A stretch of 64,000 bases of DNA from positions 289,760 through 353,759 of the forward strand of contig JADFDS010000011.1 of the NCBI GenBank assembly GCA_018262715.1. The letters are read 5' to 3'. Origin of the DNA: Bacteroidota bacterium. Its GTDB lineage: Bacteria; Bacteroidota; Bacteroidia; Bacteroidales; VadinHA17. Of this stretch, positions 1-64,000 are shown one piece after another. The notes under the pieces are model-generated. The model had not been told where the DNA came from, did not search any database, and saw only the letters and a program-made list of their open reading frames with translations. The translations under genes and the position numbers were made by a program. Every line of letters begins with the position of its first letter. The stretch's first letter is position 1.

Positions 1-1380
1 GGATCAAAGGGTTCCGCTATCGGGAAGGCGCTCATATTCGGACTCTCCATAATACTTCTTTACTCGTCTCTGGGCATAATAGTATCACTCACCAGCGCCG
101 GCGCCGGGTTTGCAAATACTCTCAGCACACACTGGATCCCCAATCTTCTTTTCTTTACACTCTTCCTGGTATTTGCCGCTTCGTTCTTTGGCGCATTCGA
201 GATTGTTCTTCCCTCAAAATGGGTCAGCACATCTGACTCCAAAGTGGACAGGGGAGGCGCACTGGCCGCCTTCTTCCTCGGACTGACAACAGTGCTGGTA
301 TCATTCTCATGCACCGGACCGATCGTTGGCGCACTGCTCGTTGAGGCAGCATCTGGTGATGTCCTCCGTCCCACGATAGGGATGTTCGGATTCGGCCTCG
401 CCTTTGCATTGCCTTTCACCCTTTTTGCCCTGTTCCCCTCATGGATGCAGAAGATGCCAAAGTCTGGCGGATGGCTCAACTCGGTTAAGGTGGTGCTTGG
501 ATTCATCATGCTGGCCTTCAGCCTCAAGTTCGCATCAACGGTCGATACAGTCTATAACCTTGGCATCCTCTCAAGGGATATCTACCTGGCAATCTGGATC
601 GTGCTGTTCGTGCTGCTTGGCATGTACCTGATGGGTAAAATCAAATTTTCGCATGACAGTGACGTGCCACATATCGGTATCTTCAGGCTGGTGCTTATCA
701 TCGCCTCATTCACCTTCGCCCTCTACCTTGTACCCGGTCTTTTCGGTGCACCGCTGACGCGAATCTCTGCTCTTCTTCCCCCCAGGGAGACATCAGGCTT
801 CAACCTGCTCAAGGCCATCGGCGAAAACAGGGGGACAGCCGCACCGGGAGCCCTTGTACCGGGAACCCTGGCGCCGGGGACTCTTGCAACAGCCGGAGCA
901 GCCCTCTGCGAGGAACCAAAATACGGCGATTTCCTTCATTTCGAATACGGCCTGCAGGGCTATTTTGACCTGGAACAGGGTCTCGCATGCGCGAAGAAAC
1001 TGGGCAAGCCGGTGCTGATCGATTTCAAGGGGCATGCCTGCGCCAACTGCAAGGAGATGGATGCACGGGTATGGTCTGATCCCGGAGTGCAGCAGAGACT
1101 GCGCGACAACTTTGTTCTGGTGGCGCTGTATGTCGATGACCGCACTAAATTGCCTGAGAGCGAGGTTTATGTTTCAAAGGTTGACGGCAAGCAAAAAAAG
1201 ACAATGGGCAAGAAGAACGAGGATATTGAAATCTCAATGTTCAATACCAACACCCTTCCGCTCTATGCCATCGTTGACCCGGACGGTAAGCCGCTCACAG
1301 AGACCCGCGGAACCAATTTCGACATCCAGGCTTATATCGACTGGCTCGACAGGGGGGTGAAGGCATTCAGGAATCAATAA
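1..1380 (+). CDS. dsbD: DsbD-like thiol:disulfide interchange protein, 5' truncated
   Basis: The frame is open from the first base, so the N-terminus lies outside the window; 459 codons are visible. The first ~240 visible codons give several hydrophobic segments typical of the cytochrome c biogenesis/DsbD transmembrane domain. The end is a thioredoxin-like domain with a CANC active site at codons 347-350 following 'KPVLIDF'. The family moves electrons from cytoplasmic thioredoxin across the inner membrane to periplasmic acceptors, serving disulfide isomerisation and cytochrome c maturation; c-type cytochromes are encoded 5 kb away. A low-complexity Ala/Pro/Gly/Leu/Thr linker (codons ~278-302, repeated APGTL-like units) joins the membrane and thioredoxin parts. 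It ends 2 bp from the convergent GH92 gene. Confidence 0.9.
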   Translation, partial: GSKGSAIGKALIFGLSIILLYSSLGIIVSLTSAGAGFANTLSTHWIPNLLFFTLFLVFAASFFGAFEIVLPSKWVSTSDSKVDRGGALAAFFLGLTTVLVSFSCTGPIVGALLVEAASGDVLRPTIGMFGFGLAFALPFTLFALFPSWMQKMPKSGGWLNSVKVVLGFIMLAFSLKFASTVDTVYNLGILSRDIYLAIWIVLFVLLGMYLMGKIKFSHDSDVPHIGIFRLVLIIASFTFALYLVPGLFGAPLTRISALLPPRETSGFNLLKAIGENRGTAAPGALVPGTLAPGTLATAGAALCEEPKYGDFLHFEYGLQGYFDLEQGLACAKKLGKPVLIDFKGHACANCKEMDARVWSDPGVQQRLRDNFVLVALYVDDRTKLPESEVYVSKVDGKQKKTMGKKNEDIEISMFNTNTLPLYAIVDPDGKPLTETRGTNFDIQAYIDWLDRGVKAFRNQ

Positions 1381-1382
1381 CC

Positions 1383-3656
1383 TTATTTTGACATGTAGAA
1401 GACCAGGCTGCCGCCGTTCATTATCTCGTCATGGGTTATATAGTGGCGGTCAAGCTTTGTGCCGTTAAGTTCAGCTTTTTTAACGTATATGTTCTTCGAC
1501 CCCTGGTTCACAGCCGTCACCGTGAATTTCTTTCCGTTCTCAAGTGCTATGGTGGCTTCCTTTACGAGCGGGCTGCCGAGGTCATACCGGTCTGAGCCCG
1601 GAGCCACCGGGTAGAAACCCAGTGCGCTGAAGATGTACCACGCGCTCATCTGCCCGCAGTCGTCATTGCCGCTCAGACCGTCCGGTGCCGGCAGGTACTT
1701 GGTGTCCATGATCTGTCTCACCCGGTACTGGGTCTTTCGAGGTGCGCCGGCGTGATTGTACAGATAGGGTACATGGTGCGAGGGCTCATTTCCGTGAACA
1801 TAGTTGCCTATTATTCCCTCGCGGGTGATATCCTCGGTTTCCGCGAAGAAACTGTCAGGCAGGTACATGGTGAAGAGTGAATCGAGATGTTCCGTGAATC
1901 TTTTCTTCCCGCCGTGGAGGCGGATCAGCTCTGCCGGGTCATGGGGCACATAGAGGCTGTAGTTCCATGCATTTCCTTCGATGAATCCCTGACCGTGCGT
2001 TGACAGCACATCAAAGTCCTTCCTGAAGCTGCCATCTCTCTTCCTGGGGCGCATGAATCCTGTTGCATGATCCCATACGTTCATGTAATTCTGCGACCTC
2101 TCCGCGAACTCCCGCCTGAGGTCTTCGCTGCCGGCTATCTGTGCGATGCACCAGTCGTCATAGGCGTACTCCAGGGTGACGGAGACCGATGATCCGGTTC
2201 GTTCGTCAGGTACGTATCCCAGTTTCATATAGTCGTCGAGGCCGTCATACCAGCTGTTGCGGGCAGTGGTGACGCAGGCAGCGGCGGCCCTTGCATGATC
2301 AAAGCCTCCGATCTTCTTCACGATGGCATCAGCCAGCACCGGCACCGAGTGATATCCGATCATGCACCAGTTCTCATTGGCATGATGTGACCAGACGGGA
2401 AGCATGTGATGGACGCTCTGATCATAATGTGCCAGCATCGAATTGATCATGTCAGCCGTGCGTTCCTGCTGGATGATGGTGAAGAGCGGATGCAGCGCCC
2501 TGTAGGTATCCCAGAGTGAGAATGTCGTATAGTTGGTGAATCCCTCCGCACGATGGATGTTCTGGTCGAGTCCCCTGTAGCTACCGTCAATATCAGTATA
2601 GACGGTCGGAGAGAGGAAAGTATGGTAAAGTGAGGTGTAGAAGCTTGTCATCTGCCCTTCATCCGCCATTTCTGCCTTCACTTTTCCAAGCTCTTTTCTC
2701 CATGATGCTTCGGCGCCAATCCTGGCAGCGTCAAAGTCAGCCCGTGGCGCCTCGGCAATCATGTTGGCCATTGCCCCGGCTGAGCTCACCGGCGAGATGG
2801 CGACCCTGACAGTGATCTGCTCACCGGGTTCTGCATCGAAATCAAAATGCCCCCTGATGTTGCGTCCTGCTGCTTCGGGAAAATTGGTCCGCTGGTCAAA
2901 GCGGCGCCAGAATCCCCTGTACACCCTGGCAGGAGAGTCATCGCGGAAGCCGTATGATGTGAAAGGTTTGGAGAAAGCAATTGCGAAATGGAGCGACCTG
3001 GTGCGGGCCCAGCCGCTGGTCTGCCTGTAGCCGGTCACGAGGGTGTCATTCTCCACCCGTATGAATGTCCAGACGTTTTTGCCCGCGTCATTGTAGATGC
3101 CGTGGACCATGTCAAGGATGAGGTGTGCATCACCTCCCCTGTTAAAGGTGTAACGGTGGACCCCTGTGCGGGTGGTTGCCGTCAGCTCGGCAAGTATGTC
3201 ATGGTCTTCCAGAAGAACTGAATAGTAGCCGGGTGAGGCCTTTTCATTGCTGTGGGAAAATAGTGAGCGGTAGCCCTTTTCGGGCGCATCTGCCGTGCCG
3301 GGATTCAGCTGCAGCGGCCCTGTGGTGGGCATCAGCAGTATATCACCGAGGTCAGAATGGCCTGTACCGCTGAAATGGGTGTGTGAGAATCCGACGATTG
3401 TTTTGTCAGCATACTGGTAACCAGCGCAATACCTGTAAACATCCCTGTTGTAACTGCCGTTAATCTCGTAGGGAAGTGTGTCAGTATCGGGTGAAAGCTG
3501 CACCATCCCGAACGGTACTGTGGCGCCGGGGTAGGTATGGCCCATCTTATCGGTGCCGATAAAGGGATTGACATATTTCAGGATGTCTGCATCCTGTCCC
3601 TGGCTTATGACGGTTGCCATGCTGATGATCAATGTGGTGAGGAGTCTGCCTTTCAT
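1383..3656 (-). CDS. GH92 family alpha-mannosidase, secreted
   Basis: 757 residues. The N-terminal signal peptide ends near 'SQGQ', followed by 'YVNPFIGTD' and 'HTYPGATVPFGMVQLSPDT', the hallmark start of GH92. Near the C-terminus are 'GNEPSHHVPYLYNHAG' and 'GNDDCGQMSAWYIFSALGFYP', also classic for the family. GH92 enzymes are Ca2+-dependent exo-acting alpha-mannosidases, mostly alpha-1,2, that trim eukaryotic N-glycans or yeast mannan in the periplasm or at the surface. No SusC/SusD pair is adjacent, so it is not in an obvious polysaccharide utilisation locus here. It lies downstream of, and co-directional with, the DUF6340 gene, with a 78 bp gap holding an inverted repeat. Confidence 0.95.
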   Translation of the reverse strand: MKGRLLTTLIISMATVISQGQDADILKYVNPFIGTDKMGHTYPGATVPFGMVQLSPDTDTLPYEINGSYNRDVYRYCAGYQYADKTIVGFSHTHFSGTGHSDLGDILLMPTTGPLQLNPGTADAPEKGYRSLFSHSNEKASPGYYSVLLEDHDILAELTATTRTGVHRYTFNRGGDAHLILDMVHGIYNDAGKNVWTFIRVENDTLVTGYRQTSGWARTRSLHFAIAFSKPFTSYGFRDDSPARVYRGFWRRFDQRTNFPEAAGRNIRGHFDFDAEPGEQITVRVAISPVSSAGAMANMIAEAPRADFDAARIGAEASWRKELGKVKAEMADEGQMTSFYTSLYHTFLSPTVYTDIDGSYRGLDQNIHRAEGFTNYTTFSLWDTYRALHPLFTIIQQERTADMINSMLAHYDQSVHHMLPVWSHHANENWCMIGYHSVPVLADAIVKKIGGFDHARAAAACVTTARNSWYDGLDDYMKLGYVPDERTGSSVSVTLEYAYDDWCIAQIAGSEDLRREFAERSQNYMNVWDHATGFMRPRKRDGSFRKDFDVLSTHGQGFIEGNAWNYSLYVPHDPAELIRLHGGKKRFTEHLDSLFTMYLPDSFFAETEDITREGIIGNYVHGNEPSHHVPYLYNHAGAPRKTQYRVRQIMDTKYLPAPDGLSGNDDCGQMSAWYIFSALGFYPVAPGSDRYDLGSPLVKEATIALENGKKFTVTAVNQGSKNIYVKKAELNGTKLDRHYITHDEIMNGGSLVFYMSK

Positions 3657-3666
3657 ATCTGGTCTG

Positions 3667-3701
3667 ATTGCAGCCGTAAAGGTAAAAATATTGGCTGCAA
3701 T
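3667..3701. repeat. Inverted repeat upstream of the GH92 gene
   Basis: ATTGCAGCC at 3667-3675 and its exact complement GGCTGCAAT at 3693-3701 flank a 17-nt A/T-rich centre, about 11 bp before the GH92 start. The T-run is in the loop and not after the stem, so it does not fit an intrinsic terminator; an operator or a 5'-UTR hairpin is possible. Confidence 0.4.
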
Positions 3702-3734
3702 TCTCAGGCATGAAGGCAGGGGAGGCGGGAGTCT

Positions 3735-4769
3735 TTACCTCTGTTCCTGGTATTTCAGGACCTCCTCGTTGTATTTCCTGTTTTCGAGGATGCGCACATA
3801 TCTGAGTCCGTGTTTGTTGCCATAATCTGAATAAGCCTTTTGAGCCCATGATGTTGCAGCATCCAGGTCTCCGTTTATCTCACTGATAATAGCCATGTTA
3901 TAATGTGCCCTTCCGGCGATCTTCATCTTCGGGTTTGTGGTCTCCACCTGCCACAACTCGGCTGCTTCGTCCCATTTGCCCAGTTGTGCACGCCGTTTTG
4001 CGATCTTGAAGCTGCCAGTGCCCTTGACGAAATAGTCACGTGTCACCCGCAGACGGTATGGGATCAGGCGGATGGCATAGATATGACCGGCTTTGCGGCT
4101 CACCTCCTTCACTGCTTCCTTGCGGTTGACCATGCCGGCAACGGCTGCCACCGGATTGATCCCCTTTCCTGCAAACACGATTGATTCTCCTACAATGAAT
4201 TCATCGAGTATTGCGCGGTCTGAGGGAGAATAGATTCTCCAGCCGGTTTTTACAAGGGTTTCCATGGAGGCGATGTGGTTCAGCGCCGGTATCGAGCCGA
4301 GCGGAGTCTTGATTTTTGTCGGCTCGGTGGAATAGTTGACTCTTGTGTCGGTATCGTACATTTCGAGGGCGAAGAGTGCCTGTGTTCCGTTCTCGTTACA
4401 GATCATCTCAACCTGTTCCCAGGTCAGCGGGACCGGCAGTCCGCCCAGGCTGCTGGTCCTGAACTGCAGTCCGTTGAGAAGCTTAACCTCGTTGAAGCGG
4501 TCATTTGCAGCAAGTTCCTCCGTGACGCCTTTGATGGCCTCCCGGGTGCCGATGGAGTCAAGGTCAGTTCCTTCGAGTGACAGCAGTTTGTCGAGGTTGT
4601 CGAGTGATTTGGTCTGGTCGGTTGGTGTTGAGCGGTCAATGATCCCTACGGTTTTTATCTCCGGTGCGATGGTTACCGGGGCCGGCTGGGTCACGTTAAG
4701 GAAGAGCTCCTGGGTGGCGCATGAGGCCATAGCCGCAGCAAGCAGTGGCAGGATAAGGTACTTCTTCAT
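3735..4769 (-). CDS. DUF6340-type lipoprotein with TPR-like C-terminus
   Basis: 344 residues starting with a short hydrophobic signal and lipobox (residues ~14-18, 'MASCA'), so it should be an outer- or inner-membrane-anchored lipoprotein. The body resembles the Bacteroidota family DUF6340: 'VGIIDRS' early, then 'ALFALEMYDTDTRVNY'. The last ~60 residues ('YNMAIISEINGDLDAATSWAQKAY') look like a TPR hairpin. The molecular role is not known. A strong Bacteroidota-type promoter sits just upstream. The GH92 gene follows on the same strand and may be co-transcribed. Confidence 0.75.
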   Translation of the reverse strand: MKKYLILPLLAAAMASCATQELFLNVTQPAPVTIAPEIKTVGIIDRSTPTDQTKSLDNLDKLLSLEGTDLDSIGTREAIKGVTEELAANDRFNEVKLLNGLQFRTSSLGGLPVPLTWEQVEMICNENGTQALFALEMYDTDTRVNYSTEPTKIKTPLGSIPALNHIASMETLVKTGWRIYSPSDRAILDEFIVGESIVFAGKGINPVAAVAGMVNRKEAVKEVSRKAGHIYAIRLIPYRLRVTRDYFVKGTGSFKIAKRRAQLGKWDEAAELWQVETTNPKMKIAGRAHYNMAIISEINGDLDAATSWAQKAYSDYGNKHGLRYVRILENRKYNEEVLKYQEQR

Positions 4770-4790
4770 GACGGACAGTGTTTATTTATC

Positions 4791-4820
4791 CAAAGGTATA
4801 CAACATGGAACAATAACAAA
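4791..4820 (-). promoter_or_regulatory. Bacteroidota-type promoter for the DUF6340 gene
   Basis: On the minus strand: -33 TTTG (4820-4817), an 18-bp spacer, then TACCTTTG (4798-4791), matching the TTTG/TAnnTTTG consensus. The expected transcript start is ~15 nt before the start codon at 4769. Confidence 0.65.
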
Positions 4821-4905
4821 TATTGCTTATCCGGTGTTCGCAACAGTTCCAAATCCGGCAGCCGTGAGGCTGCCGGGGTGGGAGTGGCCTGCCCCGTCTG
4901 CAATA

Positions 4906-4973
4906 CTTTATGTCCTATAGCCCAAATCGCAAATCGCAAATCGCAAATCCACAATGCTTTATGGCCTACAGCC
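4906..4973. repeat. Heptamer AAATCGC repeat flanked by 17-bp direct repeats
   Basis: Three and a half tandem copies of AAATCGC occupy 4924-4949. They are flanked by CTTTATGTCCTATAGCC (4906-4922) and CTTTATGGCCTACAGCC (4957-4973), which differ at two bases. Similar heptamers recur in other gaps of this window, at 34134, 40246 and 48961. The gap between the ammonia-lyase end and the DUF6340 promoter holds nothing else recognisable. Confidence 0.8.
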
Positions 4974-4994
4974 ATCTAATCAACAGCCAACTAT

Positions 4995-6527
4995 TTACTC
5001 CAGGCTTCCCACTGCCTTCTCCACCTCATGGAGTATCTCGCATGATTTAACGAGCTCCTTCATGGTGGTGTGGTCAGCATATAGAGGACGGTCAATATCG
5101 AGGAAATCGACGTGTTTGCGGATCACATCCTTGGCTTTCTGCACCCCGGTTCCGAAGCTGTACTCGCTCTTTCTGAAGTCCAGTGCCTGTGCTGCAGCCA
5201 TATACTCTATGCCCAGGATGCCGTATGCATTGTCAAGGATCTGGTTGTTCTTAATGGCCGTGTTCATTCCCATGGAGACAAAATCTTCCTGGTCAGCGGC
5301 AGCCGGGATTGATTGAATTGATGCGGGTGCTGAGAGTATCCTTTGTTCCACAATCATCATGTCAGCAGTGTACTGGCTGAGCATCAGTCCCGAGAACATA
5401 CCTGCGCCTTTTGTAAGGAATGCCGGCAGTCCGACGCTGAGGGCGGGATTGTTAAGCCTGTTCATTCTTCTCTCTGACATTACGCTCACCATGGTGACGG
5501 AGGCACCTGCCATATCCATCGGTACGGCAACAGGTGATCCCTGGAAGTTGGCACCGGAGAGCTGCAGGTTTTTATCAGGGAAGAATATCGGGTTGTCACC
5601 AACGCCATTGAGTTCAATCTCAACCTGGCTGCGTGCATATCCCAGCATATCATGTGCAGCGCCGATAACCTGCGGGGTTGATCTCATTGAGTAGGCATCC
5701 TGTACCTTTGACTTGACACGTCCTTCCTTCAGGTCGCCGCCCGAAACGCATTTATTGATTGCATTGGCGCTGCGGATGGCTCCTTTGAAACCGCGTGCCT
5801 CATGAAGAAGCGGAGCATATGGTTTCATATTGGCCTTGAGAGCCTCGAGTGACATGGCAGCGGCTATCTCAGCCTGTTTCAGCCAGTTATTGGCATCAAC
5901 CAGCCAGATGGCGCTCATGGCGGTGAGCATATTCGAGCCGTTGATTGCTGCCAGTCCGTCGCGTGCCAGCAGTCCGGGTACTTTGATACCTGCCCTTTTC
6001 ATGGCTTCGGCGCCGTCGAGAAGTTCTCCCTTGTAATAGGCTTTGCCTTCGCCCATGAGGAGGAGTGCTATCTGGGACATTGGAGCCAGGTCGCCGCAGG
6101 CGCCAACAGATCCTTTCTGGCATGCATACGGTGTGACACCCTTGTTAAGCATCTCCACGTAAGTCTCAGTGATCTCAAGACGGCAGCCCGAGTTGCCGTG
6201 GGCGTGCACGTTTATACGACCGAGCATTGCACCGCGGACAACCTCAATCGGAGCCGGGTCACCAATGCCGGCAGCATGGTTATATACGAGATATTTCTGG
6301 AAGTCCTTGATCTGGTCATCATTGAGAACTATCTCGGAAAACTCGCCTATGCCGGTGTTAACCCCGTACATGATCTCATGTGCCACGATCTTTTTCTCAA
6401 GCATGGCGCGGCATTCGAGAATCTTCTTGCGGGCATCGGGATGAAGTTCCACCTTTTGTCCGTGGCGGGCAACATTGACAACGTCATTGACGGTGAGCCC
6501 TGAACCTTTAATGATTAATGTATCCAT
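4995..6527 (-). CDS. Aromatic amino acid (histidine-like) ammonia-lyase
   Basis: 510 residues, the usual length of the MIO-dependent lyase family that removes ammonia from His, Tyr or Phe. 'YGVNTGIGEFS' near residue 60 holds the catalytic Tyr region, and 'GSVGACGDLAP' (~139-149) is the cofactor-forming loop. The triad is Ala-Cys-Gly, with Cys at residue 144 (codon 6098-6096), where most relatives have Ala-Ser-Gly. The selectivity position reads 'LVYNHAAG'; His there resembles histidine lyase (Ser-His) and not Tyr lyase (His-Leu) or Phe lyase (Phe-Leu). No other hut gene is adjacent, so the substrate is uncertain; pigment-linked tyrosine lyases of Bacteroidota are an alternative. It starts divergently from the cytochrome locus. 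Confidence 0.9.
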   Translation of the reverse strand: MDTLIIKGSGLTVNDVVNVARHGQKVELHPDARKKILECRAMLEKKIVAHEIMYGVNTGIGEFSEIVLNDDQIKDFQKYLVYNHAAGIGDPAPIEVVRGAMLGRINVHAHGNSGCRLEITETYVEMLNKGVTPYACQKGSVGACGDLAPMSQIALLLMGEGKAYYKGELLDGAEAMKRAGIKVPGLLARDGLAAINGSNMLTAMSAIWLVDANNWLKQAEIAAAMSLEALKANMKPYAPLLHEARGFKGAIRSANAINKCVSGGDLKEGRVKSKVQDAYSMRSTPQVIGAAHDMLGYARSQVEIELNGVGDNPIFFPDKNLQLSGANFQGSPVAVPMDMAGASVTMVSVMSERRMNRLNNPALSVGLPAFLTKGAGMFSGLMLSQYTADMMIVEQRILSAPASIQSIPAAADQEDFVSMGMNTAIKNNQILDNAYGILGIEYMAAAQALDFRKSEYSFGTGVQKAKDVIRKHVDFLDIDRPLYADHTTMKELVKSCEILHEVEKAVGSLE

Positions 6528-6837
6528 AGATATAAGATTTTTATTTTTTCAGAATTGATGATTAATGGCTTGTTAAGAAAAAGCAAAGAGGAGCGGCGTC
6601 ACCGTGGTGTGTCGCTTTGCGGGAGGCATTCAATACAACCCGGAGCGGTTGATTTTGATCTTGTATTCCAGTACCCGGCTGCGTGTCATGATGCAGATTT
6701 ACAGCACCAAATATATGAAAAGAAATGAATTTGCCATGTGACGTAAGTTACAGGTGTTTTTTTTCTCTCATATATGTCACAATTCTACATTCCGCCTTGA
6801 TTTTTTTCCTATTTTTTAGGTTTTAATTCTCTGACCT
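6528..6837. other. Divergent regulatory gap between lyase and cytochrome genes
   Basis: This 310-bp gap without a gene separates two divergent start codons. It holds a CRP-like palindrome (6737-6752), a minus-strand -7-like CAAATATA (6708-6715, reading TATATTTG toward the lyase) without a clear -33 element, and T-rich tracts just before the cytochrome start. No RNA gene or ORF was recognised. Confidence 0.6.
6737..6752. promoter_or_regulatory. CRP/FNR-superfamily-like palindrome
   Basis: TGTGA-CGTAAG-TTACA matches the TGTGA-N6-TCACA consensus at 9 of 10 positions. It lies 86 bp before the pentaheme cytochrome start, so redox or catabolite control of that gene is plausible but unproven. Confidence 0.35.
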
Positions 6838-8211
6838 ATGAAAAGCAGATTTACCTCAACTCTGCTGCTGGTAATTGTTCCTGCAGCAATACTCCTTACA
6901 CTGGCCGCCTTTAACATAATCAGATCGCTACCGCAGGAAGATCTGAAGGGAAAGTACCAGTACAAGGATTTCGAGCCGGCTCTCAAGTGCCGCTCATGTC
7001 ACCCGGGCATCTATGAGCAATGGTCTCAGGCGATGATGTCACAGGCTTACACCCATCACTGGGATGAAATTGAATATTTTGAACTTGCAGTTCCCCATGC
7101 AGAAGTTAATCCTGCCCTGAAGGATCCGGTTGACGGCTGCAATGGGTGCCATACACCGATGGCATATATGGTCGGCAAGTTTCCTCCTCCGCGCCCGGGG
7201 GAAAAGAGCATGGCCAATGAGTCAGTCTCGTGCGAGGTCTGCCATCTTACGCAGAGGGCACAGGTTGATCCGCCCTTCAATTTCAGCTACTTTATTGAAC
7301 CCGGGCGGACAAAATACAGCGGTCGGGAGCCTGAAATCCAGTCGCCTGCACACAAGATTGTTCAGAATGATTTCTTCCGGACAACCGAGTTTTGCGGCAA
7401 CTGTCACAACGAGAAGAATCCTTACGGCATCTGGGTGAAAAGCACGCAGCTGGAGTGGAAGGAGGGACCCTATGCCAAAGAGGGTGTACGGTGTCAGGAC
7501 TGCCATATGCCAAAGGGTCCGTATATCCTGGCACTGATGGGGAAGGAGCGCGATGATGCCCGCCTCCACCTGTTCCACGGAGCTCATGACCCCGGCAAGG
7601 TAAGAGGAACCATTGAGCTACGGATTGAGCCTGACGTACGTCTCGCCGAGCCCGGCGAAAACATAGTCTTTACCGTTGCGCTGTTCAACCAGAAGACGGG
7701 ACACAAGTTTCCCACCGGATCGGTGGAAGACCGCATAGCCTGGCTCGATGTCGAGGCTACTGATGCTAAGGGTAAAACCTATCACCTTAACGTTGATAAA
7801 AAAGGATTTGAAGGCGAGGAGTATACTATCTCTGGTGATTACCTTGCCTACCAGGACATGGCCATACCGCTGAAGCTTACTGATTTCAGGGGAGTGCAGC
7901 GCGACGGCATACCATACGGGAACCGGATATTCCGTATGCCCTATTTTGATGAGCAGGGAAATATGACAATCATGCAATGGAACACCTTCTCCCAGGGAGT
8001 GGATTACCGTATCGGTCCAAGGGAGACCAAGGTGGAGAAATTCACATTCAAAATACCCTATGAGGCTGCACCCGGAGAGATGAAGGTAAGAGCTGTGCTT
8101 AACTACCAGCTCCTTGTGAAGCCGGTGGCTGACTACCTGAAAGTGCCGTCTGATGAGTCAGAGATCATAATGGTCAATGAGCATTCAACCAGAGTCGAGA
8201 TTCTTCCCTGA
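6838..8211 (+). CDS. Pentaheme c-type cytochrome (cytochrome c554-like)
   Basis: 457 residues. An N-terminal hydrophobic segment (residues ~8-28) would export or anchor the protein. Five CxxCH heme sites follow at about residues 51, 100, 131, 186 and 219 (CRSCH, CNGCH, CEVCH, CGNCH, CQDCH). The second half has no heme and contains 'TGHKFPTGSVEDR', a motif found beside heme domains in exported multiheme cytochromes, then beta-rich sequence. It should carry electrons in the periplasm or at the surface. The next gene, 24 bp downstream, encodes a heme-motif barrel protein, so the two are probably co-transcribed. The partner oxidoreductase is not in view. Confidence 0.88.
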   Translation: MKSRFTSTLLLVIVPAAILLTLAAFNIIRSLPQEDLKGKYQYKDFEPALKCRSCHPGIYEQWSQAMMSQAYTHHWDEIEYFELAVPHAEVNPALKDPVDGCNGCHTPMAYMVGKFPPPRPGEKSMANESVSCEVCHLTQRAQVDPPFNFSYFIEPGRTKYSGREPEIQSPAHKIVQNDFFRTTEFCGNCHNEKNPYGIWVKSTQLEWKEGPYAKEGVRCQDCHMPKGPYILALMGKERDDARLHLFHGAHDPGKVRGTIELRIEPDVRLAEPGENIVFTVALFNQKTGHKFPTGSVEDRIAWLDVEATDAKGKTYHLNVDKKGFEGEEYTISGDYLAYQDMAIPLKLTDFRGVQRDGIPYGNRIFRMPYFDEQGNMTIMQWNTFSQGVDYRIGPRETKVEKFTFKIPYEAAPGEMKVRAVLNYQLLVKPVADYLKVPSDESEIIMVNEHSTRVEILP

Positions 8212-8235
8212 TAATCAAACCTTAAAGAAATTTAT

Positions 8236-9438
8236 ATGAAAACTTCTTTCTATGCCAGGGCTGCCATATTGACCGTAACGATCATTATGCTGCTTCCATA
8301 TGAACAGGTATCGGCCATACCGGCCTTTGCCCGCAAGTACCAGATCAGCTGCCAGGTGTGTCATTCTCCGGCTGCCCCTACCCTGAAGCCATTCGGCGAT
8401 GAGTTCGCGGGAGCAGGCTTCAGAATGACTGATTATGAATCGCCACGCTATTTCATACAAACCGGAGACGACAGGCTTTCTTTGTTCAGGGAGCTTCCGC
8501 TTGCCATAAGAATTGACGGATTTGCTACATTGAACTTCAATGATGCCGGAACAGTTGATTTCGGGTCGCCGTTTGTGGTGAAGATCCTTTCCGGCGGTGA
8601 GCTTTCCGACAAGTTGTCGTACTACTTCTATTTCCTGATGAACGAGCGTGGTCACATAGCCGGTCTCGAGGATGCATTTCTTATGTATTCCGATGTGCTC
8701 AATTCAGGCATAAACCTGTTTATAGGCCAGTTTCAGACTTCAGACCCGCTGTTCAAGGGCGAGTTACGCCTTACACTCGAACCGTACAAGATTTACGGCG
8801 TCAAACCATCAGAATCTTCGGTTGACCTGAAGTATGACCGGGGAATAATGTTTGACAAAGGCTTTTCCACAGGGACCACCATTGTAGGCGAGATTATCAA
8901 CGGCTGTGGCATCGGAGAGGCAGGTGAAGGGTATCTCTTTGACAAGGACAAATACAAGAATTTCATGCTCAGACTGAACCAGGCCATCGGCAACAGTGTC
9001 TCAATCGGCTTCTTCGGATACACCGGGAAGGAGGTCATAACGGACAACGTGTCTGATCCTTACGTTAGTGAGATGAAGATGTACGGACCTGACCTGTCAG
9101 TCGACATAGACGGTAAACTGCTGCTGAATGTACAATATTTGTGGAGGACTGACTCAGATGTGTTTGATGGGGACGGTGAGGTTCACCTGACAGACGTGAA
9201 AACACAGGGAGGCTTCGCGGAGGTGATCTATGCGCCTAAAGGCGATATGAGCAAATGGTACTTTACGGGACTTGTCAACTGGGTTGACTCAGACCTTGAC
9301 CAGCTGGATTACCAGTCAGGGACGATACATGCGGGGTATCTCCTGAGGCGGAATGTAAGGCTTGTGACCGAATACACCAGGATCTTCGGCGGGAATCCCT
9401 ACGGCAAGCTCAGCGCCGGCTTTGTCTCGGCATTCTGA
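8236..9438 (+). CDS. Outer-membrane barrel-like protein with one heme-binding motif
   Basis: 400 residues with a cleavable signal peptide ('QVSAIPAFA') and a single CxxCH (CQVCH, residues ~39-43) just after it. The rest is rich in alternating hydrophobic/polar stretches and aromatic ends, and the final residue is Phe after a 'LSAGFVSAF' strand, as in outer-membrane beta-barrels. Heme-bearing, porin-like proteins of this size sit next to multiheme cytochromes in several phyla. I infer a porin-cytochrome module with the preceding gene. There is no homology proof, and the electron acceptor is unknown. Confidence 0.65.
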   Translation: MKTSFYARAAILTVTIIMLLPYEQVSAIPAFARKYQISCQVCHSPAAPTLKPFGDEFAGAGFRMTDYESPRYFIQTGDDRLSLFRELPLAIRIDGFATLNFNDAGTVDFGSPFVVKILSGGELSDKLSYYFYFLMNERGHIAGLEDAFLMYSDVLNSGINLFIGQFQTSDPLFKGELRLTLEPYKIYGVKPSESSVDLKYDRGIMFDKGFSTGTTIVGEIINGCGIGEAGEGYLFDKDKYKNFMLRLNQAIGNSVSIGFFGYTGKEVITDNVSDPYVSEMKMYGPDLSVDIDGKLLLNVQYLWRTDSDVFDGDGEVHLTDVKTQGGFAEVIYAPKGDMSKWYFTGLVNWVDSDLDQLDYQSGTIHAGYLLRRNVRLVTEYTRIFGGNPYGKLSAGFVSAF

Positions 9439-9541
9439 TCATGCCGGAAATATGTAAGGCGCTGGTGTAATGATGCCACGGACCGGCAGCACCACCGAAC
9501 TTTTACCGTCTTTGGAATGTTAATTTCCAAATACTGAATCT

Positions 9542-11428
9542 ATGAAAAAACTCATGGTAATTGCTGCCGTTGCATTACTTGCGTCATGCACGGTAAAAAA
9601 GGAGGTCGACCAGTATACGATTGACCAGTTCTACAAGAATGTAAACACATGGTTTTCGGGTTTTTCCCCGGACGAAACAAAAATCCTGGTATCAAGCAAC
9701 GAGACAGGAATCTACAATGTATTCGAGATCAGTCTGGGTGACGGGTCAAAGAGACAGGTCACCAGTTCAACCGATGACTCGTATTTTGCTGTCGGGTATG
9801 TTCACGGTACGGGACAGATCCTCTATTCAGCGGATAAGGGGGGAAACGAAATCAATCATATATACCTGCTGGGTGAGGACGGCAGCACGGTTGACCTGAC
9901 TCCGGGAGATGAAGTAAAGGCCTCATTCAACGGATTCAGCCCGGACAAAAAGGTGATGTACTTCTCAACCAACGGTCGTGATCCGCAGTACTTTGATCTA
10001 TACAGGATGAATGTTGGTGAGTGGAAACCCGAGATAATCTGGGAGAACACCGAAGGATTTGATTATTCCGGGTCAACCAGGGACAGGAACATTCTTGCGC
10101 TCGCAAAATCAATTACCACAAGTGAAAACAGGCTCTTTCTTTTTGACAGGGTTACAGGCAGGACCACTGAAATATCAGAGGCAGACAAGCCGGGTTCATA
10201 TTCCGCATCAGGCTTCTCGAACGATAATGCCAGTTTCTACTACACTACCGATGTTGGAAAGGAATTCGCCTACCTGGTTAAGTATGATATTGCCACAGGA
10301 GGACGCGAAGTAGTATACGAGGCGGACTGGGATGTGAGGGGTTGCAGCTTCAGCAGGAATGAAAAATACAGGATGATAATGGTGAATGAAGATGCGCGTA
10401 TCAAACTTAAGATTACCGACCAGTCTACCGGCCAGGATGTAGTCTGGCCTGATATCCAGGGATCCAATATCGAGGACCTGGCAATATCTGAGAGCGAGAA
10501 ATATCTCCTGCTCGGACTTGGAACATCACGTACTCCCGGGGACCTGTACCTGTATGAGTTCGGAGGCACCGATATGAAGAAGCTCACTAATAATCTGAAT
10601 CCGGAGATCAACCCGGCCAACCTCACTGAGGCGGAAGTGGTACGTTATGCCTCCTTTGACGGTCTGGAGATACCTGCAATATATTATAAGCCGCTCACTG
10701 CGACAAAGAAGAACAAGGTCCCTGCCATGGTGCTGGTGCACGGCGGCCCGGGCGGACAGGCCATGACTTACTATGACCCGCTGATCCAGTACCTTGTAAA
10801 TCACGGGTATGCTGTCCTGGATGTCAACAACAGGGGCAGCAGCGGTTACGGAAAGTCATTCTTCAAGATGGATGACAGGAATCACGGCGATAAGGACCTC
10901 AAGGACTGTATCTGGGGCAAGAAGTGGTTGCAGACTCTTGAATACATTGACAGCGAGAATATCGGCATCATAGGCGGCAGTTACGGCGGCTTCATGACCA
11001 TGGCAGCAATGACATCGGCTCCGGATGAATTCAAAGTTGGCGTTAACCTCTTCGGAGTAACCAACTGGCTTCGCACGCTGAAGTCAATACCGCCATGGTG
11101 GGGATCATTCCGCGAGTCGTTATACAACGAGATGGGTGATCCGTTCACGGCTGACTCAGTCAGGCTATACAATATTTCACCCGTGTTCCACGGTCAGAAT
11201 GTGAAGCATCCGGTTATGGTGCTGCAGGGCGCCAATGACCCCAGGGTGCTGCAGGTTGAGTCGGATGAGATGGTTGAGGCCATCAGGTCTGCAGGTGTGC
11301 CGGTGGAGTATGTGATATTTCCTGATGAAGGTCACGGCTTCGTAAAGAAGGAGAATGAGATCAAGGCATATTCACAGATCCGGGAATTCCTCGACAAATA
11401 CCTGAAGGGTACAGGGGAGGAGAGCTGA
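9542..11428 (+). CDS. S9 family prolyl oligopeptidase-like peptidase, lipoprotein
   Basis: 628 residues. The signal with lipobox 'LLASC' (Cys16) predicts a lipid-anchored exported enzyme. Residues ~30-360 hold beta-propeller-like repeats ('FSGFSPDETKILVSSNETG', 'GFSPDKKVMYFSTNG'). The C-terminal alpha/beta hydrolase has the 'VHGGPGG' oxyanion motif, nucleophile Ser480 in GGSYGG, Asp ~565 ('GANDPRV') and His ~598 ('DEGHGF'). The family cleaves short peptides (prolyl- or acylaminoacyl-peptidase type). A bidirectional terminator separates it from the convergent hydF gene. Confidence 0.93.
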   Translation: MKKLMVIAAVALLASCTVKKEVDQYTIDQFYKNVNTWFSGFSPDETKILVSSNETGIYNVFEISLGDGSKRQVTSSTDDSYFAVGYVHGTGQILYSADKGGNEINHIYLLGEDGSTVDLTPGDEVKASFNGFSPDKKVMYFSTNGRDPQYFDLYRMNVGEWKPEIIWENTEGFDYSGSTRDRNILALAKSITTSENRLFLFDRVTGRTTEISEADKPGSYSASGFSNDNASFYYTTDVGKEFAYLVKYDIATGGREVVYEADWDVRGCSFSRNEKYRMIMVNEDARIKLKITDQSTGQDVVWPDIQGSNIEDLAISESEKYLLLGLGTSRTPGDLYLYEFGGTDMKKLTNNLNPEINPANLTEAEVVRYASFDGLEIPAIYYKPLTATKKNKVPAMVLVHGGPGGQAMTYYDPLIQYLVNHGYAVLDVNNRGSSGYGKSFFKMDDRNHGDKDLKDCIWGKKWLQTLEYIDSENIGIIGGSYGGFMTMAAMTSAPDEFKVGVNLFGVTNWLRTLKSIPPWWGSFRESLYNEMGDPFTADSVRLYNISPVFHGQNVKHPVMVLQGANDPRVLQVESDEMVEAIRSAGVPVEYVIFPDEGHGFVKKENEIKAYSQIREFLDKYLKGTGEES

Positions 11429-11471
11429 CACCAACCAGGTCTCTTCTGACGGAGTAAATTCCAATGATAAC

Positions 11472-11514
11472 AAGAAAATGGCCGGCGGTCAGACATGATC
11501 CCCGGCCTTTTCTT
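11472..11514. terminator. Bidirectional intrinsic terminator
   Basis: GGCCGG (11480-11485) and CCGGCC (11502-11507) are flanked outside by AAGAAAA and TTTTCTT. A GC stem with a T-tract on either strand serves both the S9 peptidase (+) and hydF (-), which converge here. Confidence 0.7.
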
Positions 11515-11534
11515 AGCCAGTGCTGCTCCTTGTG

Positions 11535-12770
11535 TTACAGCAGGTCTGTGGCTTCTGCCTTTCTGCCGGTAAAGGGTTCGGTGGCACGGTTGAATATGCC
11601 ATGAACCCAGGCTATTGCCATCCCGTAATTTGTAATCGGGATGCTGTGCTTCTTCGGCTCGCGGAGCCTGTTCAGCAGTTGCCGGTGCGTCACCATGCAA
11701 CCTCCGCATTGAATGACAAGGGCATATTCTTCGATCGGACGCGGGAAATTATCGAGCCCGGCCACATTGTCAAACTCAAGATTCCTGCCGGTAAAGTTCG
11801 TCAGCCAGCGCGGGATCTTCACCCTTCCGATGTCGTCACATGAGACGTTATGGGTGCACGACTCCAGCAGCAGCACCCGGTCTCCGTCCTTCAGCTCACC
11901 TATTTTCGGCGTACCACGAAGATATTCCGCGAAGTCTCCTTTCTGCCGGGCCAGGATGATGCTGAAACTTGTAAGAGGTATGTCACGCGGGATGGATGCG
12001 TCAGCCTTGAGAAAGACCTGGCTGTCAGTTATGGCCAGGGCCGGCCTGATGCCGGTACGGCGGAGAAAAGCATCTACTTCCCTCTCCTTCACGACGATAG
12101 CCGTGCAGTCGTTATCAAGTATGTCCCGGATAACCTGCACCTGTGGCAGTATGAGTCTCCCTTCCGGAGCTTCGATGTCTATGGGGGTGATAAGCAGTAC
12201 GATGTCACCCGGATTCACAAGGTCACCTATCAGCCCGTGGCTTTTAAGCGCTGTGGCGGGCATGGCTTCCCTGATCATCTTCAAAAGTGCCGGATTGTAC
12301 TTTTCAGGGTGCAATGCGGAGTATTCCGCAACTTCCCGGCCTGTGAGGCTCATGACCTTTTCGCGCAGTTCCGCGGTTACCGCGGTGACATCACTCTTGT
12401 TATGGATAACCACGTACGGCATGTCAAGTTTGCGAAACTCCTCAGTCAGCCTGGCTTCGTGATCACCGAACCTGTTATCGGACAGAACAAGGATGGCCAG
12501 GTCAATCAGCTTCAGCGATGCCATTGATTTTTTTATTCGAAGCTCACCAAGGTCTCCCGTATCATCAATACCTGCCGTGTCAATAAAAATTAGCGGTCCC
12601 AGGCCATGCACCTCGATGCTCTTTTTTACCGGATCAGTTGTTGTGCCGGCTACATCGGAGACTATTGCTATATCCTGCCCGACGAGGGCATTGATGAGCG
12701 AGCTCTTGCCAACATTCCTCCGGCCGAATATTCCCACATGGGGTTTTGTATCCCTTCCTTTTGCTGTCAT
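11535..12770 (-). CDS. hydF: [FeFe]-hydrogenase H-cluster maturation GTPase HydF
   Basis: 411 residues. The N-terminal GTPase domain has the P-loop 'GRRNVGKSS' (~residue 16) and 'DTAGIDD' (~63). The C-terminal half carries the cluster-binding signature CTH (~302) then, 46 residues after that His, 'QCGGC'. HydF is the scaffold on which HydE and HydG build the 2Fe subcluster before transfer to the hydrogenase. The usual His directly before the CxxC is Gln here. hydE and hydG are not in the window. It follows the aspartate ammonia-lyase gene by 4 bp; that pairing is common in hydrogenase-maturation clusters. Confidence 0.93.
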   Translation of the reverse strand: MTAKGRDTKPHVGIFGRRNVGKSSLINALVGQDIAIVSDVAGTTTDPVKKSIEVHGLGPLIFIDTAGIDDTGDLGELRIKKSMASLKLIDLAILVLSDNRFGDHEARLTEEFRKLDMPYVVIHNKSDVTAVTAELREKVMSLTGREVAEYSALHPEKYNPALLKMIREAMPATALKSHGLIGDLVNPGDIVLLITPIDIEAPEGRLILPQVQVIRDILDNDCTAIVVKEREVDAFLRRTGIRPALAITDSQVFLKADASIPRDIPLTSFSIILARQKGDFAEYLRGTPKIGELKDGDRVLLLESCTHNVSCDDIGRVKIPRWLTNFTGRNLEFDNVAGLDNFPRPIEEYALVIQCGGCMVTHRQLLNRLREPKKHSIPITNYGMAIAWVHGIFNRATEPFTGRKAEATDLL

Positions 12771-12774
12771 CTTT

Positions 12775-14217
12775 TTACTCTTCGATATCCTTCAGGCGGT
12801 ATCCGCCCTGGACAAGGTTTTCAGGCCTGAGTATGTCAGAGAGTTTCTCCGGGCTGACATATCCCAGTTTCTTGTTGGCCTCGGATATGCTTAACCGTTC
12901 TTCCTTCATCAACGCGGCCAATGCGGCAGCTTTTTTATACCCTATGAATGGAAGCAGAGCGGTAGTAACGGCCGGACTCGACCTCACCTGTTTCTCTGCC
13001 TCGCCTGAATGCACTTCCATCCCTGAAAGCAGGTTTTCAGCCATTGAGTGGTCTGCTGCTATTAGTGTTTTGATGCTTTCCAGCAGGGCATGCCCTGTCA
13101 GCGGAAGATAGGCATTCAGTTCCAGGCAGCCCTGTGCTGCCAGCGAGGATACGATCTGGTCATTGCTGTACACCCGGTGTGAGCAGCTGATAACAAACTC
13201 GGGGATGACGGGGTTGATTTTGCCCGGCATGACAGAGCTGCCGGCCTGTCTTGCCGGAATCGACACAGACCTTCTGCCGTGCAGGTCAGATGCCAGAATG
13301 CGCAGGTCTCCAGCCATTTTCTCCATGGTTACGGCATGGGCTTTTATGATTCCGTGGATTTCCACCAGGGGATCAAGGTTTGAAGTGGCATCAGAGAGAT
13401 TTTCTCCCCTGGTGACAGGAAGTCCTGTGAGTTGCTGCAACCTGTTAACCACTTCGTTTACATAGAACCTGGGAACAGTGATGGATGTTCCCACCGCCGA
13501 TCCTCCGAGGTTAACAACCTTGATTCGCTCGAGGCATTTGGATACCCTCCACCAGTCGCGTGAGAGAGCATCGCTGTAGCTGCCCAGGAGCCTGCCCCAG
13601 GTGGTGGGTACCGCTTCCTGCATCTGGGTGTAACCTATCCGAAGCACCGAACGGTACTTTTTCTCAAGCTCTTCTATGTTTTTCCGCAGTTCATTTATTG
13701 ACTCTTCGAACTCCGTGAGCAGGTTCATGGCAGCCACCCGGAGGGCAGTGGGAACCACGTCATTTGTAGACTGGAATATGTTGGCGTCCTCGATAGGGTC
13801 AATGAAATCATAATCGCCCGGATCCCTGCCGAGAATCTGAAGAGCCCGGTTGGCGATTATCTCATTCAAGTTCATGTTTATGCTTGTTCCTGCGCCGCCT
13901 GATATCGCCGGTACGATGAAATGTCCGAAGTGTTTCCCGGCCATGCACTCCCCGGCAGCTGCGGAGAGTGCACCGAGTTTTTCGGCGGTTATGACTCTGA
14001 TATTAATTGCAGCAAGGTCATATTCTTTTGCGGCTTCCTTAAAAAATGAGGCGGCCGCAAGATAGCAGGCCTGTTTTGTCACTGCCATTGCCCTGTACCA
14101 CTCCTCATTGAATCTGCCCTGATCCGGGAAGTTATCCCGTGCCCTGACTGAATGAATGCCATACAGTGCATTTTCATCCAGTTCTTTTTCTCCCAGAAAA
14201 TCCTTTTCGCGGCGCAT
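12775..14217 (-). CDS. aspA: Aspartate ammonia-lyase
   Basis: From the chosen ATG the protein is 480 residues and begins 'MRREKDFLGEKELDENALYGIHS', which lines up with the usual 'LLGEKEVPADAYYGVHT' start; the frame is open to ATGs at 14235 and 14292, but these add a poorly conserved basic leader. Family motifs are 'GTSINMNLNEIIANRA' and the catalytic-loop signature 'GSSVMPGKINPVIPE'. The enzyme interconverts aspartate with fumarate and ammonia in the cytoplasm. It starts 7 bp after the RmuC-like stop and is followed within 4 bp by hydF, so the three form one operon. It may supply ammonia or fumarate metabolism linked to hydrogenase maturation (inference from clustering). Confidence 0.88.
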   Translation of the reverse strand: MRREKDFLGEKELDENALYGIHSVRARDNFPDQGRFNEEWYRAMAVTKQACYLAAASFFKEAAKEYDLAAINIRVITAEKLGALSAAAGECMAGKHFGHFIVPAISGGAGTSINMNLNEIIANRALQILGRDPGDYDFIDPIEDANIFQSTNDVVPTALRVAAMNLLTEFEESINELRKNIEELEKKYRSVLRIGYTQMQEAVPTTWGRLLGSYSDALSRDWWRVSKCLERIKVVNLGGSAVGTSITVPRFYVNEVVNRLQQLTGLPVTRGENLSDATSNLDPLVEIHGIIKAHAVTMEKMAGDLRILASDLHGRRSVSIPARQAGSSVMPGKINPVIPEFVISCSHRVYSNDQIVSSLAAQGCLELNAYLPLTGHALLESIKTLIAADHSMAENLLSGMEVHSGEAEKQVRSSPAVTTALLPFIGYKKAAALAALMKEERLSISEANKKLGYVSPEKLSDILRPENLVQGGYRLKDIEE

Positions 14218-14224
14218 GGTCTTA

Positions 14225-15415
14225 TTACTTTTCATCTTCGGAGACAGGAGGTGAAAGTTTCTTCGACTGGGCTTCCGCATCAATTTCCTCACTCTTTTTC
14301 TGCAGCTCGTCTATCGAGATGATCTTGGCTCGTTTTTCGGTCGGAGGGTTCAGTTTTTCCGATTTTTCAAATTCGATGACCTGTTTTCGGAGGTCTTCCG
14401 GCAGATCTTTCTGGCTTTTAAGGACGATGTCAATAAATTCTTCCGAGAAAAACTGATCGACCTGTATGCGGCGCTTGGCCGTATGGGCGAACTTGCCGAT
14501 TATCCGGCAGATGCTGTCACGGTCCTCCGGGCTCAGCTTCTCTGCCAGGTCATACTCCTCGATCTTTTTAAGCGACAGTATCACCGGTTCCAGGGCATCC
14601 CTGGTGATGACGAATACGTCATAGTCACCCAGCCGGTAAGTCAGCTGCTTTATTTTGTCGATGGTGTTGGTAGGCACAACCAGGAACATCGATTTCTTGA
14701 CATTATCCTGGCTGGCGTATTTCTTAAGGTTATCGGCCTGGATTTTGATGTAGGTCGGGAAGTTCGAGAGGTCGTCGTTTGCCGGGCTCTTGGCGTCAAA
14801 AATGATATACTCGCCGCTGATTTCGATTGTATTGTCTGGATTTCCCCTGAAGGGTACCTTTTCAATGTAGTTCACATGGTTGACATCGCAGATCCGGATG
14901 ATTGAATTTTTAACGTCAGTCTCATGCTCTGACCACTGCTTTTTCATTGCTTCGAGCCTGTCAGCCACTTCCCTGAGTTTCTCCTCGTTCAGTCTTCGCC
15001 GTTCCGCCTCGAGGCTGTCCTTGGTCTGGTTCAGCCGGGCGATGTTCTCGTTATAGGTTTTAACGTTGTCTTCCCGTATGGCTTCGAAACCTGCCACTTT
15101 TTTCGTTAGCTCCTGTATGCCGGCTGAGTGTTCCCGCAGGCGTCCGTTGAGCTCCTCGATGTATGCATCCTTGCGTGCCGACTGCACCTCCATCTCACGC
15201 ACCCTCTGGGAGAGGTTTTCGTTGCGTGCCGACAGTTCCGTGATGCGGTTCTGCAGCCTGCCCGTGGTCTCCCTGACAGCCTCTGTCTCCCTGGCGAGTG
15301 CCCGGAACTCCTCGTAGGCATCAAAGCTGAGGTTCCGGACTCTTCTCCAGTGGAAGAGCCTCTGCCAGAAGCTGAGATCCTTTATCCGGTCAAAAAAGAG
15401 GTTGAGTTTTTCCAT
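14225..15415 (-). CDS. RmuC-like coiled-coil protein with PD-(D/E)XK-like core
   Basis: About 396 residues from 'MEKLNLFFDRIKDL'; an upstream in-frame ATG at 15463 is possible but less natural. Residues ~40-190 are a long charged coiled coil. They are followed by a folded core with 'GNPDNTIEISGEYIIFDAKSP', which resembles the D...DAK metal-binding pattern of RmuC and related nucleases, and then a charged tail. RmuC proteins limit recombination at inverted repeats. The length and tail differ from typical RmuC, so treat this as RmuC-like. It is the first gene of the aspA-hydF operon. Confidence 0.6.
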   Translation of the reverse strand: MEKLNLFFDRIKDLSFWQRLFHWRRVRNLSFDAYEEFRALARETEAVRETTGRLQNRITELSARNENLSQRVREMEVQSARKDAYIEELNGRLREHSAGIQELTKKVAGFEAIREDNVKTYNENIARLNQTKDSLEAERRRLNEEKLREVADRLEAMKKQWSEHETDVKNSIIRICDVNHVNYIEKVPFRGNPDNTIEISGEYIIFDAKSPANDDLSNFPTYIKIQADNLKKYASQDNVKKSMFLVVPTNTIDKIKQLTYRLGDYDVFVITRDALEPVILSLKKIEEYDLAEKLSPEDRDSICRIIGKFAHTAKRRIQVDQFFSEEFIDIVLKSQKDLPEDLRKQVIEFEKSEKLNPPTEKRAKIISIDELQKKSEEIDAEAQSKKLSPPVSEDEK

Positions 15416-15531
15416 GAAGGCAAAGTTAGCAAATCTGTAATGGTCATGTCTGAAGGCAGACAATTAAGTTGCAACGCAGCAGAGAGCGCTTTTGCCGGTC
15501 ATCCGGGTTTGCCTGAGCGGTGACAACCCTG

Positions 15532-16662
15532 TTACCTGAGCAATGCCGCCGCGCACCAGAGCACGGGTGCCTGTCCGTGGAAGTCGCCGGTGTTGCGTTT
15601 CCGGTTCATATAGTGGGAGCGGTCATCGCTGGTTCCGGTGCCTTCGCAAACTTCGGTCACATTTCCCTCGGCATCAATATATTTTACCAGGGAGAGCCAT
15701 GCTTTTCTGGCCGCAGCGCCGTATGTTTTTTCATCGAGCCAGCCGTTCTTCACCCCGGTGATCATTGCGTAGGTGAACATGGCTGTGGATGAGGTTTCCT
15801 TCCAGAACTCAGGATCGTCTATTACCTGCCGCCACATCCCGTCCTCTGCCTGGTGAATGAGGAGGGTTGCCATCATTTTCTTATAGCCTTCCATAATCCG
15901 CGGCCTGTCTGGGTGATCTACGGGCATGGCGCGAAGGATCTCAGACATGCCGGCGGCCATCCACCCATTACCGCGGCCCCACGTGAAATGGGCGTAGGGA
16001 GCATGATAGAAGAGCCCGTTTCCGAGCTGGATGGTATCCAGGTAAAGTATCATTTCCCCGGCAGCGCGGTCAATGTACTTAATGTCACCTGTAGCCCTGT
16101 ATGCCTGAGACTGCACGGCGGTGACCATGAACATGTCATCAATCCAGATGCGTGTCTGCCAGGTATAGCCAAGGTCAGCATAAGCCTTCTCCTCAGGTCC
16201 GGCATCTTCCGGCAGTGTCCATTGTGTGTCTGCATAGTACAGGCCCAGGTCGAGATATTTTTTCTCGCCGTTAATCAAATAGAACTCCAGTGGAACTGAT
16301 CCGAAGACATTATTGTCAACGTGATTTGGAGGGGGCAGCAGGTTGGTGATGGTGTCAAACAGCGGTTCAAACCGGCTCTGCAGTTTAGTCAGCAGTTCAC
16401 TGTTGCCGGTGGCCTCTGCAAACCATATGCTGCCGAGCCAGGTGCAGACCTCTGAATAGACTATCTGGGTTGGGGGCTGAAGGGAAGAGACATCTCCGCT
16501 GCTCTTGTGCGGGGTGGCCAGGTACCGTTCAGAGAGAAGGAGTCCCACTTTCCCGGGATCAGCGTCAGCCGGCCACCTTTTAAGATCATAATCAGCTGTC
16601 TGTGTGCAGGCGGATATTGCCAGAATCATTGACAGACCGAAAGCAGAAAGAACATTTTTCAT
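15532..16662 (-). CDS. GH105 unsaturated rhamnogalacturonyl hydrolase, lipoprotein
   Basis: 376 residues. The signal ends in lipobox 'AISAC' (Cys19). The (alpha/alpha)6-barrel signature includes 'WIDDMFM' (the catalytic Asp region), 'WGRGNGWMAAG' and 'SSTAMFTYAM'. GH105 removes the unsaturated uronic acid left at oligosaccharide ends by pectin or ulvan lyases. No lyase or SusCD partner is adjacent. Its start is 10 bp after the MerR-B12 regulator stop on the same strand, so co-transcription with that regulator is likely. Confidence 0.9.
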   Translation of the reverse strand: MKNVLSAFGLSMILAISACTQTADYDLKRWPADADPGKVGLLLSERYLATPHKSSGDVSSLQPPTQIVYSEVCTWLGSIWFAEATGNSELLTKLQSRFEPLFDTITNLLPPPNHVDNNVFGSVPLEFYLINGEKKYLDLGLYYADTQWTLPEDAGPEEKAYADLGYTWQTRIWIDDMFMVTAVQSQAYRATGDIKYIDRAAGEMILYLDTIQLGNGLFYHAPYAHFTWGRGNGWMAAGMSEILRAMPVDHPDRPRIMEGYKKMMATLLIHQAEDGMWRQVIDDPEFWKETSSTAMFTYAMITGVKNGWLDEKTYGAAARKAWLSLVKYIDAEGNVTEVCEGTGTSDDRSHYMNRKRNTGDFHGQAPVLWCAAALLR

Positions 16663-16672
16663 CGGAGCGGAA

Positions 16673-17545
16673 TCAAAGGTATTTTTTCAGTGAATTGACC
16701 GAATCAAACGGAATAACATTGTCAAGGGACATTTTTCCGGCAAGGAGTGCAAGAATTCCGGCAACAAGTATTGTCTGATCCCTGAAGGCGGAGGAGATGC
16801 GTTTGAGATAATCCTCCGGCTTGCCAAAGGGCAGGCTTGTCAGCGCACCAGTGACCAGGAAATCAGGATGCCATCGCTCAACGAGATCCTTCAACCCGTT
16901 GAAAGGGGTTGACTGGCCGAGGTACAGGACACTGTGACCCGCCTTCCGGATTATGTAGGTGAAGAAGAGGAGCCCCATCTCATGCAATTCACTCTCCGGC
17001 AGGAACATTATGAATTTTTTACGGTCAGGCCGCTCCGGAGGAGAGAGGGTATCGATGGCAGAGATCAGCCTTTTCCTGAAGATATTTGAAACGAAATGTT
17101 CAGATCCGATATCCACCGAACCCGTATGCCACATAATTCCGACCCTTCTGAGGAAGGGGAAAACCACTTCGGTAAAGGTCTCTTCGAAACCCTTGTTGAT
17201 GATCGAACGCATGAGTATATCATTGACCCGGTCCTCATCGAGGTCTGACATGGCTACAATCAGCGTGTCGAGCTGTGTTTCCGTGTCGGACGATTCCCTT
17301 GTGAGCAGTTTGACCTTTTCTTCAATCTCGTCTCCGCTGAAGGTTGCGATCTTTGATATTTTGACACCCTTCCGGTAGAGGATTGAGATATTGAGTATTC
17401 TTTTAAGATCATCATTGTCATACCATCTGCGGTTGGTATCTGTCCGGTGAGGCTTGATAATGTGGTACCGGCGTTCCCAGATCCTGATTGTACCGGCCAT
17501 GATGCCGGTGAGCTTTTCCAGGTCGCTTATTGTGTAACGGTCCAT
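16673..17545 (-). CDS. MerR-family regulator with cobalamin-binding domain (CarH/LitR-like)
   Basis: 290 residues. The MerR winged helix spans residues 1-70 ('YTISDLEKLTGIMAGTIRIWERRY'). It is followed by a four-helix B12-binding-2 domain and a Rossmann-like B12 domain. Two diagnostic motifs are intact: W-x9-E-H ('MWHTGSVDIGSEHF', the adenosylcobalamin cap) and E-x-H-x-x-G ('ELHEMG', His being the lower axial cobalt ligand). Proteins with both act as light-sensing repressors: light breaks the Co-C bond and releases DNA. Targets are often carotenoid or photoprotection genes. None is adjacent; the neighbours are the fasciclin lipoprotein gene and GH105. Confidence 0.85.
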   Translation of the reverse strand: MDRYTISDLEKLTGIMAGTIRIWERRYHIIKPHRTDTNRRWYDNDDLKRILNISILYRKGVKISKIATFSGDEIEEKVKLLTRESSDTETQLDTLIVAMSDLDEDRVNDILMRSIINKGFEETFTEVVFPFLRRVGIMWHTGSVDIGSEHFVSNIFRKRLISAIDTLSPPERPDRKKFIMFLPESELHEMGLLFFTYIIRKAGHSVLYLGQSTPFNGLKDLVERWHPDFLVTGALTSLPFGKPEDYLKRISSAFRDQTILVAGILALLAGKMSLDNVIPFDSVNSLKKYL

Positions 17546-17606
17546 CTGATGGTATATTCCGAGGTTAAATATAGTTCATTGTCAGTAGTGTTCCATAATC
17601 ACCTGC

Positions 17607-17636
17607 AAAAAAAGCGACGCCCTGCCTGAGCGTCGC
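17607..17636 (-). terminator. Intrinsic terminator after the fasciclin gene
   Basis: On the minus strand GCGACGC (17636-17630), a 9-nt loop, GCGTCGC (17620-17614), then seven Ts (17613-17607). It lies 29 bp past the fasciclin stop and 62 bp before the MerR-B12 start, so the regulator probably has its own promoter. Confidence 0.85.
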
Positions 17637-17664
17637 CATTTTCATCGGGTGATATATTGATGCC

Positions 17665-18579
17665 TTACGGCAGAAGGACCTGGTCAATCACATGGATGAC
17701 ACCATTGGAGGCCTGCACGTCAGTTGCCACAATTTTAGTGCTTCCGTTGATTGTGGGCACCGGGCTGAGAGCCACGCTGATTGCTCCGTTGAGAGTTTCA
17801 ACGTTGCCTGCCTGAAGCTGTGTCGAGAGAACGTTTCCGCTGACGACATGATAGGTGAGTATCGGAACCAACTGCTCAGCGGTAAGATCGGCGACACCGG
17901 ATATTCCAAGGGTTGTGAAGAGAGACTCGAAAGCTGCATTTGTCGGTGCGAAGATCGTGAACGGACCGGAGCCGTTCAGAGTCTCCACCAGGTTGGCTTT
18001 CACAACTGCCTGTACAAGTATGCTGAATGAATCATTGTTAAGGGCCTGATCTACAACCGTAGGAGGAAGAAGAACCTTGTCAATAACGTGTATCACACCA
18101 TTCTTAACATCAACATCGGCGGTAGTGACATTGGCGGTTTTGTTGAGTTTAACGCCGGATGCAACATCGACCTTCAGGCTGAGATTGGAGCCCTGCGCCG
18201 GGCTTAACGTTTTATAATATCCGGAAGAGATCATTGATGATTTTGCTTCCGTTCCCAATACATGATAGAGAAGTATAGGGGTGAGGGTTTCCTTGGTGAG
18301 AGCGTCAATTCCGCTTATGCCAAGCTGGTTGAAGAGAGAGGTAAAGGCTGCATTCGTGGGTGCAAATACCGTGAAATTGCCTGTACCGTTGAGTATATTT
18401 ACAAGGTCAGCCTTGGTGAGGGCCTGAACCAGTATCGAGAAGTTCGCGTCAGAACCAGCGTATTCTGCTATTGTCATATCAGATACCGGCTTCATTTCTT
18501 CTTCTGCCTTCTCGCAACCTGTAAGTATAAAGATTCCCATCAGGGCAATCATTCCGTAAATAAGTGTCTGCTTTTTCAT
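17665..18579 (-). CDS. Lipoprotein with two fasciclin (FAS1) domains
   Basis: 304 residues with lipobox 'LTGC' (Cys22). Two tandem FAS1 repeats cover about residues 38-172 and 176-304. Each has the H1-like 'FTVFAPTNAAF' (first) or 'FTIFAPTNAAF' (second), a 'YHVLGTEAK/YHVVSGNVL' H2-type segment, and 'NGVIHVIDKVLLP/NGVIHVIDQVLLP' at its end. FAS1 proteins mediate adhesion or matrix contacts at the cell surface. The gene stands alone between a terminator and a long AT-rich upstream region. A link to the MerR-B12 regulator just downstream is only positional. Confidence 0.93.
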   Translation of the reverse strand: MKKQTLIYGMIALMGIFILTGCEKAEEEMKPVSDMTIAEYAGSDANFSILVQALTKADLVNILNGTGNFTVFAPTNAAFTSLFNQLGISGIDALTKETLTPILLYHVLGTEAKSSMISSGYYKTLSPAQGSNLSLKVDVASGVKLNKTANVTTADVDVKNGVIHVIDKVLLPPTVVDQALNNDSFSILVQAVVKANLVETLNGSGPFTIFAPTNAAFESLFTTLGISGVADLTAEQLVPILTYHVVSGNVLSTQLQAGNVETLNGAISVALSPVPTINGSTKIVATDVQASNGVIHVIDQVLLP

Positions 18580-18664
18580 GATGTTCGGTTTTATTGGTTA
18601 TTGAATTTTGAACATAGAACATCATGGGATAATTAATGTTCAAGAAAAAATGTAAAATGATATA

Positions 18665-18672
18665 CAAAAATA
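18665..18672 (-). promoter_or_regulatory. Possible -7 element for the fasciclin gene
   Basis: Minus strand TATTTTTG matches TAnnTTTG, about 85 bp upstream of the start. The -33 match is poor (TTG after 22 bp). The surrounding 18580-18818 gap is AT-rich with no ORF or RNA recognised. Confidence 0.3.
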
Positions 18673-18818
18673 CATACTAATTCTAGAAATGAATCAACTA
18701 AAACTGTGATATACAGTAAATTGATAGTGAAATGTTAAAATATGTTAAAAGTATAAGAAAAAGGAAGAATAAGTATACATAATAAAACAATGACCTTCCG
18801 GTGACGTTGTGGGTGAGA

Positions 18819-19781
18819 CTATTCTTTGGTCCAGATGCGGGTATTGAGGTTGAGATCATCAACCACTTCCGTAAGCAGCGTCAGGAACCGGAGGGTTTCT
18901 TCCAGGAAATCATAGTCGGCCGCAGGCTTGAACGGCCGGAGTTCGAAGAGGTTCCTGTTCATGCTTATGGCAATACAGACCTTCGAGTCGAGGAAAGAGA
19001 GGTGTACCTTTGTATTCCACTTCTCCCTGAAGGCAAGTATACGTTCCATCAGGGAAGGTGTGAGGATATACCTTGACTCCACCTGGTCATCGCCGTAGAC
19101 GCAGAACTCCTTTTCGAACCGGGGGTCTTCCAGGCGAATCAGTTCGCCCCTGCCGAATGAAACAGACTGGAGAGACTGTCCGAATTTGCCGAAGATCTTT
19201 TCGGCAGTGTCCGGAAGCACAACAGTATGTGTTTTGAAATTCTTATTGAAATCTGCGATAATGAATATTCCTTTGAATATGGTTGTATACTCATCCCTCT
19301 GGTGGCTTCCCGCACCGCTGGTGCTCCGGTGCCTTGCATTGACTTCGGAGAACTCTATCTCAGTCTTGCCTATCCTGCCGCGGAAATAATCCTCTCCGCT
19401 GTACTTGTCGCATGACAGTGTGAATATCCTGCTTCTTATGAAATCATCCATGGTGATACAGGCGTCAGGCTGGTATGTAAGTCCTTCGTCTGCATATCCT
19501 GCGATGCGTGCTATTATCTTTTCCTTGTACTCCTTCCGGTAGTTTTTGCTGACAATACCGGTAGCAACCAGTCCCGCGAAGGCGGTGATGATTATCGGTG
19601 CCGGCTTCGGGAAAGCCGTGTTGCCGGGTATGAGCATCAGCTCTGCCAGCACGGCAGCGGCCGTAATAAGCAGGGCGGTAAGGGCCTTTTTATTGGTTGC
19701 CCTGCGTCGCAGATCAATTGATTCGAGGTCGGGGCGCAGTTCCTTTTCGTAAAATTCCCTGAAAGTGCCGTATCTGCTCAT
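18819..19781 (-). CDS. DUF3137 membrane protein
   Basis: 320 residues. Two adjacent transmembrane segments at ~30-50 and ~57-77 are followed by a soluble region with 'SGEDYFRGRIGKTEIEFSEV' and 'TIFKGIFIIADFNKNF', typical of DUF3137. The biochemical role is unknown; in many genomes DUF3137 genes follow lemA, as here (14 bp gap). The C-terminal half probably faces the cytoplasm. It is the last gene of the pcm-lemA-DUF3137 unit. Confidence 0.82.
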   Translation of the reverse strand: MSRYGTFREFYEKELRPDLESIDLRRRATNKKALTALLITAAAVLAELMLIPGNTAFPKPAPIIITAFAGLVATGIVSKNYRKEYKEKIIARIAGYADEGLTYQPDACITMDDFIRSRIFTLSCDKYSGEDYFRGRIGKTEIEFSEVNARHRSTSGAGSHQRDEYTTIFKGIFIIADFNKNFKTHTVVLPDTAEKIFGKFGQSLQSVSFGRGELIRLEDPRFEKEFCVYGDDQVESRYILTPSLMERILAFREKWNTKVHLSFLDSKVCIAISMNRNLFELRPFKPAADYDFLEETLRFLTLLTEVVDDLNLNTRIWTKE

Positions 19782-19795
19782 CCTTCTTTTGTGTT

Positions 19796-20401
19796 TTATG
19801 CCATATTCACAGGCGGTTTGGAGCTGACCTCTTCCCGTTTTGCTGCGGGGATCTCAAAGAAAGATCTTCTCTTATATTGCATCATGGAGGCAATGATATT
19901 TGAGGGGAAGATCTCAATGCTGTTGTTATATATTGTAACGGCAGCATTGAATGCGCGGCGTGATGCTGCAAGCTGCTCCTCCACCTCGTTGAGGGTGCCC
20001 TGCAACTGCAGGAAGTTGGTGCTTGCCTTAAGGTCAGGGTAATTCTCCACTGCAACCAGCAGGTCGGTCAGCCTGGCACTGAGGCGGTTTTCCACCTGCA
20101 CCCTCTCCTCTGCCGTGAGTGTTTGTGGCAGTGCCTTGATCCTCAGTTCGGTAATCTCGGTGAGGAGCTCTCTTTCATAATTCATGTAAGCCTTGACGGT
20201 TTCAACGATCTTCGGGATAAGATCATACCTTTTCCTGAGCATGACGTCAATGGAGGCAAATGAATTCTCCACATCGTTCTTTCTCCGGATAAGGGAGTTG
20301 AAGATCAGCAATGCCGAAAGCAGCAGTATAAACGCTGCCGCGATAAGTACATATATCATTGCGGGTGTGTTAACAGGTTCAGCATGATTCAGCCCGGTCA
20401 A
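19796..20401 (-). CDS. lemA: LemA family membrane protein
   Basis: 201 residues. One N-terminal transmembrane helix ('MIYVLIAAAFILLLSALLIF') is followed by a helical bundle with family motifs 'IRRKNDVENSFASIDVMLRKRYDLIP' and 'LQGTLNEVEEQLAASRRAFNAAVTIYN'. An ATG at 20359, directly before the membrane helix, is an equally good start. The molecular function of LemA is not settled. It sits between pcm (22 bp upstream) and DUF3137 (14 bp downstream). Confidence 0.93.
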   Translation of the reverse strand: MTGLNHAEPVNTPAMIYVLIAAAFILLLSALLIFNSLIRRKNDVENSFASIDVMLRKRYDLIPKIVETVKAYMNYERELLTEITELRIKALPQTLTAEERVQVENRLSARLTDLLVAVENYPDLKASTNFLQLQGTLNEVEEQLAASRRAFNAAVTIYNNSIEIFPSNIIASMMQYKRRSFFEIPAAKREEVSSKPPVNMA

Positions 20402-20423
20402 TGTGGCGGGCTTGTAAAAATAG

Positions 20424-21116
20424 CTATTTTAATCTTTTCAGAGGAACAAACCGCACCGGCTCGAGCCGCTGTTCGGTTATCCTGCCCTTTCTTTTGGTCA
20501 GCACAATAAGCTCCTGAACTGTTGCCGGGTTTCCGACCGGCATCACCAGCCGTCCTCCCTCTGCCAGTTGTTCCTTCAGGGGACCGGGTATATGGTCAGC
20601 CGCGGCAGTCACCAGTATTATGTCAAAGGGCGAGTGTTCAGGCCAACCCTTGTATCCGTCGCCGTACCTGGCAACTATATTGCCGTAACCCAGTATTTTT
20701 AGCCGCGAAGCTGCTTCCCTGGCCAGTTCCGGTACAATCTCAACCGTATAGACCGTATCAACAATTTCGGCCAGCACGGCAGCCTGGTACCCCGAGCCTG
20801 TTCCTATCTCCAAGGCCTTTTTACCTTTGGCCGGCTTTGACAGTTCAGTCATATAGGCAACAATAAAAGGTTGTGATATGGTCTGGTTGTAACCTATCGG
20901 CAGTGGCTGGTCACTGTATGCTGAACCTGCGAGTGCCACAGGCACGAACAGGTGGCGCGGGACCCGTTCCATGGCTCTCAGCGTGGCAGGGTCACTGATG
21001 CCGCGTGCGACTATCTGGCTCTTCACCATCTGACTGCGGGCCCGGGTGTTGCGTACCTCTTCCTGGTCCGATGGCAGGAAGATAACGAGGGTTAATATTA
21101 TCAGCAGGCTCTTCAT
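20424..21116 (-). CDS. pcm: Protein-L-isoaspartate O-methyltransferase, probably exported
   Basis: From the ATG at 21116 the protein is 230 residues and begins 'MKSLLIILTLVIFLPSDQEE', a signal-like leader; the frame is open to an ATG at 21218 but the extension is unconvincing. Motifs are 'LPIGYNQTISQPFIVAYMTE' and the SAM-binding 'ALEIGTGSGYQAAVLAE'. The enzyme repairs isoaspartyl residues by methylation. A hydrophobic leader would place it in the periplasm, which is unusual because SAM is cytoplasmic; it may alternatively be membrane-tethered facing the cytoplasm. It is the first gene of the lemA/DUF3137 unit. Confidence 0.9.
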   Translation of the reverse strand: MKSLLIILTLVIFLPSDQEEVRNTRARSQMVKSQIVARGISDPATLRAMERVPRHLFVPVALAGSAYSDQPLPIGYNQTISQPFIVAYMTELSKPAKGKKALEIGTGSGYQAAVLAEIVDTVYTVEIVPELAREAASRLKILGYGNIVARYGDGYKGWPEHSPFDIILVTAAADHIPGPLKEQLAEGGRLVMPVGNPATVQELIVLTKRKGRITEQRLEPVRFVPLKRLK

Positions 21117-21252
21117 CTGGTTCCGACTGATACAAGTTACAAAAAAATGTCCGGACAGTGTATGCCCCGGGAAAGTACGGGTCTGATCTGGGCATATCAA
21201 TACCCTGCTCTCCGGCATATTTTATTTTTCTTCTTTTTCTTAAATTCATGAC

Positions 21253-21945
21253 ATGAAAAAACTGGTCATCTTAACAGGAGCCGGAATGAGTGCCGAGAGC
21301 GGCATTAAAACATTCCGTGACAGCGGAGGTTTGTGGGAGCAGTACAAGGTTGAGGAGGTGGCATCCATCGAAGGATGGTACCGTAATCCGGACCTGGTTC
21401 AAAAGTTTTACAATGATCGCCGGCGCCAGTTGGAGAAGGCTGTTCCGAACGCTGGCCATACGGGCCTGAAAGAGCTTGAAAAGCTGTTTGATGTGCATAT
21501 TATCACACAGAACGTCGATAACCTCCATGAGAGGGCAGGCAGCAAAAGCGTGCTCCATCTTCACGGTTTGCTGACAGAGGCGCGCAGCAGCAAGAACCCT
21601 GACAGTGTAATTGATATTGGCTATCGCGAGATTCTCCCGGGTGAAAAGGCTGCTGACGGGTCATCGCTGCGTCCGAACATAGTCTGGTTTGGTGAGGCTG
21701 TTCCTGCCATGGAGGCAGCGGCTGACATCGCCTCACAGGCTGAGCTATTTGCCGTGATTGGCACATCGCTGAATGTTTACCCGGCTGCCGGCCTGATACA
21801 TTATGTTCCGGCAAGCACACCGGTTTTCCTGATTGATCCGAAGCCGGTTACAGTTTACACGAACCACAAGGTCGATTATATTTCCGAGGGTGCGGGCAAG
21901 GGTGTTGCCATTCTGGCCGGAAAACTGATGGTTTTCGCCGCTTAA
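21253..21945 (+). CDS. cobB: NAD-dependent protein deacylase (class III sirtuin-like)
   Basis: 230 residues. NAD-binding 'GAGMSAESGIKTFRDSGGLWE' at residues 8-28, then 'TQNVDNLHERAGS' and catalytic His in 'HLHG'. 'FYNDRR' (~55-60) matches the Tyr-x-x-Arg pair that in SIRT5/CobB binds acidic acyl groups, suggesting desuccinylase or demalonylase activity. The segment between 'HLHG' and 'RPNIVWFGE', where the zinc ribbon normally carries four Cys, has no Cys at all. Divergent from pcm, with 136 bp between the chosen starts. Confidence 0.9.
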   Translation: MKKLVILTGAGMSAESGIKTFRDSGGLWEQYKVEEVASIEGWYRNPDLVQKFYNDRRRQLEKAVPNAGHTGLKELEKLFDVHIITQNVDNLHERAGSKSVLHLHGLLTEARSSKNPDSVIDIGYREILPGEKAADGSSLRPNIVWFGEAVPAMEAAADIASQAELFAVIGTSLNVYPAAGLIHYVPASTPVFLIDPKPVTVYTNHKVDYISEGAGKGVAILAGKLMVFAA

Positions 21946-21959
21946 GGCGGCATGCCGGT

Positions 21960-21987
21960 CCGGATATAACTTTTTTTAACTATCCGG
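21960..21987. repeat. Inverted repeat between sirtuin and M28 genes
   Basis: CCGGATA (21960-21966) and TATCCGG (21981-21987) enclose a T-rich 14-nt centre. It could be a weak terminator for the sirtuin gene or a leader hairpin for the next gene; there is no T-run after the stem. Confidence 0.3.
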
Positions 21988-22069
21988 TATCATAATAAGG
22001 TGCTGTTATCCTTCCGTTTCTTAACCTTAATTTATAGTTTGGCGGTACTAAAAATCCAAAAGGAGTGAC

Positions 22070-23623
22070 ATGAAAAAACTATTTCTTCCCCTATTGCTGA
22101 TATTGCTTGCCACAGGAATGCAGGCCCAGCAGAACAAGGTTGTTGACCGGATCATTGAGCTTGGCCAGACAGACAACCGTACGATGCATCATCTTGATGT
22201 GCTTTCAAACCGTTTCGGCGGAAGGCTTGTCGGTTCCGATGCATATGAGAATGCAGCTGATTGGTGTGCATCGCAATTCAGAAGCTGGGGCATGGAGGTG
22301 ATCATGGACGAAGCCGGAACAGTTCCGGTAGGATTCAACCGTGGTCCCTGGTTCGGCAGGATGCTCTCTGACAACGGAATGACACTGCATTTTGCCACTC
22401 CTTCATATACAGCCGGAACAAAGGGTGTTCAGCGCGGTCATGTTCTCCTCGAGCCCAAAAGCAAGGATGAGTTTGAAAGGATGAAGGGAGTTCTGAAGGG
22501 AGCTTGGGTGCTTATCGGCGGGAAGAATGACGGCTGGCCCATCGACTGGTCGCCCAGGGGCGACAGCATAAGGGCTGCAGCCATGGTTTACAATGACTCC
22601 ATCTCGAGGCTTAACAGGGAGATCATGCGTGAGAACATGATGAACAGGGAGAATCCCCCGAAGGAACCCCATAAGCTCAGGGAGGTGCCTGCTCTCTTCT
22701 ACCGTGAGATGTGCGAGGCAGGAATCCTTGGCGTGATTCAGTCTTCGGAAGTACCCATCAGGGCGCTTTATGACAGGAAGAACCTCGACAGGATGACATT
22801 TGACAACCTCCCGACGGTTTGCGACATCAAGCTTGATGAGCACCAGTATGATTTAATTGCCCAGATGGCTCGTGAGAGGAGATATTTTCTCCTCGAGTTT
22901 GATATAAGAAACCACTTCAAACCCGGACCGGTGAAGTACTACAGTGTGATCGGCGTAATCAAGGGTAAGAAATACCCGAACGAGTATGTGATGATGGGCG
23001 GACACCTCGATGCATTTGATGTTGCAACCGGTGGTGTCGACGACGGATCAGGCGCCAGCCCGACCATGGAGGCTGCACGCCTGATAATGGCTGCCGGCGG
23101 CAAGCCTGACCGCACCATCCTGGCCTGCCTCTGGGCTGCCGAGGAGTTCGGGCTGGTTGGCTCAAAACACTGGGTTGAAACCAACAAGGACAAACTACCG
23201 AAGATCTCCAACTACTTCAACCGTGACGGGGGACCGATGCCAAACACCGGGATTACCGTCACACCGGCCATGTACGATGATTTTGAAAAGATATGCAAAC
23301 CGCTGAACAGCATCAATCCCGACTTCCCCTTCACACTTAAGAAGCGCACTGATCAGGGCCGGCCCCGTCCGACCTCGGCAGGCGGTTCCGATCATGCATA
23401 TTTTGCAATGAACGGCGTTCCAACGCTTAATTTCGACGGTCCGGATGTCAAGGGTTACAACTTCAATTACGGAGAGATATGGCATACTGAACGCGACACA
23501 TATGACAAGAGCATCCCGGAGTACCAGGAACATACTTCAGTGGTAACTGCTGTAGTAGTGTACGGCCTTGCCAATCTTGACCACCTGCTGTCAAGGGAAG
23601 GGCTTTACAGGGAAGAGAAATAG
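22070..23623 (+). CDS. M28 family zinc aminopeptidase, secreted
   Basis: 517 residues with a cleavable signal peptide ('LLLATGMQAQQ'). The middle is a PA-like insert (~130-250). The C-terminal co-catalytic zinc domain has His in 'GGHLDAFD' (~311), Asp in 'GGVDDGSGASP' (~323), Glu pair in 'AAEEFG' (~357), Asp in 'NRDGG' (~386) and His in 'SDHAYF' (~441). This ligand set is that of exported M28 amino- or carboxypeptidases. A good AGGAG ribosome site (22061-22065) precedes the ATG. The M6-like protease gene follows 23 bp after the stop, so both likely act together in peptide breakdown. Confidence 0.93.
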   Translation: MKKLFLPLLLILLATGMQAQQNKVVDRIIELGQTDNRTMHHLDVLSNRFGGRLVGSDAYENAADWCASQFRSWGMEVIMDEAGTVPVGFNRGPWFGRMLSDNGMTLHFATPSYTAGTKGVQRGHVLLEPKSKDEFERMKGVLKGAWVLIGGKNDGWPIDWSPRGDSIRAAAMVYNDSISRLNREIMRENMMNRENPPKEPHKLREVPALFYREMCEAGILGVIQSSEVPIRALYDRKNLDRMTFDNLPTVCDIKLDEHQYDLIAQMARERRYFLLEFDIRNHFKPGPVKYYSVIGVIKGKKYPNEYVMMGGHLDAFDVATGGVDDGSGASPTMEAARLIMAAGGKPDRTILACLWAAEEFGLVGSKHWVETNKDKLPKISNYFNRDGGPMPNTGITVTPAMYDDFEKICKPLNSINPDFPFTLKKRTDQGRPRPTSAGGSDHAYFAMNGVPTLNFDGPDVKGYNFNYGEIWHTERDTYDKSIPEYQEHTSVVTAVVVYGLANLDHLLSREGLYREEK

Positions 23624-23649
23624 TCAATAATTTAAATAAGGGGGGGGTG

Positions 23650-25593
23650 ATGAAGCATGGATTGGCTTTTGCTGCTGTTGCATTGCTTGCTGCAGTGATT
23701 GTAGCTTTCGGCCAGGCAAGAAAGGTTGACCAGTCTGTATATGTGCCGGCAGATCCGCAGGTGGTGCAGGATCAGGATGAGATGACCTGGGATGACTACA
23801 GGCCGATCCCCGGTATGAACTGGGCTGACCCGTCCCTGAAGCCGGAGCGTGAGTTCCGGATGGCCCTTGTGGCTGTTGACTTTTCTGACCAGCCTTTTGT
23901 GATGACCCTGCCCAAAGGATCAGACCCGTTCGGGAATCCGCAGATTGATCCGGTAGACCGAAGTGAGATACCGCAGTTTTATACTGATTTCTGGCTTAAG
24001 CCTTCCGCTGTCAATCATGGTCAGACCATTAACGGATACTGGATGGAGCAGTCGAGGGGAAAGTTCGGAATCACGCAGCTTGAAGCCTTCGGCCCATACC
24101 GAATGCCAAAGCCGCTGTGGGCTTACGGGCTGAGTGAGTGGGGGCAAAACAATGCCACGCCGGACGGATCCAGTGTGCGTAACCGGATGGAGCACGATAT
24201 TGACTCTCTCTGGCATGCCGACAAAGGTGACATAAAAGGTAATTATGACGCTATCCTGAGAGTATATGCAGGGTATGATGAGACAGGGGTCTGGCAGGAG
24301 TTTGGTGAGATGAAGTTCAACAGCAGGGATGAGATTCCGGCTGAGTGGGGCAATCCAAATCCTGACAAGCCACGCTGGGCTCCCACACGGTATGTTGAAT
24401 GGACTTCCTGGAAGGCAGGCCAGATGCAATGGGGGCTTTCATCCATCCGGCAGGGTGAGAATTCAGGCACCATCACCCATGAGCTTGGGCATTTTGCCTT
24501 CAGCATAGGTGACAATAACAATAATCCGTATGTCAAACCTTACAGGCGAGCCGGATCAGGGCCATGGGATATGATGGACCGCGGTTCATTCAATGGTCCC
24601 GGCGGCCCTCATATGAGGTGGGTGGTGCCACCTGTTGCGGGGGCAGCTATGCCGGCAGGTCTGATGCTGCGCAACAGGCTTGTGAACAGGTTCATTACCG
24701 AACATGATCTCCTCACCGTGAGCCGGGAAGGACTGGCTTCTTCGGGCCCTGTGGTTGCTCGGATCACGGCACGCGCCGTTAAGCCCCTGCCGGGCGAATA
24801 TGCCGGCATAATGGTCAGGCTCGACGGTGCTGAGCCTCATGACCGTACACCTGTGACAGATCCGGCTTCAGACCCGCTCTCTCCGGGCAGGCCCAGGTTC
24901 AATTACTACTCCCTCGAAGTGGTGCAGCGCATCGGGTATGACTCATTCTGCCCTGATAACGGGGTGTTGCTTGCAATGAACACCGACGGAGAGGGAGGCA
25001 ATGGCGGACTTAACGGATTCAATTGCTTTAACTGGGTAATTGATGCTCACCCCGAGGATATCAATATGGTGGATTTTGTTAAGCCTGATGGTGAAAAGGT
25101 GATGCGTACGGTGGCTGACTACCGGCAGCTTAATGATGCACTTTTCCATGCAGGGCTGAATTCAGGCAGCAAGTTTGAATATGTTGACACCCACAACCGG
25201 CTCCATTTCTATGTCATTGACATTCATAGAAATGAACAGGGAATTCTGTCATACACAGCCGGGGTGCGGTCACTTGATTCTGATGTTGTTAAGGAACCGG
25301 CCACGGTCTCTGCCGGGAAGGTTGCTCAGAAGATCGCCGGCGAAGGAATTGTTGAGTTCGAGGTTTCAGGAGATGATCTGTGCAGGTTGCACGCCGGTGT
25401 CACGGGTGACGGATGGGAGGTGAAACTATTTAATGAGGTTGTTGCCCCCGGTGACGGGAGAACCGTGAAGATTCCCGTTTATGTCAGGGCAAAACAAGGC
25501 TGCAGCAGGAGGGCTGAAATCACCCTTTCCGCTGTGTCGGAGAGCGACAGCAAATACAGGTCAGCAGCCTCGAGAAAGGTGATACTGCAATAG
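23650..25593 (+). CDS. M6-like zinc metalloprotease, secreted
   Basis: About 647 residues from the ATG at 23650; a GTG directly before it is also in frame. A signal peptide ('VIVAFGQARK') leads to 'MALVAVDFSDQPF' typical of M6 (immune inhibitor A-like) proteases, and the zinc motif HELGH is at ~residue 277. 'GSGPWDMMDRGSFNGPGGPHM' downstream matches the M6 'WD.M..G' segment that supplies further ligands. The last ~100 residues look like a beta-sandwich. G-rich sequence (eight Gs) just before the start serves as ribosome site. It is paired with the upstream M28 peptidase. Confidence 0.85.
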   Translation: MKHGLAFAAVALLAAVIVAFGQARKVDQSVYVPADPQVVQDQDEMTWDDYRPIPGMNWADPSLKPEREFRMALVAVDFSDQPFVMTLPKGSDPFGNPQIDPVDRSEIPQFYTDFWLKPSAVNHGQTINGYWMEQSRGKFGITQLEAFGPYRMPKPLWAYGLSEWGQNNATPDGSSVRNRMEHDIDSLWHADKGDIKGNYDAILRVYAGYDETGVWQEFGEMKFNSRDEIPAEWGNPNPDKPRWAPTRYVEWTSWKAGQMQWGLSSIRQGENSGTITHELGHFAFSIGDNNNNPYVKPYRRAGSGPWDMMDRGSFNGPGGPHMRWVVPPVAGAAMPAGLMLRNRLVNRFITEHDLLTVSREGLASSGPVVARITARAVKPLPGEYAGIMVRLDGAEPHDRTPVTDPASDPLSPGRPRFNYYSLEVVQRIGYDSFCPDNGVLLAMNTDGEGGNGGLNGFNCFNWVIDAHPEDINMVDFVKPDGEKVMRTVADYRQLNDALFHAGLNSGSKFEYVDTHNRLHFYVIDIHRNEQGILSYTAGVRSLDSDVVKEPATVSAGKVAQKIAGEGIVEFEVSGDDLCRLHAGVTGDGWEVKLFNEVVAPGDGRTVKIPVYVRAKQGCSRRAEITLSAVSESDSKYRSAASRKVILQ

Positions 25594-25653
25594 CTTACCC
25601 GGTTTTTGCGCGGAATTAATTTTTGAACATCCTGATTTGTGGCTTCGTTCAGG

Positions 25654-25661
25654 TATATTTG
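25654..25661 (+). promoter_or_regulatory. -7 element for the SDR gene
   Basis: TATATTTG matches TAnnTTTG 20 bp upstream of the GTG start. No TTTG at 18-19 bp upstream (one at 14 bp). An AAAGGAG ribosome site follows. Confidence 0.35.
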
Positions 25662-25681
25662 ATATCTGAAAGGAGTTTGAT

Positions 25682-26677
25682 GTGAACTGTTTGCTGACCG
25701 GATCGAACGGATTTATTGGCAGGAGGCTGGTTGAGGAGCTCTCCGCCGGCGGGAATAAGGTGAAGTGCCTGGTGCGGTCACCTGAAAAGTTCAGGGAACT
25801 GTCCTCCCTTCCCGGGGTGACTCCGATTGTCGGAGACCTTGATGCAGTGGATGTACTTGAGGAAGCTTCGGCATGTTGTGACACGGTTTTTCACCTTGCT
25901 GCGTATGCCAAACCCTGGTCAAAGGACAGGAGCCTTCCGTACAGGATCAATGTTGCCGGAACGGAGAACGTGCTAAGGGCTGCCCGGAAAGCAGGTGTCA
26001 GGCGTTTTGTCTTCACCTCTTCGGCTGCGGTGATAGGGCCTTCGCCGGGAACCGAACCCATAGATGAATCATTCCTGCGTACAGTGCCATGGTTCAATGA
26101 GTACGAGGAGACCAAGGCAGCTGCCGAAGAGCTGGTGAGGTCATACAACCGCGACGGAATGGAGTGTGTAATTGTAAATCCGACAAGAGTTTACGGTCCG
26201 GGACCAATCAATGAGAGCAACTCGGTCACGAAGATGATTTCTCTTTATGCACGGGGGAGATGGCGCATCATTCCGGGTGACGGCAAATGTGTGGGCAACT
26301 ATGTAATGGTTGATGACGTTGTCAGGGGGCATATACTGGCTGCTCAGAAGGGCAGGCCTGGTGAGCAATACATACTGGGCGGAGAGAACCTGACCTTTGA
26401 CACGTTTTTTGATACCCTTGCCACCCTTACCGGCAGGCGCCTGTGGTTGGTAAAGATGCCTGTCAGCCTGATGTCGGCAGCAGCCGGGGTGATGGAATGG
26501 CAGGCATCATTTACGGGCATACCGCCGCTGATAACTCCGTCATGGATTAAGAAATACCTGAATCACTGGAGCCTTAGCAGCCGTAAGGCGACAGAGGATA
26601 TGGGCTATCAGCCAAGGCCCTTCGCCGAAGGCGCAAAGATTACAATGGAATGGCTGCAGAGTGGCTTTGAAAGGTAA
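25682..26677 (+). CDS. NAD(P)-dependent epimerase/dehydratase (extended SDR)
   Basis: 331 residues from a GTG start, preceded by AAAGGAG at about 7 nt. The cofactor motif 'TGSNGFIG' is at residues 5-12 and the catalytic pattern is YxxxK ('YEETK', ~137-141) with 'FTSSAAVIG' supplying Ser. 'NPTRVYGPGP' is typical of extended SDRs acting on nucleotide sugars, flavonoids or sterol-like substrates. The true substrate cannot be read from sequence. It is co-directional with the protease genes, but a -7 element suggests its own promoter. Confidence 0.85.
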   Translation: MNCLLTGSNGFIGRRLVEELSAGGNKVKCLVRSPEKFRELSSLPGVTPIVGDLDAVDVLEEASACCDTVFHLAAYAKPWSKDRSLPYRINVAGTENVLRAARKAGVRRFVFTSSAAVIGPSPGTEPIDESFLRTVPWFNEYEETKAAAEELVRSYNRDGMECVIVNPTRVYGPGPINESNSVTKMISLYARGRWRIIPGDGKCVGNYVMVDDVVRGHILAAQKGRPGEQYILGGENLTFDTFFDTLATLTGRRLWLVKMPVSLMSAAAGVMEWQASFTGIPPLITPSWIKKYLNHWSLSSRKATEDMGYQPRPFAEGAKITMEWLQSGFER

Positions 26678-26726
26678 AATGTTAAGATGAGTCAGTTGAA
26701 AGGAGTCATCCCCGGATCCGGGATAA

Positions 26727-28340
26727 CTACCTGATCACAAGTTTTGTGAATGCTGTCTTATGGCCGTTGCCGCATTTGACAATGTAAGTTCCCGGGCGAA
26801 GCTTAACATCACTTTTTTGTTCAACACTTGTACTCCTGCTTGTCACTTCCATGATCTTAACCGTGATGCCGGATACGCTGCAGATAGACATCAGGCAAGG
26901 CAAATTAATGCATTCCGGTATTTCAACCGTGAAATTGCCGGATGCCGGATTAGGGTATACATTCAATGCCAGGGCTGGTGCATTTATTGACCCGGCTGAA
27001 GTACTTCCTGATAATGTCATTTTCCAGAGTTCATCCCCCGTGGAAGGTATTGCTCCATTAAAGACAAATGTTTTGTTTATACGCCTGAATTCAGGCCCCC
27101 AGGCGCCTCCGTTCGCAACATTGGTAAATTTTTCAGGTTGTCCGTCCGGACTGAGCAAACGCCATATTTCTCCGTCTGTTCCGTCATTTGCGGAAAAATA
27201 AAGTGTGTCTCCTATAATGACCGGGCTGACAACTCCCGAGCCCATTATTCCCGGCCAGATGTCCTTTATAATTTTCGTTCCTGATTCTGTTCCGTCAGAA
27301 ACCCAGAGTTCGACTCCGGTTGAAGTTACTCCGGCAGAAAATACAAGTTTATTTTTGAATCCCGTGAAAAATCCCCCTGATAAGTTACCGTGACCGTCAG
27401 GGTTTATATCCCTCACCATATGAATTCCGTTATCATCATAAACCCATAATTCTCTTCCGTAGGGTGTCTTTTCAGCCTCAAAAAACATTTTGTTGCCGAC
27501 AACAGTAATATGTCTCGGATCGAATTGTGTTGTTCCGTCAACAATATCAGTAACCCTGATCACGCCGTTTCCGGATACCTTCCAGAGTTGTGACCCTGTT
27601 CCGCTTATCTGGTCTTTAGCACGGAAATACATTTCGTCTTTGAATTCCGTGAAATAAGCCTCATCAAGTTGCCCCACCCTGATCTGGTCGGAAATTAGTA
27701 TCGTACCTCCGGGAGTTCCGTCGGAGAAATAGAGTTTCAGGCTTGACAATCCGTTGAAGTAAAGTCCGCAGCTGCCTGTGGTTATGTACCCGGGTTGCGT
27801 CGAAGCAGCACCTTCAGTCAGGTCTTTTACCAGGAGGGTTGTCTCAGTGGTTCCTTCTGTCTTCCACAATTCTGTCCCCGTATCAGGGTGATATGCACTG
27901 AAATAAAGAACATTATTCCATTCGATGAGATGTCCCGGTTTACTTCCTGTGCTTCCAGGTGCTATGTCCTTTACCATGATGGTTCCCTCAGTGGTGCCGT
28001 TGGTTTTCCATAGTTCTGAACCATGGGTGCCGTCATCGGCGCTGAAATATGCCTCATCCTTATAAACTACCATGCGGCCGATACTGCTTCCGGTTGTGGT
28101 TGAAGGGTTTATCTCCTTCAGCAGGAAGGTTCCATCAGTGGTTCCGTCGGTGACCCACAGCTCGTTATTAGTGTTTCTATGGTTGGTTGCCTTGAAAACC
28201 ACCTTGTCCGGAAGCTGCGTCATATAGATGATAAATGAACTTTCGCTGCCGGCGTTAATATCCTTCAGCAATTCAGCCTGCTGTCCTGCCATGGTGCAAG
28301 AGAGAGCAGCCAGGATAAATGGTGATATCACTTTTTTCAT
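26727..28340 (-). CDS. ELWxxDGT repeat protein with T9SS C-terminal sorting domain
   Basis: 537 residues, signal peptide at the N-terminus. Residues ~40-440 contain at least seven repeats of the type 'ELWVTDGT...GT.L.KDI', a bacterial beta-propeller-like family. The C-terminal ~75 residues ('VYPNPASGNFTVEIPE ... GTYIVK') form a type A sorting domain that directs transport by the type IX system and attachment to the surface. Function of the repeats is unknown. First-position neighbour of a run of exported proteins on the same strand; base composition is similar to them. Confidence 0.9.
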   Translation of the reverse strand: MKKVISPFILAALSCTMAGQQAELLKDINAGSESSFIIYMTQLPDKVVFKATNHRNTNNELWVTDGTTDGTFLLKEINPSTTTGSSIGRMVVYKDEAYFSADDGTHGSELWKTNGTTEGTIMVKDIAPGSTGSKPGHLIEWNNVLYFSAYHPDTGTELWKTEGTTETTLLVKDLTEGAASTQPGYITTGSCGLYFNGLSSLKLYFSDGTPGGTILISDQIRVGQLDEAYFTEFKDEMYFRAKDQISGTGSQLWKVSGNGVIRVTDIVDGTTQFDPRHITVVGNKMFFEAEKTPYGRELWVYDDNGIHMVRDINPDGHGNLSGGFFTGFKNKLVFSAGVTSTGVELWVSDGTESGTKIIKDIWPGIMGSGVVSPVIIGDTLYFSANDGTDGEIWRLLSPDGQPEKFTNVANGGAWGPEFRRINKTFVFNGAIPSTGDELWKMTLSGSTSAGSINAPALALNVYPNPASGNFTVEIPECINLPCLMSICSVSGITVKIMEVTSRSTSVEQKSDVKLRPGTYIVKCGNGHKTAFTKLVIR

Positions 28341-28376
28341 GGGATTATCTGTTTTAGTTTATGAGTGCTAAACCTG

Positions 28377-30065
28377 TCAGAGTGCTTTGAGATCCCATCT
28401 GACTATATAATGATAGTCTGTCCCGTCCTTTTCCGGGTCAAAGGGTATTTGCTCATATATGGCCTCGGTCATGTCTGTAATTCTGACACCGGTAGCTTCT
28501 TTGGAGGAGCTCCAAGACACGTCCCCGTGCAGATGGTTGATGTCCTTTACCTTAAATCTGGCATCTGCTCCGATAAGGTTGTCGGTGGAGGTTGAGTTGT
28601 CCCAGACGCATCCGACATCCTTAACATAGTGTCTTGATCTTGTCTCCGTGGGCACATTCTCGGTGGGTGTGGCAATGTCATACCAGTTTTCCAGTCCGAA
28701 CTGGCCCAGCTGGTCAGCAACAACTTTATTATCGGTTGGGAACAGGTTTGTTATCAGTATCAGACCCTTTATTGATTCTCGGGGAAAATCTCCTGAGCCA
28801 AACTCCTGATCGACCAGTCCGGTGCAATCGCAGTCGCCGCTGCAGTAACGGTCTTCTTTGTGGCTCCAGGTGCCTGTAACTTTGTCGGGTCCGAATATTG
28901 TGATTGGCTGGCCCTCCATTCCCTCCATCTGCGGGATTGGCTTGAATATCCCGGTGAAAGAGACTGTTTGCGACCCAGTATATCTTGTCGAACTCTTGCC
29001 GTGATCTTTTGTATAGTCCCATCTCTTCGAAACAGTTATGGTTCCCTTGTAGAATCCGCAGAAGATCGGGAAATGCTGATCAACAATAAGTTCATCCGGA
29101 GCTGTGGCGGACAACGGGTGTTTATCCTTTGGCAGGATATCGCATGAATTATAAACTCTCAGCCATTCATAACCGTCATCCTTATCTTCAGGAGGCTGGT
29201 ACTCGACTCTGACCTCACCTTCCCCTACATTAAATACCTTGTAATCAGGCCCATAATCGCTATCAGCGCCATTGAGGATTTTTCCTCTGTAGATGCTGAC
29301 CACAATCCTGTTGAATTCCCGTGACGGCCTGCCGCCAACGTCTTTAAATCCTGACAGGATAATTATCCCTTTCCCTTGTTCACAGATCTCCTCCTGTTCT
29401 GGCACTTCAACGTCAATTGAGACAGGTTTCTTTTCAAATTCTTCGAAGATCGGGTTGAGAGATTTTGGCGTTTTAAGCTTATTAAAGAGTGGCCGTGGAT
29501 CATTGATTGTATTCTCTGATGACCATTCCTGAATTAGTTCAGGGGTATTTCCGTTATAGTAAAGGCGAAGTTCCATTTTTGCTATTACGGGCTTCTTATA
29601 ATCCTCTTCATACTCAATAATGCGACCCCCTTTAAGATTTGCCTCGTAACTTCCCTTGAAGATGTATTCCGGCGGCTTGTCTGTTTCGGGGGCATAAAAG
29701 ATCGGGGACAAAAAATGGAAGCAGGGATTGGTAAATCTTTCACCCATGTAAACTGACATCATTGTAGGGTAGCAATACCATTTTTCAGGCGGATCAAGCG
29801 TTTTGCACTTATCAATTGCATCAGTCAGTTCCGGGTTGAGCGAATCTTCTTCCCGGAATTCACGATCTCCAAGCTGCTCTTTCATGCATGCATTCCATTC
29901 CTTTAACCTTTGTTCATAGTCCTGGTTATGGGGGTTCAGGAACTCTACAAGCATTCCATGCCTTGCGCATTCTTCACATCTGCGCTGGGCACCTGCCTGG
30001 AAGCCGACTATCAGGATCAGCAACGATGTGGTCAGAACCCTTTTTGAATAAGTCAGGGTGGTCAT
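28377..30065 (-). CDS. Secreted Cys-rich protein of unknown function
   Basis: 562 residues with a signal peptide ('VGFQAGAQRR'). I do not recognise the family. The mature protein has roughly 15 Cys, starting with 'RRCEECARHG' and with a tight 'CSGDCDC' cluster at ~residue 420, suggesting disulfides or metal binding. Beta-rich segments such as 'FKGSYEANLKGGRIIEYEE' and 'GFYKGTITVSKRWDYTKDHG' resemble repeated 'added-strand' modules. Its stop is 36 bp from the T9SS gene start and its start is 3 bp from the stop of the small lipoprotein, so these are one operon. Confidence 0.75.
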   Translation of the reverse strand: MTTLTYSKRVLTTSLLILIVGFQAGAQRRCEECARHGMLVEFLNPHNQDYEQRLKEWNACMKEQLGDREFREEDSLNPELTDAIDKCKTLDPPEKWYCYPTMMSVYMGERFTNPCFHFLSPIFYAPETDKPPEYIFKGSYEANLKGGRIIEYEEDYKKPVIAKMELRLYYNGNTPELIQEWSSENTINDPRPLFNKLKTPKSLNPIFEEFEKKPVSIDVEVPEQEEICEQGKGIIILSGFKDVGGRPSREFNRIVVSIYRGKILNGADSDYGPDYKVFNVGEGEVRVEYQPPEDKDDGYEWLRVYNSCDILPKDKHPLSATAPDELIVDQHFPIFCGFYKGTITVSKRWDYTKDHGKSSTRYTGSQTVSFTGIFKPIPQMEGMEGQPITIFGPDKVTGTWSHKEDRYCSGDCDCTGLVDQEFGSGDFPRESIKGLILITNLFPTDNKVVADQLGQFGLENWYDIATPTENVPTETRSRHYVKDVGCVWDNSTSTDNLIGADARFKVKDINHLHGDVSWSSSKEATGVRITDMTEAIYEQIPFDPEKDGTDYHYIVRWDLKAL

Positions 30066-30068
30066 GAA

Positions 30069-30593
30069 TTAAATTCTTTCGAATTCGACGTCTTCCCAGT
30101 CGTCGTCTGTATCAGTGTCATTGTTTATGTCACGAACCAGCCACAGGTAGTCATCATCTGCTTCGAACGTGCCTTCAAATGACTCTGACATTCCTAGTGA
30201 AAGGTATGCATTATAGGTTGCTGATCCTTTCGGGAACCACTCCGGCGATTCGGTGCAGTTGTCATTTGTGTCTTCAAGGCAGTCTCCTAATGCAGTAAGC
30301 CTGAACAGCACTTCGTCGCCATCGACTGTGATATTCCCTTTCAGCCCGAGAAGTGACATAACCGCAGAGCTGTTATCACGTCGGTAGATTACAACCTCCT
30401 CAAATGTGCCTTCAGCAAGCTTCAGGGTGTGTGTTATGTTTATTGCAACCTCCCCGGCATATCCCTTTTCAGTGTATTGCCAGGTACCGACATAGTCAGG
30501 ATCGGTTGTGAACCAATCGCACGAGTGAAAGCAGCTCACCGTGAAAAGAAGGGTCAGTGAGAGCATGATTTTGTTCGACAATATTTTCTTCAT
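30069..30593 (-). CDS. Small lipocalin-like lipoprotein
   Basis: 174 residues. Hydrophobic leader with Cys in 'CFHSCDW' (~21-25) gives a lipobox. The mature start 'YVGTWQYTEKGYAGEVAI' and later 'LKGNITVDGDEVLFRLTALG' resemble the calycin/lipocalin-like families that begin with a GxW motif. It ends in an acidic tail. Function unknown. Its stop is 3 bp from the start of the Cys-rich gene, implying translational coupling within the operon. Confidence 0.7.
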   Translation of the reverse strand: MKKILSNKIMLSLTLLFTVSCFHSCDWFTTDPDYVGTWQYTEKGYAGEVAINITHTLKLAEGTFEEVVIYRRDNSSAVMSLLGLKGNITVDGDEVLFRLTALGDCLEDTNDNCTESPEWFPKGSATYNAYLSLGMSESFEGTFEADDDYLWLVRDINNDTDTDDDWEDVEFERI

Positions 30594-30651
30594 GGTATAG
30601 TATTTATGGTTTTTATATGATAATAGCCTGGCCTTATCGGCCGGCGCATTT

Positions 30652-32649
30652 TCAATACAGTTCAGCAGTTGCCTGGATTGTGGTTACCTCAAATCCGGCA
30701 CTCAGGAATCCGGTTCCAACTCCAAATCCCTCCTCAGTTTCAATTGTTAATTTTCCTTCATCAATTCTGACGTAGACGGCCTCCTCCATGCCCATAAAGT
30801 CAACTCCGGCGCCAAGCTGAAATCCGAAACCTGTCTCCGGTTTCCAGGTAACACCTACTTCAATCCCCGCGCCTATATTGAATTCCCACTCATTGTTATC
30901 AGTATTCCATTCAATACTGACAATAAAGAGGTCCAGGCTGACGGTATGTTCCACCGGAAACTCAGGTTTCCTGGTGTCTCCGCCCTCCCCGTCAGGACAA
31001 TAATCCTTGATGTTGAAGCACTCCAGGGGGATCACCATGAAGAGGAGTAAAAAGTCCTGTGGGTCAATGGCATCTATATTCGATTTTGGAAGACCGTATG
31101 GGCTGGCTTCGGCGGTCAGCCAGCGGTATGCCTGGTCTACCTGGGATTTATAACAGTAATTTATTGCCTCCTCCAGGGCTTCCTGGTATGCTTCTGCCCT
31201 TAATTCTGCCATACTTTCGGCTGTCAATGGCATATCTCTCCAGCTGTTTATCTGCTCATTGGCAGAAATCCTTGCCTGCTGCAGTGCGCATTCCATAAAA
31301 AAGGAGCTGTATCCCAGCAGTTCAGATCCCATCTGACGGGTCAGTGATGCCCTTCTGTGCCCGGCCTCCATCATGGAATTAAATGTCAAGCGTGTCGAGG
31401 TTCTCATTACTACCGGTATGCCGGATATATACCTGTTCCAGTCTTCAGGCATGTTTTTCCACCTGGGCCAGAAGTCCATTATTACGCCCTCAACTCGCTT
31501 TGACAGGGCATCAGAATAACTCTGGGCAATGTTCTGCATCTGTTCGTCATATCTTCTCTCCAGCAATTCAGGAATTGTCCGGGCCTGCTCACAAGGGGAC
31601 ATCTGGTCCCACGGGGTCACCATCTCGTCTTCTGTAAATCCCTCTTCCTGGAGCTCCTTTCTTTCAATCTCGATCTGTTGTTTGAATTCTTCAGGATCAA
31701 GTGACTTTTTCACGGGTGGTTCATGAGGTGGTTTTGTTGTATACCAGAACAGCAGTTTTTTTGCGTCGGCGGGATCGAGTTCGGAAGCCTCCCTAAACTC
31801 TTCAAATGCTTCTCTCTTCATTCCCATCCGGAGGAGTATGATGCCCAGGTTCATATGATATTGTGCTATTCCGGGCGTGTAGAAGACAGCTTCACGGAAA
31901 TATTTCAGGGCTTCCTCATTCTGGCCGTGGCGTGCGAATACCCATCCGAGAGAGGTAGCTGTGGGGGCTGATTCGCGGAAGAGGCTCCTGGCGTATGCAA
32001 GCAGCAGGAGCGCTTCAGCGTCCCTGTCTGAAACAGCCAGGCAGAATGCAAGGCTGCCGATTGACCCGGCAGATCTTTCATTTGTCTGAAATGCCCTGCC
32101 ATAGCCCCATGAAGCAGCATCAAGATTCTGCTGGGCCAGGCCTGACATTCCTGCCAGCTGGTACACAAAGACCCTCTCATCAAATGAAAGAATCTTCCCC
32201 TGAGGCACTGATCTGAAAGCCTGCTGCTCAATATCAGGAGGCAGGTTCGGGATGGCATGCATCACGCACTCTTCGACAATCTTTCGTACCGTACTGATGC
32301 CGGGGGCCTCGGGAACCGAGACCGGGTCAACCGGTTCAAAATCTTCATCATTGACAATCCTGTCGCAACTCCGGTCCATGACAGAAAGTTCAAGGAACAG
32401 GGCCAGGGCATCCTCCACATCCTTCCTGTCATCCCCGTTAAGATCGGTTTCAATGTTCAGACCACCCCTGTCAATAAATCCGTCAATATCGCTTCTGTCG
32501 AACTGACCGTCCTGGTTTATATCATACTGCCGCCATTGTTTCGTGCCCGGGGCATGAGCACTCCCGGGTTCAGAAGCATATGATAAAGACGCGGCACAGA
32601 TGGCCTGGACAAGCAGCAGTGCCGCAATATGTCTGCAATTAGTACACAT
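30652..32649 (-). CDS. Exported protein with EF-hand loops and TPR repeats
   Basis: 665 residues. Signal peptide 'AASLSYASEPG'. Residues ~40-75 hold two calcium-loop-like segments, 'DINQDGQFDRSD' and 'DLNGDDRKDVED', arranged as in dockerin or EF-hand pairs. A TPR block spans ~150-290 ('GWVFARHGQNEEALKYFREAV', 'MNLGIILLRMGMKREAFEEFREA'). The C-terminal ~100 residues are beta-rich ('FNIGAGIEVGVTWKPETGFGFQLGAG'), reminiscent of a membrane barrel segment or sandwich. No named family recognised. Flanked by the OmpA gene upstream and the small lipoprotein downstream. Confidence 0.72.
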   Translation of the reverse strand: MCTNCRHIAALLLVQAICAASLSYASEPGSAHAPGTKQWRQYDINQDGQFDRSDIDGFIDRGGLNIETDLNGDDRKDVEDALALFLELSVMDRSCDRIVNDEDFEPVDPVSVPEAPGISTVRKIVEECVMHAIPNLPPDIEQQAFRSVPQGKILSFDERVFVYQLAGMSGLAQQNLDAASWGYGRAFQTNERSAGSIGSLAFCLAVSDRDAEALLLLAYARSLFRESAPTATSLGWVFARHGQNEEALKYFREAVFYTPGIAQYHMNLGIILLRMGMKREAFEEFREASELDPADAKKLLFWYTTKPPHEPPVKKSLDPEEFKQQIEIERKELQEEGFTEDEMVTPWDQMSPCEQARTIPELLERRYDEQMQNIAQSYSDALSKRVEGVIMDFWPRWKNMPEDWNRYISGIPVVMRTSTRLTFNSMMEAGHRRASLTRQMGSELLGYSSFFMECALQQARISANEQINSWRDMPLTAESMAELRAEAYQEALEEAINYCYKSQVDQAYRWLTAEASPYGLPKSNIDAIDPQDFLLLFMVIPLECFNIKDYCPDGEGGDTRKPEFPVEHTVSLDLFIVSIEWNTDNNEWEFNIGAGIEVGVTWKPETGFGFQLGAGVDFMGMEEAVYVRIDEGKLTIETEEGFGVGTGFLSAGFEVTTIQATAELY

Positions 32650-32724
32650 CTGTCAGATCTTTATGAATTTGCTATACACATTCGCTCGGCGCCCGGCAGA
32701 GCTTCAGGCAAGCCTGGCTCTGCG

Positions 32725-34029
32725 TCACCTCTTTACGAATTCGACTCTGCGGTTAGCCGCTTTTCCTTCGGAGGTATTATTGGGCCCGGAGGGCTTGCTT
32801 TCACCCCAGCCCCTGCTGGTCATACGTGAGTTGTTGATGCCCATCTTTGCAAGCTGGTCGGCAACTGCCTTCGCCCTGCGTTCGGAAAGGTCCTGATTGA
32901 ATGCCTCTTCACCGTCGCTGTCAGTGTGCCCCTCGACTGAAAAACTGATTTCAGGATGATCTTTCATCAGTTTGGCTATTTCGTTGATGACACCCATGGA
33001 CTCCGGTTTTATTGTAGCCTTGTTCACATCGAACCGGATGCCACTGGCAACTATTTTGCCGTCCTGCATCAGCTTGTCATAAAGCCTGACAGCTCCTTCG
33101 GCTATCCTGATGTTTTTAATGAACCTGTTATTTCCCTGTGATCCCACGGTGTTCATCGGGTCACAGCATATTGTCAGACCCTCCGGATTGATTCCCAGGT
33201 TGGGAACATTGACCACTCTGGCATCATCAAGGTACACCTTCAGTGCCCTTGTATTGAAGCTGATTGCCACATGGCGCCAGTATCCACTGGTGATCTCACC
33301 TTTCTCCTCATACCCGGGATAATAACCTTCGCCCACATCATTAATTCCGGCATGATTGGCGTTGATAATCAGCGGATCAATGCTTATCGTGCTTTCACTC
33401 TGGTTCTTATGATCCCAGAAGTCGACATAATACTGGCAATATTCATCGGGTTCAAACCAGCAGTCGAACTCCACCGTAAACAGGTCTGGCAGGTTATCTT
33501 TTGCCGTTTCCCTGAAAAACGGAATGATGCATGAACCGGCTTCCCTGAAATGGATCACATTCTGGTCACCGAAGGACGCGTTTTCGACATTTCCTCCTCC
33601 TGCAAGATCCCACCTGGATGGGAACTCCCCGTTTTCCTCTCCCTCCTGGTTATCCTCGAAGATTATCTTCTCACCCGGGACAAAGTCATACCTGTTCCAT
33701 TTAAAAGTGAGCTGTGGCTGACCTGATTCCTTTGCTTCAGTGGGGTTTCTCCCGGAAGTATTCCCGGGATCTGCGGATTCTTCTCCTGCTTCCTTTTGAG
33801 ATGAGTCTTCCTTCGCCTTTTTCTCCTTCTTTTTGAAAATATTTCCAATTCCTTCCTCTATCTTGTCAAACCCGGCGTCAATAACCTCGTCAGTCTTCCG
33901 GTTTGCGCGGTTGTCAGTCTCCTCCACAACCTTTTCTTTTACATTGACCCTGACTTTCTGCGGGCTGGCTTCCTGCGGCAGCAGAAAGAGCAATGAAGCC
34001 ACAAGGGTAAATAACATTGAGTGTTTCAT
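32725..34029 (-). CDS. OmpA-family protein with ConA-like domain
   Basis: 434 residues with a signal peptide. A charged Lys/Glu-rich stretch (~40-100) leads to a concanavalin-like sandwich (~115-310, 'TVEFDCWFEPDEY ... GYWRHVAISFNTRALKVYLDD'), then the OmpA/MotB peptidoglycan-binding domain (~325-434; 'GIRFDVNKATIKPESMGVI', 'VEGHTDSDGEEAFNQDLSERRA', 'NRRVEF'). It should tether the outer membrane or a surface complex to the cell wall. It is the first gene of the exported cluster running down to 26727. Confidence 0.9.
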   Translation of the reverse strand: MKHSMLFTLVASLLFLLPQEASPQKVRVNVKEKVVEETDNRANRKTDEVIDAGFDKIEEGIGNIFKKKEKKAKEDSSQKEAGEESADPGNTSGRNPTEAKESGQPQLTFKWNRYDFVPGEKIIFEDNQEGEENGEFPSRWDLAGGGNVENASFGDQNVIHFREAGSCIIPFFRETAKDNLPDLFTVEFDCWFEPDEYCQYYVDFWDHKNQSESTISIDPLIINANHAGINDVGEGYYPGYEEKGEITSGYWRHVAISFNTRALKVYLDDARVVNVPNLGINPEGLTICCDPMNTVGSQGNNRFIKNIRIAEGAVRLYDKLMQDGKIVASGIRFDVNKATIKPESMGVINEIAKLMKDHPEISFSVEGHTDSDGEEAFNQDLSERRAKAVADQLAKMGINNSRMTSRGWGESKPSGPNNTSEGKAANRRVEFVKR

Positions 34030-34133
34030 GGCCTTTTGGTTTTTTCAATGAAAGTTAGTCAGGCGGCCGGGGCAAGTCAACACTGAATGAGCAAAGAGGG
34101 GTGATGAATGAGTATCCGGGGTATTTGGGATGT

Positions 34134-34161
34134 GCGATTTGCGATTTGCGATTTGCGAATT
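34134..34161. repeat. Heptamer GCGATTT repeat
   Basis: Three exact tandem copies of GCGATTT and a variant fourth (GCGAATT). This is the reverse complement of the AAATCGC unit at 4924-4949. It lies in the 193-bp gap between the OmpA gene and the LytTR gene. Confidence 0.8.
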
Positions 34162-34222
34162 GGGATTGCTGATACCGGCTGCCTCAGGATGGAGGGGATG
34201 TAAAAAGGGGGGATGCGAAGCT

Positions 34223-34987
34223 TTATTCGTAAAGGTGATCGTTGAGGGACTGCAGAACCTTTTGCTTCAGGACAGGGGAGACCGGGATGATGGTACCGTC
34301 TTTAAGCTGCAGATAACCACCATCATGCCTGTAAAACTTATCGATGTAATTAAGGTTCACTATGTGTGACTGGTGGACCCTGATAAGGCTTGTGCCGCTG
34401 AGCATTGCCTCATATTCCTTTATGGTGCGTGAGACAATGATATGCTTTCCGCCTGCAAGGTGAAAGTGTGTGTAATTACTTTCCGCCTCAGCCCTTATTA
34501 TATCATTTACTGAAATCAGTTGCAGGGCTTCAGCTGTCCTGAGGATGATCCGTTTCAGGACTTTTTTGCCCTGCAGGTTTTCTCTGAGAGCGAGCAGCTT
34601 CAGTTGCTCCTCTTCATGGTTAATAATTTCACGTGCCTTTAAGATGGCAGCTCTGAGTTCATCCTCATCAACCGGCTTAAGAATATAATCGAGTGCGCTG
34701 ACCTTGATTGCATCGAGGGCGTACTCCTGGTGACCGGTGATGAAGATTGTACGGAACCGGACCGGGGAGACCTGTCTGAGCAGTTCAAAGCCGAGACCGT
34801 CCGGCAGTTCGATATCCAGGAAGACGATATCAGGCTGATGTTCTGTCACAGCGGCAATACCTTCTGCCACTGACCCTGTGGCAGCGCTGACGGTGATGTC
34901 AGGAAAGCTCTCTTTCAGAAGGGTTGCAATAATACTTCTTACCGGGGCTTCATCATCAACAATCACTGCTCTCATGGCATGAAACAT
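34223..34987 (-). CDS. LytTR-family response regulator
   Basis: 254 residues. Receiver domain ~1-120 with the acidic pair in 'VIVDDEAPVR', phosphoacceptor Asp in 'DIVFLDIELPDGLG' (~58) and Lys in 'YILKPVDEDEL' (~109). C-terminal LytTR DNA-binding domain ~150-250 ('ADSNYTHFHLAGGKHIIVSRTIKEYE'-type). The ATG at 34987 lies 1 bp after the kinase stop; the internal ATG at 34975 ('MRAVIVDDE') is a good alternative. It pairs with the adjacent sensor kinase. Targets are unknown; the exported cluster downstream on the same strand is a candidate. Confidence 0.92.
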   Translation of the reverse strand: MFHAMRAVIVDDEAPVRSIIATLLKESFPDITVSAATGSVAEGIAAVTEHQPDIVFLDIELPDGLGFELLRQVSPVRFRTIFITGHQEYALDAIKVSALDYILKPVDEDELRAAILKAREIINHEEEQLKLLALRENLQGKKVLKRIILRTAEALQLISVNDIIRAEAESNYTHFHLAGGKHIIVSRTIKEYEAMLSGTSLIRVHQSHIVNLNYIDKFYRHDGGYLQLKDGTIIPVSPVLKQKVLQSLNDHLYE

Positions 34988-34988
34988 T

Positions 34989-37142
34989 TTATGCGTAAAT
35001 CTTCTTCCATGGCAGCATCATCACCACCCTGGTGCCTGCGGCATTGCCATCCTCGTACAGGTCAATGATCTCGTAACTTATCTGTTTCTCCTTCAGGATT
35101 TTTCTGAAGTGTTCCAGCCTCTTTTCAGTCAGTCTTGTAGAGATGGATTCCTTTTTCATTAAAGGCTTATGCTCTGCCGCCTTTTCCCTGCCTATTCCAT
35201 TGTCAGCCACTTCCAGCATCATCAGTCCGTTCCTGAGAGAATACCTCACGCTTATCCGGCCGTCTTTCGTGCCGGGCAGAAGTCCGTGTTCGATAGAGTT
35301 CTCAACACAGGGCTGCGCAAGCATGGGAGGCACTGAAACATTCTCAGGGTCTATGGCTTCGTCAATTTCAATGCCGTAACTGAATCCGTTTTCAAACCTG
35401 AGCTGCTGTACGTCCATGTAAAGTTTAAGAGTCTCTATTTCTTTATCGAGTGCGATATACTCCTCCCGGGTGTTCTCCAGGATACTTCGCATCAGCTGTG
35501 CGATCTTGGTAAGAAAAGCATTGGCTTTCTGTGGTTTGTCCTTCAGGATCAGATCCTGGATGGCGCAGAGCGAATTGAAGATGAAGTGGGGATTCATCTG
35601 GGCGCGAAGCAGCCTTTGTTCAAGGTCTACCTGTGTATACCTGGCCTTCAGGCGGGCATGCCTGATATAGAGCAATGCCAGGATTGCGATTATTGCCAGC
35701 AACAGGACAAGGCCGGAAAGAAGAATCCTCTGTTGCCTGATCTTGGTTTCACTCAAGAACCTTTCCTGCATCCTTTCAAATTCTGCCGCTTTCTCCTTCT
35801 TGTCAAAATCATACTGGATCTCCATTCTCGTCACCTGCTTAAGGAACTCGTCATTGCTGATCGAGTCACTTAGCTGCATATGCTCTTTCAGGTACCGGTA
35901 GGCCTTATCTTCCATACCTCTTTTGCTGCAGATATCGCTCAGCAGCAGCGTCGCGTCGGAGACAACCAGCGGAAGTTCCTTCTCTTTTCCCAGCCTGTAT
36001 GCGGTGAGGCTGTTTGAGTAAGCCCTGTCATAGTTGCCCAGAGTTTGCCAGATGTTACCAAGGGTGTTATAAAACTCCGGCGGCACAGGCAGATCTGATG
36101 ACGATGTAATGTCCATAGCCATTTTCATGTAATTCAGGGCGGAGTCAGGCTGTGAAAGGAGAAGCAGTGTGGATGCCATGTTATGGCAGGCAGAAGCTTC
36201 TCCCACCGGAATATGCATCAACCTGTTAAGCACAAGGCTTTTACGCTGATAGACCAGTGCACTGTCAAACGCCTCCCGTGAGTTGTATATCTGAGCAATG
36301 GTATTGCATATCTTGCTCACCTCCCATAAGTCCTTCCGCTTTTCTGAGAGCATCAGGTGTTTTCTGCTGAATTCCAGTGCCTTGTCATAATTTTTCTGAT
36401 AATAATAAGCCAGTCCGATACTTCCGTAAGCTATTGACATTCCTGAGGTGTCCCTCTTTGCTTCCCAGAGTCTGAGAGCTTCAAAATAAGCGTCGATGGC
36501 CTGACTGAAGAGGGCCATTTCCTTATAAAGATTACCCAGGTTGTTTGTGGCGTCTGCAAGGGGCAGTGTGTCTTTTACCTGACTTGCTATGGCAATTGCT
36601 TTCTCGAGATAACCTTTTGCTGCTTCCAGATCCTGATTCTGCCTGGCCAGGTAAGCCAGCACATTCAGGCTGTTGACCATGCCGCGGTGATCCTTTGATT
36701 CTTCGAAGTATTTAAGAGCCAGGTTGATGTAATGTTCGGAAGATGCATGATCACTTCTGAAACTGTAAACATATGACAGACCATAACACGCTCGTGCCTT
36801 GCCGGTTATATTACCGGAGGCTTCATAGAGCTCCAATGCCCTTGAGTTATAATAGAGTGCACTGTCACCCGGATTGTATTTTGCGAGGTAAGCCATCCCG
36901 AGTGCAAGGGATGCATCAGCCATTCCTTTGATATAATTCAGCTTTCGCGAAGCAGTCAATGCCTGGTGTGATATCATGATTGCGGTGTCAGGATTTCTCC
37001 GGGCCATGGTATAAGCCTCTTCGGCAGTTTTAGTTATGGCTGCCGTGTCAGCCAGTTCCTGGGAAAATAAATGACCGGCCGGAATCACCAGCAGTAAAAC
37101 CAAGAGTCCTGCTAAGGTTTTATAACAAGTTCCAGGTGACAT
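34989..37142 (-). CDS. LytS-type sensor histidine kinase with TPR sensor region
   Basis: 717 residues. Signal peptide, then a periplasmic array of about eight TPR hairpins (~35-430, e.g. 'ARACYGLSYVYSFRSDHASSEHYINLALKYFEE'-type units), one transmembrane helix ('LLSGLVLLLAIIAILALLYI', ~475-495) and a His_kinase domain with 'QMNPHFIFNSLCAIQ' (phosphoacceptor His) and an ATPase with 'NGIGREKA'. This layout is common in Bacteroidota, where the kinase signals to a LytTR regulator encoded immediately downstream, as here. The stimulus is unknown. Confidence 0.92.
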   Translation of the reverse strand: MSPGTCYKTLAGLLVLLLVIPAGHLFSQELADTAAITKTAEEAYTMARRNPDTAIMISHQALTASRKLNYIKGMADASLALGMAYLAKYNPGDSALYYNSRALELYEASGNITGKARACYGLSYVYSFRSDHASSEHYINLALKYFEESKDHRGMVNSLNVLAYLARQNQDLEAAKGYLEKAIAIASQVKDTLPLADATNNLGNLYKEMALFSQAIDAYFEALRLWEAKRDTSGMSIAYGSIGLAYYYQKNYDKALEFSRKHLMLSEKRKDLWEVSKICNTIAQIYNSREAFDSALVYQRKSLVLNRLMHIPVGEASACHNMASTLLLLSQPDSALNYMKMAMDITSSSDLPVPPEFYNTLGNIWQTLGNYDRAYSNSLTAYRLGKEKELPLVVSDATLLLSDICSKRGMEDKAYRYLKEHMQLSDSISNDEFLKQVTRMEIQYDFDKKEKAAEFERMQERFLSETKIRQQRILLSGLVLLLAIIAILALLYIRHARLKARYTQVDLEQRLLRAQMNPHFIFNSLCAIQDLILKDKPQKANAFLTKIAQLMRSILENTREEYIALDKEIETLKLYMDVQQLRFENGFSYGIEIDEAIDPENVSVPPMLAQPCVENSIEHGLLPGTKDGRISVRYSLRNGLMMLEVADNGIGREKAAEHKPLMKKESISTRLTEKRLEHFRKILKEKQISYEIIDLYEDGNAAGTRVVMMLPWKKIYA

Positions 37143-37207
37143 ATTGGTACTTCCCGGTTAACACCAGAGAACTAATTTCGTAAAAAAAGCCCTTCAGGTC
37201 AACTGTT

Positions 37208-37927
37208 TCAGAGGGAAATAATATCAATTCTCTGGTCAAGCATGTCTGCCTGCAGCAGGCGGCCGGACAGTATATCGCCGGCACCGGTGATTATCTTGAT
37301 CACCTCGCATGCCTGCACTGCCCCGATTATGCCGGGAAGGGGGCCCATCACACCCGGAGGACCTGATCTGTCTTCCGTCTTCAGGTGCATCTCCTCGGGG
37401 TAGAGATCGCGGTAAGAGGGCCCGCCCATGTAGTTGAATACCGATGCCTGGCCCATGAACTCCCTTACAGCACCGTAAACCATCGGTATGCCCGCCTTCA
37501 GGGTAGCGTCACACAGGATATACCGGGTTGAATAATTGTCGCAGCAGTCGACTGCGATATCATATCCGGCAAGTATCCCTCCGGCATTTTCTTCAGTGAA
37601 CCGCACGGAGTAAGCCAGCGCCTCCGTATGAGGGTTGATCCTTCTGAGCTTTTCCGCGGCGGTTTCGGCCTTGGGTCTGGTCACGTCGCCTGTCTCATAA
37701 AGTATCTGCCGCTGGAGGTTGCCGGTACTGATCTCATCAGAATCCACAATGCCTATCCTGCCCACCCCGGCTGCTGCGAGATACATCAGCACCGGTGATC
37801 CGAGGCCGCCGGCACCTATCACCACGACGGAAGCCTTCCTGAGCAACTCCTGTCCTTTTTCGCCGATGCCGGCTACCGTCAGTTGCCTCTGGTAGCGGAT
37901 AAGTTCGTCATTGGTAAGTGCGGTCAT
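37208..37927 (-). CDS. ThiF/MoeB-family E1-like adenylyltransferase
   Basis: 239 residues. Nucleotide-binding 'GAGGLGSP' (~37-44), 'DSDEISTGNLQRQ' (~63-75) and 'VDCCDNYSTRYI' follow the MoeB/ThiF pattern of enzymes that adenylate the C-terminus of a ubiquitin-like sulfur carrier. The two CxxC zinc pairs of MoeB are absent: the first site reads 'PSYRDLYP' and the chain ends without a second pair. No carrier (ThiS/MoaD) is adjacent. The cellular role (thiamine, molybdopterin or another thiolation) cannot be fixed. Confidence 0.85.
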   Translation of the reverse strand: MTALTNDELIRYQRQLTVAGIGEKGQELLRKASVVVIGAGGLGSPVLMYLAAAGVGRIGIVDSDEISTGNLQRQILYETGDVTRPKAETAAEKLRRINPHTEALAYSVRFTEENAGGILAGYDIAVDCCDNYSTRYILCDATLKAGIPMVYGAVREFMGQASVFNYMGGPSYRDLYPEEMHLKTEDRSGPPGVMGPLPGIIGAVQACEVIKIITGAGDILSGRLLQADMLDQRIDIISL

Positions 37928-37950
37928 TTCTGCGAGGGTTTGTATTTTTC

Positions 37951-38562
37951 TCAGTCTGAATAGGTTTCGGCTCTTTCAAGCTGTTTGCGGATCATTTCCA
38001 GAAATGCCGGAGTGTTGCGTTCAACGGAGAGTTCGGGGAGATTGTCAAAATCAAAAAATCCTGCTTCCGAGGTCTCGATGCTGTCTCGCAGTACGCCGTC
38101 AACGAGGTCGCAGAGGACTACAATCTTATAAAAGTGGTACGGCAGGGGCGGAAATCCGTGCCTGTCTGTATCAGCTATTGCCAGCACCCTGTTGAAGCGG
38201 ACATTGAGGCCGGTCTCCTCGCGGACCTCCTTCACAGCCACTTCTGAGGGAGAGTAATTTATGTCAGCAAAACCACCTGGCATTGAATACCTGCCGTCAA
38301 TTTTTTCTCTCACCATCAGTAATTTACCTTCTTTCAGCACCACTGACCTTATGTCCACTTTCGGAGTCTGGAATCCGGTTTCGTTGGTAAAAAGATCATG
38401 TATTTTCGAAGGCCTGGTGTCACAGACAGTACCGGCAAGTTCAACGCTGAGTCCGCGAAGTTCTTCATACCGCTCCCTGTCAAATTCACTCGCGGCAAAG
38501 TGAATTCCTGACTGTGCTATAGCCTGCACTCTTCTTGCTATCCTGAGTATCTCGTTTTCCAA
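37951..38562 (-). CDS. NUDIX hydrolase with N-terminal helical domain
   Basis: 203 residues. An N-terminal helical domain (~1-65) precedes the NUDIX fold with the box 'GGFADINYSPSEVAVKEVREETG' split here as GGFADIN and KEVREETG (~105-128). The first Glu and Arg of the textbook box are Tyr and Lys, as in the subgroup of NUDIX proteins with this N-terminal domain, many of which hydrolyse ADP-ribose. Catalytic Glu-Glu in REETG is present. It lies 23 bp upstream of the ThiF-like gene. Confidence 0.88.
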   Translation of the reverse strand: MENEILRIARRVQAIAQSGIHFAASEFDRERYEELRGLSVELAGTVCDTRPSKIHDLFTNETGFQTPKVDIRSVVLKEGKLLMVREKIDGRYSMPGGFADINYSPSEVAVKEVREETGLNVRFNRVLAIADTDRHGFPPLPYHFYKIVVLCDLVDGVLRDSIETSEAGFFDFDNLPELSVERNTPAFLEMIRKQLERAETYSD

Positions 38563-38707
38563 TTTCAGAAATGTCGAATGTATGCGCTAACTTATGAAAA
38601 AATCATGATATCACCAGTCATTGTCTGCCGGTTGCTGTTGAGGGGCGGTTTTAACCAGAAACGGTACGGTTTTTGTGCGTTTTAACGGTAACCCAGATTA
38701 TGCAGTC

Positions 38708-38824
38708 ATGAAAAAAGCGATCCCGGGCAGTCTGCTTCTTATCACTGCCATTCCGGTAATATTTGTGTCATGTGACAGGCTAAGGGATGAACCCCGGCCA
38801 GGAGTTCCGGATAATTTGCTTTAA
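38708..38824 (+). CDS. Tiny lipoprotein candidate (38 residues)
   Basis: ATG at 38708 opens a 38-codon frame: Lys-Lys-rich start, hydrophobic run 'LLLITAIPVIF', then lipobox 'VSCD' with Cys at residue 22, and a short Pro/Arg-rich tail ending at TAA. A strong intrinsic terminator 76 bp further on the same strand supports transcription in this direction. The function is unknown; it may act as a small membrane-anchored peptide. Length alone makes it uncertain. Confidence 0.5.
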   Translation: MKKAIPGSLLLITAIPVIFVSCDRLRDEPRPGVPDNLL

Positions 38825-38899
38825 GCCTGGCCGGTTTTCCCACGGTCAGACAGACTGAATGACAAAATATTTTTTTGCGAGTGGGGAAACGGGGGAAAA

Positions 38900-38937
38900 G
38901 ACTGCTCCGGCCAGTGCCGGGGCAGTCTTGTTATTTG
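38900..38937 (+). terminator. Intrinsic terminator before the serpin gene
   Basis: GACTGCTCCGGC (38900-38911), loop CAGT, GCCGGGGCAGTC (38916-38927): a 12-bp stem with one G-U pair, followed by TTGTTATTTG. It would end transcripts from the small lipoprotein gene and isolate the serpin promoter. Confidence 0.8.
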
Positions 38938-38945
38938 TATGGTAT

Positions 38946-38953
38946 TATATTTG
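38946..38953 (+). promoter_or_regulatory. -7 element for the serpin gene
   Basis: TATATTTG, an exact TAnnTTTG match, 32 bp before the ATG at 38986 and just after a terminator. The -33 box is weak (TTG at 15 bp). Confidence 0.45.
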
Positions 38954-38985
38954 TGCATAAATGTTGTACCTTAACCGGGAAAATA

Positions 38986-40242
38986 ATGAAAAACACATTC
39001 TTAAGCCTGGCAATTATTGTGGTTGCCGGCACGACGGGACAGATGACATCATGTGAAGATCAAACGGAAAAATCCCTCCCGGCCGACCCCGTGGAGATAA
39101 ACCTTTCCCTGAAGCAGAGAGAGGTGGTAGCCTCTGCAAACAGGTTTGGCTTTGACCTGTTCAGGCCGGTGGTGGCCGGGGAGGAGACAGGTACAAACAT
39201 CATGATCTCTCCTTTCAGTGTCACCAGCGCACTTTCAATGACTCTGAACGGTGCCTCAGGAGAAACATTCAACGCGGTCAGATCGGCTCTGCGCTATGAC
39301 GGCCAGAGCCTTGAGGAGGTCAATGAGACCTATCGCAGGCTAGTGACAGAAATGGTTCCTGTGGATGAGCGGGTGGTAATGGAAATTGCCAATTCAGTCT
39401 GGGCTGAGAACAATTTCCGGGTGAAGAAGGAATTTATGGATGCCCTGAAGGAGTGGTACCTGGCGGAAGCACGGAATTTTGATGTGACCGATCCACGCTC
39501 AGTGGATATCATCAATGGCTGGATTGAGGAGAAGACCCACGACAGGATTCAGAATATGCTTTCATCACTTGACCGTGACCTGGTGATGCTGCTTGTCAAT
39601 GCGGTTTACTTCAATGGCAAGTGGAAGCATCAGTTTGACATTAATAATACTGCAGAACGTCCTTTTTTCGTTACTCCCGGGAACCCCGTCAAGGTGCCGG
39701 TGATGTACCAGAAGCAGAAGTTTGCCATGTCTCGTCAGGAGAAGGTGACACTGGTTGAGTTGCCGTACGGGCAGGGCAACTACTCGATGGTGGTGGCTCT
39801 TCCTGATGAGGAGATCGCCCCTTCGGAGATTGTCACCGGACTTGATGCCGGGAAATGGGAGGAATGGATGGAAAGCCTGTCATACGGGCCGACTGAGGTT
39901 GAGTTGTACATGCCGAAATTCAAGTACGAATACAAGCGTAAGCTGAATGATGATCTGATCAGCCTGGGGATGGATCCGGCTTTTGCCCCGGGCATTGCTG
40001 ACTTCAGCAGGATAAGCGACGAGGAGATATTCATCTCGTTCGTTCTTCACCAGACATTCATCGAGAACAAGGAAGAGGGCACGGAAGCTGCTGCGGCGAC
40101 TGTAATAGGGTTCACCCGTACATCACTTCCTCCCGAGCCCGAGGTAATTGACATAAACAGACCGTTCCTTTACTTTATCCGGGAGACGACTACCGGCACG
40201 ATAGTATTCATGGGGCTGGTTGCTGATCCCACAGGGGAGTGA
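38986..40242 (+). CDS. Serpin-family protease inhibitor, lipoprotein
   Basis: 418 residues from 'MKNTFLSLAIIVVAGTT'; lipobox Cys at 'MTSCED' (~25). The frame is open further upstream but that part overlaps the terminator and promoter. The serpin fold is complete: 'NIMISPFSVTSALSMTLNGASG', 'NAVYFNGKWKHQF', the shutter region and the C-terminal 'INRPFLYFIRE'. The hinge 'EEGTEAAAATVIG' has the small-residue pattern of inhibitory serpins; counting from Gly as P15 puts Thr-Arg-Thr at P3-P1, though the loop is about three residues longer than in antitrypsin. It should trap host or competitor serine/cysteine proteases at the surface. Confidence 0.94.
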   Translation: MKNTFLSLAIIVVAGTTGQMTSCEDQTEKSLPADPVEINLSLKQREVVASANRFGFDLFRPVVAGEETGTNIMISPFSVTSALSMTLNGASGETFNAVRSALRYDGQSLEEVNETYRRLVTEMVPVDERVVMEIANSVWAENNFRVKKEFMDALKEWYLAEARNFDVTDPRSVDIINGWIEEKTHDRIQNMLSSLDRDLVMLLVNAVYFNGKWKHQFDINNTAERPFFVTPGNPVKVPVMYQKQKFAMSRQEKVTLVELPYGQGNYSMVVALPDEEIAPSEIVTGLDAGKWEEWMESLSYGPTEVELYMPKFKYEYKRKLNDDLISLGMDPAFAPGIADFSRISDEEIFISFVLHQTFIENKEEGTEAAAATVIGFTRTSLPPEPEVIDINRPFLYFIRETTTGTIVFMGLVADPTGE

Positions 40243-40245
40243 GGA

Positions 40246-40281
40246 ATTGCGATTTGAGATTTTAGATTTGCGGATTGCGAA
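40246..40281. repeat. Degenerate GCGATTTG-type repeat
   Basis: The sequence reads TTGCGATTTGAGATTTTAGA and then TTTGCGGATTGCGAAT, imperfect copies of the GCGATTT heptamer seen at 34134. It lies between the serpin stop and the convergent ABC ATPase stop. Confidence 0.6.
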
Positions 40282-40295
40282 TAGTCATGCCTGAA

Positions 40296-41009
40296 TTACA
40301 TTGACTCTTTTCTGAGCGAGAAGTAACTTGCCAGTTCAGACATGGCGTTGCCGTCATTCTGAATGTCACGTATTATGACCCCTTTTTCTATGATGGCTAT
40401 GCGGGTGCATATCTCTGTTATGTGATTCAGATCATGACTTGAAATTACCATCAGCGTGCCGTTAGCCCGGTTGAAGTCTGACAGGATTCGCTTCAGAACT
40501 ATCTGGGATGAGGGATCCAGTCCGTTGAACGGTTCATCGAGGATCAGTACACGTGGTTCAGTCACCAATGCCGATGCAATCCCGATCTTCTGGCGGTTTC
40601 CCCTGGAGAAATCCCTTATAAATTTTTTCTTCTGACCAAGAACCTCACCATTGAAGAATTCGCTGAAACCGGCAAGCCTGGCTTCGGTCAGCTCCGGTGC
40701 CAACCCGTATTCTTCCGCAATAAAGCCGAAAAACTCTTCGGGAGTGAGATAGTTTATCAGGAATGATTCGTCAAGGTAAGAAGCCGTATAATCCTTCCAC
40801 TTTTCAGACCTTGCAACAACATGAATTTCTGAGGTCACGCTTCCTCTGTCTGGGCTGATCAGGTCGAGCATCAGCCTCAACAGCGTAGTCTTCCCTGCGC
40901 CGTTATTGCCTACCAGTCCGAATATTTCTCCGTCATGGATGGTGAGCTCACTGATGTTGAGCACGGTTTTTCGTTTGTAGCTTTTAACCAGGTTGGTTAC
41001 CTTAATCAT
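40296..41009 (-). CDS. ABC transporter ATP-binding protein
   Basis: 237 residues. Walker A 'GNNGAGKTTL' (~36-45), signature 'FSRGNRQKIGIA' (~132, replacing LSGGQ), Walker B 'VLILDEPFNGLD' (~155) and the switch His in 'VISSHD'. This is the type of ATPase that powers small export or bacitracin-resistance-like transporters. The partner is the integral membrane gene 11 bp upstream on the same strand. The cargo is unknown. Confidence 0.95.
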   Translation of the reverse strand: MIKVTNLVKSYKRKTVLNISELTIHDGEIFGLVGNNGAGKTTLLRLMLDLISPDRGSVTSEIHVVARSEKWKDYTASYLDESFLINYLTPEEFFGFIAEEYGLAPELTEARLAGFSEFFNGEVLGQKKKFIRDFSRGNRQKIGIASALVTEPRVLILDEPFNGLDPSSQIVLKRILSDFNRANGTLMVISSHDLNHITEICTRIAIIEKGVIIRDIQNDGNAMSELASYFSLRKESM

Positions 41010-41020
41010 ATTCTGAAGTT

Positions 41021-42511
41021 TCAGGCTGAAAGTTTTCTGTATCCTTCCAGCAACTTGTACTTACGTTTCATGAAGGTTGCGACGATGATGTTTTTAAGCC
41101 ACCATTTGTGAAAGATCACAAACAGTATTCCCAGGGTGGCTAAAACGATTATGCCTCCGGTTTCGCCCGCAACCAGCGATGTCAGTTCGCAGATTGCAAT
41201 GGGTATTATCACAAAAAAGAATGTCATTATGAACTGGCTTCCCTTTACCCCCTGGTAGTTCATGAAAGTACTTGCTTCAAGGTCAACCTTTCCATCGTTA
41301 AGGGTGGCCAGCAACATTGTAAGGCAACTGTTGGGGCCCAGGAGGTAAATCATTAATGCTGTCGTGAGAAGTACGCTTATCCTGCCCGAAATATATGACA
41401 GGACAGCTATCGGGATGAAGGTGATAAGAGTCAGTATTGCCTGCAGGTAGTATTTTGCCCTGACATAATTCAGGAAGTCGTTTTTCCTTGCCATTACACC
41501 GTCAAAGTACGTGCTCTCCCAGCTGAACAGCAATTGCCCGTATGACATTGCCCCAAGCCCGAGAAACATTGTGGTAAACAGCATATTGATGTATCTCTCC
41601 TGCTCGTCGTAAGCAAGGAAAAAGATGAAGGCGTAGACAATAAAGAACAGAACGAAGAACATGGCGTTCCTCGGGCGTTTGTTCCGGAGTATCATTGCCA
41701 TCTCAAGCGACATATACCTGCCTGTATCGCCGAAACGTGCCAGGCGTCCGGTAAATGCATTTCGGTGCGTCCGGTATGAAGACACTGACGATCCGCGGTC
41801 AACACGCAGGTATTGATGCAATAACCGGTTGATAAGGATAACCGCTGCGGTTATAAGGACAGCGGGAATAAAATAAGCAAGGGGTCTACCTTCTGTCAGT
41901 GCCATGCCGAGTGAGCGGGAAATGTCGCCGACGGAACCGCCCATCCTGTCAAAAATGAAAAATGCTGTGGCAATTCCAATGGGAATTAACCAGTTGAGCG
42001 GATTTATCCTGGTAAGCATCCCGGTCATAAGGGCCAGAATGTTGTTCATTATTACCAGGAGAAAACTGCCTCCAAGAAAAAGCAAGGCTGCCTGGATTCC
42101 CTCAAACGGTGCCGTAACCTTAATCACGAAGGGCAGTATAAGAAACAACGGAAGGAAGTTAAAAAGTGAAAATAAGCTCCTGATAATGATGTTGCCTGCA
42201 AGCTTACTTCTCCTGATCCGGAATCTCAGGTAGGGTACAACATCCAGCGATGGTACAGGCTGGATGATACACCTCACGAGATAGTCCGCAAGAAGATACC
42301 AGACTATCCACTCATGAAATTTACCTGATGCCTCTCTTCCCTCACCGGCAATGGTTGAACTGACATCCAAACCCAACGTCAGGAAAATGAAGATGAAATT
42401 TAATCCCACCAGGGCATACAAAAGCCTCGTGATGAGGTTTCTTCTCCAACGCTCATTGCGGATAAATGACTTCCAGATGTGAGAGTAGAGATACGTTCCG
42501 GCTTCTTTCAC
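41021..42511 (-). CDS. ABC transporter permease (DUF5687-like)
   Basis: 496 residues with about ten or more hydrophobic segments. The N-terminal half has 'NIIIRSLFSLFNFLPLFLILPFVIKV'-type helices and the centre has 'MAMILRNKRPRNAMFFVLFFIVYAF', matching Bacteroidota DUF5687 permeases. It is encoded directly before the ATPase (11 bp gap), so they form one exporter-type unit. Substrate is not predictable. Confidence 0.85.
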   Translation of the reverse strand: MKEAGTYLYSHIWKSFIRNERWRRNLITRLLYALVGLNFIFIFLTLGLDVSSTIAGEGREASGKFHEWIVWYLLADYLVRCIIQPVPSLDVVPYLRFRIRRSKLAGNIIIRSLFSLFNFLPLFLILPFVIKVTAPFEGIQAALLFLGGSFLLVIMNNILALMTGMLTRINPLNWLIPIGIATAFFIFDRMGGSVGDISRSLGMALTEGRPLAYFIPAVLITAAVILINRLLHQYLRVDRGSSVSSYRTHRNAFTGRLARFGDTGRYMSLEMAMILRNKRPRNAMFFVLFFIVYAFIFFLAYDEQERYINMLFTTMFLGLGAMSYGQLLFSWESTYFDGVMARKNDFLNYVRAKYYLQAILTLITFIPIAVLSYISGRISVLLTTALMIYLLGPNSCLTMLLATLNDGKVDLEASTFMNYQGVKGSQFIMTFFFVIIPIAICELTSLVAGETGGIIVLATLGILFVIFHKWWLKNIIVATFMKRKYKLLEGYRKLSA

Positions 42512-42636
42512 TCAGCTTCCTTTATGCATGCCAAATTACAGATTTTTGTATGCTGTTGTTGTTTCCATCAGAAGTATTTCGGTCCAGAAACGAATAATTT
42601 ATTGCAGTGTGGGTAAAATGCTTTTTCTTTACATTG

Positions 42637-43536
42637 ATGAACCTGACCTATATCGATTTTCTTGTTAGCGCCGTGCTGGCCACCATCATGTTCGGTGTGG
42701 GGCTGTCTATCAATTTCTCCGATCTTCAGAAGATTTACCGGTCGCCGAAGGCATTCATCCTCGGGCTTGTATCACAGATGATACTTCTGCCGCTGATAGT
42801 ATTCCTGATTATAGGGTTTACTGACCTCCATCCAACCCTGAAGGTCGGTTTTATCATCCTTGCTGCCTGCCCCGGCGGCACGACTTCGGGTTTTGTCACC
42901 GTACTGTTCAGGGGTAACGTGGCTCTCTCAGTATCGCTGATTGCCATAAACAGTCTCCTGACCCTGGCAACCATCCCGCTGCTGGTCAATCTTGCCCTGA
43001 CAGTATTCATGGGGAAACACTCGCCATTTGAACTGCCATTGGTGGCATCATTCCTGCAGATTTTCTTCATTACCCTTCTGCCGGCAATAACCGGAGTACT
43101 CCTGAGGTACTTCCGGGAGAAGATCGCCGACAGGATTCAGAAGCCGGTACGGACCGTGATGATAATCCTGTTTGCAGGAGTCTATATTATCATAGCTTTT
43201 GCAAAGGAATCGAGCGGTGGTTCAGGGATTACAACAGAGGAACTCTGGAAGATACTTCCGTATGCCGTGCTGATCAATTTTGCCGGATTTGCTGCCGGGA
43301 TGGCAATGGGGCTGTCCGGTAAATCAGGGCTGAGGACATCATGGACAATAGGCGTTGAGGTGGCCCTGCAGAATACCACCCTGGCGTTGCTGGTGGCCGG
43401 CACGCTGATACAGAGCAATGAGATGGTCAAGCCGGCACTGGTATATGCGCTGTTTTCATTCTGGACGGCACTGCTTTACGGTGTGGTTGTCAAGTGGTAC
43501 GACGGTTCAAAACTGTTCGGGGAGTTCAGAAAGTAA
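42637..43536 (+). CDS. Bile acid:sodium symporter (BASS) family transporter
   Basis: 299 residues from the ATG at 42637; a GTG at 42607 is in frame but adds a short hydrophobic leader. Nine to ten membrane helices are visible. 'AACPGGTTSGFVTVLFRGNVALSVSL' is the family's Pro/Gly-rich crossover motif, and 'GVEVALQNTTLALLVA' the second. BASS members import bile acids, pantoate, pyruvate or other organic anions with Na+; the substrate here is unknown. It stands alone, convergent with the GH20 gene. Confidence 0.92.
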   Translation: MNLTYIDFLVSAVLATIMFGVGLSINFSDLQKIYRSPKAFILGLVSQMILLPLIVFLIIGFTDLHPTLKVGFIILAACPGGTTSGFVTVLFRGNVALSVSLIAINSLLTLATIPLLVNLALTVFMGKHSPFELPLVASFLQIFFITLLPAITGVLLRYFREKIADRIQKPVRTVMIILFAGVYIIIAFAKESSGGSGITTEELWKILPYAVLINFAGFAAGMAMGLSGKSGLRTSWTIGVEVALQNTTLALLVAGTLIQSNEMVKPALVYALFSFWTALLYGVVVKWYDGSKLFGEFRK

Positions 43537-43598
43537 AATGAATTCCGAATTGCTCAATGTGATCAGGGTCACAGGCAGGACAGAATTTTACCCGGGCC

Positions 43599-45932
43599 CT
43601 ATTCAACAATAATTTCATCGCAAAAAAGCCACGCCTTGCTTCCCGCACCCGCATGCCACGGCGGACAGGTGATCTCGCCCCTGGCTACCACGCGAACGTA
43701 CCTGGCCGTCACGACAGGGAAGGATGAAAAATATGTCTCAGTCCTGTTGCCCTGATCGGCAGGGTCAATCTCTGTGATCACTGTGCCCAGGGGAGTATAG
43801 TTGCTGCCGTCATCCGAGCATGAGTATTCAACGCTGCGGGGCAGGAAGATCCAGCTTCCGACGGCGGCCATGAAGGATGATGATACGGAGGTGATTCCAG
43901 TCTCCTTTCCAAGATCAATCACCACATCCATGTCGGTTCCTTCAAATCCCTGCCAGTGCCCATCGTTGAAGTCGCCGCTGCCGTTTATACCGTTGACCAG
44001 AGTGCGATCGCCGTGACCCCTGTATCTGTCAGAGAAGGGAATGTTGTATTGCACCTTCATTCCGGTGGCCCTGTTGATACTGATGTTTTTGGAGCTGATA
44101 CCTCCTATCATCTTTCCCTCTCTGAAGATAGCAGCTTTTACTTTGGCTTTTTCGGTCATCTTCAATGGCTTGTCATACACTGGCGAGCCGGCAACAGGAT
44201 CTGACCCGTCAGTAGTATACCTGATCTCGGGCGATGGTTGCTCTGAAGTCATCTCAAGGATAATCCCTGCAGTTGCTTCGTCATATGAAGCAGACATGTC
44301 AACGTGGAAGGAGCCCCGGGAATAGTTGATGCCTGCCGCGTCAAACCGTTCCATCATTTTCGGGAGGCGATGGTTGAATCCTTCCCAGTCCCGGCTGCCA
44401 GCCGGGGACCAGACAACTTCCGAAAGTGCCGTAAGCCTTGGAAGAATCATATACTCTGCCGTTGCGCCATCAGATATGTATTCAGTCCAGAGGCATCCCT
44501 GAGCCCCGATGATCATTTTTGCTTCATCGGCTGTAAGCTCAGGAGGTACAGGCTCAAACGAATAGACCTTTTTAAGTGTCAGTAGTCCGCGGAACGATTC
44601 CGGTTCGGTAGCGGGGTCTCCCTGGTAAACGTTCAGATAGCAGTGTGAAACCGGGGCCATGACTGCCCTGTGGCCTGACCTGGCGGCTGCAATGCCTCCT
44701 TCGAATCCCTGCCATGACATTACTGTGGCTTCGGGAGCCAGCCCGCCCTGAAGTATCTCATCCCACCCGATAAGCTTGCGGCCTCTCGAGGTCAGAAATG
44801 CTTCGATTCGTTTTACAAAATAACTCTGCAGCTCATGTTCGTCCTTTAATCCTTCTTTCCGTATCCGTGCCTGGCAATCGGGGCATTTTTTCCACTCCGT
44901 TTTATCGGCCTCATCGCCGCCAATATGGATATATTCTGACGGGAAGAGATCAATCACCTCAGTCAGCACATCCTCAATGAAACTGAATGTCTCGTCCTTT
45001 CCGGCGCAGTATATGTCTGTAATGGGCCATACTCCTCCGGGGAGCACGGTGAAGGGCCCTCCGGTGCATGAGTATTCCGGGCAGGCAGCCAGCGCAGACC
45101 CGACATGTGCCGGCATCTCTATCTCGGGCACCACAGTGATATGTCTCTCAGCCGCATATACCACTATCTCCCTGATATCGTCCTGGGTGTAGAATCCGCC
45201 GTAGGTTGCTTTTTCCCCGGGTTGCTGAGGCTGCCTCGAGTCCCAGGGTTTGTCCTCGCGGTCAACGCGCCATGCCCCGACTTCAGTGAGCCCCGGGTAC
45301 TTTTTTATCTCTATCCGCCATCCCTGGTCATCTACCAGGTGCCAGTGGAAGACATTAAGCTTATGCATGGCGAGGATGTCAATGTATTTCTTTACGAACT
45401 CCTTGTCGAAGAAATGCCTGCTGACATCGAGGTGCATTCCTCTCCACCCGAAGCGCGGGTAGTCTGTTATGCTGACACAGGGGATGGTCCATATCACCTC
45501 TTCTTCCTGGCTGTGTGAGAAAGCCTGCGGCGGGAGCAGCTGTCTCAGTGTCTGGATTCCCCTGAAAAGCCCCGCTCCCGATCCGGCAGTGATTGTCACT
45601 TTCTTCTTTTCAACCTTTAGCCGGTACTCTTCGGATCTCCACTCGAGGGATACATCAATTAACAGCGAGATATCACCATCAATTCCTTCGTTCACAGCCA
45701 GTTCATAACCTGTAGCAGGGCGCAGCTCCGAGGCAAGCTGCCCGGCTGCTGCCAGTGCCTCCTGACTGCCTGACCATGAAATGCGGGTACCGGATGCAAG
45801 CCTGAACTGGCCGTGCGACAAGACCATTTCAACAGGTTGCGGCACAAGAGAAGGAGCAGTCTCCTGGTCATTGCTGCATGCGGCCAGCAGCATGAATGCT
45901 ATCAGAGCGCAGATCAGGACCGGCGGTTTCAT
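43599..45932 (-). CDS. GH20 beta-N-acetylhexosaminidase, lipoprotein
   Basis: 777 residues; lipobox 'LLAAC' (Cys19). N-terminal GH20b-like domain (~25-150), catalytic barrel (~155-510; 'GWRGMHLDVSRHFFDK', 'HLVDDQGWRIEIKKYP', catalytic Asp-Glu in 'HIGGDEADKTEW'), a chitobiase C-terminal-like domain (~545-620, 'PEIRYTTDGSDPV') and a discoidin-like C-terminus (~640-777). It releases terminal GlcNAc or GalNAc from glycans or chitooligosaccharides. It begins 8 bp after the nucleoside hydrolase-FmdE stop, so the two are an operon. Confidence 0.95.
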   Translation of the reverse strand: MKPPVLICALIAFMLLAACSNDQETAPSLVPQPVEMVLSHGQFRLASGTRISWSGSQEALAAAGQLASELRPATGYELAVNEGIDGDISLLIDVSLEWRSEEYRLKVEKKKVTITAGSGAGLFRGIQTLRQLLPPQAFSHSQEEEVIWTIPCVSITDYPRFGWRGMHLDVSRHFFDKEFVKKYIDILAMHKLNVFHWHLVDDQGWRIEIKKYPGLTEVGAWRVDREDKPWDSRQPQQPGEKATYGGFYTQDDIREIVVYAAERHITVVPEIEMPAHVGSALAACPEYSCTGGPFTVLPGGVWPITDIYCAGKDETFSFIEDVLTEVIDLFPSEYIHIGGDEADKTEWKKCPDCQARIRKEGLKDEHELQSYFVKRIEAFLTSRGRKLIGWDEILQGGLAPEATVMSWQGFEGGIAAARSGHRAVMAPVSHCYLNVYQGDPATEPESFRGLLTLKKVYSFEPVPPELTADEAKMIIGAQGCLWTEYISDGATAEYMILPRLTALSEVVWSPAGSRDWEGFNHRLPKMMERFDAAGINYSRGSFHVDMSASYDEATAGIILEMTSEQPSPEIRYTTDGSDPVAGSPVYDKPLKMTEKAKVKAAIFREGKMIGGISSKNISINRATGMKVQYNIPFSDRYRGHGDRTLVNGINGSGDFNDGHWQGFEGTDMDVVIDLGKETGITSVSSSFMAAVGSWIFLPRSVEYSCSDDGSNYTPLGTVITEIDPADQGNRTETYFSSFPVVTARYVRVVARGEITCPPWHAGAGSKAWLFCDEIIVE

Positions 45933-45940
45933 AATATTGT

Positions 45941-47278
45941 TTATTTAATTACTTCAATATCAAATATTTCATGCCTGTCAAACTGCAGCCAGTACTTTAT
46001 CGAATTCTGCCTGACCAGTTCCCAGTAGATATCGCTGTCGAGACCGTATATAAAGTTAATTTCCTTCAGTTCAGCGGTGACCCTTTCAGCGAGCTCATTT
46101 TTAAGTGTGATCCTGACAGTTCTGTCCTTATGTGTGAAGTCGGCAGCCGGAAAGTAAGGCTGTTTCGGACTGACCGTCAGCAGTCCGTGCCCCGGGGTGG
46201 CTCCGGTGCTGACCTGGATGCCATCATTCATGCAACTGAGCGGGGGAGTTGATCCGGCATGTGTGGTAACCTCCATCTCATCAACTCCGGTGCAGAAATA
46301 TTCGCGCGCCCTGATGCCCATCTTTACCCCGATAATTGCAAACACTCCGAGGTGGCGATGCAGTTCGTTGGCTATCACTCCCGAGGTCCACTCATCCTCG
46401 CCATATTTGTTTCTTATTCCGGAAACGAAAGGCTGGATGTCAGGCATGTAAAACGATGTGTCCGCGGGCATCCTTTTTATGGTCTGCATTCTTTCCACGG
46501 TCTCGCCGCGAAGCATTTTAAGAGCTGCTGTCCGGAGCCCGTTTATGTCCGACGGGGTGCGGTATGTTATCCTCTTATCGCTGCCCTCCTGGCTGAATAG
46601 CTCCGGGAAGTGCAGGAGCAGCGGCACCATCTCATCATAAGCGGTATATGCGAAACTGTGAGATGGCATTGAGTTTATGAGGTCACTTACCCTGAATGCA
46701 TATGGAGAACGGATCATGCTTATGTTGCCCAGAAGCCCACTATCATAAAACCCCTCTCCTCCGCCTCCGGTCACCGTTACCGGAATCTTTCCTGCCAGAA
46801 CCTTTTCCGCTGATGCGGGATCAGACCTGTAATTGCTTCCATCTTTTCCCGGAAGGCCGCTGTTGCTCCAGTAAATCTGCTTCACTTTGCCGGCGAATGA
46901 GGGGGATTGTTCCATTGCCACTGCTGCGGTTTTCAGGCTGCCCATCGCAAGGAATTTGACAGGTGTTGTCTCTGAAGCAAGCATCTTTTCGATGAGAGCT
47001 ACTGCATCCCCGGGTCCGGCCACAGGGAGGCCTTCATGATAAAGCCCGTCGGCCAGGTCCCTTAGCTTTTCGTACGCCACGGGGGCCTTGTGAAATCCGT
47101 CCGAAGCCGTTATTGCCAGAATCCTTACATCCGGTGATGCCATCAGCATGCATATTGCCTTCAGGTCATCAATCCCGCCGTCGCTGTCAATTATGACAAA
47201 ATGCCTGGGCTTCCAGGGGTGTGCTCCGAGAGAAATAATAACAAGAGAAAGAAGTATGGTTAGTATTGTACGCCTCAT
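45941..47278 (-). CDS. Nucleoside hydrolase-like and FmdE-like fusion protein, exported
   Basis: 445 residues from 'MRRTILTILLSLVIISLGAH', a signal peptide; the frame is open far upstream (to 48625) but that part is antisense to the cytochrome gene and has no coding character. Residues ~25-260 follow the inosine-uridine nucleoside hydrolase pattern, including the Ca2+-binding 'IDSDGGIDDLKAI'. Residues ~310-400 match FmdE (formylmethanofuran dehydrogenase subunit E family): 'LHRHLGVFAIIGVKMGIRA' and 'SCMNDGIQVSTGATPGHG' with its conserved Cys. A ribohydrolase fold and a metal-binding FmdE fold in one exported chain is uncommon. Substrate unknown; the downstream GH20 hints at glycan or nucleoside-sugar scavenging. 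Confidence 0.8.
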   Translation of the reverse strand: MRRTILTILLSLVIISLGAHPWKPRHFVIIDSDGGIDDLKAICMLMASPDVRILAITASDGFHKAPVAYEKLRDLADGLYHEGLPVAGPGDAVALIEKMLASETTPVKFLAMGSLKTAAVAMEQSPSFAGKVKQIYWSNSGLPGKDGSNYRSDPASAEKVLAGKIPVTVTGGGGEGFYDSGLLGNISMIRSPYAFRVSDLINSMPSHSFAYTAYDEMVPLLLHFPELFSQEGSDKRITYRTPSDINGLRTAALKMLRGETVERMQTIKRMPADTSFYMPDIQPFVSGIRNKYGEDEWTSGVIANELHRHLGVFAIIGVKMGIRAREYFCTGVDEMEVTTHAGSTPPLSCMNDGIQVSTGATPGHGLLTVSPKQPYFPAADFTHKDRTVRITLKNELAERVTAELKEINFIYGLDSDIYWELVRQNSIKYWLQFDRHEIFDIEVIK

Positions 47279-47293
47279 TTCATTGCTTTTTGC

Positions 47294-47301
47294 CAAAAAT
47301 A
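47294..47301 (-). promoter_or_regulatory. -7 element for the nucleoside hydrolase-FmdE gene
   Basis: Minus strand TATTTTTG fits TAnnTTTG, 16 bp before the start codon. No convincing TTTG was found at the expected -33 distance. Confidence 0.35.
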
Positions 47302-47479
47302 GCAAATTAGTGCAGAAAATGCTGAAGGCTGCGGCCTGACTGTGATTCACCGATTGATATCTTCCCTTCTTTCCGGGCGGCTTTGGCCCCTGGTTCCCCC
47401 GCCGCAATCTCTTCCTTATCCCACCTGCAGTTGAAGAAAATCTCTTTTTTACTATCTTGACAACCTTAATTTCCGTCAT

Positions 47480-48919
47480 GTGAAGAGGAAGACCCGGATA
47501 CTGTTTTTTATCGGCCTTGTGGCCGGGATGGTTATCCTTGCCGGATTCGGCAAGGCAGTTGAATATACTTCCACCAATGATTTCTGTGCGGTTTGCCACG
47601 TCCATCCGCAGGCAACGACCTCCTGGAAGCAGGGTATCCACTACGCCACTCAGTCGGGCTACCGTACCGGCTGCGCCGAATGTCATCTTCCGCCGAAGGG
47701 TGAGGGTTACCTGGTTGAGAAGGCGAAGACAGGAATGCGTGACCTGTGGAGCCACTGGACAAAGGATTCTGCAGATTTTGACTGGGAGGCGGCATCGACA
47801 CTTGAGAGAGCCTCGAAACACGTTTATAATTCCAGTTGCATCCATTGCCATGAAAATCTCTTCCCGGCAAAGCTGACACGCGATGGATCCGAGGCTCACC
47901 TCTACTACAAGCAGATGACTGAAAAGGGAGAGGATTTGCAGTGCATAAGCTGCCACCTCAATGCCGGACATTATATCGAGGGTTATATCCATGGGAGCAA
48001 CACCGGGTTTGGTGCTTCTGTGGCCAGGGCGGACACACTCTATCAGTACCCGGCCAAGGTGACGGGCTTTAAAGATTTTACCGAGCAGGTGCCGGGTTCG
48101 GCAGTTACCTTCAGGATGATTGCGGTGCCTGGAGGTGAGTTCACCATGGGCAGTCCTGAGGGTGAGCCGCTGCGCGGCGAAGATGAGGCTGAGAGGATGG
48201 TAAAGGTCGATTCCATTTTCATTGCCGAGGTGGAGGTGACCTGGGATGAGTACATGGAGTTTTACAGGCAGACGGCATCGGAAGGGAGGAGTACCGATAC
48301 GGAAGGTGCGAGGGCAAAAGCTGCCGGTGTTGACGCCATCAGCGGAGCCACCCCTCCCTATGGCAAACCCGACCAGAACTGGGGTATGGGACAGCGGCCG
48401 GCCATCTCGATGAGCTGGCATGCGGCGGAGACCTATTGCAGGTGGCTCTCTAAGGTTACCGGCAAAAACTACAGGCTCCCGACCGAGGCTGAGTGGGAGT
48501 ACGTCTGCCGTGCAGGGACTACAACGCCATACTTCTTCCCGGGAGACCCTGCTAAGTTTGAAAAAAAGGGCCTTTTCGGAGGCAAACCTGATACGTCGGT
48601 GATAAGCACCTTCGTGATCTACCACGGCAACAGTCCTTCAAAAACCCAGGAGCCGTCGGCTGTGAAGCCCAACCCGTGGGGGATAAGGAACATGAGCGGC
48701 AACGTTGCTGAGTTCTGTTCCGATATCTATGAGGGAACCAGTGAGCATGTCATCAGGGGCGGATCATTCCGTGACGGGGCTGCTGGTGTCCGCAGCGCTG
48801 CCCGTGACCATACCCGCACCGATGAGTGGCTGAAGACCGACCCGCAGATGCCCAAGAGCATATGGTGGTACTCTGATTGTTTTCATGTTGGATTCCGGGT
48901 CGTAATGGATTGGAAATAA
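47480..48919 (+). CDS. Tetraheme NapC/NirT-like cytochrome fused to SUMF1 domain
   Basis: 479 residues from a GTG start; the overlapping ATG at 47478 meets TGA at once. One N-terminal membrane anchor (~8-25) is followed by four CxxCH sites at residues 36-40, 65-69, 120-124 and 155-159, with spacing like NrfH/NapC quinol dehydrogenases. From ~206 to the end is a formylglycine-generating-enzyme-like (SUMF1) fold: 'VPGGEFTMGSPEGE', 'RLPTEAEWEYVCRAG', 'NMSGNVAEFCSDIYEG', 'HVIRGGSFRD ... GFRVVMD'. The catalytic Cys pair of true FGE is missing ('GGSFRDGAAGVRSAAR'), so the domain is probably a binding or structural module. Likely a periplasmic, membrane-anchored electron donor. Confidence 0.88.
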   Translation: MKRKTRILFFIGLVAGMVILAGFGKAVEYTSTNDFCAVCHVHPQATTSWKQGIHYATQSGYRTGCAECHLPPKGEGYLVEKAKTGMRDLWSHWTKDSADFDWEAASTLERASKHVYNSSCIHCHENLFPAKLTRDGSEAHLYYKQMTEKGEDLQCISCHLNAGHYIEGYIHGSNTGFGASVARADTLYQYPAKVTGFKDFTEQVPGSAVTFRMIAVPGGEFTMGSPEGEPLRGEDEAERMVKVDSIFIAEVEVTWDEYMEFYRQTASEGRSTDTEGARAKAAGVDAISGATPPYGKPDQNWGMGQRPAISMSWHAAETYCRWLSKVTGKNYRLPTEAEWEYVCRAGTTTPYFFPGDPAKFEKKGLFGGKPDTSVISTFVIYHGNSPSKTQEPSAVKPNPWGIRNMSGNVAEFCSDIYEGTSEHVIRGGSFRDGAAGVRSAARDHTRTDEWLKTDPQMPKSIWWYSDCFHVGFRVVMDWK

Positions 48920-48960
48920 GGCAGTAGGCAATAGGTGGCAGGCAATAGTGACAACCGAGA

Positions 48961-49027
48961 ACATCGCAAATCGCAGGTCGCAAATCGCAACTCCAGATCG
49001 CACATCGCACATCGCAGATCGCAACTC
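48961..49027. repeat. ATCGCA-type short repeats
   Basis: Units such as ATCGCAA, ATCGCAC and ATCGCAG alternate here, with two copies of ATCGCAACTCCA. This is the fourth GCAAATC-like locus in the window. It leads directly into the AGACCTTC array. Confidence 0.75.
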
Positions 49028-49030
49028 CAA

Positions 49031-49132
49031 AGACCTTCAGACCTCAGACCTTCAGACCCAGACCTTCAGACCTCAGACCTTCAGACCTCAGACCTTCAGA
49101 CCTCAGACCTTCAGACCTTCAGACCTCAGACA
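49031..49132. repeat. AGACCTTCAGACCTC tandem array
   Basis: About 6.7 copies of a 15-nt unit made of an 8-mer and a 7-mer (CAGACCTT, CAGACCT), with single-base variants. There are no unique spacers, so it is not CRISPR. It ends 7 bp before a -7 promoter element for the following gene. Confidence 0.9.
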
Positions 49133-49139
49133 AAAACAT

Positions 49140-49147
49140 TATCTTTG
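49140..49147 (+). promoter_or_regulatory. -7 element for the Gfo/Idh/MocA gene
   Basis: TATCTTTG matches TAnnTTTG, 21 bp before the ATG at 49169. The -33 position falls within the repeat array and has no TTTG. Confidence 0.4.
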
Positions 49148-49168
49148 GCTATCCAACCAATTCATACC

Positions 49169-50497
49169 ATGAAAAAATCATCCATATCCAGAAGAAACTT
49201 TCTTGGCACGGCTGCAGCCGCGGGGGCGGCAGGCATCGTTGTGCCGGCATTCATCACATCATGTTCAACCGAAAAACGCGCAAAAGTCGTGCTGCCAACA
49301 ATGCTTGATGCAGCACCTGACGGTCCGCTCCTCAAGGCAGGCCTGATTGGCTGCGGCGGCAGAGGCACGGGCGCTGCTCTTAACTTTTTACATGCGGGAC
49401 CAAACCTGACAATAGCTGCCCTCGGTGATGTCTTTGCCGACAGGATCACCGCATGCCGCGAACGCCTGGCCAAAGACGGGGTGGAAATTGCTGATGAAAA
49501 ATGCTATACAGGTTTCGATGCCTACCAGAAGGTAATTGATTCAGGGGTTGACATTCTAATACTTGCGACACCGCCATACTTCCGCCCGATGCATTTCGAG
49601 GCAGCCGTAACGGCTGGCAAGCATGTGTTCATGGAGAAACCCGTTGCCGTCGATCCGGCAGGAGCAAGGCAGATCATGGCCACGGGCGAAAAGGCGAAAG
49701 GAATGGAGCTCTGCGTTGTTACCGGAACCCAGCGTCATCACCAGCACGATTATGTGGCAACATGGGGCAAGGTACAGGAGGGAATGATAGGAGACATCGT
49801 GGCAGCCAACTGCTACTGGAACCAGAACCAACTCTGGTACCGGGACCCCAATCCCTCATGGTCGGAGATGGAGTATATGATCCGTGACTGGGTCAACTGG
49901 TGCTGGCTTTCAGGTGATCATATTGTTGAACAGCATGTCCACAACATAGACGTAATAAACTGGTTCACAGGCAAGAAGCCGGTTTCGGCCGTCTCCTTCG
50001 GCGCACGCCACCGTCGCGTCACAGGTGATCAGTATGATTTCTTCAGCACTGATTTCATCTATGACGGCGGCTTCCATGTGCACAGCATGTGCCGCCAGAT
50101 CAACGGCTGCGAGGGTAACGTCTCGGAGTGGATACAGGGAACGAAGGGCACATCCAACTGCCAGAACACGGTATGGGATCAGGCCGGAACAGAGCTCTGG
50201 AAATATGATGGTTACAAGCTTGATGACCAGGGCAAGATGACAGAAGAGCTCATCCGCAGCCCTTATGACCAGGAGCACATTGACTTCGTGACGGCAATCC
50301 GTACCGGGAAGCCGCTGAATGAAGCTGAATTTGTCGCAGTGTCGACCATGGCCGGCATCATGGGCAGAGTCTCAGCATATACTGGTAAGAAGGTCACATG
50401 GGATGAGATGATGAACTCAGAGCTCAAACTGGGTCCGAAGGTATTTGAAATGGGACCGGTGGATGTATCGAAAACGGTACCGGTGCCAGGGGAATAA
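49169..50497 (+). CDS. Gfo/Idh/MocA-family oxidoreductase, Tat-exported
   Basis: 442 residues from 'MKKSSISRRNFLG', a twin-arginine signal followed by 'AAAAGAAGIVVPAF'. The in-frame region upstream is the repeat array and is not coding. The Rossmann domain starts 'LIGCGGRGTGAAL' and the family motif 'GKHVFMEKP' holds the conserved Lys. C-terminal substrate domain ~190-430. Exported members act on sugars or glycan ends, sometimes as NAD-retaining glycosidases or epimerases; the substrate here is unknown. The next gene encodes a Tat-exported sugar isomerase-like protein, suggesting a joint pathway. Confidence 0.9.
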   Translation: MKKSSISRRNFLGTAAAAGAAGIVVPAFITSCSTEKRAKVVLPTMLDAAPDGPLLKAGLIGCGGRGTGAALNFLHAGPNLTIAALGDVFADRITACRERLAKDGVEIADEKCYTGFDAYQKVIDSGVDILILATPPYFRPMHFEAAVTAGKHVFMEKPVAVDPAGARQIMATGEKAKGMELCVVTGTQRHHQHDYVATWGKVQEGMIGDIVAANCYWNQNQLWYRDPNPSWSEMEYMIRDWVNWCWLSGDHIVEQHVHNIDVINWFTGKKPVSAVSFGARHRRVTGDQYDFFSTDFIYDGGFHVHSMCRQINGCEGNVSEWIQGTKGTSNCQNTVWDQAGTELWKYDGYKLDDQGKMTEELIRSPYDQEHIDFVTAIRTGKPLNEAEFVAVSTMAGIMGRVSAYTGKKVTWDEMMNSELKLGPKVFEMGPVDVSKTVPVPGE

Positions 50498-50560
50498 AGA
50501 ATGAGGGTCCGGGCGGGGTACGCTTGATTGTGCCTGTGCCGGGCGAATAGATAATCACAC

Positions 50561-50597
50561 CCCGGCAGATCTGCAGTGCAAAGTCAGATCTGCCGGG
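50561..50597. repeat. Perfect 13-bp inverted repeat
   Basis: CCCGGCAGATCTG (50561-50573) and CAGATCTGCCGGG (50585-50597) with an 11-nt loop, 22 bp before the next start codon. No T-run follows, so it is a hairpin of unknown role: terminator without U-tract, operator or repeat relic. Confidence 0.6.
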
Positions 50598-50619
50598 CAA
50601 ACAGATACCTGATTGTATT

Positions 50620-51558
50620 ATGGAATCAAGATCAAGACGCAGTTTTCTCAGGGGGACGGCAGCTGCAGGCGCGGCACTCTTTGCCGCCCCTTCAATTCTT
50701 TCCGGAAAGAGCCGTTCAGCAGCTGTTCCTGACGCGGATAAACCGTTCAGGCTGGCCTATGCTCCCTCGATCGGGATGTTCCGTGAGCTGTGCGGAAGTG
50801 AAGACCCTCTCGACAATATCCAGTTCCTGGCTGATAAGGGATTCAGGGCGCTGTTTGACAACGGTTTTCCCGGCCGTCCGGTGGAAGAGCAGGAAAGGAT
50901 ATCAACAAAAATCCAGAAAATGGGATTGATGATGGGTCCATGGGTGCTGCATGCCGACTTCGGAAACACTTCGTTTGTGATGCCACACCGCGATGTGCGT
51001 GACTTCCTGACAACAAAGATGGAAGAGGGCATTGAGGTGGCCAGGCGTACCGGTTTCAAGACAGCGCTGGTGGTTCCCGGCAGGTATGATGAACGGCTGC
51101 ACCCTGACATCCAGCTTGCAAATGTAATTGATAATCTCAGGTACTGTGCCGACCTGGTAGGCCCCGAAGGAATGACACTTGTGCTAGAACCGCTGAACAC
51201 GCTGCATGATCATCCGGGCCTCTGGCTGACGCGCATGCCGCAGGCATACCAGGTGTGCAGGGCGGTGGGCAGCCCGGCAGTTAAAATAGTTGAAGACATG
51301 TACCATCAGCAGATCACTGAGGGGAATCTGATTCCGAATATCGAAGCCTGCTGGGATGAGATAAATGCATTCCATGTCGGAGACAATCCGGGCCGCAATG
51401 AGCCTACAACGGGGGAGATCAACTACAAGAACATTTTCAGTTACCTGCTCTCACGTGATTATCAGGGTGTGATCTGCATGGAACACGGCCGCAGTGTAAG
51501 GGGCCCTGAAGGTGCCCGCCGGGTGATAGAGGCATACCGTGAGTGTGACCCGTTCTGA
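50620..51558 (+). CDS. Sugar phosphate isomerase/epimerase-like TIM barrel, Tat-exported
   Basis: 312 residues. Twin-arginine signal 'SRRSFLRGTAAAGAALFAAP'. The mature part is an AP-endonuclease-2-like TIM barrel: 'VLEPLNT' (metal-binding Glu), 'KIVEDMYHQQI', 'FHVGDNPGRNEPTTGEINY' and 'CMEHG' are shared with hydroxypyruvate isomerase-like proteins. It should isomerise a small sugar or ketose in the periplasm. It follows the Tat-exported Gfo/Idh/MocA gene; such pairs are frequent in Bacteroidota sugar-acid metabolism. The exact reaction is not predictable. Confidence 0.88.
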   Translation: MESRSRRSFLRGTAAAGAALFAAPSILSGKSRSAAVPDADKPFRLAYAPSIGMFRELCGSEDPLDNIQFLADKGFRALFDNGFPGRPVEEQERISTKIQKMGLMMGPWVLHADFGNTSFVMPHRDVRDFLTTKMEEGIEVARRTGFKTALVVPGRYDERLHPDIQLANVIDNLRYCADLVGPEGMTLVLEPLNTLHDHPGLWLTRMPQAYQVCRAVGSPAVKIVEDMYHQQITEGNLIPNIEACWDEINAFHVGDNPGRNEPTTGEINYKNIFSYLLSRDYQGVICMEHGRSVRGPEGARRVIEAYRECDPF

Positions 51559-51586
51559 TTGAGTAAGGGAAACTGCACTACATCAT

Positions 51587-53305
51587 TTGACAAGGGACAG
51601 GACAGGTATCAGCGATAAGTGGATCAGGGCATCCATTATCGGCACCATATGGGCTGCTGCCGAGATCGTTCTCGGCAGTTTCCTGCATAACCTTCGTGTT
51701 CCGTTCAGCGGTAACATGCTTACCGCAATAGCCCTTGTCATACTCATTGCGGTCAGTTACCGCTGGCGCCAGCATGGTCTCTACTGGCGTGCCGGGCTGA
51801 TATGCGCCCTCATGAAGGCAATGTCGCCTAGCGCAATCATCTTCGGGCCGATGATTGCTATCATCATGGAATCGGTTCTCCTTGAGGTCTCTGTCAGGCT
51901 TCTTGGCCGCACTTACCTGGGTTTTATTGTCGGTTCAATGCTTGCCATGTCATGGAACCTGTTCCAGAAGGTGTTCAATATGATCATTTTCTACGGGGGC
52001 AATCTCGTGGAGATATATTCAGGCATAACTGCCTGGGCTGAGAAGCAGCTGAGTCTGAATTTCAACGCCTTCTGGGCCCCGCTGGTACTGTTGCTTTCAA
52101 TCTATGCCCTTTTCGGGGCTGTCACCGCTGTCGCGGGAATCATAACCGGACGCCGGATAGCGTCCCTTCCGCCTGAGGAGTCGCTCCCCGAGCCGGCTGT
52201 GATCCGCGCACAGGAGAAGAAGAAAAAAAATTCGTTTGACTATTCGCTTCCATGGCTGGCGGCAGACATTCTGTTGGTTGCCGCGATGCTCGTGGCAGTG
52301 AGCACCCTATCATGGGTATGGTGGGTCATAGTTGTGATTCCGGGTGTTTCCGTAATGGCCATGAGGTACAAGAGGGCGATGCGACAGCTGTCGAAGCCCG
52401 GCTTCTGGGTCACCTTCGTGGTTATCACCATGCTTTCAGCCCTGGTCTTCACCGCAATCAGCCATGAAAAAAACAGCCTCCGGGAGGCAGTGCTTATTGG
52501 TATCCAGATGAACTTCCGGGCTGTGATAATAATTGTAGGCTTTTCAGCGCTGGGCACGGAGCTTTACAACCCGAAAATCCGCACTCTGTTCAGCCGCACA
52601 CGCTTCAGGCAACTTCCCCTGGCCCTCGAATTGTCAGCCGCCAGCCTGCCAACAATGATCGCTGACATGCCTGACCTGAAGACGGCGGTAAAGACACCGG
52701 TTTCCATTCTCAACCGGATGATAACACGTGTCGAAAGGAGGCTGAATGAGGTCAGAAAGGAGCAGGAGGAGGAAAGGAAGGTCTTTATTATAACCGGCGC
52801 CATCGGCGAAGGAAAGACGGCCTGGCTGGTCAAACTGACGGGGCTGCTCAGGGAAAGAGGTGTCATGACGGGTGGCATCCTCGCATTGCGAATCATGGAG
52901 GAGGGGAAGACTACAGGTTATGATATAACAGATATCCGGACCGGCGACAGGACTCCCTTCCTGAGGCAGACAGGTGATGCTGAGACGGGAGTGGAACGCT
53001 TCACAATGGATGAGGCCGGGCACAGAGCCGGACAAAGGGCTCTTGACCCCGCATTGAACAGGTCTGTGGATGTTGTTATTGTGGATGAGGCAGGGCCGCT
53101 TGAACTGAGAGGAGAGGGATGGAGCGAAAGGATCACCGGGATTCTTAATGAAACCAGGGCAATAATTATCCTTGCGGTCAGAAAAAATCTCATTCAGGAT
53201 GTTACTGAAACATTCGGGATAAGCCCGACAGGGATAACGGATGTGGCAAACGGGGATGTCGTCCGCTTCGCGGATGAGATTACCGCGTTGACAATAAAAC
53301 GGTGA
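51587..53305 (+). CDS. Polytopic membrane protein fused to THEP1-type NTPase
   Basis: 572 residues from a TTG start at 51587; the nearest upstream in-frame codon is a stop at 51560 and the first ATG would remove the first helices. Residues ~10-200 hold about five to six membrane helices resembling ECF-type substrate-binding subunits ('LHNLRVPFSGNMLTAIALV'). Further helices at ~225-330 and a 'LPLALELSAASLP' segment recall an EcfT-like coupling region. Residues ~398-572 are an NTPase_1/THEP1 domain: P-loop 'GAIGEGKT' (~403) and Walker B 'VIVDEAGPLEL' (~497). A transporter-like part joined to this nucleotidase in one chain is unusual. Substrate unknown. Confidence 0.75.
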   Translation: MTRDRTGISDKWIRASIIGTIWAAAEIVLGSFLHNLRVPFSGNMLTAIALVILIAVSYRWRQHGLYWRAGLICALMKAMSPSAIIFGPMIAIIMESVLLEVSVRLLGRTYLGFIVGSMLAMSWNLFQKVFNMIIFYGGNLVEIYSGITAWAEKQLSLNFNAFWAPLVLLLSIYALFGAVTAVAGIITGRRIASLPPEESLPEPAVIRAQEKKKKNSFDYSLPWLAADILLVAAMLVAVSTLSWVWWVIVVIPGVSVMAMRYKRAMRQLSKPGFWVTFVVITMLSALVFTAISHEKNSLREAVLIGIQMNFRAVIIIVGFSALGTELYNPKIRTLFSRTRFRQLPLALELSAASLPTMIADMPDLKTAVKTPVSILNRMITRVERRLNEVRKEQEEERKVFIITGAIGEGKTAWLVKLTGLLRERGVMTGGILALRIMEEGKTTGYDITDIRTGDRTPFLRQTGDAETGVERFTMDEAGHRAGQRALDPALNRSVDVVIVDEAGPLELRGEGWSERITGILNETRAIIILAVRKNLIQDVTETFGISPTGITDVANGDVVRFADEITALTIKR

Positions 53306-53309
53306 TGCA

Positions 53310-54023
53310 ATGAAAGAGGTACTGGAAAAAGTAAGAAAGGAGCTCAGGGAAGCTTCAGATGAAAAGACCCGTCAGACCGGTTTGCGGTATTTTAAAGAAG
53401 AAGTGAACCTTTACGGAATAAGATCCAAAACTGTCTCTGAGATCGCAAGAACGAATTATGCCCTGATAAGGAAAGCCGGCAAGGATGAAATTCTCTTGCT
53501 GTGCGATTCACTGTGGAAATCAGGCATGATGGAGGAGTCGTTCGTGGCATGTGTATGGTCGGAGAAGATGGCATCGGAGTTTGTATCTGCTGATTTTGCC
53601 ATCCTTGAGAAGTGGGTTCACAATTATGTCAGTAACTGGGCATCCTGCGACACGCTGTGCAATCACACGGTTGGCGATTTCATCCAGAAATACCCGGAAT
53701 ACCTCGCAGAGCTTAAAAAGTGGGCAAGGTCAGAAAACCGATGGGTAAAAAGGGCTTCCGCTGTTTCACTTATAATACCGGCCCGGAAGGGGAAATTTCT
53801 TGATGACATCTTTGAGATTGCCGGTATTCTGCTCCTTGACAGGGATGACATGGTGCAGAAGGGATACGGCTGGATACTGAAGGCTGCCAGCCAGGCGCAT
53901 CAGGAAGAGGTATTCAACTATGTGATGCAGCATAAGGCAGTTATGCCACGTACGGCACTGAGGTATGCCATTGAGAAGATGCCTCCCGCGCTCCGGACAA
54001 TGGCCATGGAAAAAAATAAGTGA
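53310..54023 (+). CDS. AlkD-like DNA alkylation repair protein
   Basis: 237 residues of HEAT-like helical repeats. 'NWASCDTLCNHTVGDFI' (~107-123) holds the Trp-x3-Asp catalytic-type pair of AlkD, and 'WVKRASAVSLI' the conserved Arg/Ala helix. AlkD enzymes excise positively charged N3/N7 alkyl bases. The start is 4 bp after the preceding stop, so it is co-transcribed with the membrane-NTPase gene. No DNA-repair neighbour is otherwise seen. Confidence 0.85.
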   Translation: MKEVLEKVRKELREASDEKTRQTGLRYFKEEVNLYGIRSKTVSEIARTNYALIRKAGKDEILLLCDSLWKSGMMEESFVACVWSEKMASEFVSADFAILEKWVHNYVSNWASCDTLCNHTVGDFIQKYPEYLAELKKWARSENRWVKRASAVSLIIPARKGKFLDDIFEIAGILLLDRDDMVQKGYGWILKAASQAHQEEVFNYVMQHKAVMPRTALRYAIEKMPPALRTMAMEKNK

Positions 54024-54109
54024 AGACAGGCGATAATCAGAATCTTGTTCTGAACCAACGGTCATTCCTCATCATGCATATGTAGTTATAAGTCAGGAAT
54101 TGGCAAACC

Positions 54110-56479
54110 CTAATGTACAGCATAAGTGTAAACACAGCTAAATGGAATGTTGGTGACGGATACTCCATTAACTATAATGAATTTAACTCCTTTGACTTGA
54201 TTGTTCAGAAACCTAAAATGTAATGGATTTTTCATATCAGAGATGGCTTCATTATTAAAGTAGATTGTAGGATTATTCTGATAATAGGAATCATCTGAGA
54301 TTTCATTCTCTTTTGGGGAGTAATCTCCTATTTCAGTTCTGAAAATATTGACAAACCTGCCGTGAAAACTATGGTTATCTGAAATTTTGGTTATGGAAGT
54401 TTGATCCAATTTGTTTATGAGGTCCTTGTTTTTGGTGGTTACAAAGACAACACCACCAAGAGCAGCTTCTCCATATTGAGTGAATCCCTGGGTCCCATTC
54501 AGAAATGTTACGGATGAGATTTCATAAGCCGGAAGGTTGGCAATCAAATCATAGGACGATGTCCACGCCCGTTCTGACCACAATGGGGAATCATCCAAAA
54601 TAATAAGGGCAGGAGTTAGTGTGAGAGATCTTGCAGATCTAAAATAGACGAGCTTCTTTTTTGTATCAACCTTGTAGGGATTCATCCTAAAGAGGACATC
54701 TTCAAAATTTGCGCTGGACCTGAATTCTTCATTGTTTAAAGTAAATGTCGAGGTGTTCATGTATTGCATTTGATACTTATTAGGTTCAATCTTAGGCGTA
54801 ACACGTTCGGCGGTTATTGTAACAGCCTCAATCGATATAGCCGTATCCAATACAAGAGTTCCTGAATTCGAAAGATTGTCAAAGGCGGGATAATTATTGA
54901 CATCGGGGTTAGATTTTGTTTGTGATTTTAGTTCTTTCATGTATTCAGGGCTTTCAGCAAAGTCAACTGAAATGGAAGAATTTCGTGAAAGCTTATCATC
55001 AGGAAGGACTAAAATTTGTCTGACATAGGAATCGAGTGTATCAAGAGGAACAATCAACTCGTTACTTTTGAGGTTGAATTTGTAAATATTAGATCCTTCG
55101 ACCGTAAGAAGCTTTAGTTTTCCGAAACCTTTATTATTGTTCGCTTTACGGTTAATAGTCAAATTATCGAAGTTTTGATATTCCAAGGTTATTCCGGAAA
55201 CATTTTTACCATGTGATCGCCGGGGTTTCATTAGCATTAAAATCTTATCAGCTTCCTCTATATCAAGGTTATTCAAACCAAAATAACTTGGGGCTGCCGG
55301 CAGATTGTGATCTGTACCAGCCAGAAATACATCTTCAATACTGGCAGGGATATCCCCCTGCATTAGTCCTAATGCTGAATCTATTACGGCGATTGATAAA
55401 AAGGAGTATGGACATTGCGTTTCGCTGGCACTTAAAATTAGGTCGAAGTCAACCCAGCTGCCAGTAGTATATTCCTGTCTCAGATTTGTAATTTTGGGAA
55501 GTAATTTCCTATGCCAGTTAATTAATACAGGTCTCTCACAAACTATTTTTGATTTTTCATCATAAATTCTTATGAATGAGATGCCTTTGGGAAAAGATTG
55601 GGTCTTAATAATGAAGTGACAGATTGTATCAAACTGAAATTCAGATGAAAATACTGTAAAATCATTCATAACCACTCTAAGGAAATAGGTAGAGTCTCGT
55701 ACACCTTTGCCCTGAATTAAAATTTTAACCAGGTTTGTATCGAGATATTCTGCCTTTAATGAAATGCCAGCCTCCGTGGGTGGGTTTAAGGGGAATCTGA
55801 TATCACTCAGACTAGGTTCCCTGACCTTTACATAATATGATCTGCCCTGTTCTGCTGTCAGCTCAAAGACCCCGTTTCCCTTAATCCCTGATTTGAAGTC
55901 AAATAGCTTTGTGTCATCCTCATAGAGCTCACCTGAAAATTCATAAAGAGATCCCTGGAAATAATGTCCGAAATAAGCAACTCTTTGTTTGATCCCGCTG
56001 ATAAGTGTACCTCCTTCAGGAAGGAATTCCAATTCAAAAGTCCTACTATTATATTTTTCTTCCGACCCGGGAGGTATTGAGGAATCTTTTGTGATAAAGA
56101 CCTGACGTTTGAAAGCGTAATCAGCACTGAAATTCATCATTTCACTTGTAAAACCAACTATGTAGTGAAGTCCGAATAATTCTGAACTCTTGAATTTCAG
56201 CCAGCCTGAGGCAGTGGAGTTTTCAATTCTGAATCTCGCGCTATCTATAGATTGTCCGTTTTTATCAATTAACAGGACAAATAAGGACCTGCTTTTTGTT
56301 TCAATTCTACCAGATTCACGGTCCCTTATGTATGCATGAAATCTAATTGTATCTCCGGATGAATAAATATTCCTGTCAATATGAAGAAACAATTGATCAT
56401 GAGGTGTATAGTCATTTGCCTGAGGTCCTTCATTAATGTAAAAAGAAAATCCGGAAATTATCAGCCAAATGAAACACAC
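54110..56479 (-). CDS. MG2-domain and TonB-plug surface protein
   Basis: 789 residues from a GTG start; the hydrophobic N-terminus 'CFIWLIISGFSFYI' acts as a short signal. Residues ~28-120 are an MG2 (alpha-2-macroglobulin-like) domain ('HIDRNIYSSGDTIRFHAYI'). A long central beta region follows, then a TonB-receptor plug-like segment (~545-690, 'YEISSVTFLNGTQGFTQYGEAALGGVVFVTTK') without a barrel. This layout is a Bacteroidota family of unknown function thought to act with TonB systems. The gene is visibly more AT-rich than its neighbours. An IS630 element sits 10 bp upstream. Confidence 0.82.
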   Translation of the reverse strand: MCFIWLIISGFSFYINEGPQANDYTPHDQLFLHIDRNIYSSGDTIRFHAYIRDRESGRIETKSRSLFVLLIDKNGQSIDSARFRIENSTASGWLKFKSSELFGLHYIVGFTSEMMNFSADYAFKRQVFITKDSSIPPGSEEKYNSRTFELEFLPEGGTLISGIKQRVAYFGHYFQGSLYEFSGELYEDDTKLFDFKSGIKGNGVFELTAEQGRSYYVKVREPSLSDIRFPLNPPTEAGISLKAEYLDTNLVKILIQGKGVRDSTYFLRVVMNDFTVFSSEFQFDTICHFIIKTQSFPKGISFIRIYDEKSKIVCERPVLINWHRKLLPKITNLRQEYTTGSWVDFDLILSASETQCPYSFLSIAVIDSALGLMQGDIPASIEDVFLAGTDHNLPAAPSYFGLNNLDIEEADKILMLMKPRRSHGKNVSGITLEYQNFDNLTINRKANNNKGFGKLKLLTVEGSNIYKFNLKSNELIVPLDTLDSYVRQILVLPDDKLSRNSSISVDFAESPEYMKELKSQTKSNPDVNNYPAFDNLSNSGTLVLDTAISIEAVTITAERVTPKIEPNKYQMQYMNTSTFTLNNEEFRSSANFEDVLFRMNPYKVDTKKKLVYFRSARSLTLTPALIILDDSPLWSERAWTSSYDLIANLPAYEISSVTFLNGTQGFTQYGEAALGGVVFVTTKNKDLINKLDQTSITKISDNHSFHGRFVNIFRTEIGDYSPKENEISDDSYYQNNPTIYFNNEAISDMKNPLHFRFLNNQVKGVKFIIVNGVSVTNIPFSCVYTYAVH

Positions 56480-56497
56480 GATTAAACTAGTGTTATG

Positions 56498-57286
56498 TTA
56501 ATTGTAAATTAACGGATATAATCTTTTTAATTTCACTCTTGCCTGTTTGTTTGTGAACTGCCAATTTATTTTACTTTTTTTGTTATTCCGGCTTATTTCC
56601 CATGCCTCTACTTCCTCTTTTATTTTATCCATGGTGGAAATATGTCGGTTAAAACATTGTCCGTTTAATACATGCAACTCTATCTCAGCCATATTAAGCC
56701 AGCTACCATGTTTGGGTGTATATACAAATTCAAATCTGTCCCATAACCTTTTGGCTTCTTCCGGTCTGAATGTTTCGTATAAAGCTGATGCTCCGTGAGT
56801 ATTATAATTATCCATTACTAATGTTATCCGTTTTGAATTGGGGTAAATCACATCTGCAATTTCCTTTATGAACATTGCCCATTCTTTCCTGGTTTTAAAT
56901 TCAGTGACTTCAACAAAACGTTTCCCTTTCAGTGGTTCATTTGCCATGAATATATTTACTACACCGTTACGTATGTACTCATAATCTACCCTTGCCTCCC
57001 GACCTGGTTTCATTCCAATCGGGAGTTGTGCTTCTTCTATTAACTGCTTTGGTGACTCATCCATGCAAACAACAGGATAATCTTTATCATGAGGTCTTTT
57101 ATAAACATCCAGTACTCGTTCCATATTTGCCACAAACTCACTACTTTGTTCCGGAGGAATAACCCAGCCTTTTATCTTCCAAGGCTTAAGTTCGTTTTTT
57201 TTAGTACGCTTCTCACTGTCACGTGAGAAATGCTCTCTACATATTTTAATTCTACCATCTTGTCCGCCAATAATCTCAAGGACCAT
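56498..57286 (-). CDS. IS630 transposase OrfB (DDE catalytic part)
   Basis: 262 residues. 'NELKPWKIKGWVIPPEQ' is the start shared by the family, followed by DDE residues: Asp in 'VVCMDESPKQ', Asp in 'TLVMDNYNTHG' and Glu in 'HGSWLNMAEIEL'. The first ~35 residues lie in the overlap with OrfA, and the true product is a fusion made by -1 frameshifting (see 57195-57202). No internal stop is seen. Confidence 0.92.
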   Translation of the reverse strand: MVLEIIGGQDGRIKICREHFSRDSEKRTKKNELKPWKIKGWVIPPEQSSEFVANMERVLDVYKRPHDKDYPVVCMDESPKQLIEEAQLPIGMKPGREARVDYEYIRNGVVNIFMANEPLKGKRFVEVTEFKTRKEWAMFIKEIADVIYPNSKRITLVMDNYNTHGASALYETFRPEEAKRLWDRFEFVYTPKHGSWLNMAEIELHVLNGQCFNRHISTMDKIKEEVEAWEISRNNKKSKINWQFTNKQARVKLKRLYPLIYN

Positions 57287-57666
57287 TTTGAATATCCTTT
57301 TGGTGGCTCACTACAACACAGAGTTACCAACTTGGCTTCTATATCTCCATCAGTTTTTCTATCATAAATCCGGCTGGTTGGTCGCCTCTCAAGACTCGCA
57401 TCCAGACCCTCTTCAATAAATTTCTTTTTAACCCTGTCTATTGTACGCATGCCAACCTTAAGAACTTTGCTCACTTGCTCATTGGTTACTTTTTGGGAAT
57501 ACTTGCCCTCATCACAATTTAATAGAATGTAGGCAGTCCGGAATGTCTGTGAAGTATGTGATCCTTTATTGATTATGCTCATCAGTTCTTCTACTTCGTT
57601 TTTTGTCAGTTTAATCTGGTACCTTATCATTTGCATATTTTTCACAAATATACAAATTAATATCAA
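57172..57666 (-). CDS. IS630 transposase OrfA (helix-turn-helix part)
   Basis: 164 residues. N-terminal helices ('RYQIKLTKNEVEELMSI', 'FRTAYILLNCDEGK') and the HTH segment 'QVSKVLKVGMRTIDRVKKKFIEEG' match the IS630 DNA-binding part; the family usually has a second HTH near 'PPKGYSKWSLRLLADKMVEL', also present. The frame stops at 57172 after entering OrfB's overlap, consistent with frameshifted expression. Confidence 0.92.
   Translation of the reverse strand: MILICIFVKNMQMIRYQIKLTKNEVEELMSIINKGSHTSQTFRTAYILLNCDEGKYSQKVTNEQVSKVLKVGMRTIDRVKKKFIEEGLDASLERRPTSRIYDRKTDGDIEAKLVTLCCSEPPKGYSKWSLRLLADKMVELKYVESISHVTVRSVLKKTNLSLGR
57195..57202 (-). other. A8 slippery site for -1 frameshift in the transposase
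   Basis: The minus strand reads CTA AAA AAA ACG in the OrfA frame; slipping back one base on the A8 run continues as OrfB ('KKNELKPW'). The fused segment, OrfA 'VRSVLKK' joined to 'NELKPW', matches the family's conserved order. Confidence 0.75.
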
Positions 57667-57853
57667 TATTACGTCATATTATATTTAACATAACACTAGA
57701 ATAAAAATAAGTAACAAAAAAACTAAAGCCTTCTGAATCTTCTTTATATGAGAAACATCAATTTTTGATCTCAGCACCTCAATCATTGTAATCGAATATG
57801 TTTAATTAATGATAAAGTACCAATCTAAGCTTCATTATTTGAAGAGTGCTTAT

Positions 57854-57884
57854 CAAATGTAGCATATTTGAGTGAACCACCAAA
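57854..57884 (-). promoter_or_regulatory. Bacteroidota-type promoter stranded upstream of the IS
   Basis: On the minus strand TTTG (57884-57881), 19-bp spacer, TACATTTG (57861-57854): a full match to the consensus. It points toward the IS and, beyond it, the MG2/plug gene. It most likely drove that gene before insertion, with a leader of ~160 nt. The rest of 57697-57951 is AT-rich without an ORF. Confidence 0.6.
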
Positions 57885-57951
57885 TATTTTTCAATTTAAA
57901 TTGCCATTTATTTTGAGAAATATACCTAAAATGATTCCCGGGTTTCGATAT

Positions 57952-58521
57952 TTATTTTTCGATCCATTCAGCCACGGAAAGAATGGTTCCGTAACTTTTC
58001 AGGGTTGCAAGTGTTGATGCATGGACATCAGCTGCTGCGACCTCCCGGTTACCGAAATTAAGGTTGCGAGTGGCGCAGGCATCATGAAGCAGTATCACGT
58101 GGTAGCCGTAGTCATGTGCTGCCCTCACAGCGGCTTCCACGCACATCTGGGTCTGCATCCCGCAGATCACTAAAGCGTCTATAGCAAGGCTGTCAATATA
58201 CTCCTTCAATCCTGTCCCCAGAAAGCTGTTCACCTCCTCCTTGACAAATATCTTTTCTCCCGGCTGTGGAGCGACAAGTTCATTTATTTCCATGCCCGTT
58301 GCAGCCTTGTGCTGAATGAAGATCACAGGGTTACCGGATGCACGGGCTTCCCTGATCGCAACGGCAGCCTTTTCTGCCACTTTTTCAGGTTCAACAAGTT
58401 CAGACCTTCCACCCGGGAAATAAAAGTTCTGAACATCAATTACAAGGAGTGCATAATCCTTCTGTGCTGTGGCATAGTGAAATGCCGCAAGGAGTGCGAT
58501 TGTAAGAATGAATCTCTTCAT
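57952..58521 (-). CDS. Isochorismatase-family cysteine hydrolase, exported
   Basis: 189 residues. A signal peptide ('FILTIALLAAFHYATAQKD') is present. Then come the catalytic triad: Asp in 'LLVIDVQNFYFP' (~28), Lys in 'FVKEEVNSF' (~94) and Cys in 'CGMQTQMCVEAAVR' (~126). The family includes nicotinamidases and N-carbamoyl hydrolases. Export to the periplasm is uncommon and suggests a role on an external amide or cofactor fragment. A -7 element is just upstream. Confidence 0.9.
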   Translation of the reverse strand: MKRFILTIALLAAFHYATAQKDYALLVIDVQNFYFPGGRSELVEPEKVAEKAAVAIREARASGNPVIFIQHKAATGMEINELVAPQPGEKIFVKEEVNSFLGTGLKEYIDSLAIDALVICGMQTQMCVEAAVRAAHDYGYHVILLHDACATRNLNFGNREVAAADVHASTLATLKSYGTILSVAEWIEK

Positions 58522-58543
58522 GATTTCCGGGTTGTTAATAGAC

Positions 58544-58551
58544 CAAAATTA
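58544..58551 (-). promoter_or_regulatory. -7 element for the isochorismatase-family gene
   Basis: Minus strand TAATTTTG matches TAnnTTTG, 22 bp before the start codon at 58521. No -33 TTTG at the right distance. Confidence 0.35.
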
Positions 58552-58584
58552 GTAGCTTTAGCCGAACTTTTTGACTTGTATTGT

Positions 58585-59763
58585 ATGAAACTCTCCAAAA
58601 TCCCCCTGCTTGGCAGGGTAGTAATCGCCATTATCCTTGGAATTATCGTCGGGCTGTTTGCCCCTGTCTGGTTTGCCCGGATTTTTGCAACATTCAACTC
58701 GCTGTTCGGCAATTTCCTGTCATTCATTATTCCGCTACTTATCGTCGGGCTCATTACCCCAGCCATTGGTGAATTGGGGAAGGGGGCCGGAAAATTGCTG
58801 GCTCTTACGGCGCTGATTGCTTATATCTCGACCCTGTTCTCCGGCTTCTTCACCTTTTTATCGTGCCAGACTATCTTTCCTCACATTCTTTCGGGAGGAA
58901 TAGATACCGGTGCTCTGACCGGAGTGGAGGAGATCAAAATTGACCCGTTCTTTACAATCGGGATGGCGCCTGTGATGGATGTGATGACAGCACTCATCCT
59001 TTCATTCTGCATTGGCCTTGGCATCACTTTCCTGAAAGGCGATACCCTGCAGAAATCGTTCCTGGAATTCAGGGAGATAATAACAATGATTATCAAAAAT
59101 ATTATAATCCCGTTTCTGCCACTCTACATTTTCGGAATGTTCCTATCCATGTCAGTTTCGGGCCAGGTTTACTCAGTAATAGTTCTGTTCCTGAAGGTTA
59201 TACTTGTAATCTTCATTCTTCACGTATTGCTGCTTATAATACAGTTTCTGGTTGCGGGAGCAATATCGGGGCGGAACCCCATGAAAGCGCTCAAGGGGAT
59301 GTTACCGGCATATGCCACAGCGCTGGGTACCTCTTCGTCGGCAGCAACAATTCCAGTCACACTTCAGTGTGCAATAAACAATAAAGTCAATCCGGCAATT
59401 GCCTCGTTCACTGTTCCCCTGTGTGCCACAATACACCTGGCCGGAAGTACCATGAAAATTACGGGATTCGCCCTGGCGATTCAATACTTTTTCGGGATTC
59501 AGATTGATATAGCCGCATTCATCGGTTTTATCTTCATGCTTGGAATAATTATGATTGCTGCTCCCGGCGTGCCGGGAGGCGCCATCATGGCGGCTGTCGG
59601 GATTCTGCAGAGCATACTTGGCTTCAATGAGCAGATGATAGGACTGATGATAACGCTTTACATTGCGATTGACAGTTTCGGTACGGCATGCAATGTGACC
59701 GGTGATGGTGCAATAGCCCTTATAATGGACAAAATATCAAGGAAAAAACCATCAGTTGCCTGA
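58585..59763 (+). CDS. Dicarboxylate/amino acid:cation symporter (DAACS family)
   Basis: 392 residues from 'MKLSKIPLLGRVVIAIILG'; the in-frame region upstream is antisense to the isochorismatase gene and is not coding. About eight helices and two hairpins are visible. The serine-rich hairpin 'ALGTSSSAATIPVTL' (~252-266) and 'FGTACNVTGDGAIALI' (~365-380) are transport-site motifs of the GltP/DctA/SstT family. It imports acidic or hydroxyl amino acids or C4-dicarboxylates with H+ or Na+. Confidence 0.93.
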   Translation: MKLSKIPLLGRVVIAIILGIIVGLFAPVWFARIFATFNSLFGNFLSFIIPLLIVGLITPAIGELGKGAGKLLALTALIAYISTLFSGFFTFLSCQTIFPHILSGGIDTGALTGVEEIKIDPFFTIGMAPVMDVMTALILSFCIGLGITFLKGDTLQKSFLEFREIITMIIKNIIIPFLPLYIFGMFLSMSVSGQVYSVIVLFLKVILVIFILHVLLLIIQFLVAGAISGRNPMKALKGMLPAYATALGTSSSAATIPVTLQCAINNKVNPAIASFTVPLCATIHLAGSTMKITGFALAIQYFFGIQIDIAAFIGFIFMLGIIMIAAPGVPGGAIMAAVGILQSILGFNEQMIGLMITLYIAIDSFGTACNVTGDGAIALIMDKISRKKPSVA

Positions 59764-59857
59764 CTTGATTGACAGTGAAAATCAGAAGATCGGTTCCCTC
59801 GCAACTTAGCCGATAAAAGATTGTTATTTCTTCAGAAACAAAAACAGCTTAGACCGG

Positions 59858-61093
59858 ATGAGGATTTTCAGAAATATGGCACTGGCGGTTTTTACCGCAA
59901 TTTTACTTTCATCATGCAGTAACCTCAGAAGTGAGAGAGACAAACCATACGTTGTACTGGTCTCCCTGGATGCCTTTCGCTGGGATTATGACTCGATTCA
60001 TAGTACTCCGGTGCTTGATGACATCGCCCGTAAAGGGGTGACAGCCACCAGGCTGATACCGTCATTTCCGACAAAGACATTCCCGAACCATTATACAATT
60101 GCCACCGGACTTTACCCTGATCATCACGGACTGGTGAACAACAGCTTCTATGCACCTGATCTTGACCTTGTCTACAGGATCGGTGACCGCGCCATGGTAT
60201 CAAACGGAGCCTTTTACGGTGGCGAACCGGTGTGGGTCACTGCCAGGAAGCAAGGGATGAAGTCTGCCTCGTTCTACTGGGTGGGTTCCGAGGCGCCGGT
60301 ACAGGGGATTCAACCGGATTACTGGAAACCGTATGATGAGGAGGTACCCTTCGGTGACCGTATTGACACCGTACTGAAGTGGCTATCCCTGCCCAAAAAC
60401 CAAAGGCCGCACCTGGTGACCCTATATTTCGAGGAGCCGGACGCTGTAAGTCACGGTTACGGCCCTCTTTCGCCGGAAACTGGAGCAATGGTCATGAGCC
60501 TCGACAGCCTCCTTGGTGTTCTCCGCACCGGTCTGGCAAAACTGCCCGATGCAGCTGACATCAACCTCATTGTCCTTTCCGATCACGGAATGACAGAGGT
60601 TGATGAGTCGCGCTACAACTACATCTTTGATACCCTTCCCCAGAGGATGGTGAAGAGGATCTACGGCGGAAATCCTGTCTGGGCCGTAGAGCCGGCCGAA
60701 GGGAAGCCAGACAGTGTGCTTCTCCTGCTTAATATGCAGAAGGGGATGAAAGCCTGGAAAAAGGAGGACCTGCCAGCCCATATGCATTACGGAACTCACC
60801 TGCGGATTCCTGAGATAGTCCTGGTTGCCGATCCCGGCTGGACTGCAGGCATAAGGCCTGAGCCAAGAGGCGATACCAGGGGTGATCACGGCTATGACTG
60901 GCAGTGCCGTGACATGCACTCGATCTTCTATGCTGAGGGACCTGCCTTTAAGAAGGGCTTCAGCGTTGACACGCTGTATAATGTTGATATATATAACATT
61001 GTGACAGGTGCCCTTGGCCTGGTCCCGGCTCCCAACGACGGCAATCCGGAGCGGATAGTGCCATTGTTCAATCGACGAAGGTCTCCTTTATGA
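59858..61093 (+). CDS. Alkaline phosphatase-superfamily nucleotide pyrophosphatase/phosphodiesterase, lipoprotein
   Basis: 411 residues; lipobox 'LLSSC' (~20). Metal-site residues of the NPP family are present: Asp in 'VSLDAFRWDY', nucleophile Thr in 'PTKTFPNHYT', Asp/His in 'EEPDAVSHGYGP', Asp/His in 'VLSDHGM', and His in 'RGDHGYDWQ'. It should hydrolyse nucleotide or phospholipid phosphodiester bonds at the outer surface. Its last 26 nt overlap the convergent toxin gene's end. Confidence 0.92.
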   Translation: MRIFRNMALAVFTAILLSSCSNLRSERDKPYVVLVSLDAFRWDYDSIHSTPVLDDIARKGVTATRLIPSFPTKTFPNHYTIATGLYPDHHGLVNNSFYAPDLDLVYRIGDRAMVSNGAFYGGEPVWVTARKQGMKSASFYWVGSEAPVQGIQPDYWKPYDEEVPFGDRIDTVLKWLSLPKNQRPHLVTLYFEEPDAVSHGYGPLSPETGAMVMSLDSLLGVLRTGLAKLPDAADINLIVLSDHGMTEVDESRYNYIFDTLPQRMVKRIYGGNPVWAVEPAEGKPDSVLLLLNMQKGMKAWKKEDLPAHMHYGTHLRIPEIVLVADPGWTAGIRPEPRGDTRGDHGYDWQCRDMHSIFYAEGPAFKKGFSVDTLYNVDIYNIVTGALGLVPAPNDGNPERIVPLFNRRRSPL

Positions 61094-61391
61094 TGGCTTT
61101 GACCTCTTTTATTTCCGATTTGGGGAGCTTTCCGAGATCTTTCAGAATTCTTTGTTTATCGATGGTTCTGATCTGATCAAGTACAATCCATCCGGCTTTA
61201 TTGTCATGTTGAATTTCAGCCCGGGTAGGATAGTTTTTTGAACTTGTTGTTATTGGCGCTATTACAACAGTCCTTAAATGGTCATTCATCTCGTCAGGTG
61301 AAATTACAACACATGGCCTGGTTTTCTTAATCTCACTACCGTTAGTCTGCTCCAGGTTGACCAGGATTATCTGGTATTGTCTTATTTCCAT
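61068..61391 (-). CDS. MazF/PemK-type endoribonuclease toxin, orphan
   Basis: 107 residues. 'YQIILVNLEQTNGSEIKKTRPCVVISPDEMN' and 'TVVIAPITTSSKNYPTRAEI' are the classic MazF/PemK fold, with the conserved Arg-Pro-Cys-Val-Val-Ile core, and 'GWIVLDQIRTIDKQRI' near the end. The family cleaves mRNA at short motifs to arrest growth. No antitoxin gene is present directly upstream; a short open stretch ending in 'LPEEWK' overlaps the toxin start (see findings). The 3' end overlaps the NPP gene. Confidence 0.88.
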   Translation of the reverse strand: MEIRQYQIILVNLEQTNGSEIKKTRPCVVISPDEMNDHLRTVVIAPITTSSKNYPTRAEIQHDNKAGWIVLDQIRTIDKQRILKDLGKLPKSEIKEVKAIIKETFVD

Positions 61392-61426
61392 TCTTCAGGT
61401 AGTATCTGATCAGAATGTAATAGGAT
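61382..61426 (-). pseudogene. Possible antitoxin C-terminal remnant
   Basis: Fourteen codons (ending 'ILPEEWK' and TAA) lie in a frame that overlaps the toxin ATG by eight bases, a typical antitoxin-toxin coupling. An in-frame TGA (61429-61427) lies just before it and no longer ORF exists in 61392-61640, so any antitoxin is degenerate or missing. Confidence 0.3.
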
Positions 61427-61639
61427 TCAAGTATTAAAAAGTAGTATCAGTTCCGAATAGACCAGGGTTGTAGTCCAATTGCCCGGATTCCGGGGAGTCA
61501 GCCTGATCCTTTCAGCCTCTCCCGGCCAACTCACCGGCTAGGGATGCGCAGTTTACATAGCCAGGTACCTGATTGCTCCGGGCCATTAATGATTTGAAAA
61601 AATAAATATACAAATTACACTAATGTGATATAAAAAGTG

Positions 61640-61647
61640 TATTTTTG
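61640..61647 (+). promoter_or_regulatory. -7 element for the TetR efflux operon
   Basis: TATTTTTG, an exact TAnnTTTG match, 28 bp before the ATG at 61676. No TTTG at the -33 distance. The 61392-61639 stretch otherwise shows only GC-rich fragments without an RNA fold I can name. Confidence 0.4.
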
Positions 61648-61675
61648 CAACTGGTATATAATTGAAAAATATTCG

Positions 61676-62296
61676 ATGACGGCAAGGAAGGATAAATATG
61701 CGGCAAAGACCATGGAAGTCTTCAGGCAGTACGGCCTCCATATTTCGATAGATGAGCTTGCAGATAAATCAGGAGTTACGAAAAAGACCCTCTATAATCA
61801 TTTTGAATCAAAGGAGGGGCTCCTGAAGTTCTGCCTGCAGACTTTCGTCCATGATCTGGAGAAAAAGATTTCCATAATGTATTCTGAAGATGTCAATGCA
61901 ATTGAGGGGTTCAAGTCAGGCATCTGCGGAATGGGGGAGGTCTTTCATTCACTGAGTCCGGTCTTTTTTGATGACCTGAGAAAGATGTTCCCCGAACTCT
62001 CAGGCACACAGCACAAAGCCGGATTTGGGTCTTTTCTCGAAGGCATGAAGAGAAACCTGGAAAAGGGGAAAAAGGAAAAGCTGTACAGGCAGGAAATTAA
62101 TGTTGAAATGATCAGCAGATTCTTCATAAGCTCTGTTGTAAGCTTCTTTATCAGCAGTGTCCTGACCCGCAGTGAATATTCGGCGAGAGACTATTTCAGA
62201 TCCGTAATAGACTATCACCTTCATGCGGTTGTCACCCCGAAGGGGAAAAGACTGCTTGATAAGGAAAATTTAACCACAAAATATTCTGAGAAATAA
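61676..62296 (+). CDS. TetR/AcrR-family regulator
   Basis: 206 residues from the ATG at 61676 ('MTARKDKYAAKTMEVF'); an upstream in-frame ATG at 61637 would place the promoter -7 box within the gene. The HTH spans ~25-50 ('ISIDELADKSGVTKKTLYNHFESKEGLL'). The rest is a helical ligand-binding domain with a membrane-like C-terminal helix. The stop overlaps the next start by 1 nt, so the regulator is part of the efflux operon and likely represses it until a ligand binds. Confidence 0.9.
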   Translation: MTARKDKYAAKTMEVFRQYGLHISIDELADKSGVTKKTLYNHFESKEGLLKFCLQTFVHDLEKKISIMYSEDVNAIEGFKSGICGMGEVFHSLSPVFFDDLRKMFPELSGTQHKAGFGSFLEGMKRNLEKGKKEKLYRQEINVEMISRFFISSVVSFFISSVLTRSEYSARDYFRSVIDYHLHAVVTPKGKRLLDKENLTTKYSEK

Positions 62297-63663
62297 TGAA
62301 TAGAGCCAGAACTATTTTAATTGCAGTAATCACCTGCATCAGCGTGAATATAAGCGCACAGCAGGTTTACGATCTACAGAGCTGCCTGAAATTTGCACTG
62401 GAGAACAATCATAATATCCGCAAGGCTCAGTTCGACAAAGAGAAATCGGCTGAGGCCAGGCATGAGATCCTTGGTGCATTGTTGCCGCAGATATCAGGCA
62501 CCGGCAACCTGAATTACAACATTCAGAAATCGAGGTTTATAATGCCGAATTTCATAAATGAATTCCTTCCTCCGAACATGCAGGATCCCAATGCGGCCAA
62601 ATATATGACCATTGAAATGGGAACCAACTTTTCAGCCGGAATAGGGGCTGCCCTGAACCAGCAGATATTTAACCTCTCACTGTTCAATGCGGTGGATATC
62701 GCCAGAACGGCCGAAGAGCTGACATCACTGGCTGCCGACGCTAAGGAGGAAGATGTTATCAGCCAGACTGCCAGCCTGTTCTATGCTGTTCAGGCGACGG
62801 AATACGCTGCCGGAATGTTTGGCCGGAGCATCGAAATCATTGACTCTGTCCTGACTTCGATGGAAACAAGTTACGCCAGCGGGCTGATAAGGAAAGTTGA
62901 CCTTGACAGGTTAAAGGTCACGAGGACGAACATGGCCACACAGAGGGCATCGGTTCTCAATGCCGTGGAAGTGCAGAAAAACCTGCTGAAGCTGCAGATG
63001 GGGATGGATATGTCAGGCCGGATTGACATCGAGAAGATCAATCTTGAAGCATTTGAGAACCAGGCAAAACCCGGGAACCAGCAGAATTTCGATCCCAACC
63101 TTCAAACTTCGTACAAAATGCTGGCCCGTCAGCATAACCTCCGGCTGCTTCAAAAAAAGGCAGCCATTTATGAAAATTATCCTGTTTTAACGGCGATGAT
63201 AAACTATAATTACAACGGGGTATCCGATGAGTTTTTCAGGGGTGAAACCAATTACTGGTACGGATCGTCAATGGCAGGCCTGAACCTGCGCATCCCTATT
63301 TTCGGAGGGCTTTCGAGAAGCTCGAAGATAAAACAGGCTGACTTTGAAATCCGCAAAATCAAGGAAGACGGAGTCATTCTTGAACAGTCGCTCAACATGG
63401 CCTATGAGAATGCGTTGCTAAGGCTTGAAGACAGCCGTAGTGCCATCCAGGTTCAGAAGGGAAATATGGCTCTTGCGGAAGAGGTGTACCGCATCACGGA
63501 AAAGAACTATTCGCAGGGCATCGCTTCGATGTCAGACGTACTGAATTCAAACTCTTCGCTGGTACAGGCTCAGATGAGCTACGCAGATGCCCTCAACAAT
63601 TTCATGAAGGCTTACGTGGAGCTTCATAAGGCCGGCGGTACCATCAGGGAGCTTGTCAGGTAA
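62296..63663 (+). CDS. TolC-family outer-membrane efflux protein
   Basis: 455 residues with a signal peptide ('VNISAQQVYDL'). The two OEP halves each carry long helices ('LQSCLKFALENNHNIRKAQ', 'ARHEILGALLPQISG', 'LVQAQMSYADALNNFMKAYVELHKAGG'). TolC-like trimers form the exit duct of RND or ABC efflux pumps. It is the second gene of a tetR-tolC-adaptor operon; the pump gene lies outside the window. Confidence 0.93.
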   Translation: MNRARTILIAVITCISVNISAQQVYDLQSCLKFALENNHNIRKAQFDKEKSAEARHEILGALLPQISGTGNLNYNIQKSRFIMPNFINEFLPPNMQDPNAAKYMTIEMGTNFSAGIGAALNQQIFNLSLFNAVDIARTAEELTSLAADAKEEDVISQTASLFYAVQATEYAAGMFGRSIEIIDSVLTSMETSYASGLIRKVDLDRLKVTRTNMATQRASVLNAVEVQKNLLKLQMGMDMSGRIDIEKINLEAFENQAKPGNQQNFDPNLQTSYKMLARQHNLRLLQKKAAIYENYPVLTAMINYNYNGVSDEFFRGETNYWYGSSMAGLNLRIPIFGGLSRSSKIKQADFEIRKIKEDGVILEQSLNMAYENALLRLEDSRSAIQVQKGNMALAEEVYRITEKNYSQGIASMSDVLNSNSSLVQAQMSYADALNNFMKAYVELHKAGGTIRELVR

Positions 63664-63761
63664 TTCACCAAACAGAAAGGATTAGGAAAATCAAATAATA
63701 CAGACAACGCGGAACCGGGAGTCCTGACAGGGCAACCAGGAGAGGCAAAATCTTCAAAGTC

Positions 63762-64000
63762 ATGAAAAAATTATTATCAATTCTCGCAGTGATAGGTCTG
63801 ATAGCGGTAATAGTATTAGTACTGGTGCTCAACAAAAAGCGCAGTTTCGAAAGAACGCAGATTGCCTCGGAGGCATCGGCAGGTGTGACCGTAGGGATAG
63901 ATGTGGTGAAAGAAGAGCAGGCAAACATGAGCTTTTCATCCAATGGTTCTCTCGAACCGGTCCGCGAGCTATCATTTGTTTCCGATGTATCGGGAAGGGT
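63762..64000 (+). CDS. RND efflux periplasmic adaptor, 3' truncated by the window
   Basis: 79 codons visible from ATG 63762. Hydrophobic anchor 'MKKLLSILAVIGLIAVIVLVL' then 'FERTQIASEAS' and 'VRELSFVSDVSGR', the first lipoyl-like strand of membrane-fusion proteins. It links the TolC-like duct to an inner-membrane pump, presumably encoded next. Gap of 98 bp after the TolC stop. Confidence 0.85.
   Translation, partial: MKKLLSILAVIGLIAVIVLVLVLNKKRSFERTQIASEASAGVTVGIDVVKEEQANMSFSSNGSLEPVRELSFVSDVSGR

Follow-up and report, generated by a model that had tools for sequence, protein, structure and literature searches.

What does a membrane-bound tetrahaem cytochrome do in the same polypeptide as a SUMF1-type domain, and with which enzyme, if any, does it work? 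This is the question raised by one gene in a 64,000-nucleotide stretch of DNA from a Bacteroidota bacterium of the VadinHA17 lineage (hereafter "the window," meaning that whole stretch). The initial annotation had described the gene product as a NapC/NirT-like protein joined to a SUMF1 domain that lacks the catalytic cysteines of formylglycine-generating enzyme (FGE), and had suggested that the SUMF1 part might recruit or sense a reductase encoded elsewhere. The gene that follows it encodes a Gfo/Idh/MocA oxidoreductase, here called GFO. The features are collected in Table 1.

Table 1. Features at and around the fusion gene, in window coordinates
Feature	Position	Strand	Basis or remark
IU_nuc_hydro domain joined to FmdE domain, divergent from fusion	45941..47278	-	upstream match in 25/64 fusion loci
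NapC/NirT tetrahaem–SUMF1-like fusion, 479 aa	47480..48919	+	GTG start; Pfam; homologues with same architecture
N-terminal membrane anchor helix, residues 3-30	47486..47569	+	AlphaFold2 helix, block pLDDT 89-93; hydrophobic sequence
Cytochrom_NNT (PF03264) tetrahaem domain, residues 4-165	47489..47974	+	Pfam, 99.3 bits
Haem 1 site, C36AVCH40 V H42 (CHxH)	47585..47605	+	H42 in 65/65 fusion rows; NrfH-type relatives CHxM
Haem 2 site, CAECH, residues 65-69	47672..47686	+	65/65 fusion rows
Haem 3 site, CIHCH, residues 120-124	47837..47851	+	65/65 fusion rows
Haem 4 site, CISCH, residues 155-159	47942..47956	+	65/65 fusion rows
SUMF1/FGE-type domain (PF03781), residues 212-446, without catalytic Cys pair	48113..48817	+	Pfam, alignment, fold match
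Gfo/Idh/MocA oxidoreductase (GFO), Tat signal then Cys, likely Tat lipoprotein	49169..50497	+	PF01408, PF22725, TAT_signal
Xylose-isomerase-like TIM barrel (AP_endonuc_2), Tat-type N-terminus	50620..51558	+	PF01261, TAT_signal_seq

One reading frame with two domains, and where it occurs

The fusion is encoded by one open frame of 479 codons and a stop, with no internal stop codon. Both of its domains scored far above the Pfam cut-offs, Cytochrom_NNT with E 2.7e-28 (99.3 bits against a cut-off of 24.1) and FGE-sulfatase (PF03781) with E 6.1e-35 (121.5 bits against 23.3), and together with the alignment of fusion proteins described below these matches bear out the reading of the gene as a tetrahaem–SUMF1 fusion without the FGE cysteine pair. 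The four CxxCH sites begin at residues 36, 65, 120 and 155, exactly as first annotated, and the membrane anchor proposed at the same time is supported both by the hydrophobic N-terminus and by the long helix at residues 3-30 in an AlphaFold2 model (130 aligned sequences, mean pLDDT 85.1, pTM 0.66). In that model the haem part, which was modelled without haems, is mostly helical, the linker at residues 170-180 is poorly defined, and the SUMF1 domain is largely confident with a weak loop at 268-292.

If two genes had been joined by a missed stop codon or an assembly error, the architecture would be an artefact. This explanation has next to no chance of being right: we found nothing in its favour, and it is refuted by dozens of separate assemblies in which a single open frame encodes the same architecture. 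When the best four candidates at most were scored per genome, the same fusion appeared in 51 of the 393 sampled genomes of the order (counting G759, where a contig end cuts it to a piece; two or three copies are present in some genomes), and a match to both domains appeared in at least 3 of the 395 sampled genomes of the phylum, the window's own genome included. Among the loci kept from a collection of named genomes (the best 80 of 266), 31 of 79 carried the fusion, whole or truncated, and all the fusion loci among these came from metagenome-assembled Bacteroidales or Bacteroidota. The 71 fusion proteins in our set are mostly distinct, with only two pairs at least 95% identical.

Searching the 395 phylum genomes with only the haem part, at E 1e-8, turned up no free-standing member of this haem subclade; the five matches were three fusions and two NrfH-like proteins with CHVM at haem 1. 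Two haem-only matches in the order (G624 and G546) sit at contig ends.

What the two domains resemble

The score above the Pfam cut-off, and the N-terminal helix followed by four CxxCH sites, place the fusion by sequence within the NapC/NirT family. Sixty-five fusion rows of our alignment, the window's included, span both domains (contig ends truncate two more, L047 and L050), and in all 65 the C, C and H of the four haem sites are invariant, as are H42, H54, K81, D88, H140 and H164. Aligned with the NrfH of D. vulgaris (2j7a), H42 falls on the Met of the CHxM motif, K81 on a Lys and D88 on an Asp; we take this Lys and Asp to be residues of the NrfH quinol site, and a quinol/quinone site in the fusion is predicted from the conservation of K81 and D88. 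The Met is present in all 28 readable distinct NrfH-type loci, out of 31 distinct loci among the 32 best-scoring ones (L117 and L219 being one gene), with L228, L232 and L236 left uncounted since another multihaem frame had been read there. The Met position presumably matters for haem 1, and the His in its place should lower the potential of this haem.

The fusion scored 69.1 with the NrfH profile of NCBIfam (TIGR03153), below the cut-off of 134.2; with this cut-off missed and CHxM absent at haem 1, it is not, as judged from these features, an NrfH. It shares with NrfH and the other NapC/NirT quinol dehydrogenases the N-terminal helix, the four CxxCH sites and the aligned Lys and Asp, but unlike 2j7a it carries a SUMF1 domain, has CHxH in place of CHxM at haem 1 and adjoins a GFO gene. 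We also rejected the idea of an NrfH that has lost its NrfA; besides the fusion, a canonical NrfH-like gene (L002, with CHIM) is present in this genome.

The SUMF1 part has the fold and the Pfam family of formylglycine-generating enzyme, but unlike that enzyme it is tied to GFO and lacks the catalytic Cys pair, which we presume, from human FGE, to lie after the RGG motif. Between RGGS and residue 446, Cys occurs in at most 18% of fusion rows at any column and nowhere in the window protein; other Cys columns occur at 320, 413, 467 and 476. A true formylglycine-generating enzyme was rejected on the absence of the catalytic pair.

In a fold search, whose rows cover residues 193-479 and barely touch the haem part, the best match was PvdO of pyoverdine maturation (Z 27.9, rmsd 2.2, 228 residues, 28% identity), tied with TvpA of Treponema (Z 27.3), while formylglycine-generating enzymes reached Z of about 22-23. 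We take PvdO to be periplasmic and, like the fusion domain, Cys-less, and TvpA to be a ligand-binding variable protein. The likeness to PvdO might suggest a catalytic redox role for the SUMF1 domain, which would pass electrons from a substrate of its own to the haems while GFO makes or uses that substrate. This we think quite unlikely: the closest fold does belong to a protein whose NCBIfam model is named dihydropyoverdine dehydrogenase, but the fusion scores only 84.8 with that model (NF051459) against a cut-off of 500, and, because the presumably ligand-binding TvpA matches as well as PvdO, the fold says little about function. The fusion further differs from PvdO in its haem domain and in its gene neighbours. 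With the GldK/PorK profile of NCBIfam (TIGR03525) it scored 86, below the cut-off of 350. Docking, sensing and catalysis are putative roles of the SUMF1 domain.

Pairing with GFO, with and without haems

The initial annotation had stated that no partner reductase is adjacent, and this proved wrong. The GFO gene starts 249 bp downstream of the fusion on the same strand (start 49169 was preferred to that of the longest frame, 48935, on account of the Tat signal), and on its Rossmann domain (PF01408, 51 bits against 24) and its EKP motif, invariant in the 62 fusion-linked GFOs long enough to align, its product is assigned to the Gfo/Idh/MocA family. RRxF is present in 62/62 of these proteins and a Cys at the lipobox position in 61/62. 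Two tandem-repeat arrays, with units of 7/14 nt and 8/15 nt, lie between the two genes at 48963-49131.

After four of the 71 fusion loci were dropped for short contigs, 67 with at least 700 bp of downstream sequence remained. A GFO gene on the strand of the fusion starts no more than 600 bp downstream in 63 of them, at distances of 26-305 bp (median 83). The four exceptions are L049, L052 and L152, in which SusC/SusD genes come next, and L171, in which the nearest GFO is on the other strand; the genome of L152 does have a GFO gene on the strand of the fusion, about 9 kb beyond it (at G504:C24:96680, with the fusion at G504:C24:85869). The SusC/SusD genes of the three loci hint at glycan uptake.

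Across the 393 order genomes, with no more than four candidates scored per genome in either search, 51 have both genes, none has the fusion only, one has the GFO only (E <= 1e-50) and 341 have neither; taking the haem piece at a contig end in G546 for a fusion would make these numbers 51, 1, 1 and 340. The fusion is thus present in 51 of the 52 genomes that have this GFO, although genomes and loci are related and these pairing counts are not independent; a Fisher value computed from them ignores relatedness, overstates the case and carries no weight in our argument. In the GFO-only genome (G552) no fusion was found when all eight candidates were scored. The window's own genome has only seven PF01408 genes, which makes chance adjacency to the fusion improbable. 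Taken together, the genomics gives good support to a partnership of the fusion with GFO, and the distant reductase first imagined as the partner gives way to the enzyme encoded next door.

Could GFO be one client among many, or an incidental neighbour, of a general CymA-like quinone hub serving several periplasmic partners? A NapC/NirT domain with the conserved Lys and Asp, and the four loci without a GFO next on the same strand, would suit such a hub, but the nearly one-to-one co-occurrence in the order and the absence of a stand-alone haem subclade from the phylum search make it very unlikely. Within the open-licence PMC literature we found no description of a NapC/NirT–SUMF1 fusion or of its fixed GFO partner, and within that literature both appear to be new, NapC/NirT proteins themselves being known.

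Among named families, inositol and glycoside 3-dehydrogenases come nearest to GFO, which falls far short of the cut-off of each. A BT_2158 glycoside 3-dehydrogenase was ruled out, the BT_2158_fam profile (NF058561, NCBIfam) giving 34.6 against a cut-off of 750. GFO resembles the BT_2158-type and LacABC-DUF1080 3-keto-glycoside systems in being a Gfo/Idh/MocA protein with a Tat signal, with DUF1080 genes near some relatives, but it differs from them in this low score and in that none of the 71 fusion loci has a GMC match (one seed).

By direct matching, 28 of 59 fusion loci have the TIM-barrel gene no more than 3.5 kb away; a looser clustering, with either strand allowed and a reach of 9 kb, gives 42 of 71. 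A family-wide link to the divergent IU_nuc_hydro–FmdE gene was dropped, with matches in 25/64 fusion loci and in none of 60 entries for solo SUMF1 proteins (some places counted twice). At 51587-53305 is an NTPase_1 gene (PF03266) whose product has a hydrophobic-looking N-terminal part and which is kept beside the operon in 13 loci. Elsewhere in the window, at 6838-9438, a multihaem cytochrome (Cytochrome_C554/C7) precedes a protein of 400 aa that has a single CxxCH and matches no Pfam family; at 38986-40242 there is a serpin gene (PF00079, E 9.8e-110).

In a tree of SUMF1 domains all 67 fusion tips formed one clade with moderate support (0.805), whose sister is a group of 47 SUMF1 proteins without haems; the support for the two together is 0.996. 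A GFO gene is found in the locus of 42 of the 47 sister-group proteins as against 0 of the 15 more distant ones on the tree, these counts being taken from the 62 solo tips (L063 is a cut fusion, and the solo alignment set of 64 includes the cut fusions L047 and L050). Near-duplicates and distant SUMF1 loci, including L089, L090, L099, L104-L106, L109, L110 and L112, were left off the tree, and no GFO match was found in the distant loci so omitted. Since the haem-less sister group is mostly linked to GFO, the pairing of SUMF1 with GFO most likely predates the haem domain, and it is most likely, from the single clade, that the haem domain joined SUMF1 once. These solo proteins also fit that part of the initial annotation which saw in the Cys-less SUMF1 domain a partner module of an electron-transfer protein.

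Flavobacterial loci such as L065 and L067 show the order GMC oxidoreductase, gluconate 2-dehydrogenase subunit 3, 3-keto-disaccharide hydrolase, SUMF1, GFO, TIM barrel. GMC matches were found in 18 solo entries, as against the fusion loci mentioned above, and matches to the 3-keto-disaccharide hydrolase (DUF1080) near 6 of the 71 fusion loci. The GMC flavoprotein and the gluconate-dehydrogenase subunit might be the redox route of the solo operons. Two solo SUMF1 genes, L186 (8059-9105) and L187 (7198-8205), have no GFO and a partnership that differs from the GFO pairing; we take their neighbours to be a YceI-like gene and a planctomycete-type cytochrome/DUF1501 cluster.

A possible haem route for an exported oxidoreductase

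Tat-exported Gfo/Idh/MocA enzymes are common in Bacteroidota and Planctomycetes, and for the turnover of their cofactor outside the cytoplasm we know of no clear route beyond self-balancing cases such as glucose-fructose oxidoreductase. PMC4628093 describes that enzyme, a member of the same family as GFO, as having a Tat signal and a bound cofactor regenerated by a second sugar, and there the same handling of a bound cofactor is assumed for an aldose-aldose relative (AAOR), also with a Tat signal. PMC9007349 sets out a periplasmic 3-keto-glycoside route, for lactose with LacABC, in which DUF1080 proteins are proposed or shown to act as hydrolases.

On balance we think it slightly more likely than not that the fusion is a membrane tetrahaem carrier whose SUMF1 domain holds or serves the Tat-exported GFO, with electrons from sugars passing through the haems to menaquinone. 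GFO would be exported folded, with its nicotinamide cofactor bound, and would need an electron partner from outside, there being no free NAD(P) pool in the periplasm. The periplasmic SUMF1-like domain may hold or serve it there, and the fusion of this domain to a membrane tetrahaem domain would bring a quinone-linked electron path to GFO; electrons from the oxidation of a sugar or glycoside could then run over the four haems to menaquinone, the haem partner replacing the second sugar that regenerates the cofactor in glucose-fructose oxidoreductase. Where a TIM-barrel enzyme is present, it may act on the oxo-sugar. We infer the contact between fusion and GFO, the bound cofactor of GFO, the flow of electrons and its direction, the substrate, and the step from NADH hydride to haem.

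That last step is the weak point of the proposal: a hydride carrier would have to deliver to one-electron haems, and neither a flavin nor another two-electron/one-electron switch is visible in the fusion sequence. It also counts against a GFO wire that sister-group SUMF1 proteins pair with GFO and have no haems, which means that GFO can work without a fused cytochrome. NapC/NirT proteins, moreover, usually run electrons from quinol outward, which counts against inward flow. In PMC12285233 NapC/NirT proteins are described as quinol dehydrogenases that feed periplasmic reductases; for CymA, which belongs to that haem family, PMC6295460 describes the ability both to oxidise quinol and to reduce quinone.

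The reverse direction, from menaquinol through the haems to a GFO that acts as a periplasmic oxo-sugar reductase, therefore has the usual role of the family on its side, and the gene pairing and co-occurrence fit it equally well. We nevertheless judge it improbable: the 3-keto-disaccharide hydrolase, present in the flavobacterial solo operons and near a few fusion loci, fits an oxidative 3-keto route better, and electron transfer from menaquinol to NAD is uphill.

Returning to sugar oxidation by GFO with the haems as acceptor, a more exacting form of the proposal is conceivable, if doubtful, in which a lipid-anchored GFO has its bound NAD(P) re-oxidised by a SUMF1-tethered tetrahaem quinone reductase with no flavin at all, and in which, throughout Bacteroidota, such enzymes have their dedicated partners in the Cys-less SUMF1 proteins of this branch. 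If true, this would be a new kind of respiratory sugar-oxidation complex, in which periplasmic nicotinamide chemistry is wired to the quinone pool.

The fusion adds to the NapC/NirT family a branch with an altered haem-1 site, and it offers a specific candidate partner for one branch of Cys-less SUMF1 proteins. Co-occurrence and pairing suggest that it may be a wire from extracytoplasmic sugar chemistry to respiration, and, read as a "Rosetta stone," it singles out a candidate electron-transfer partner for exported Gfo/Idh/MocA enzymes.
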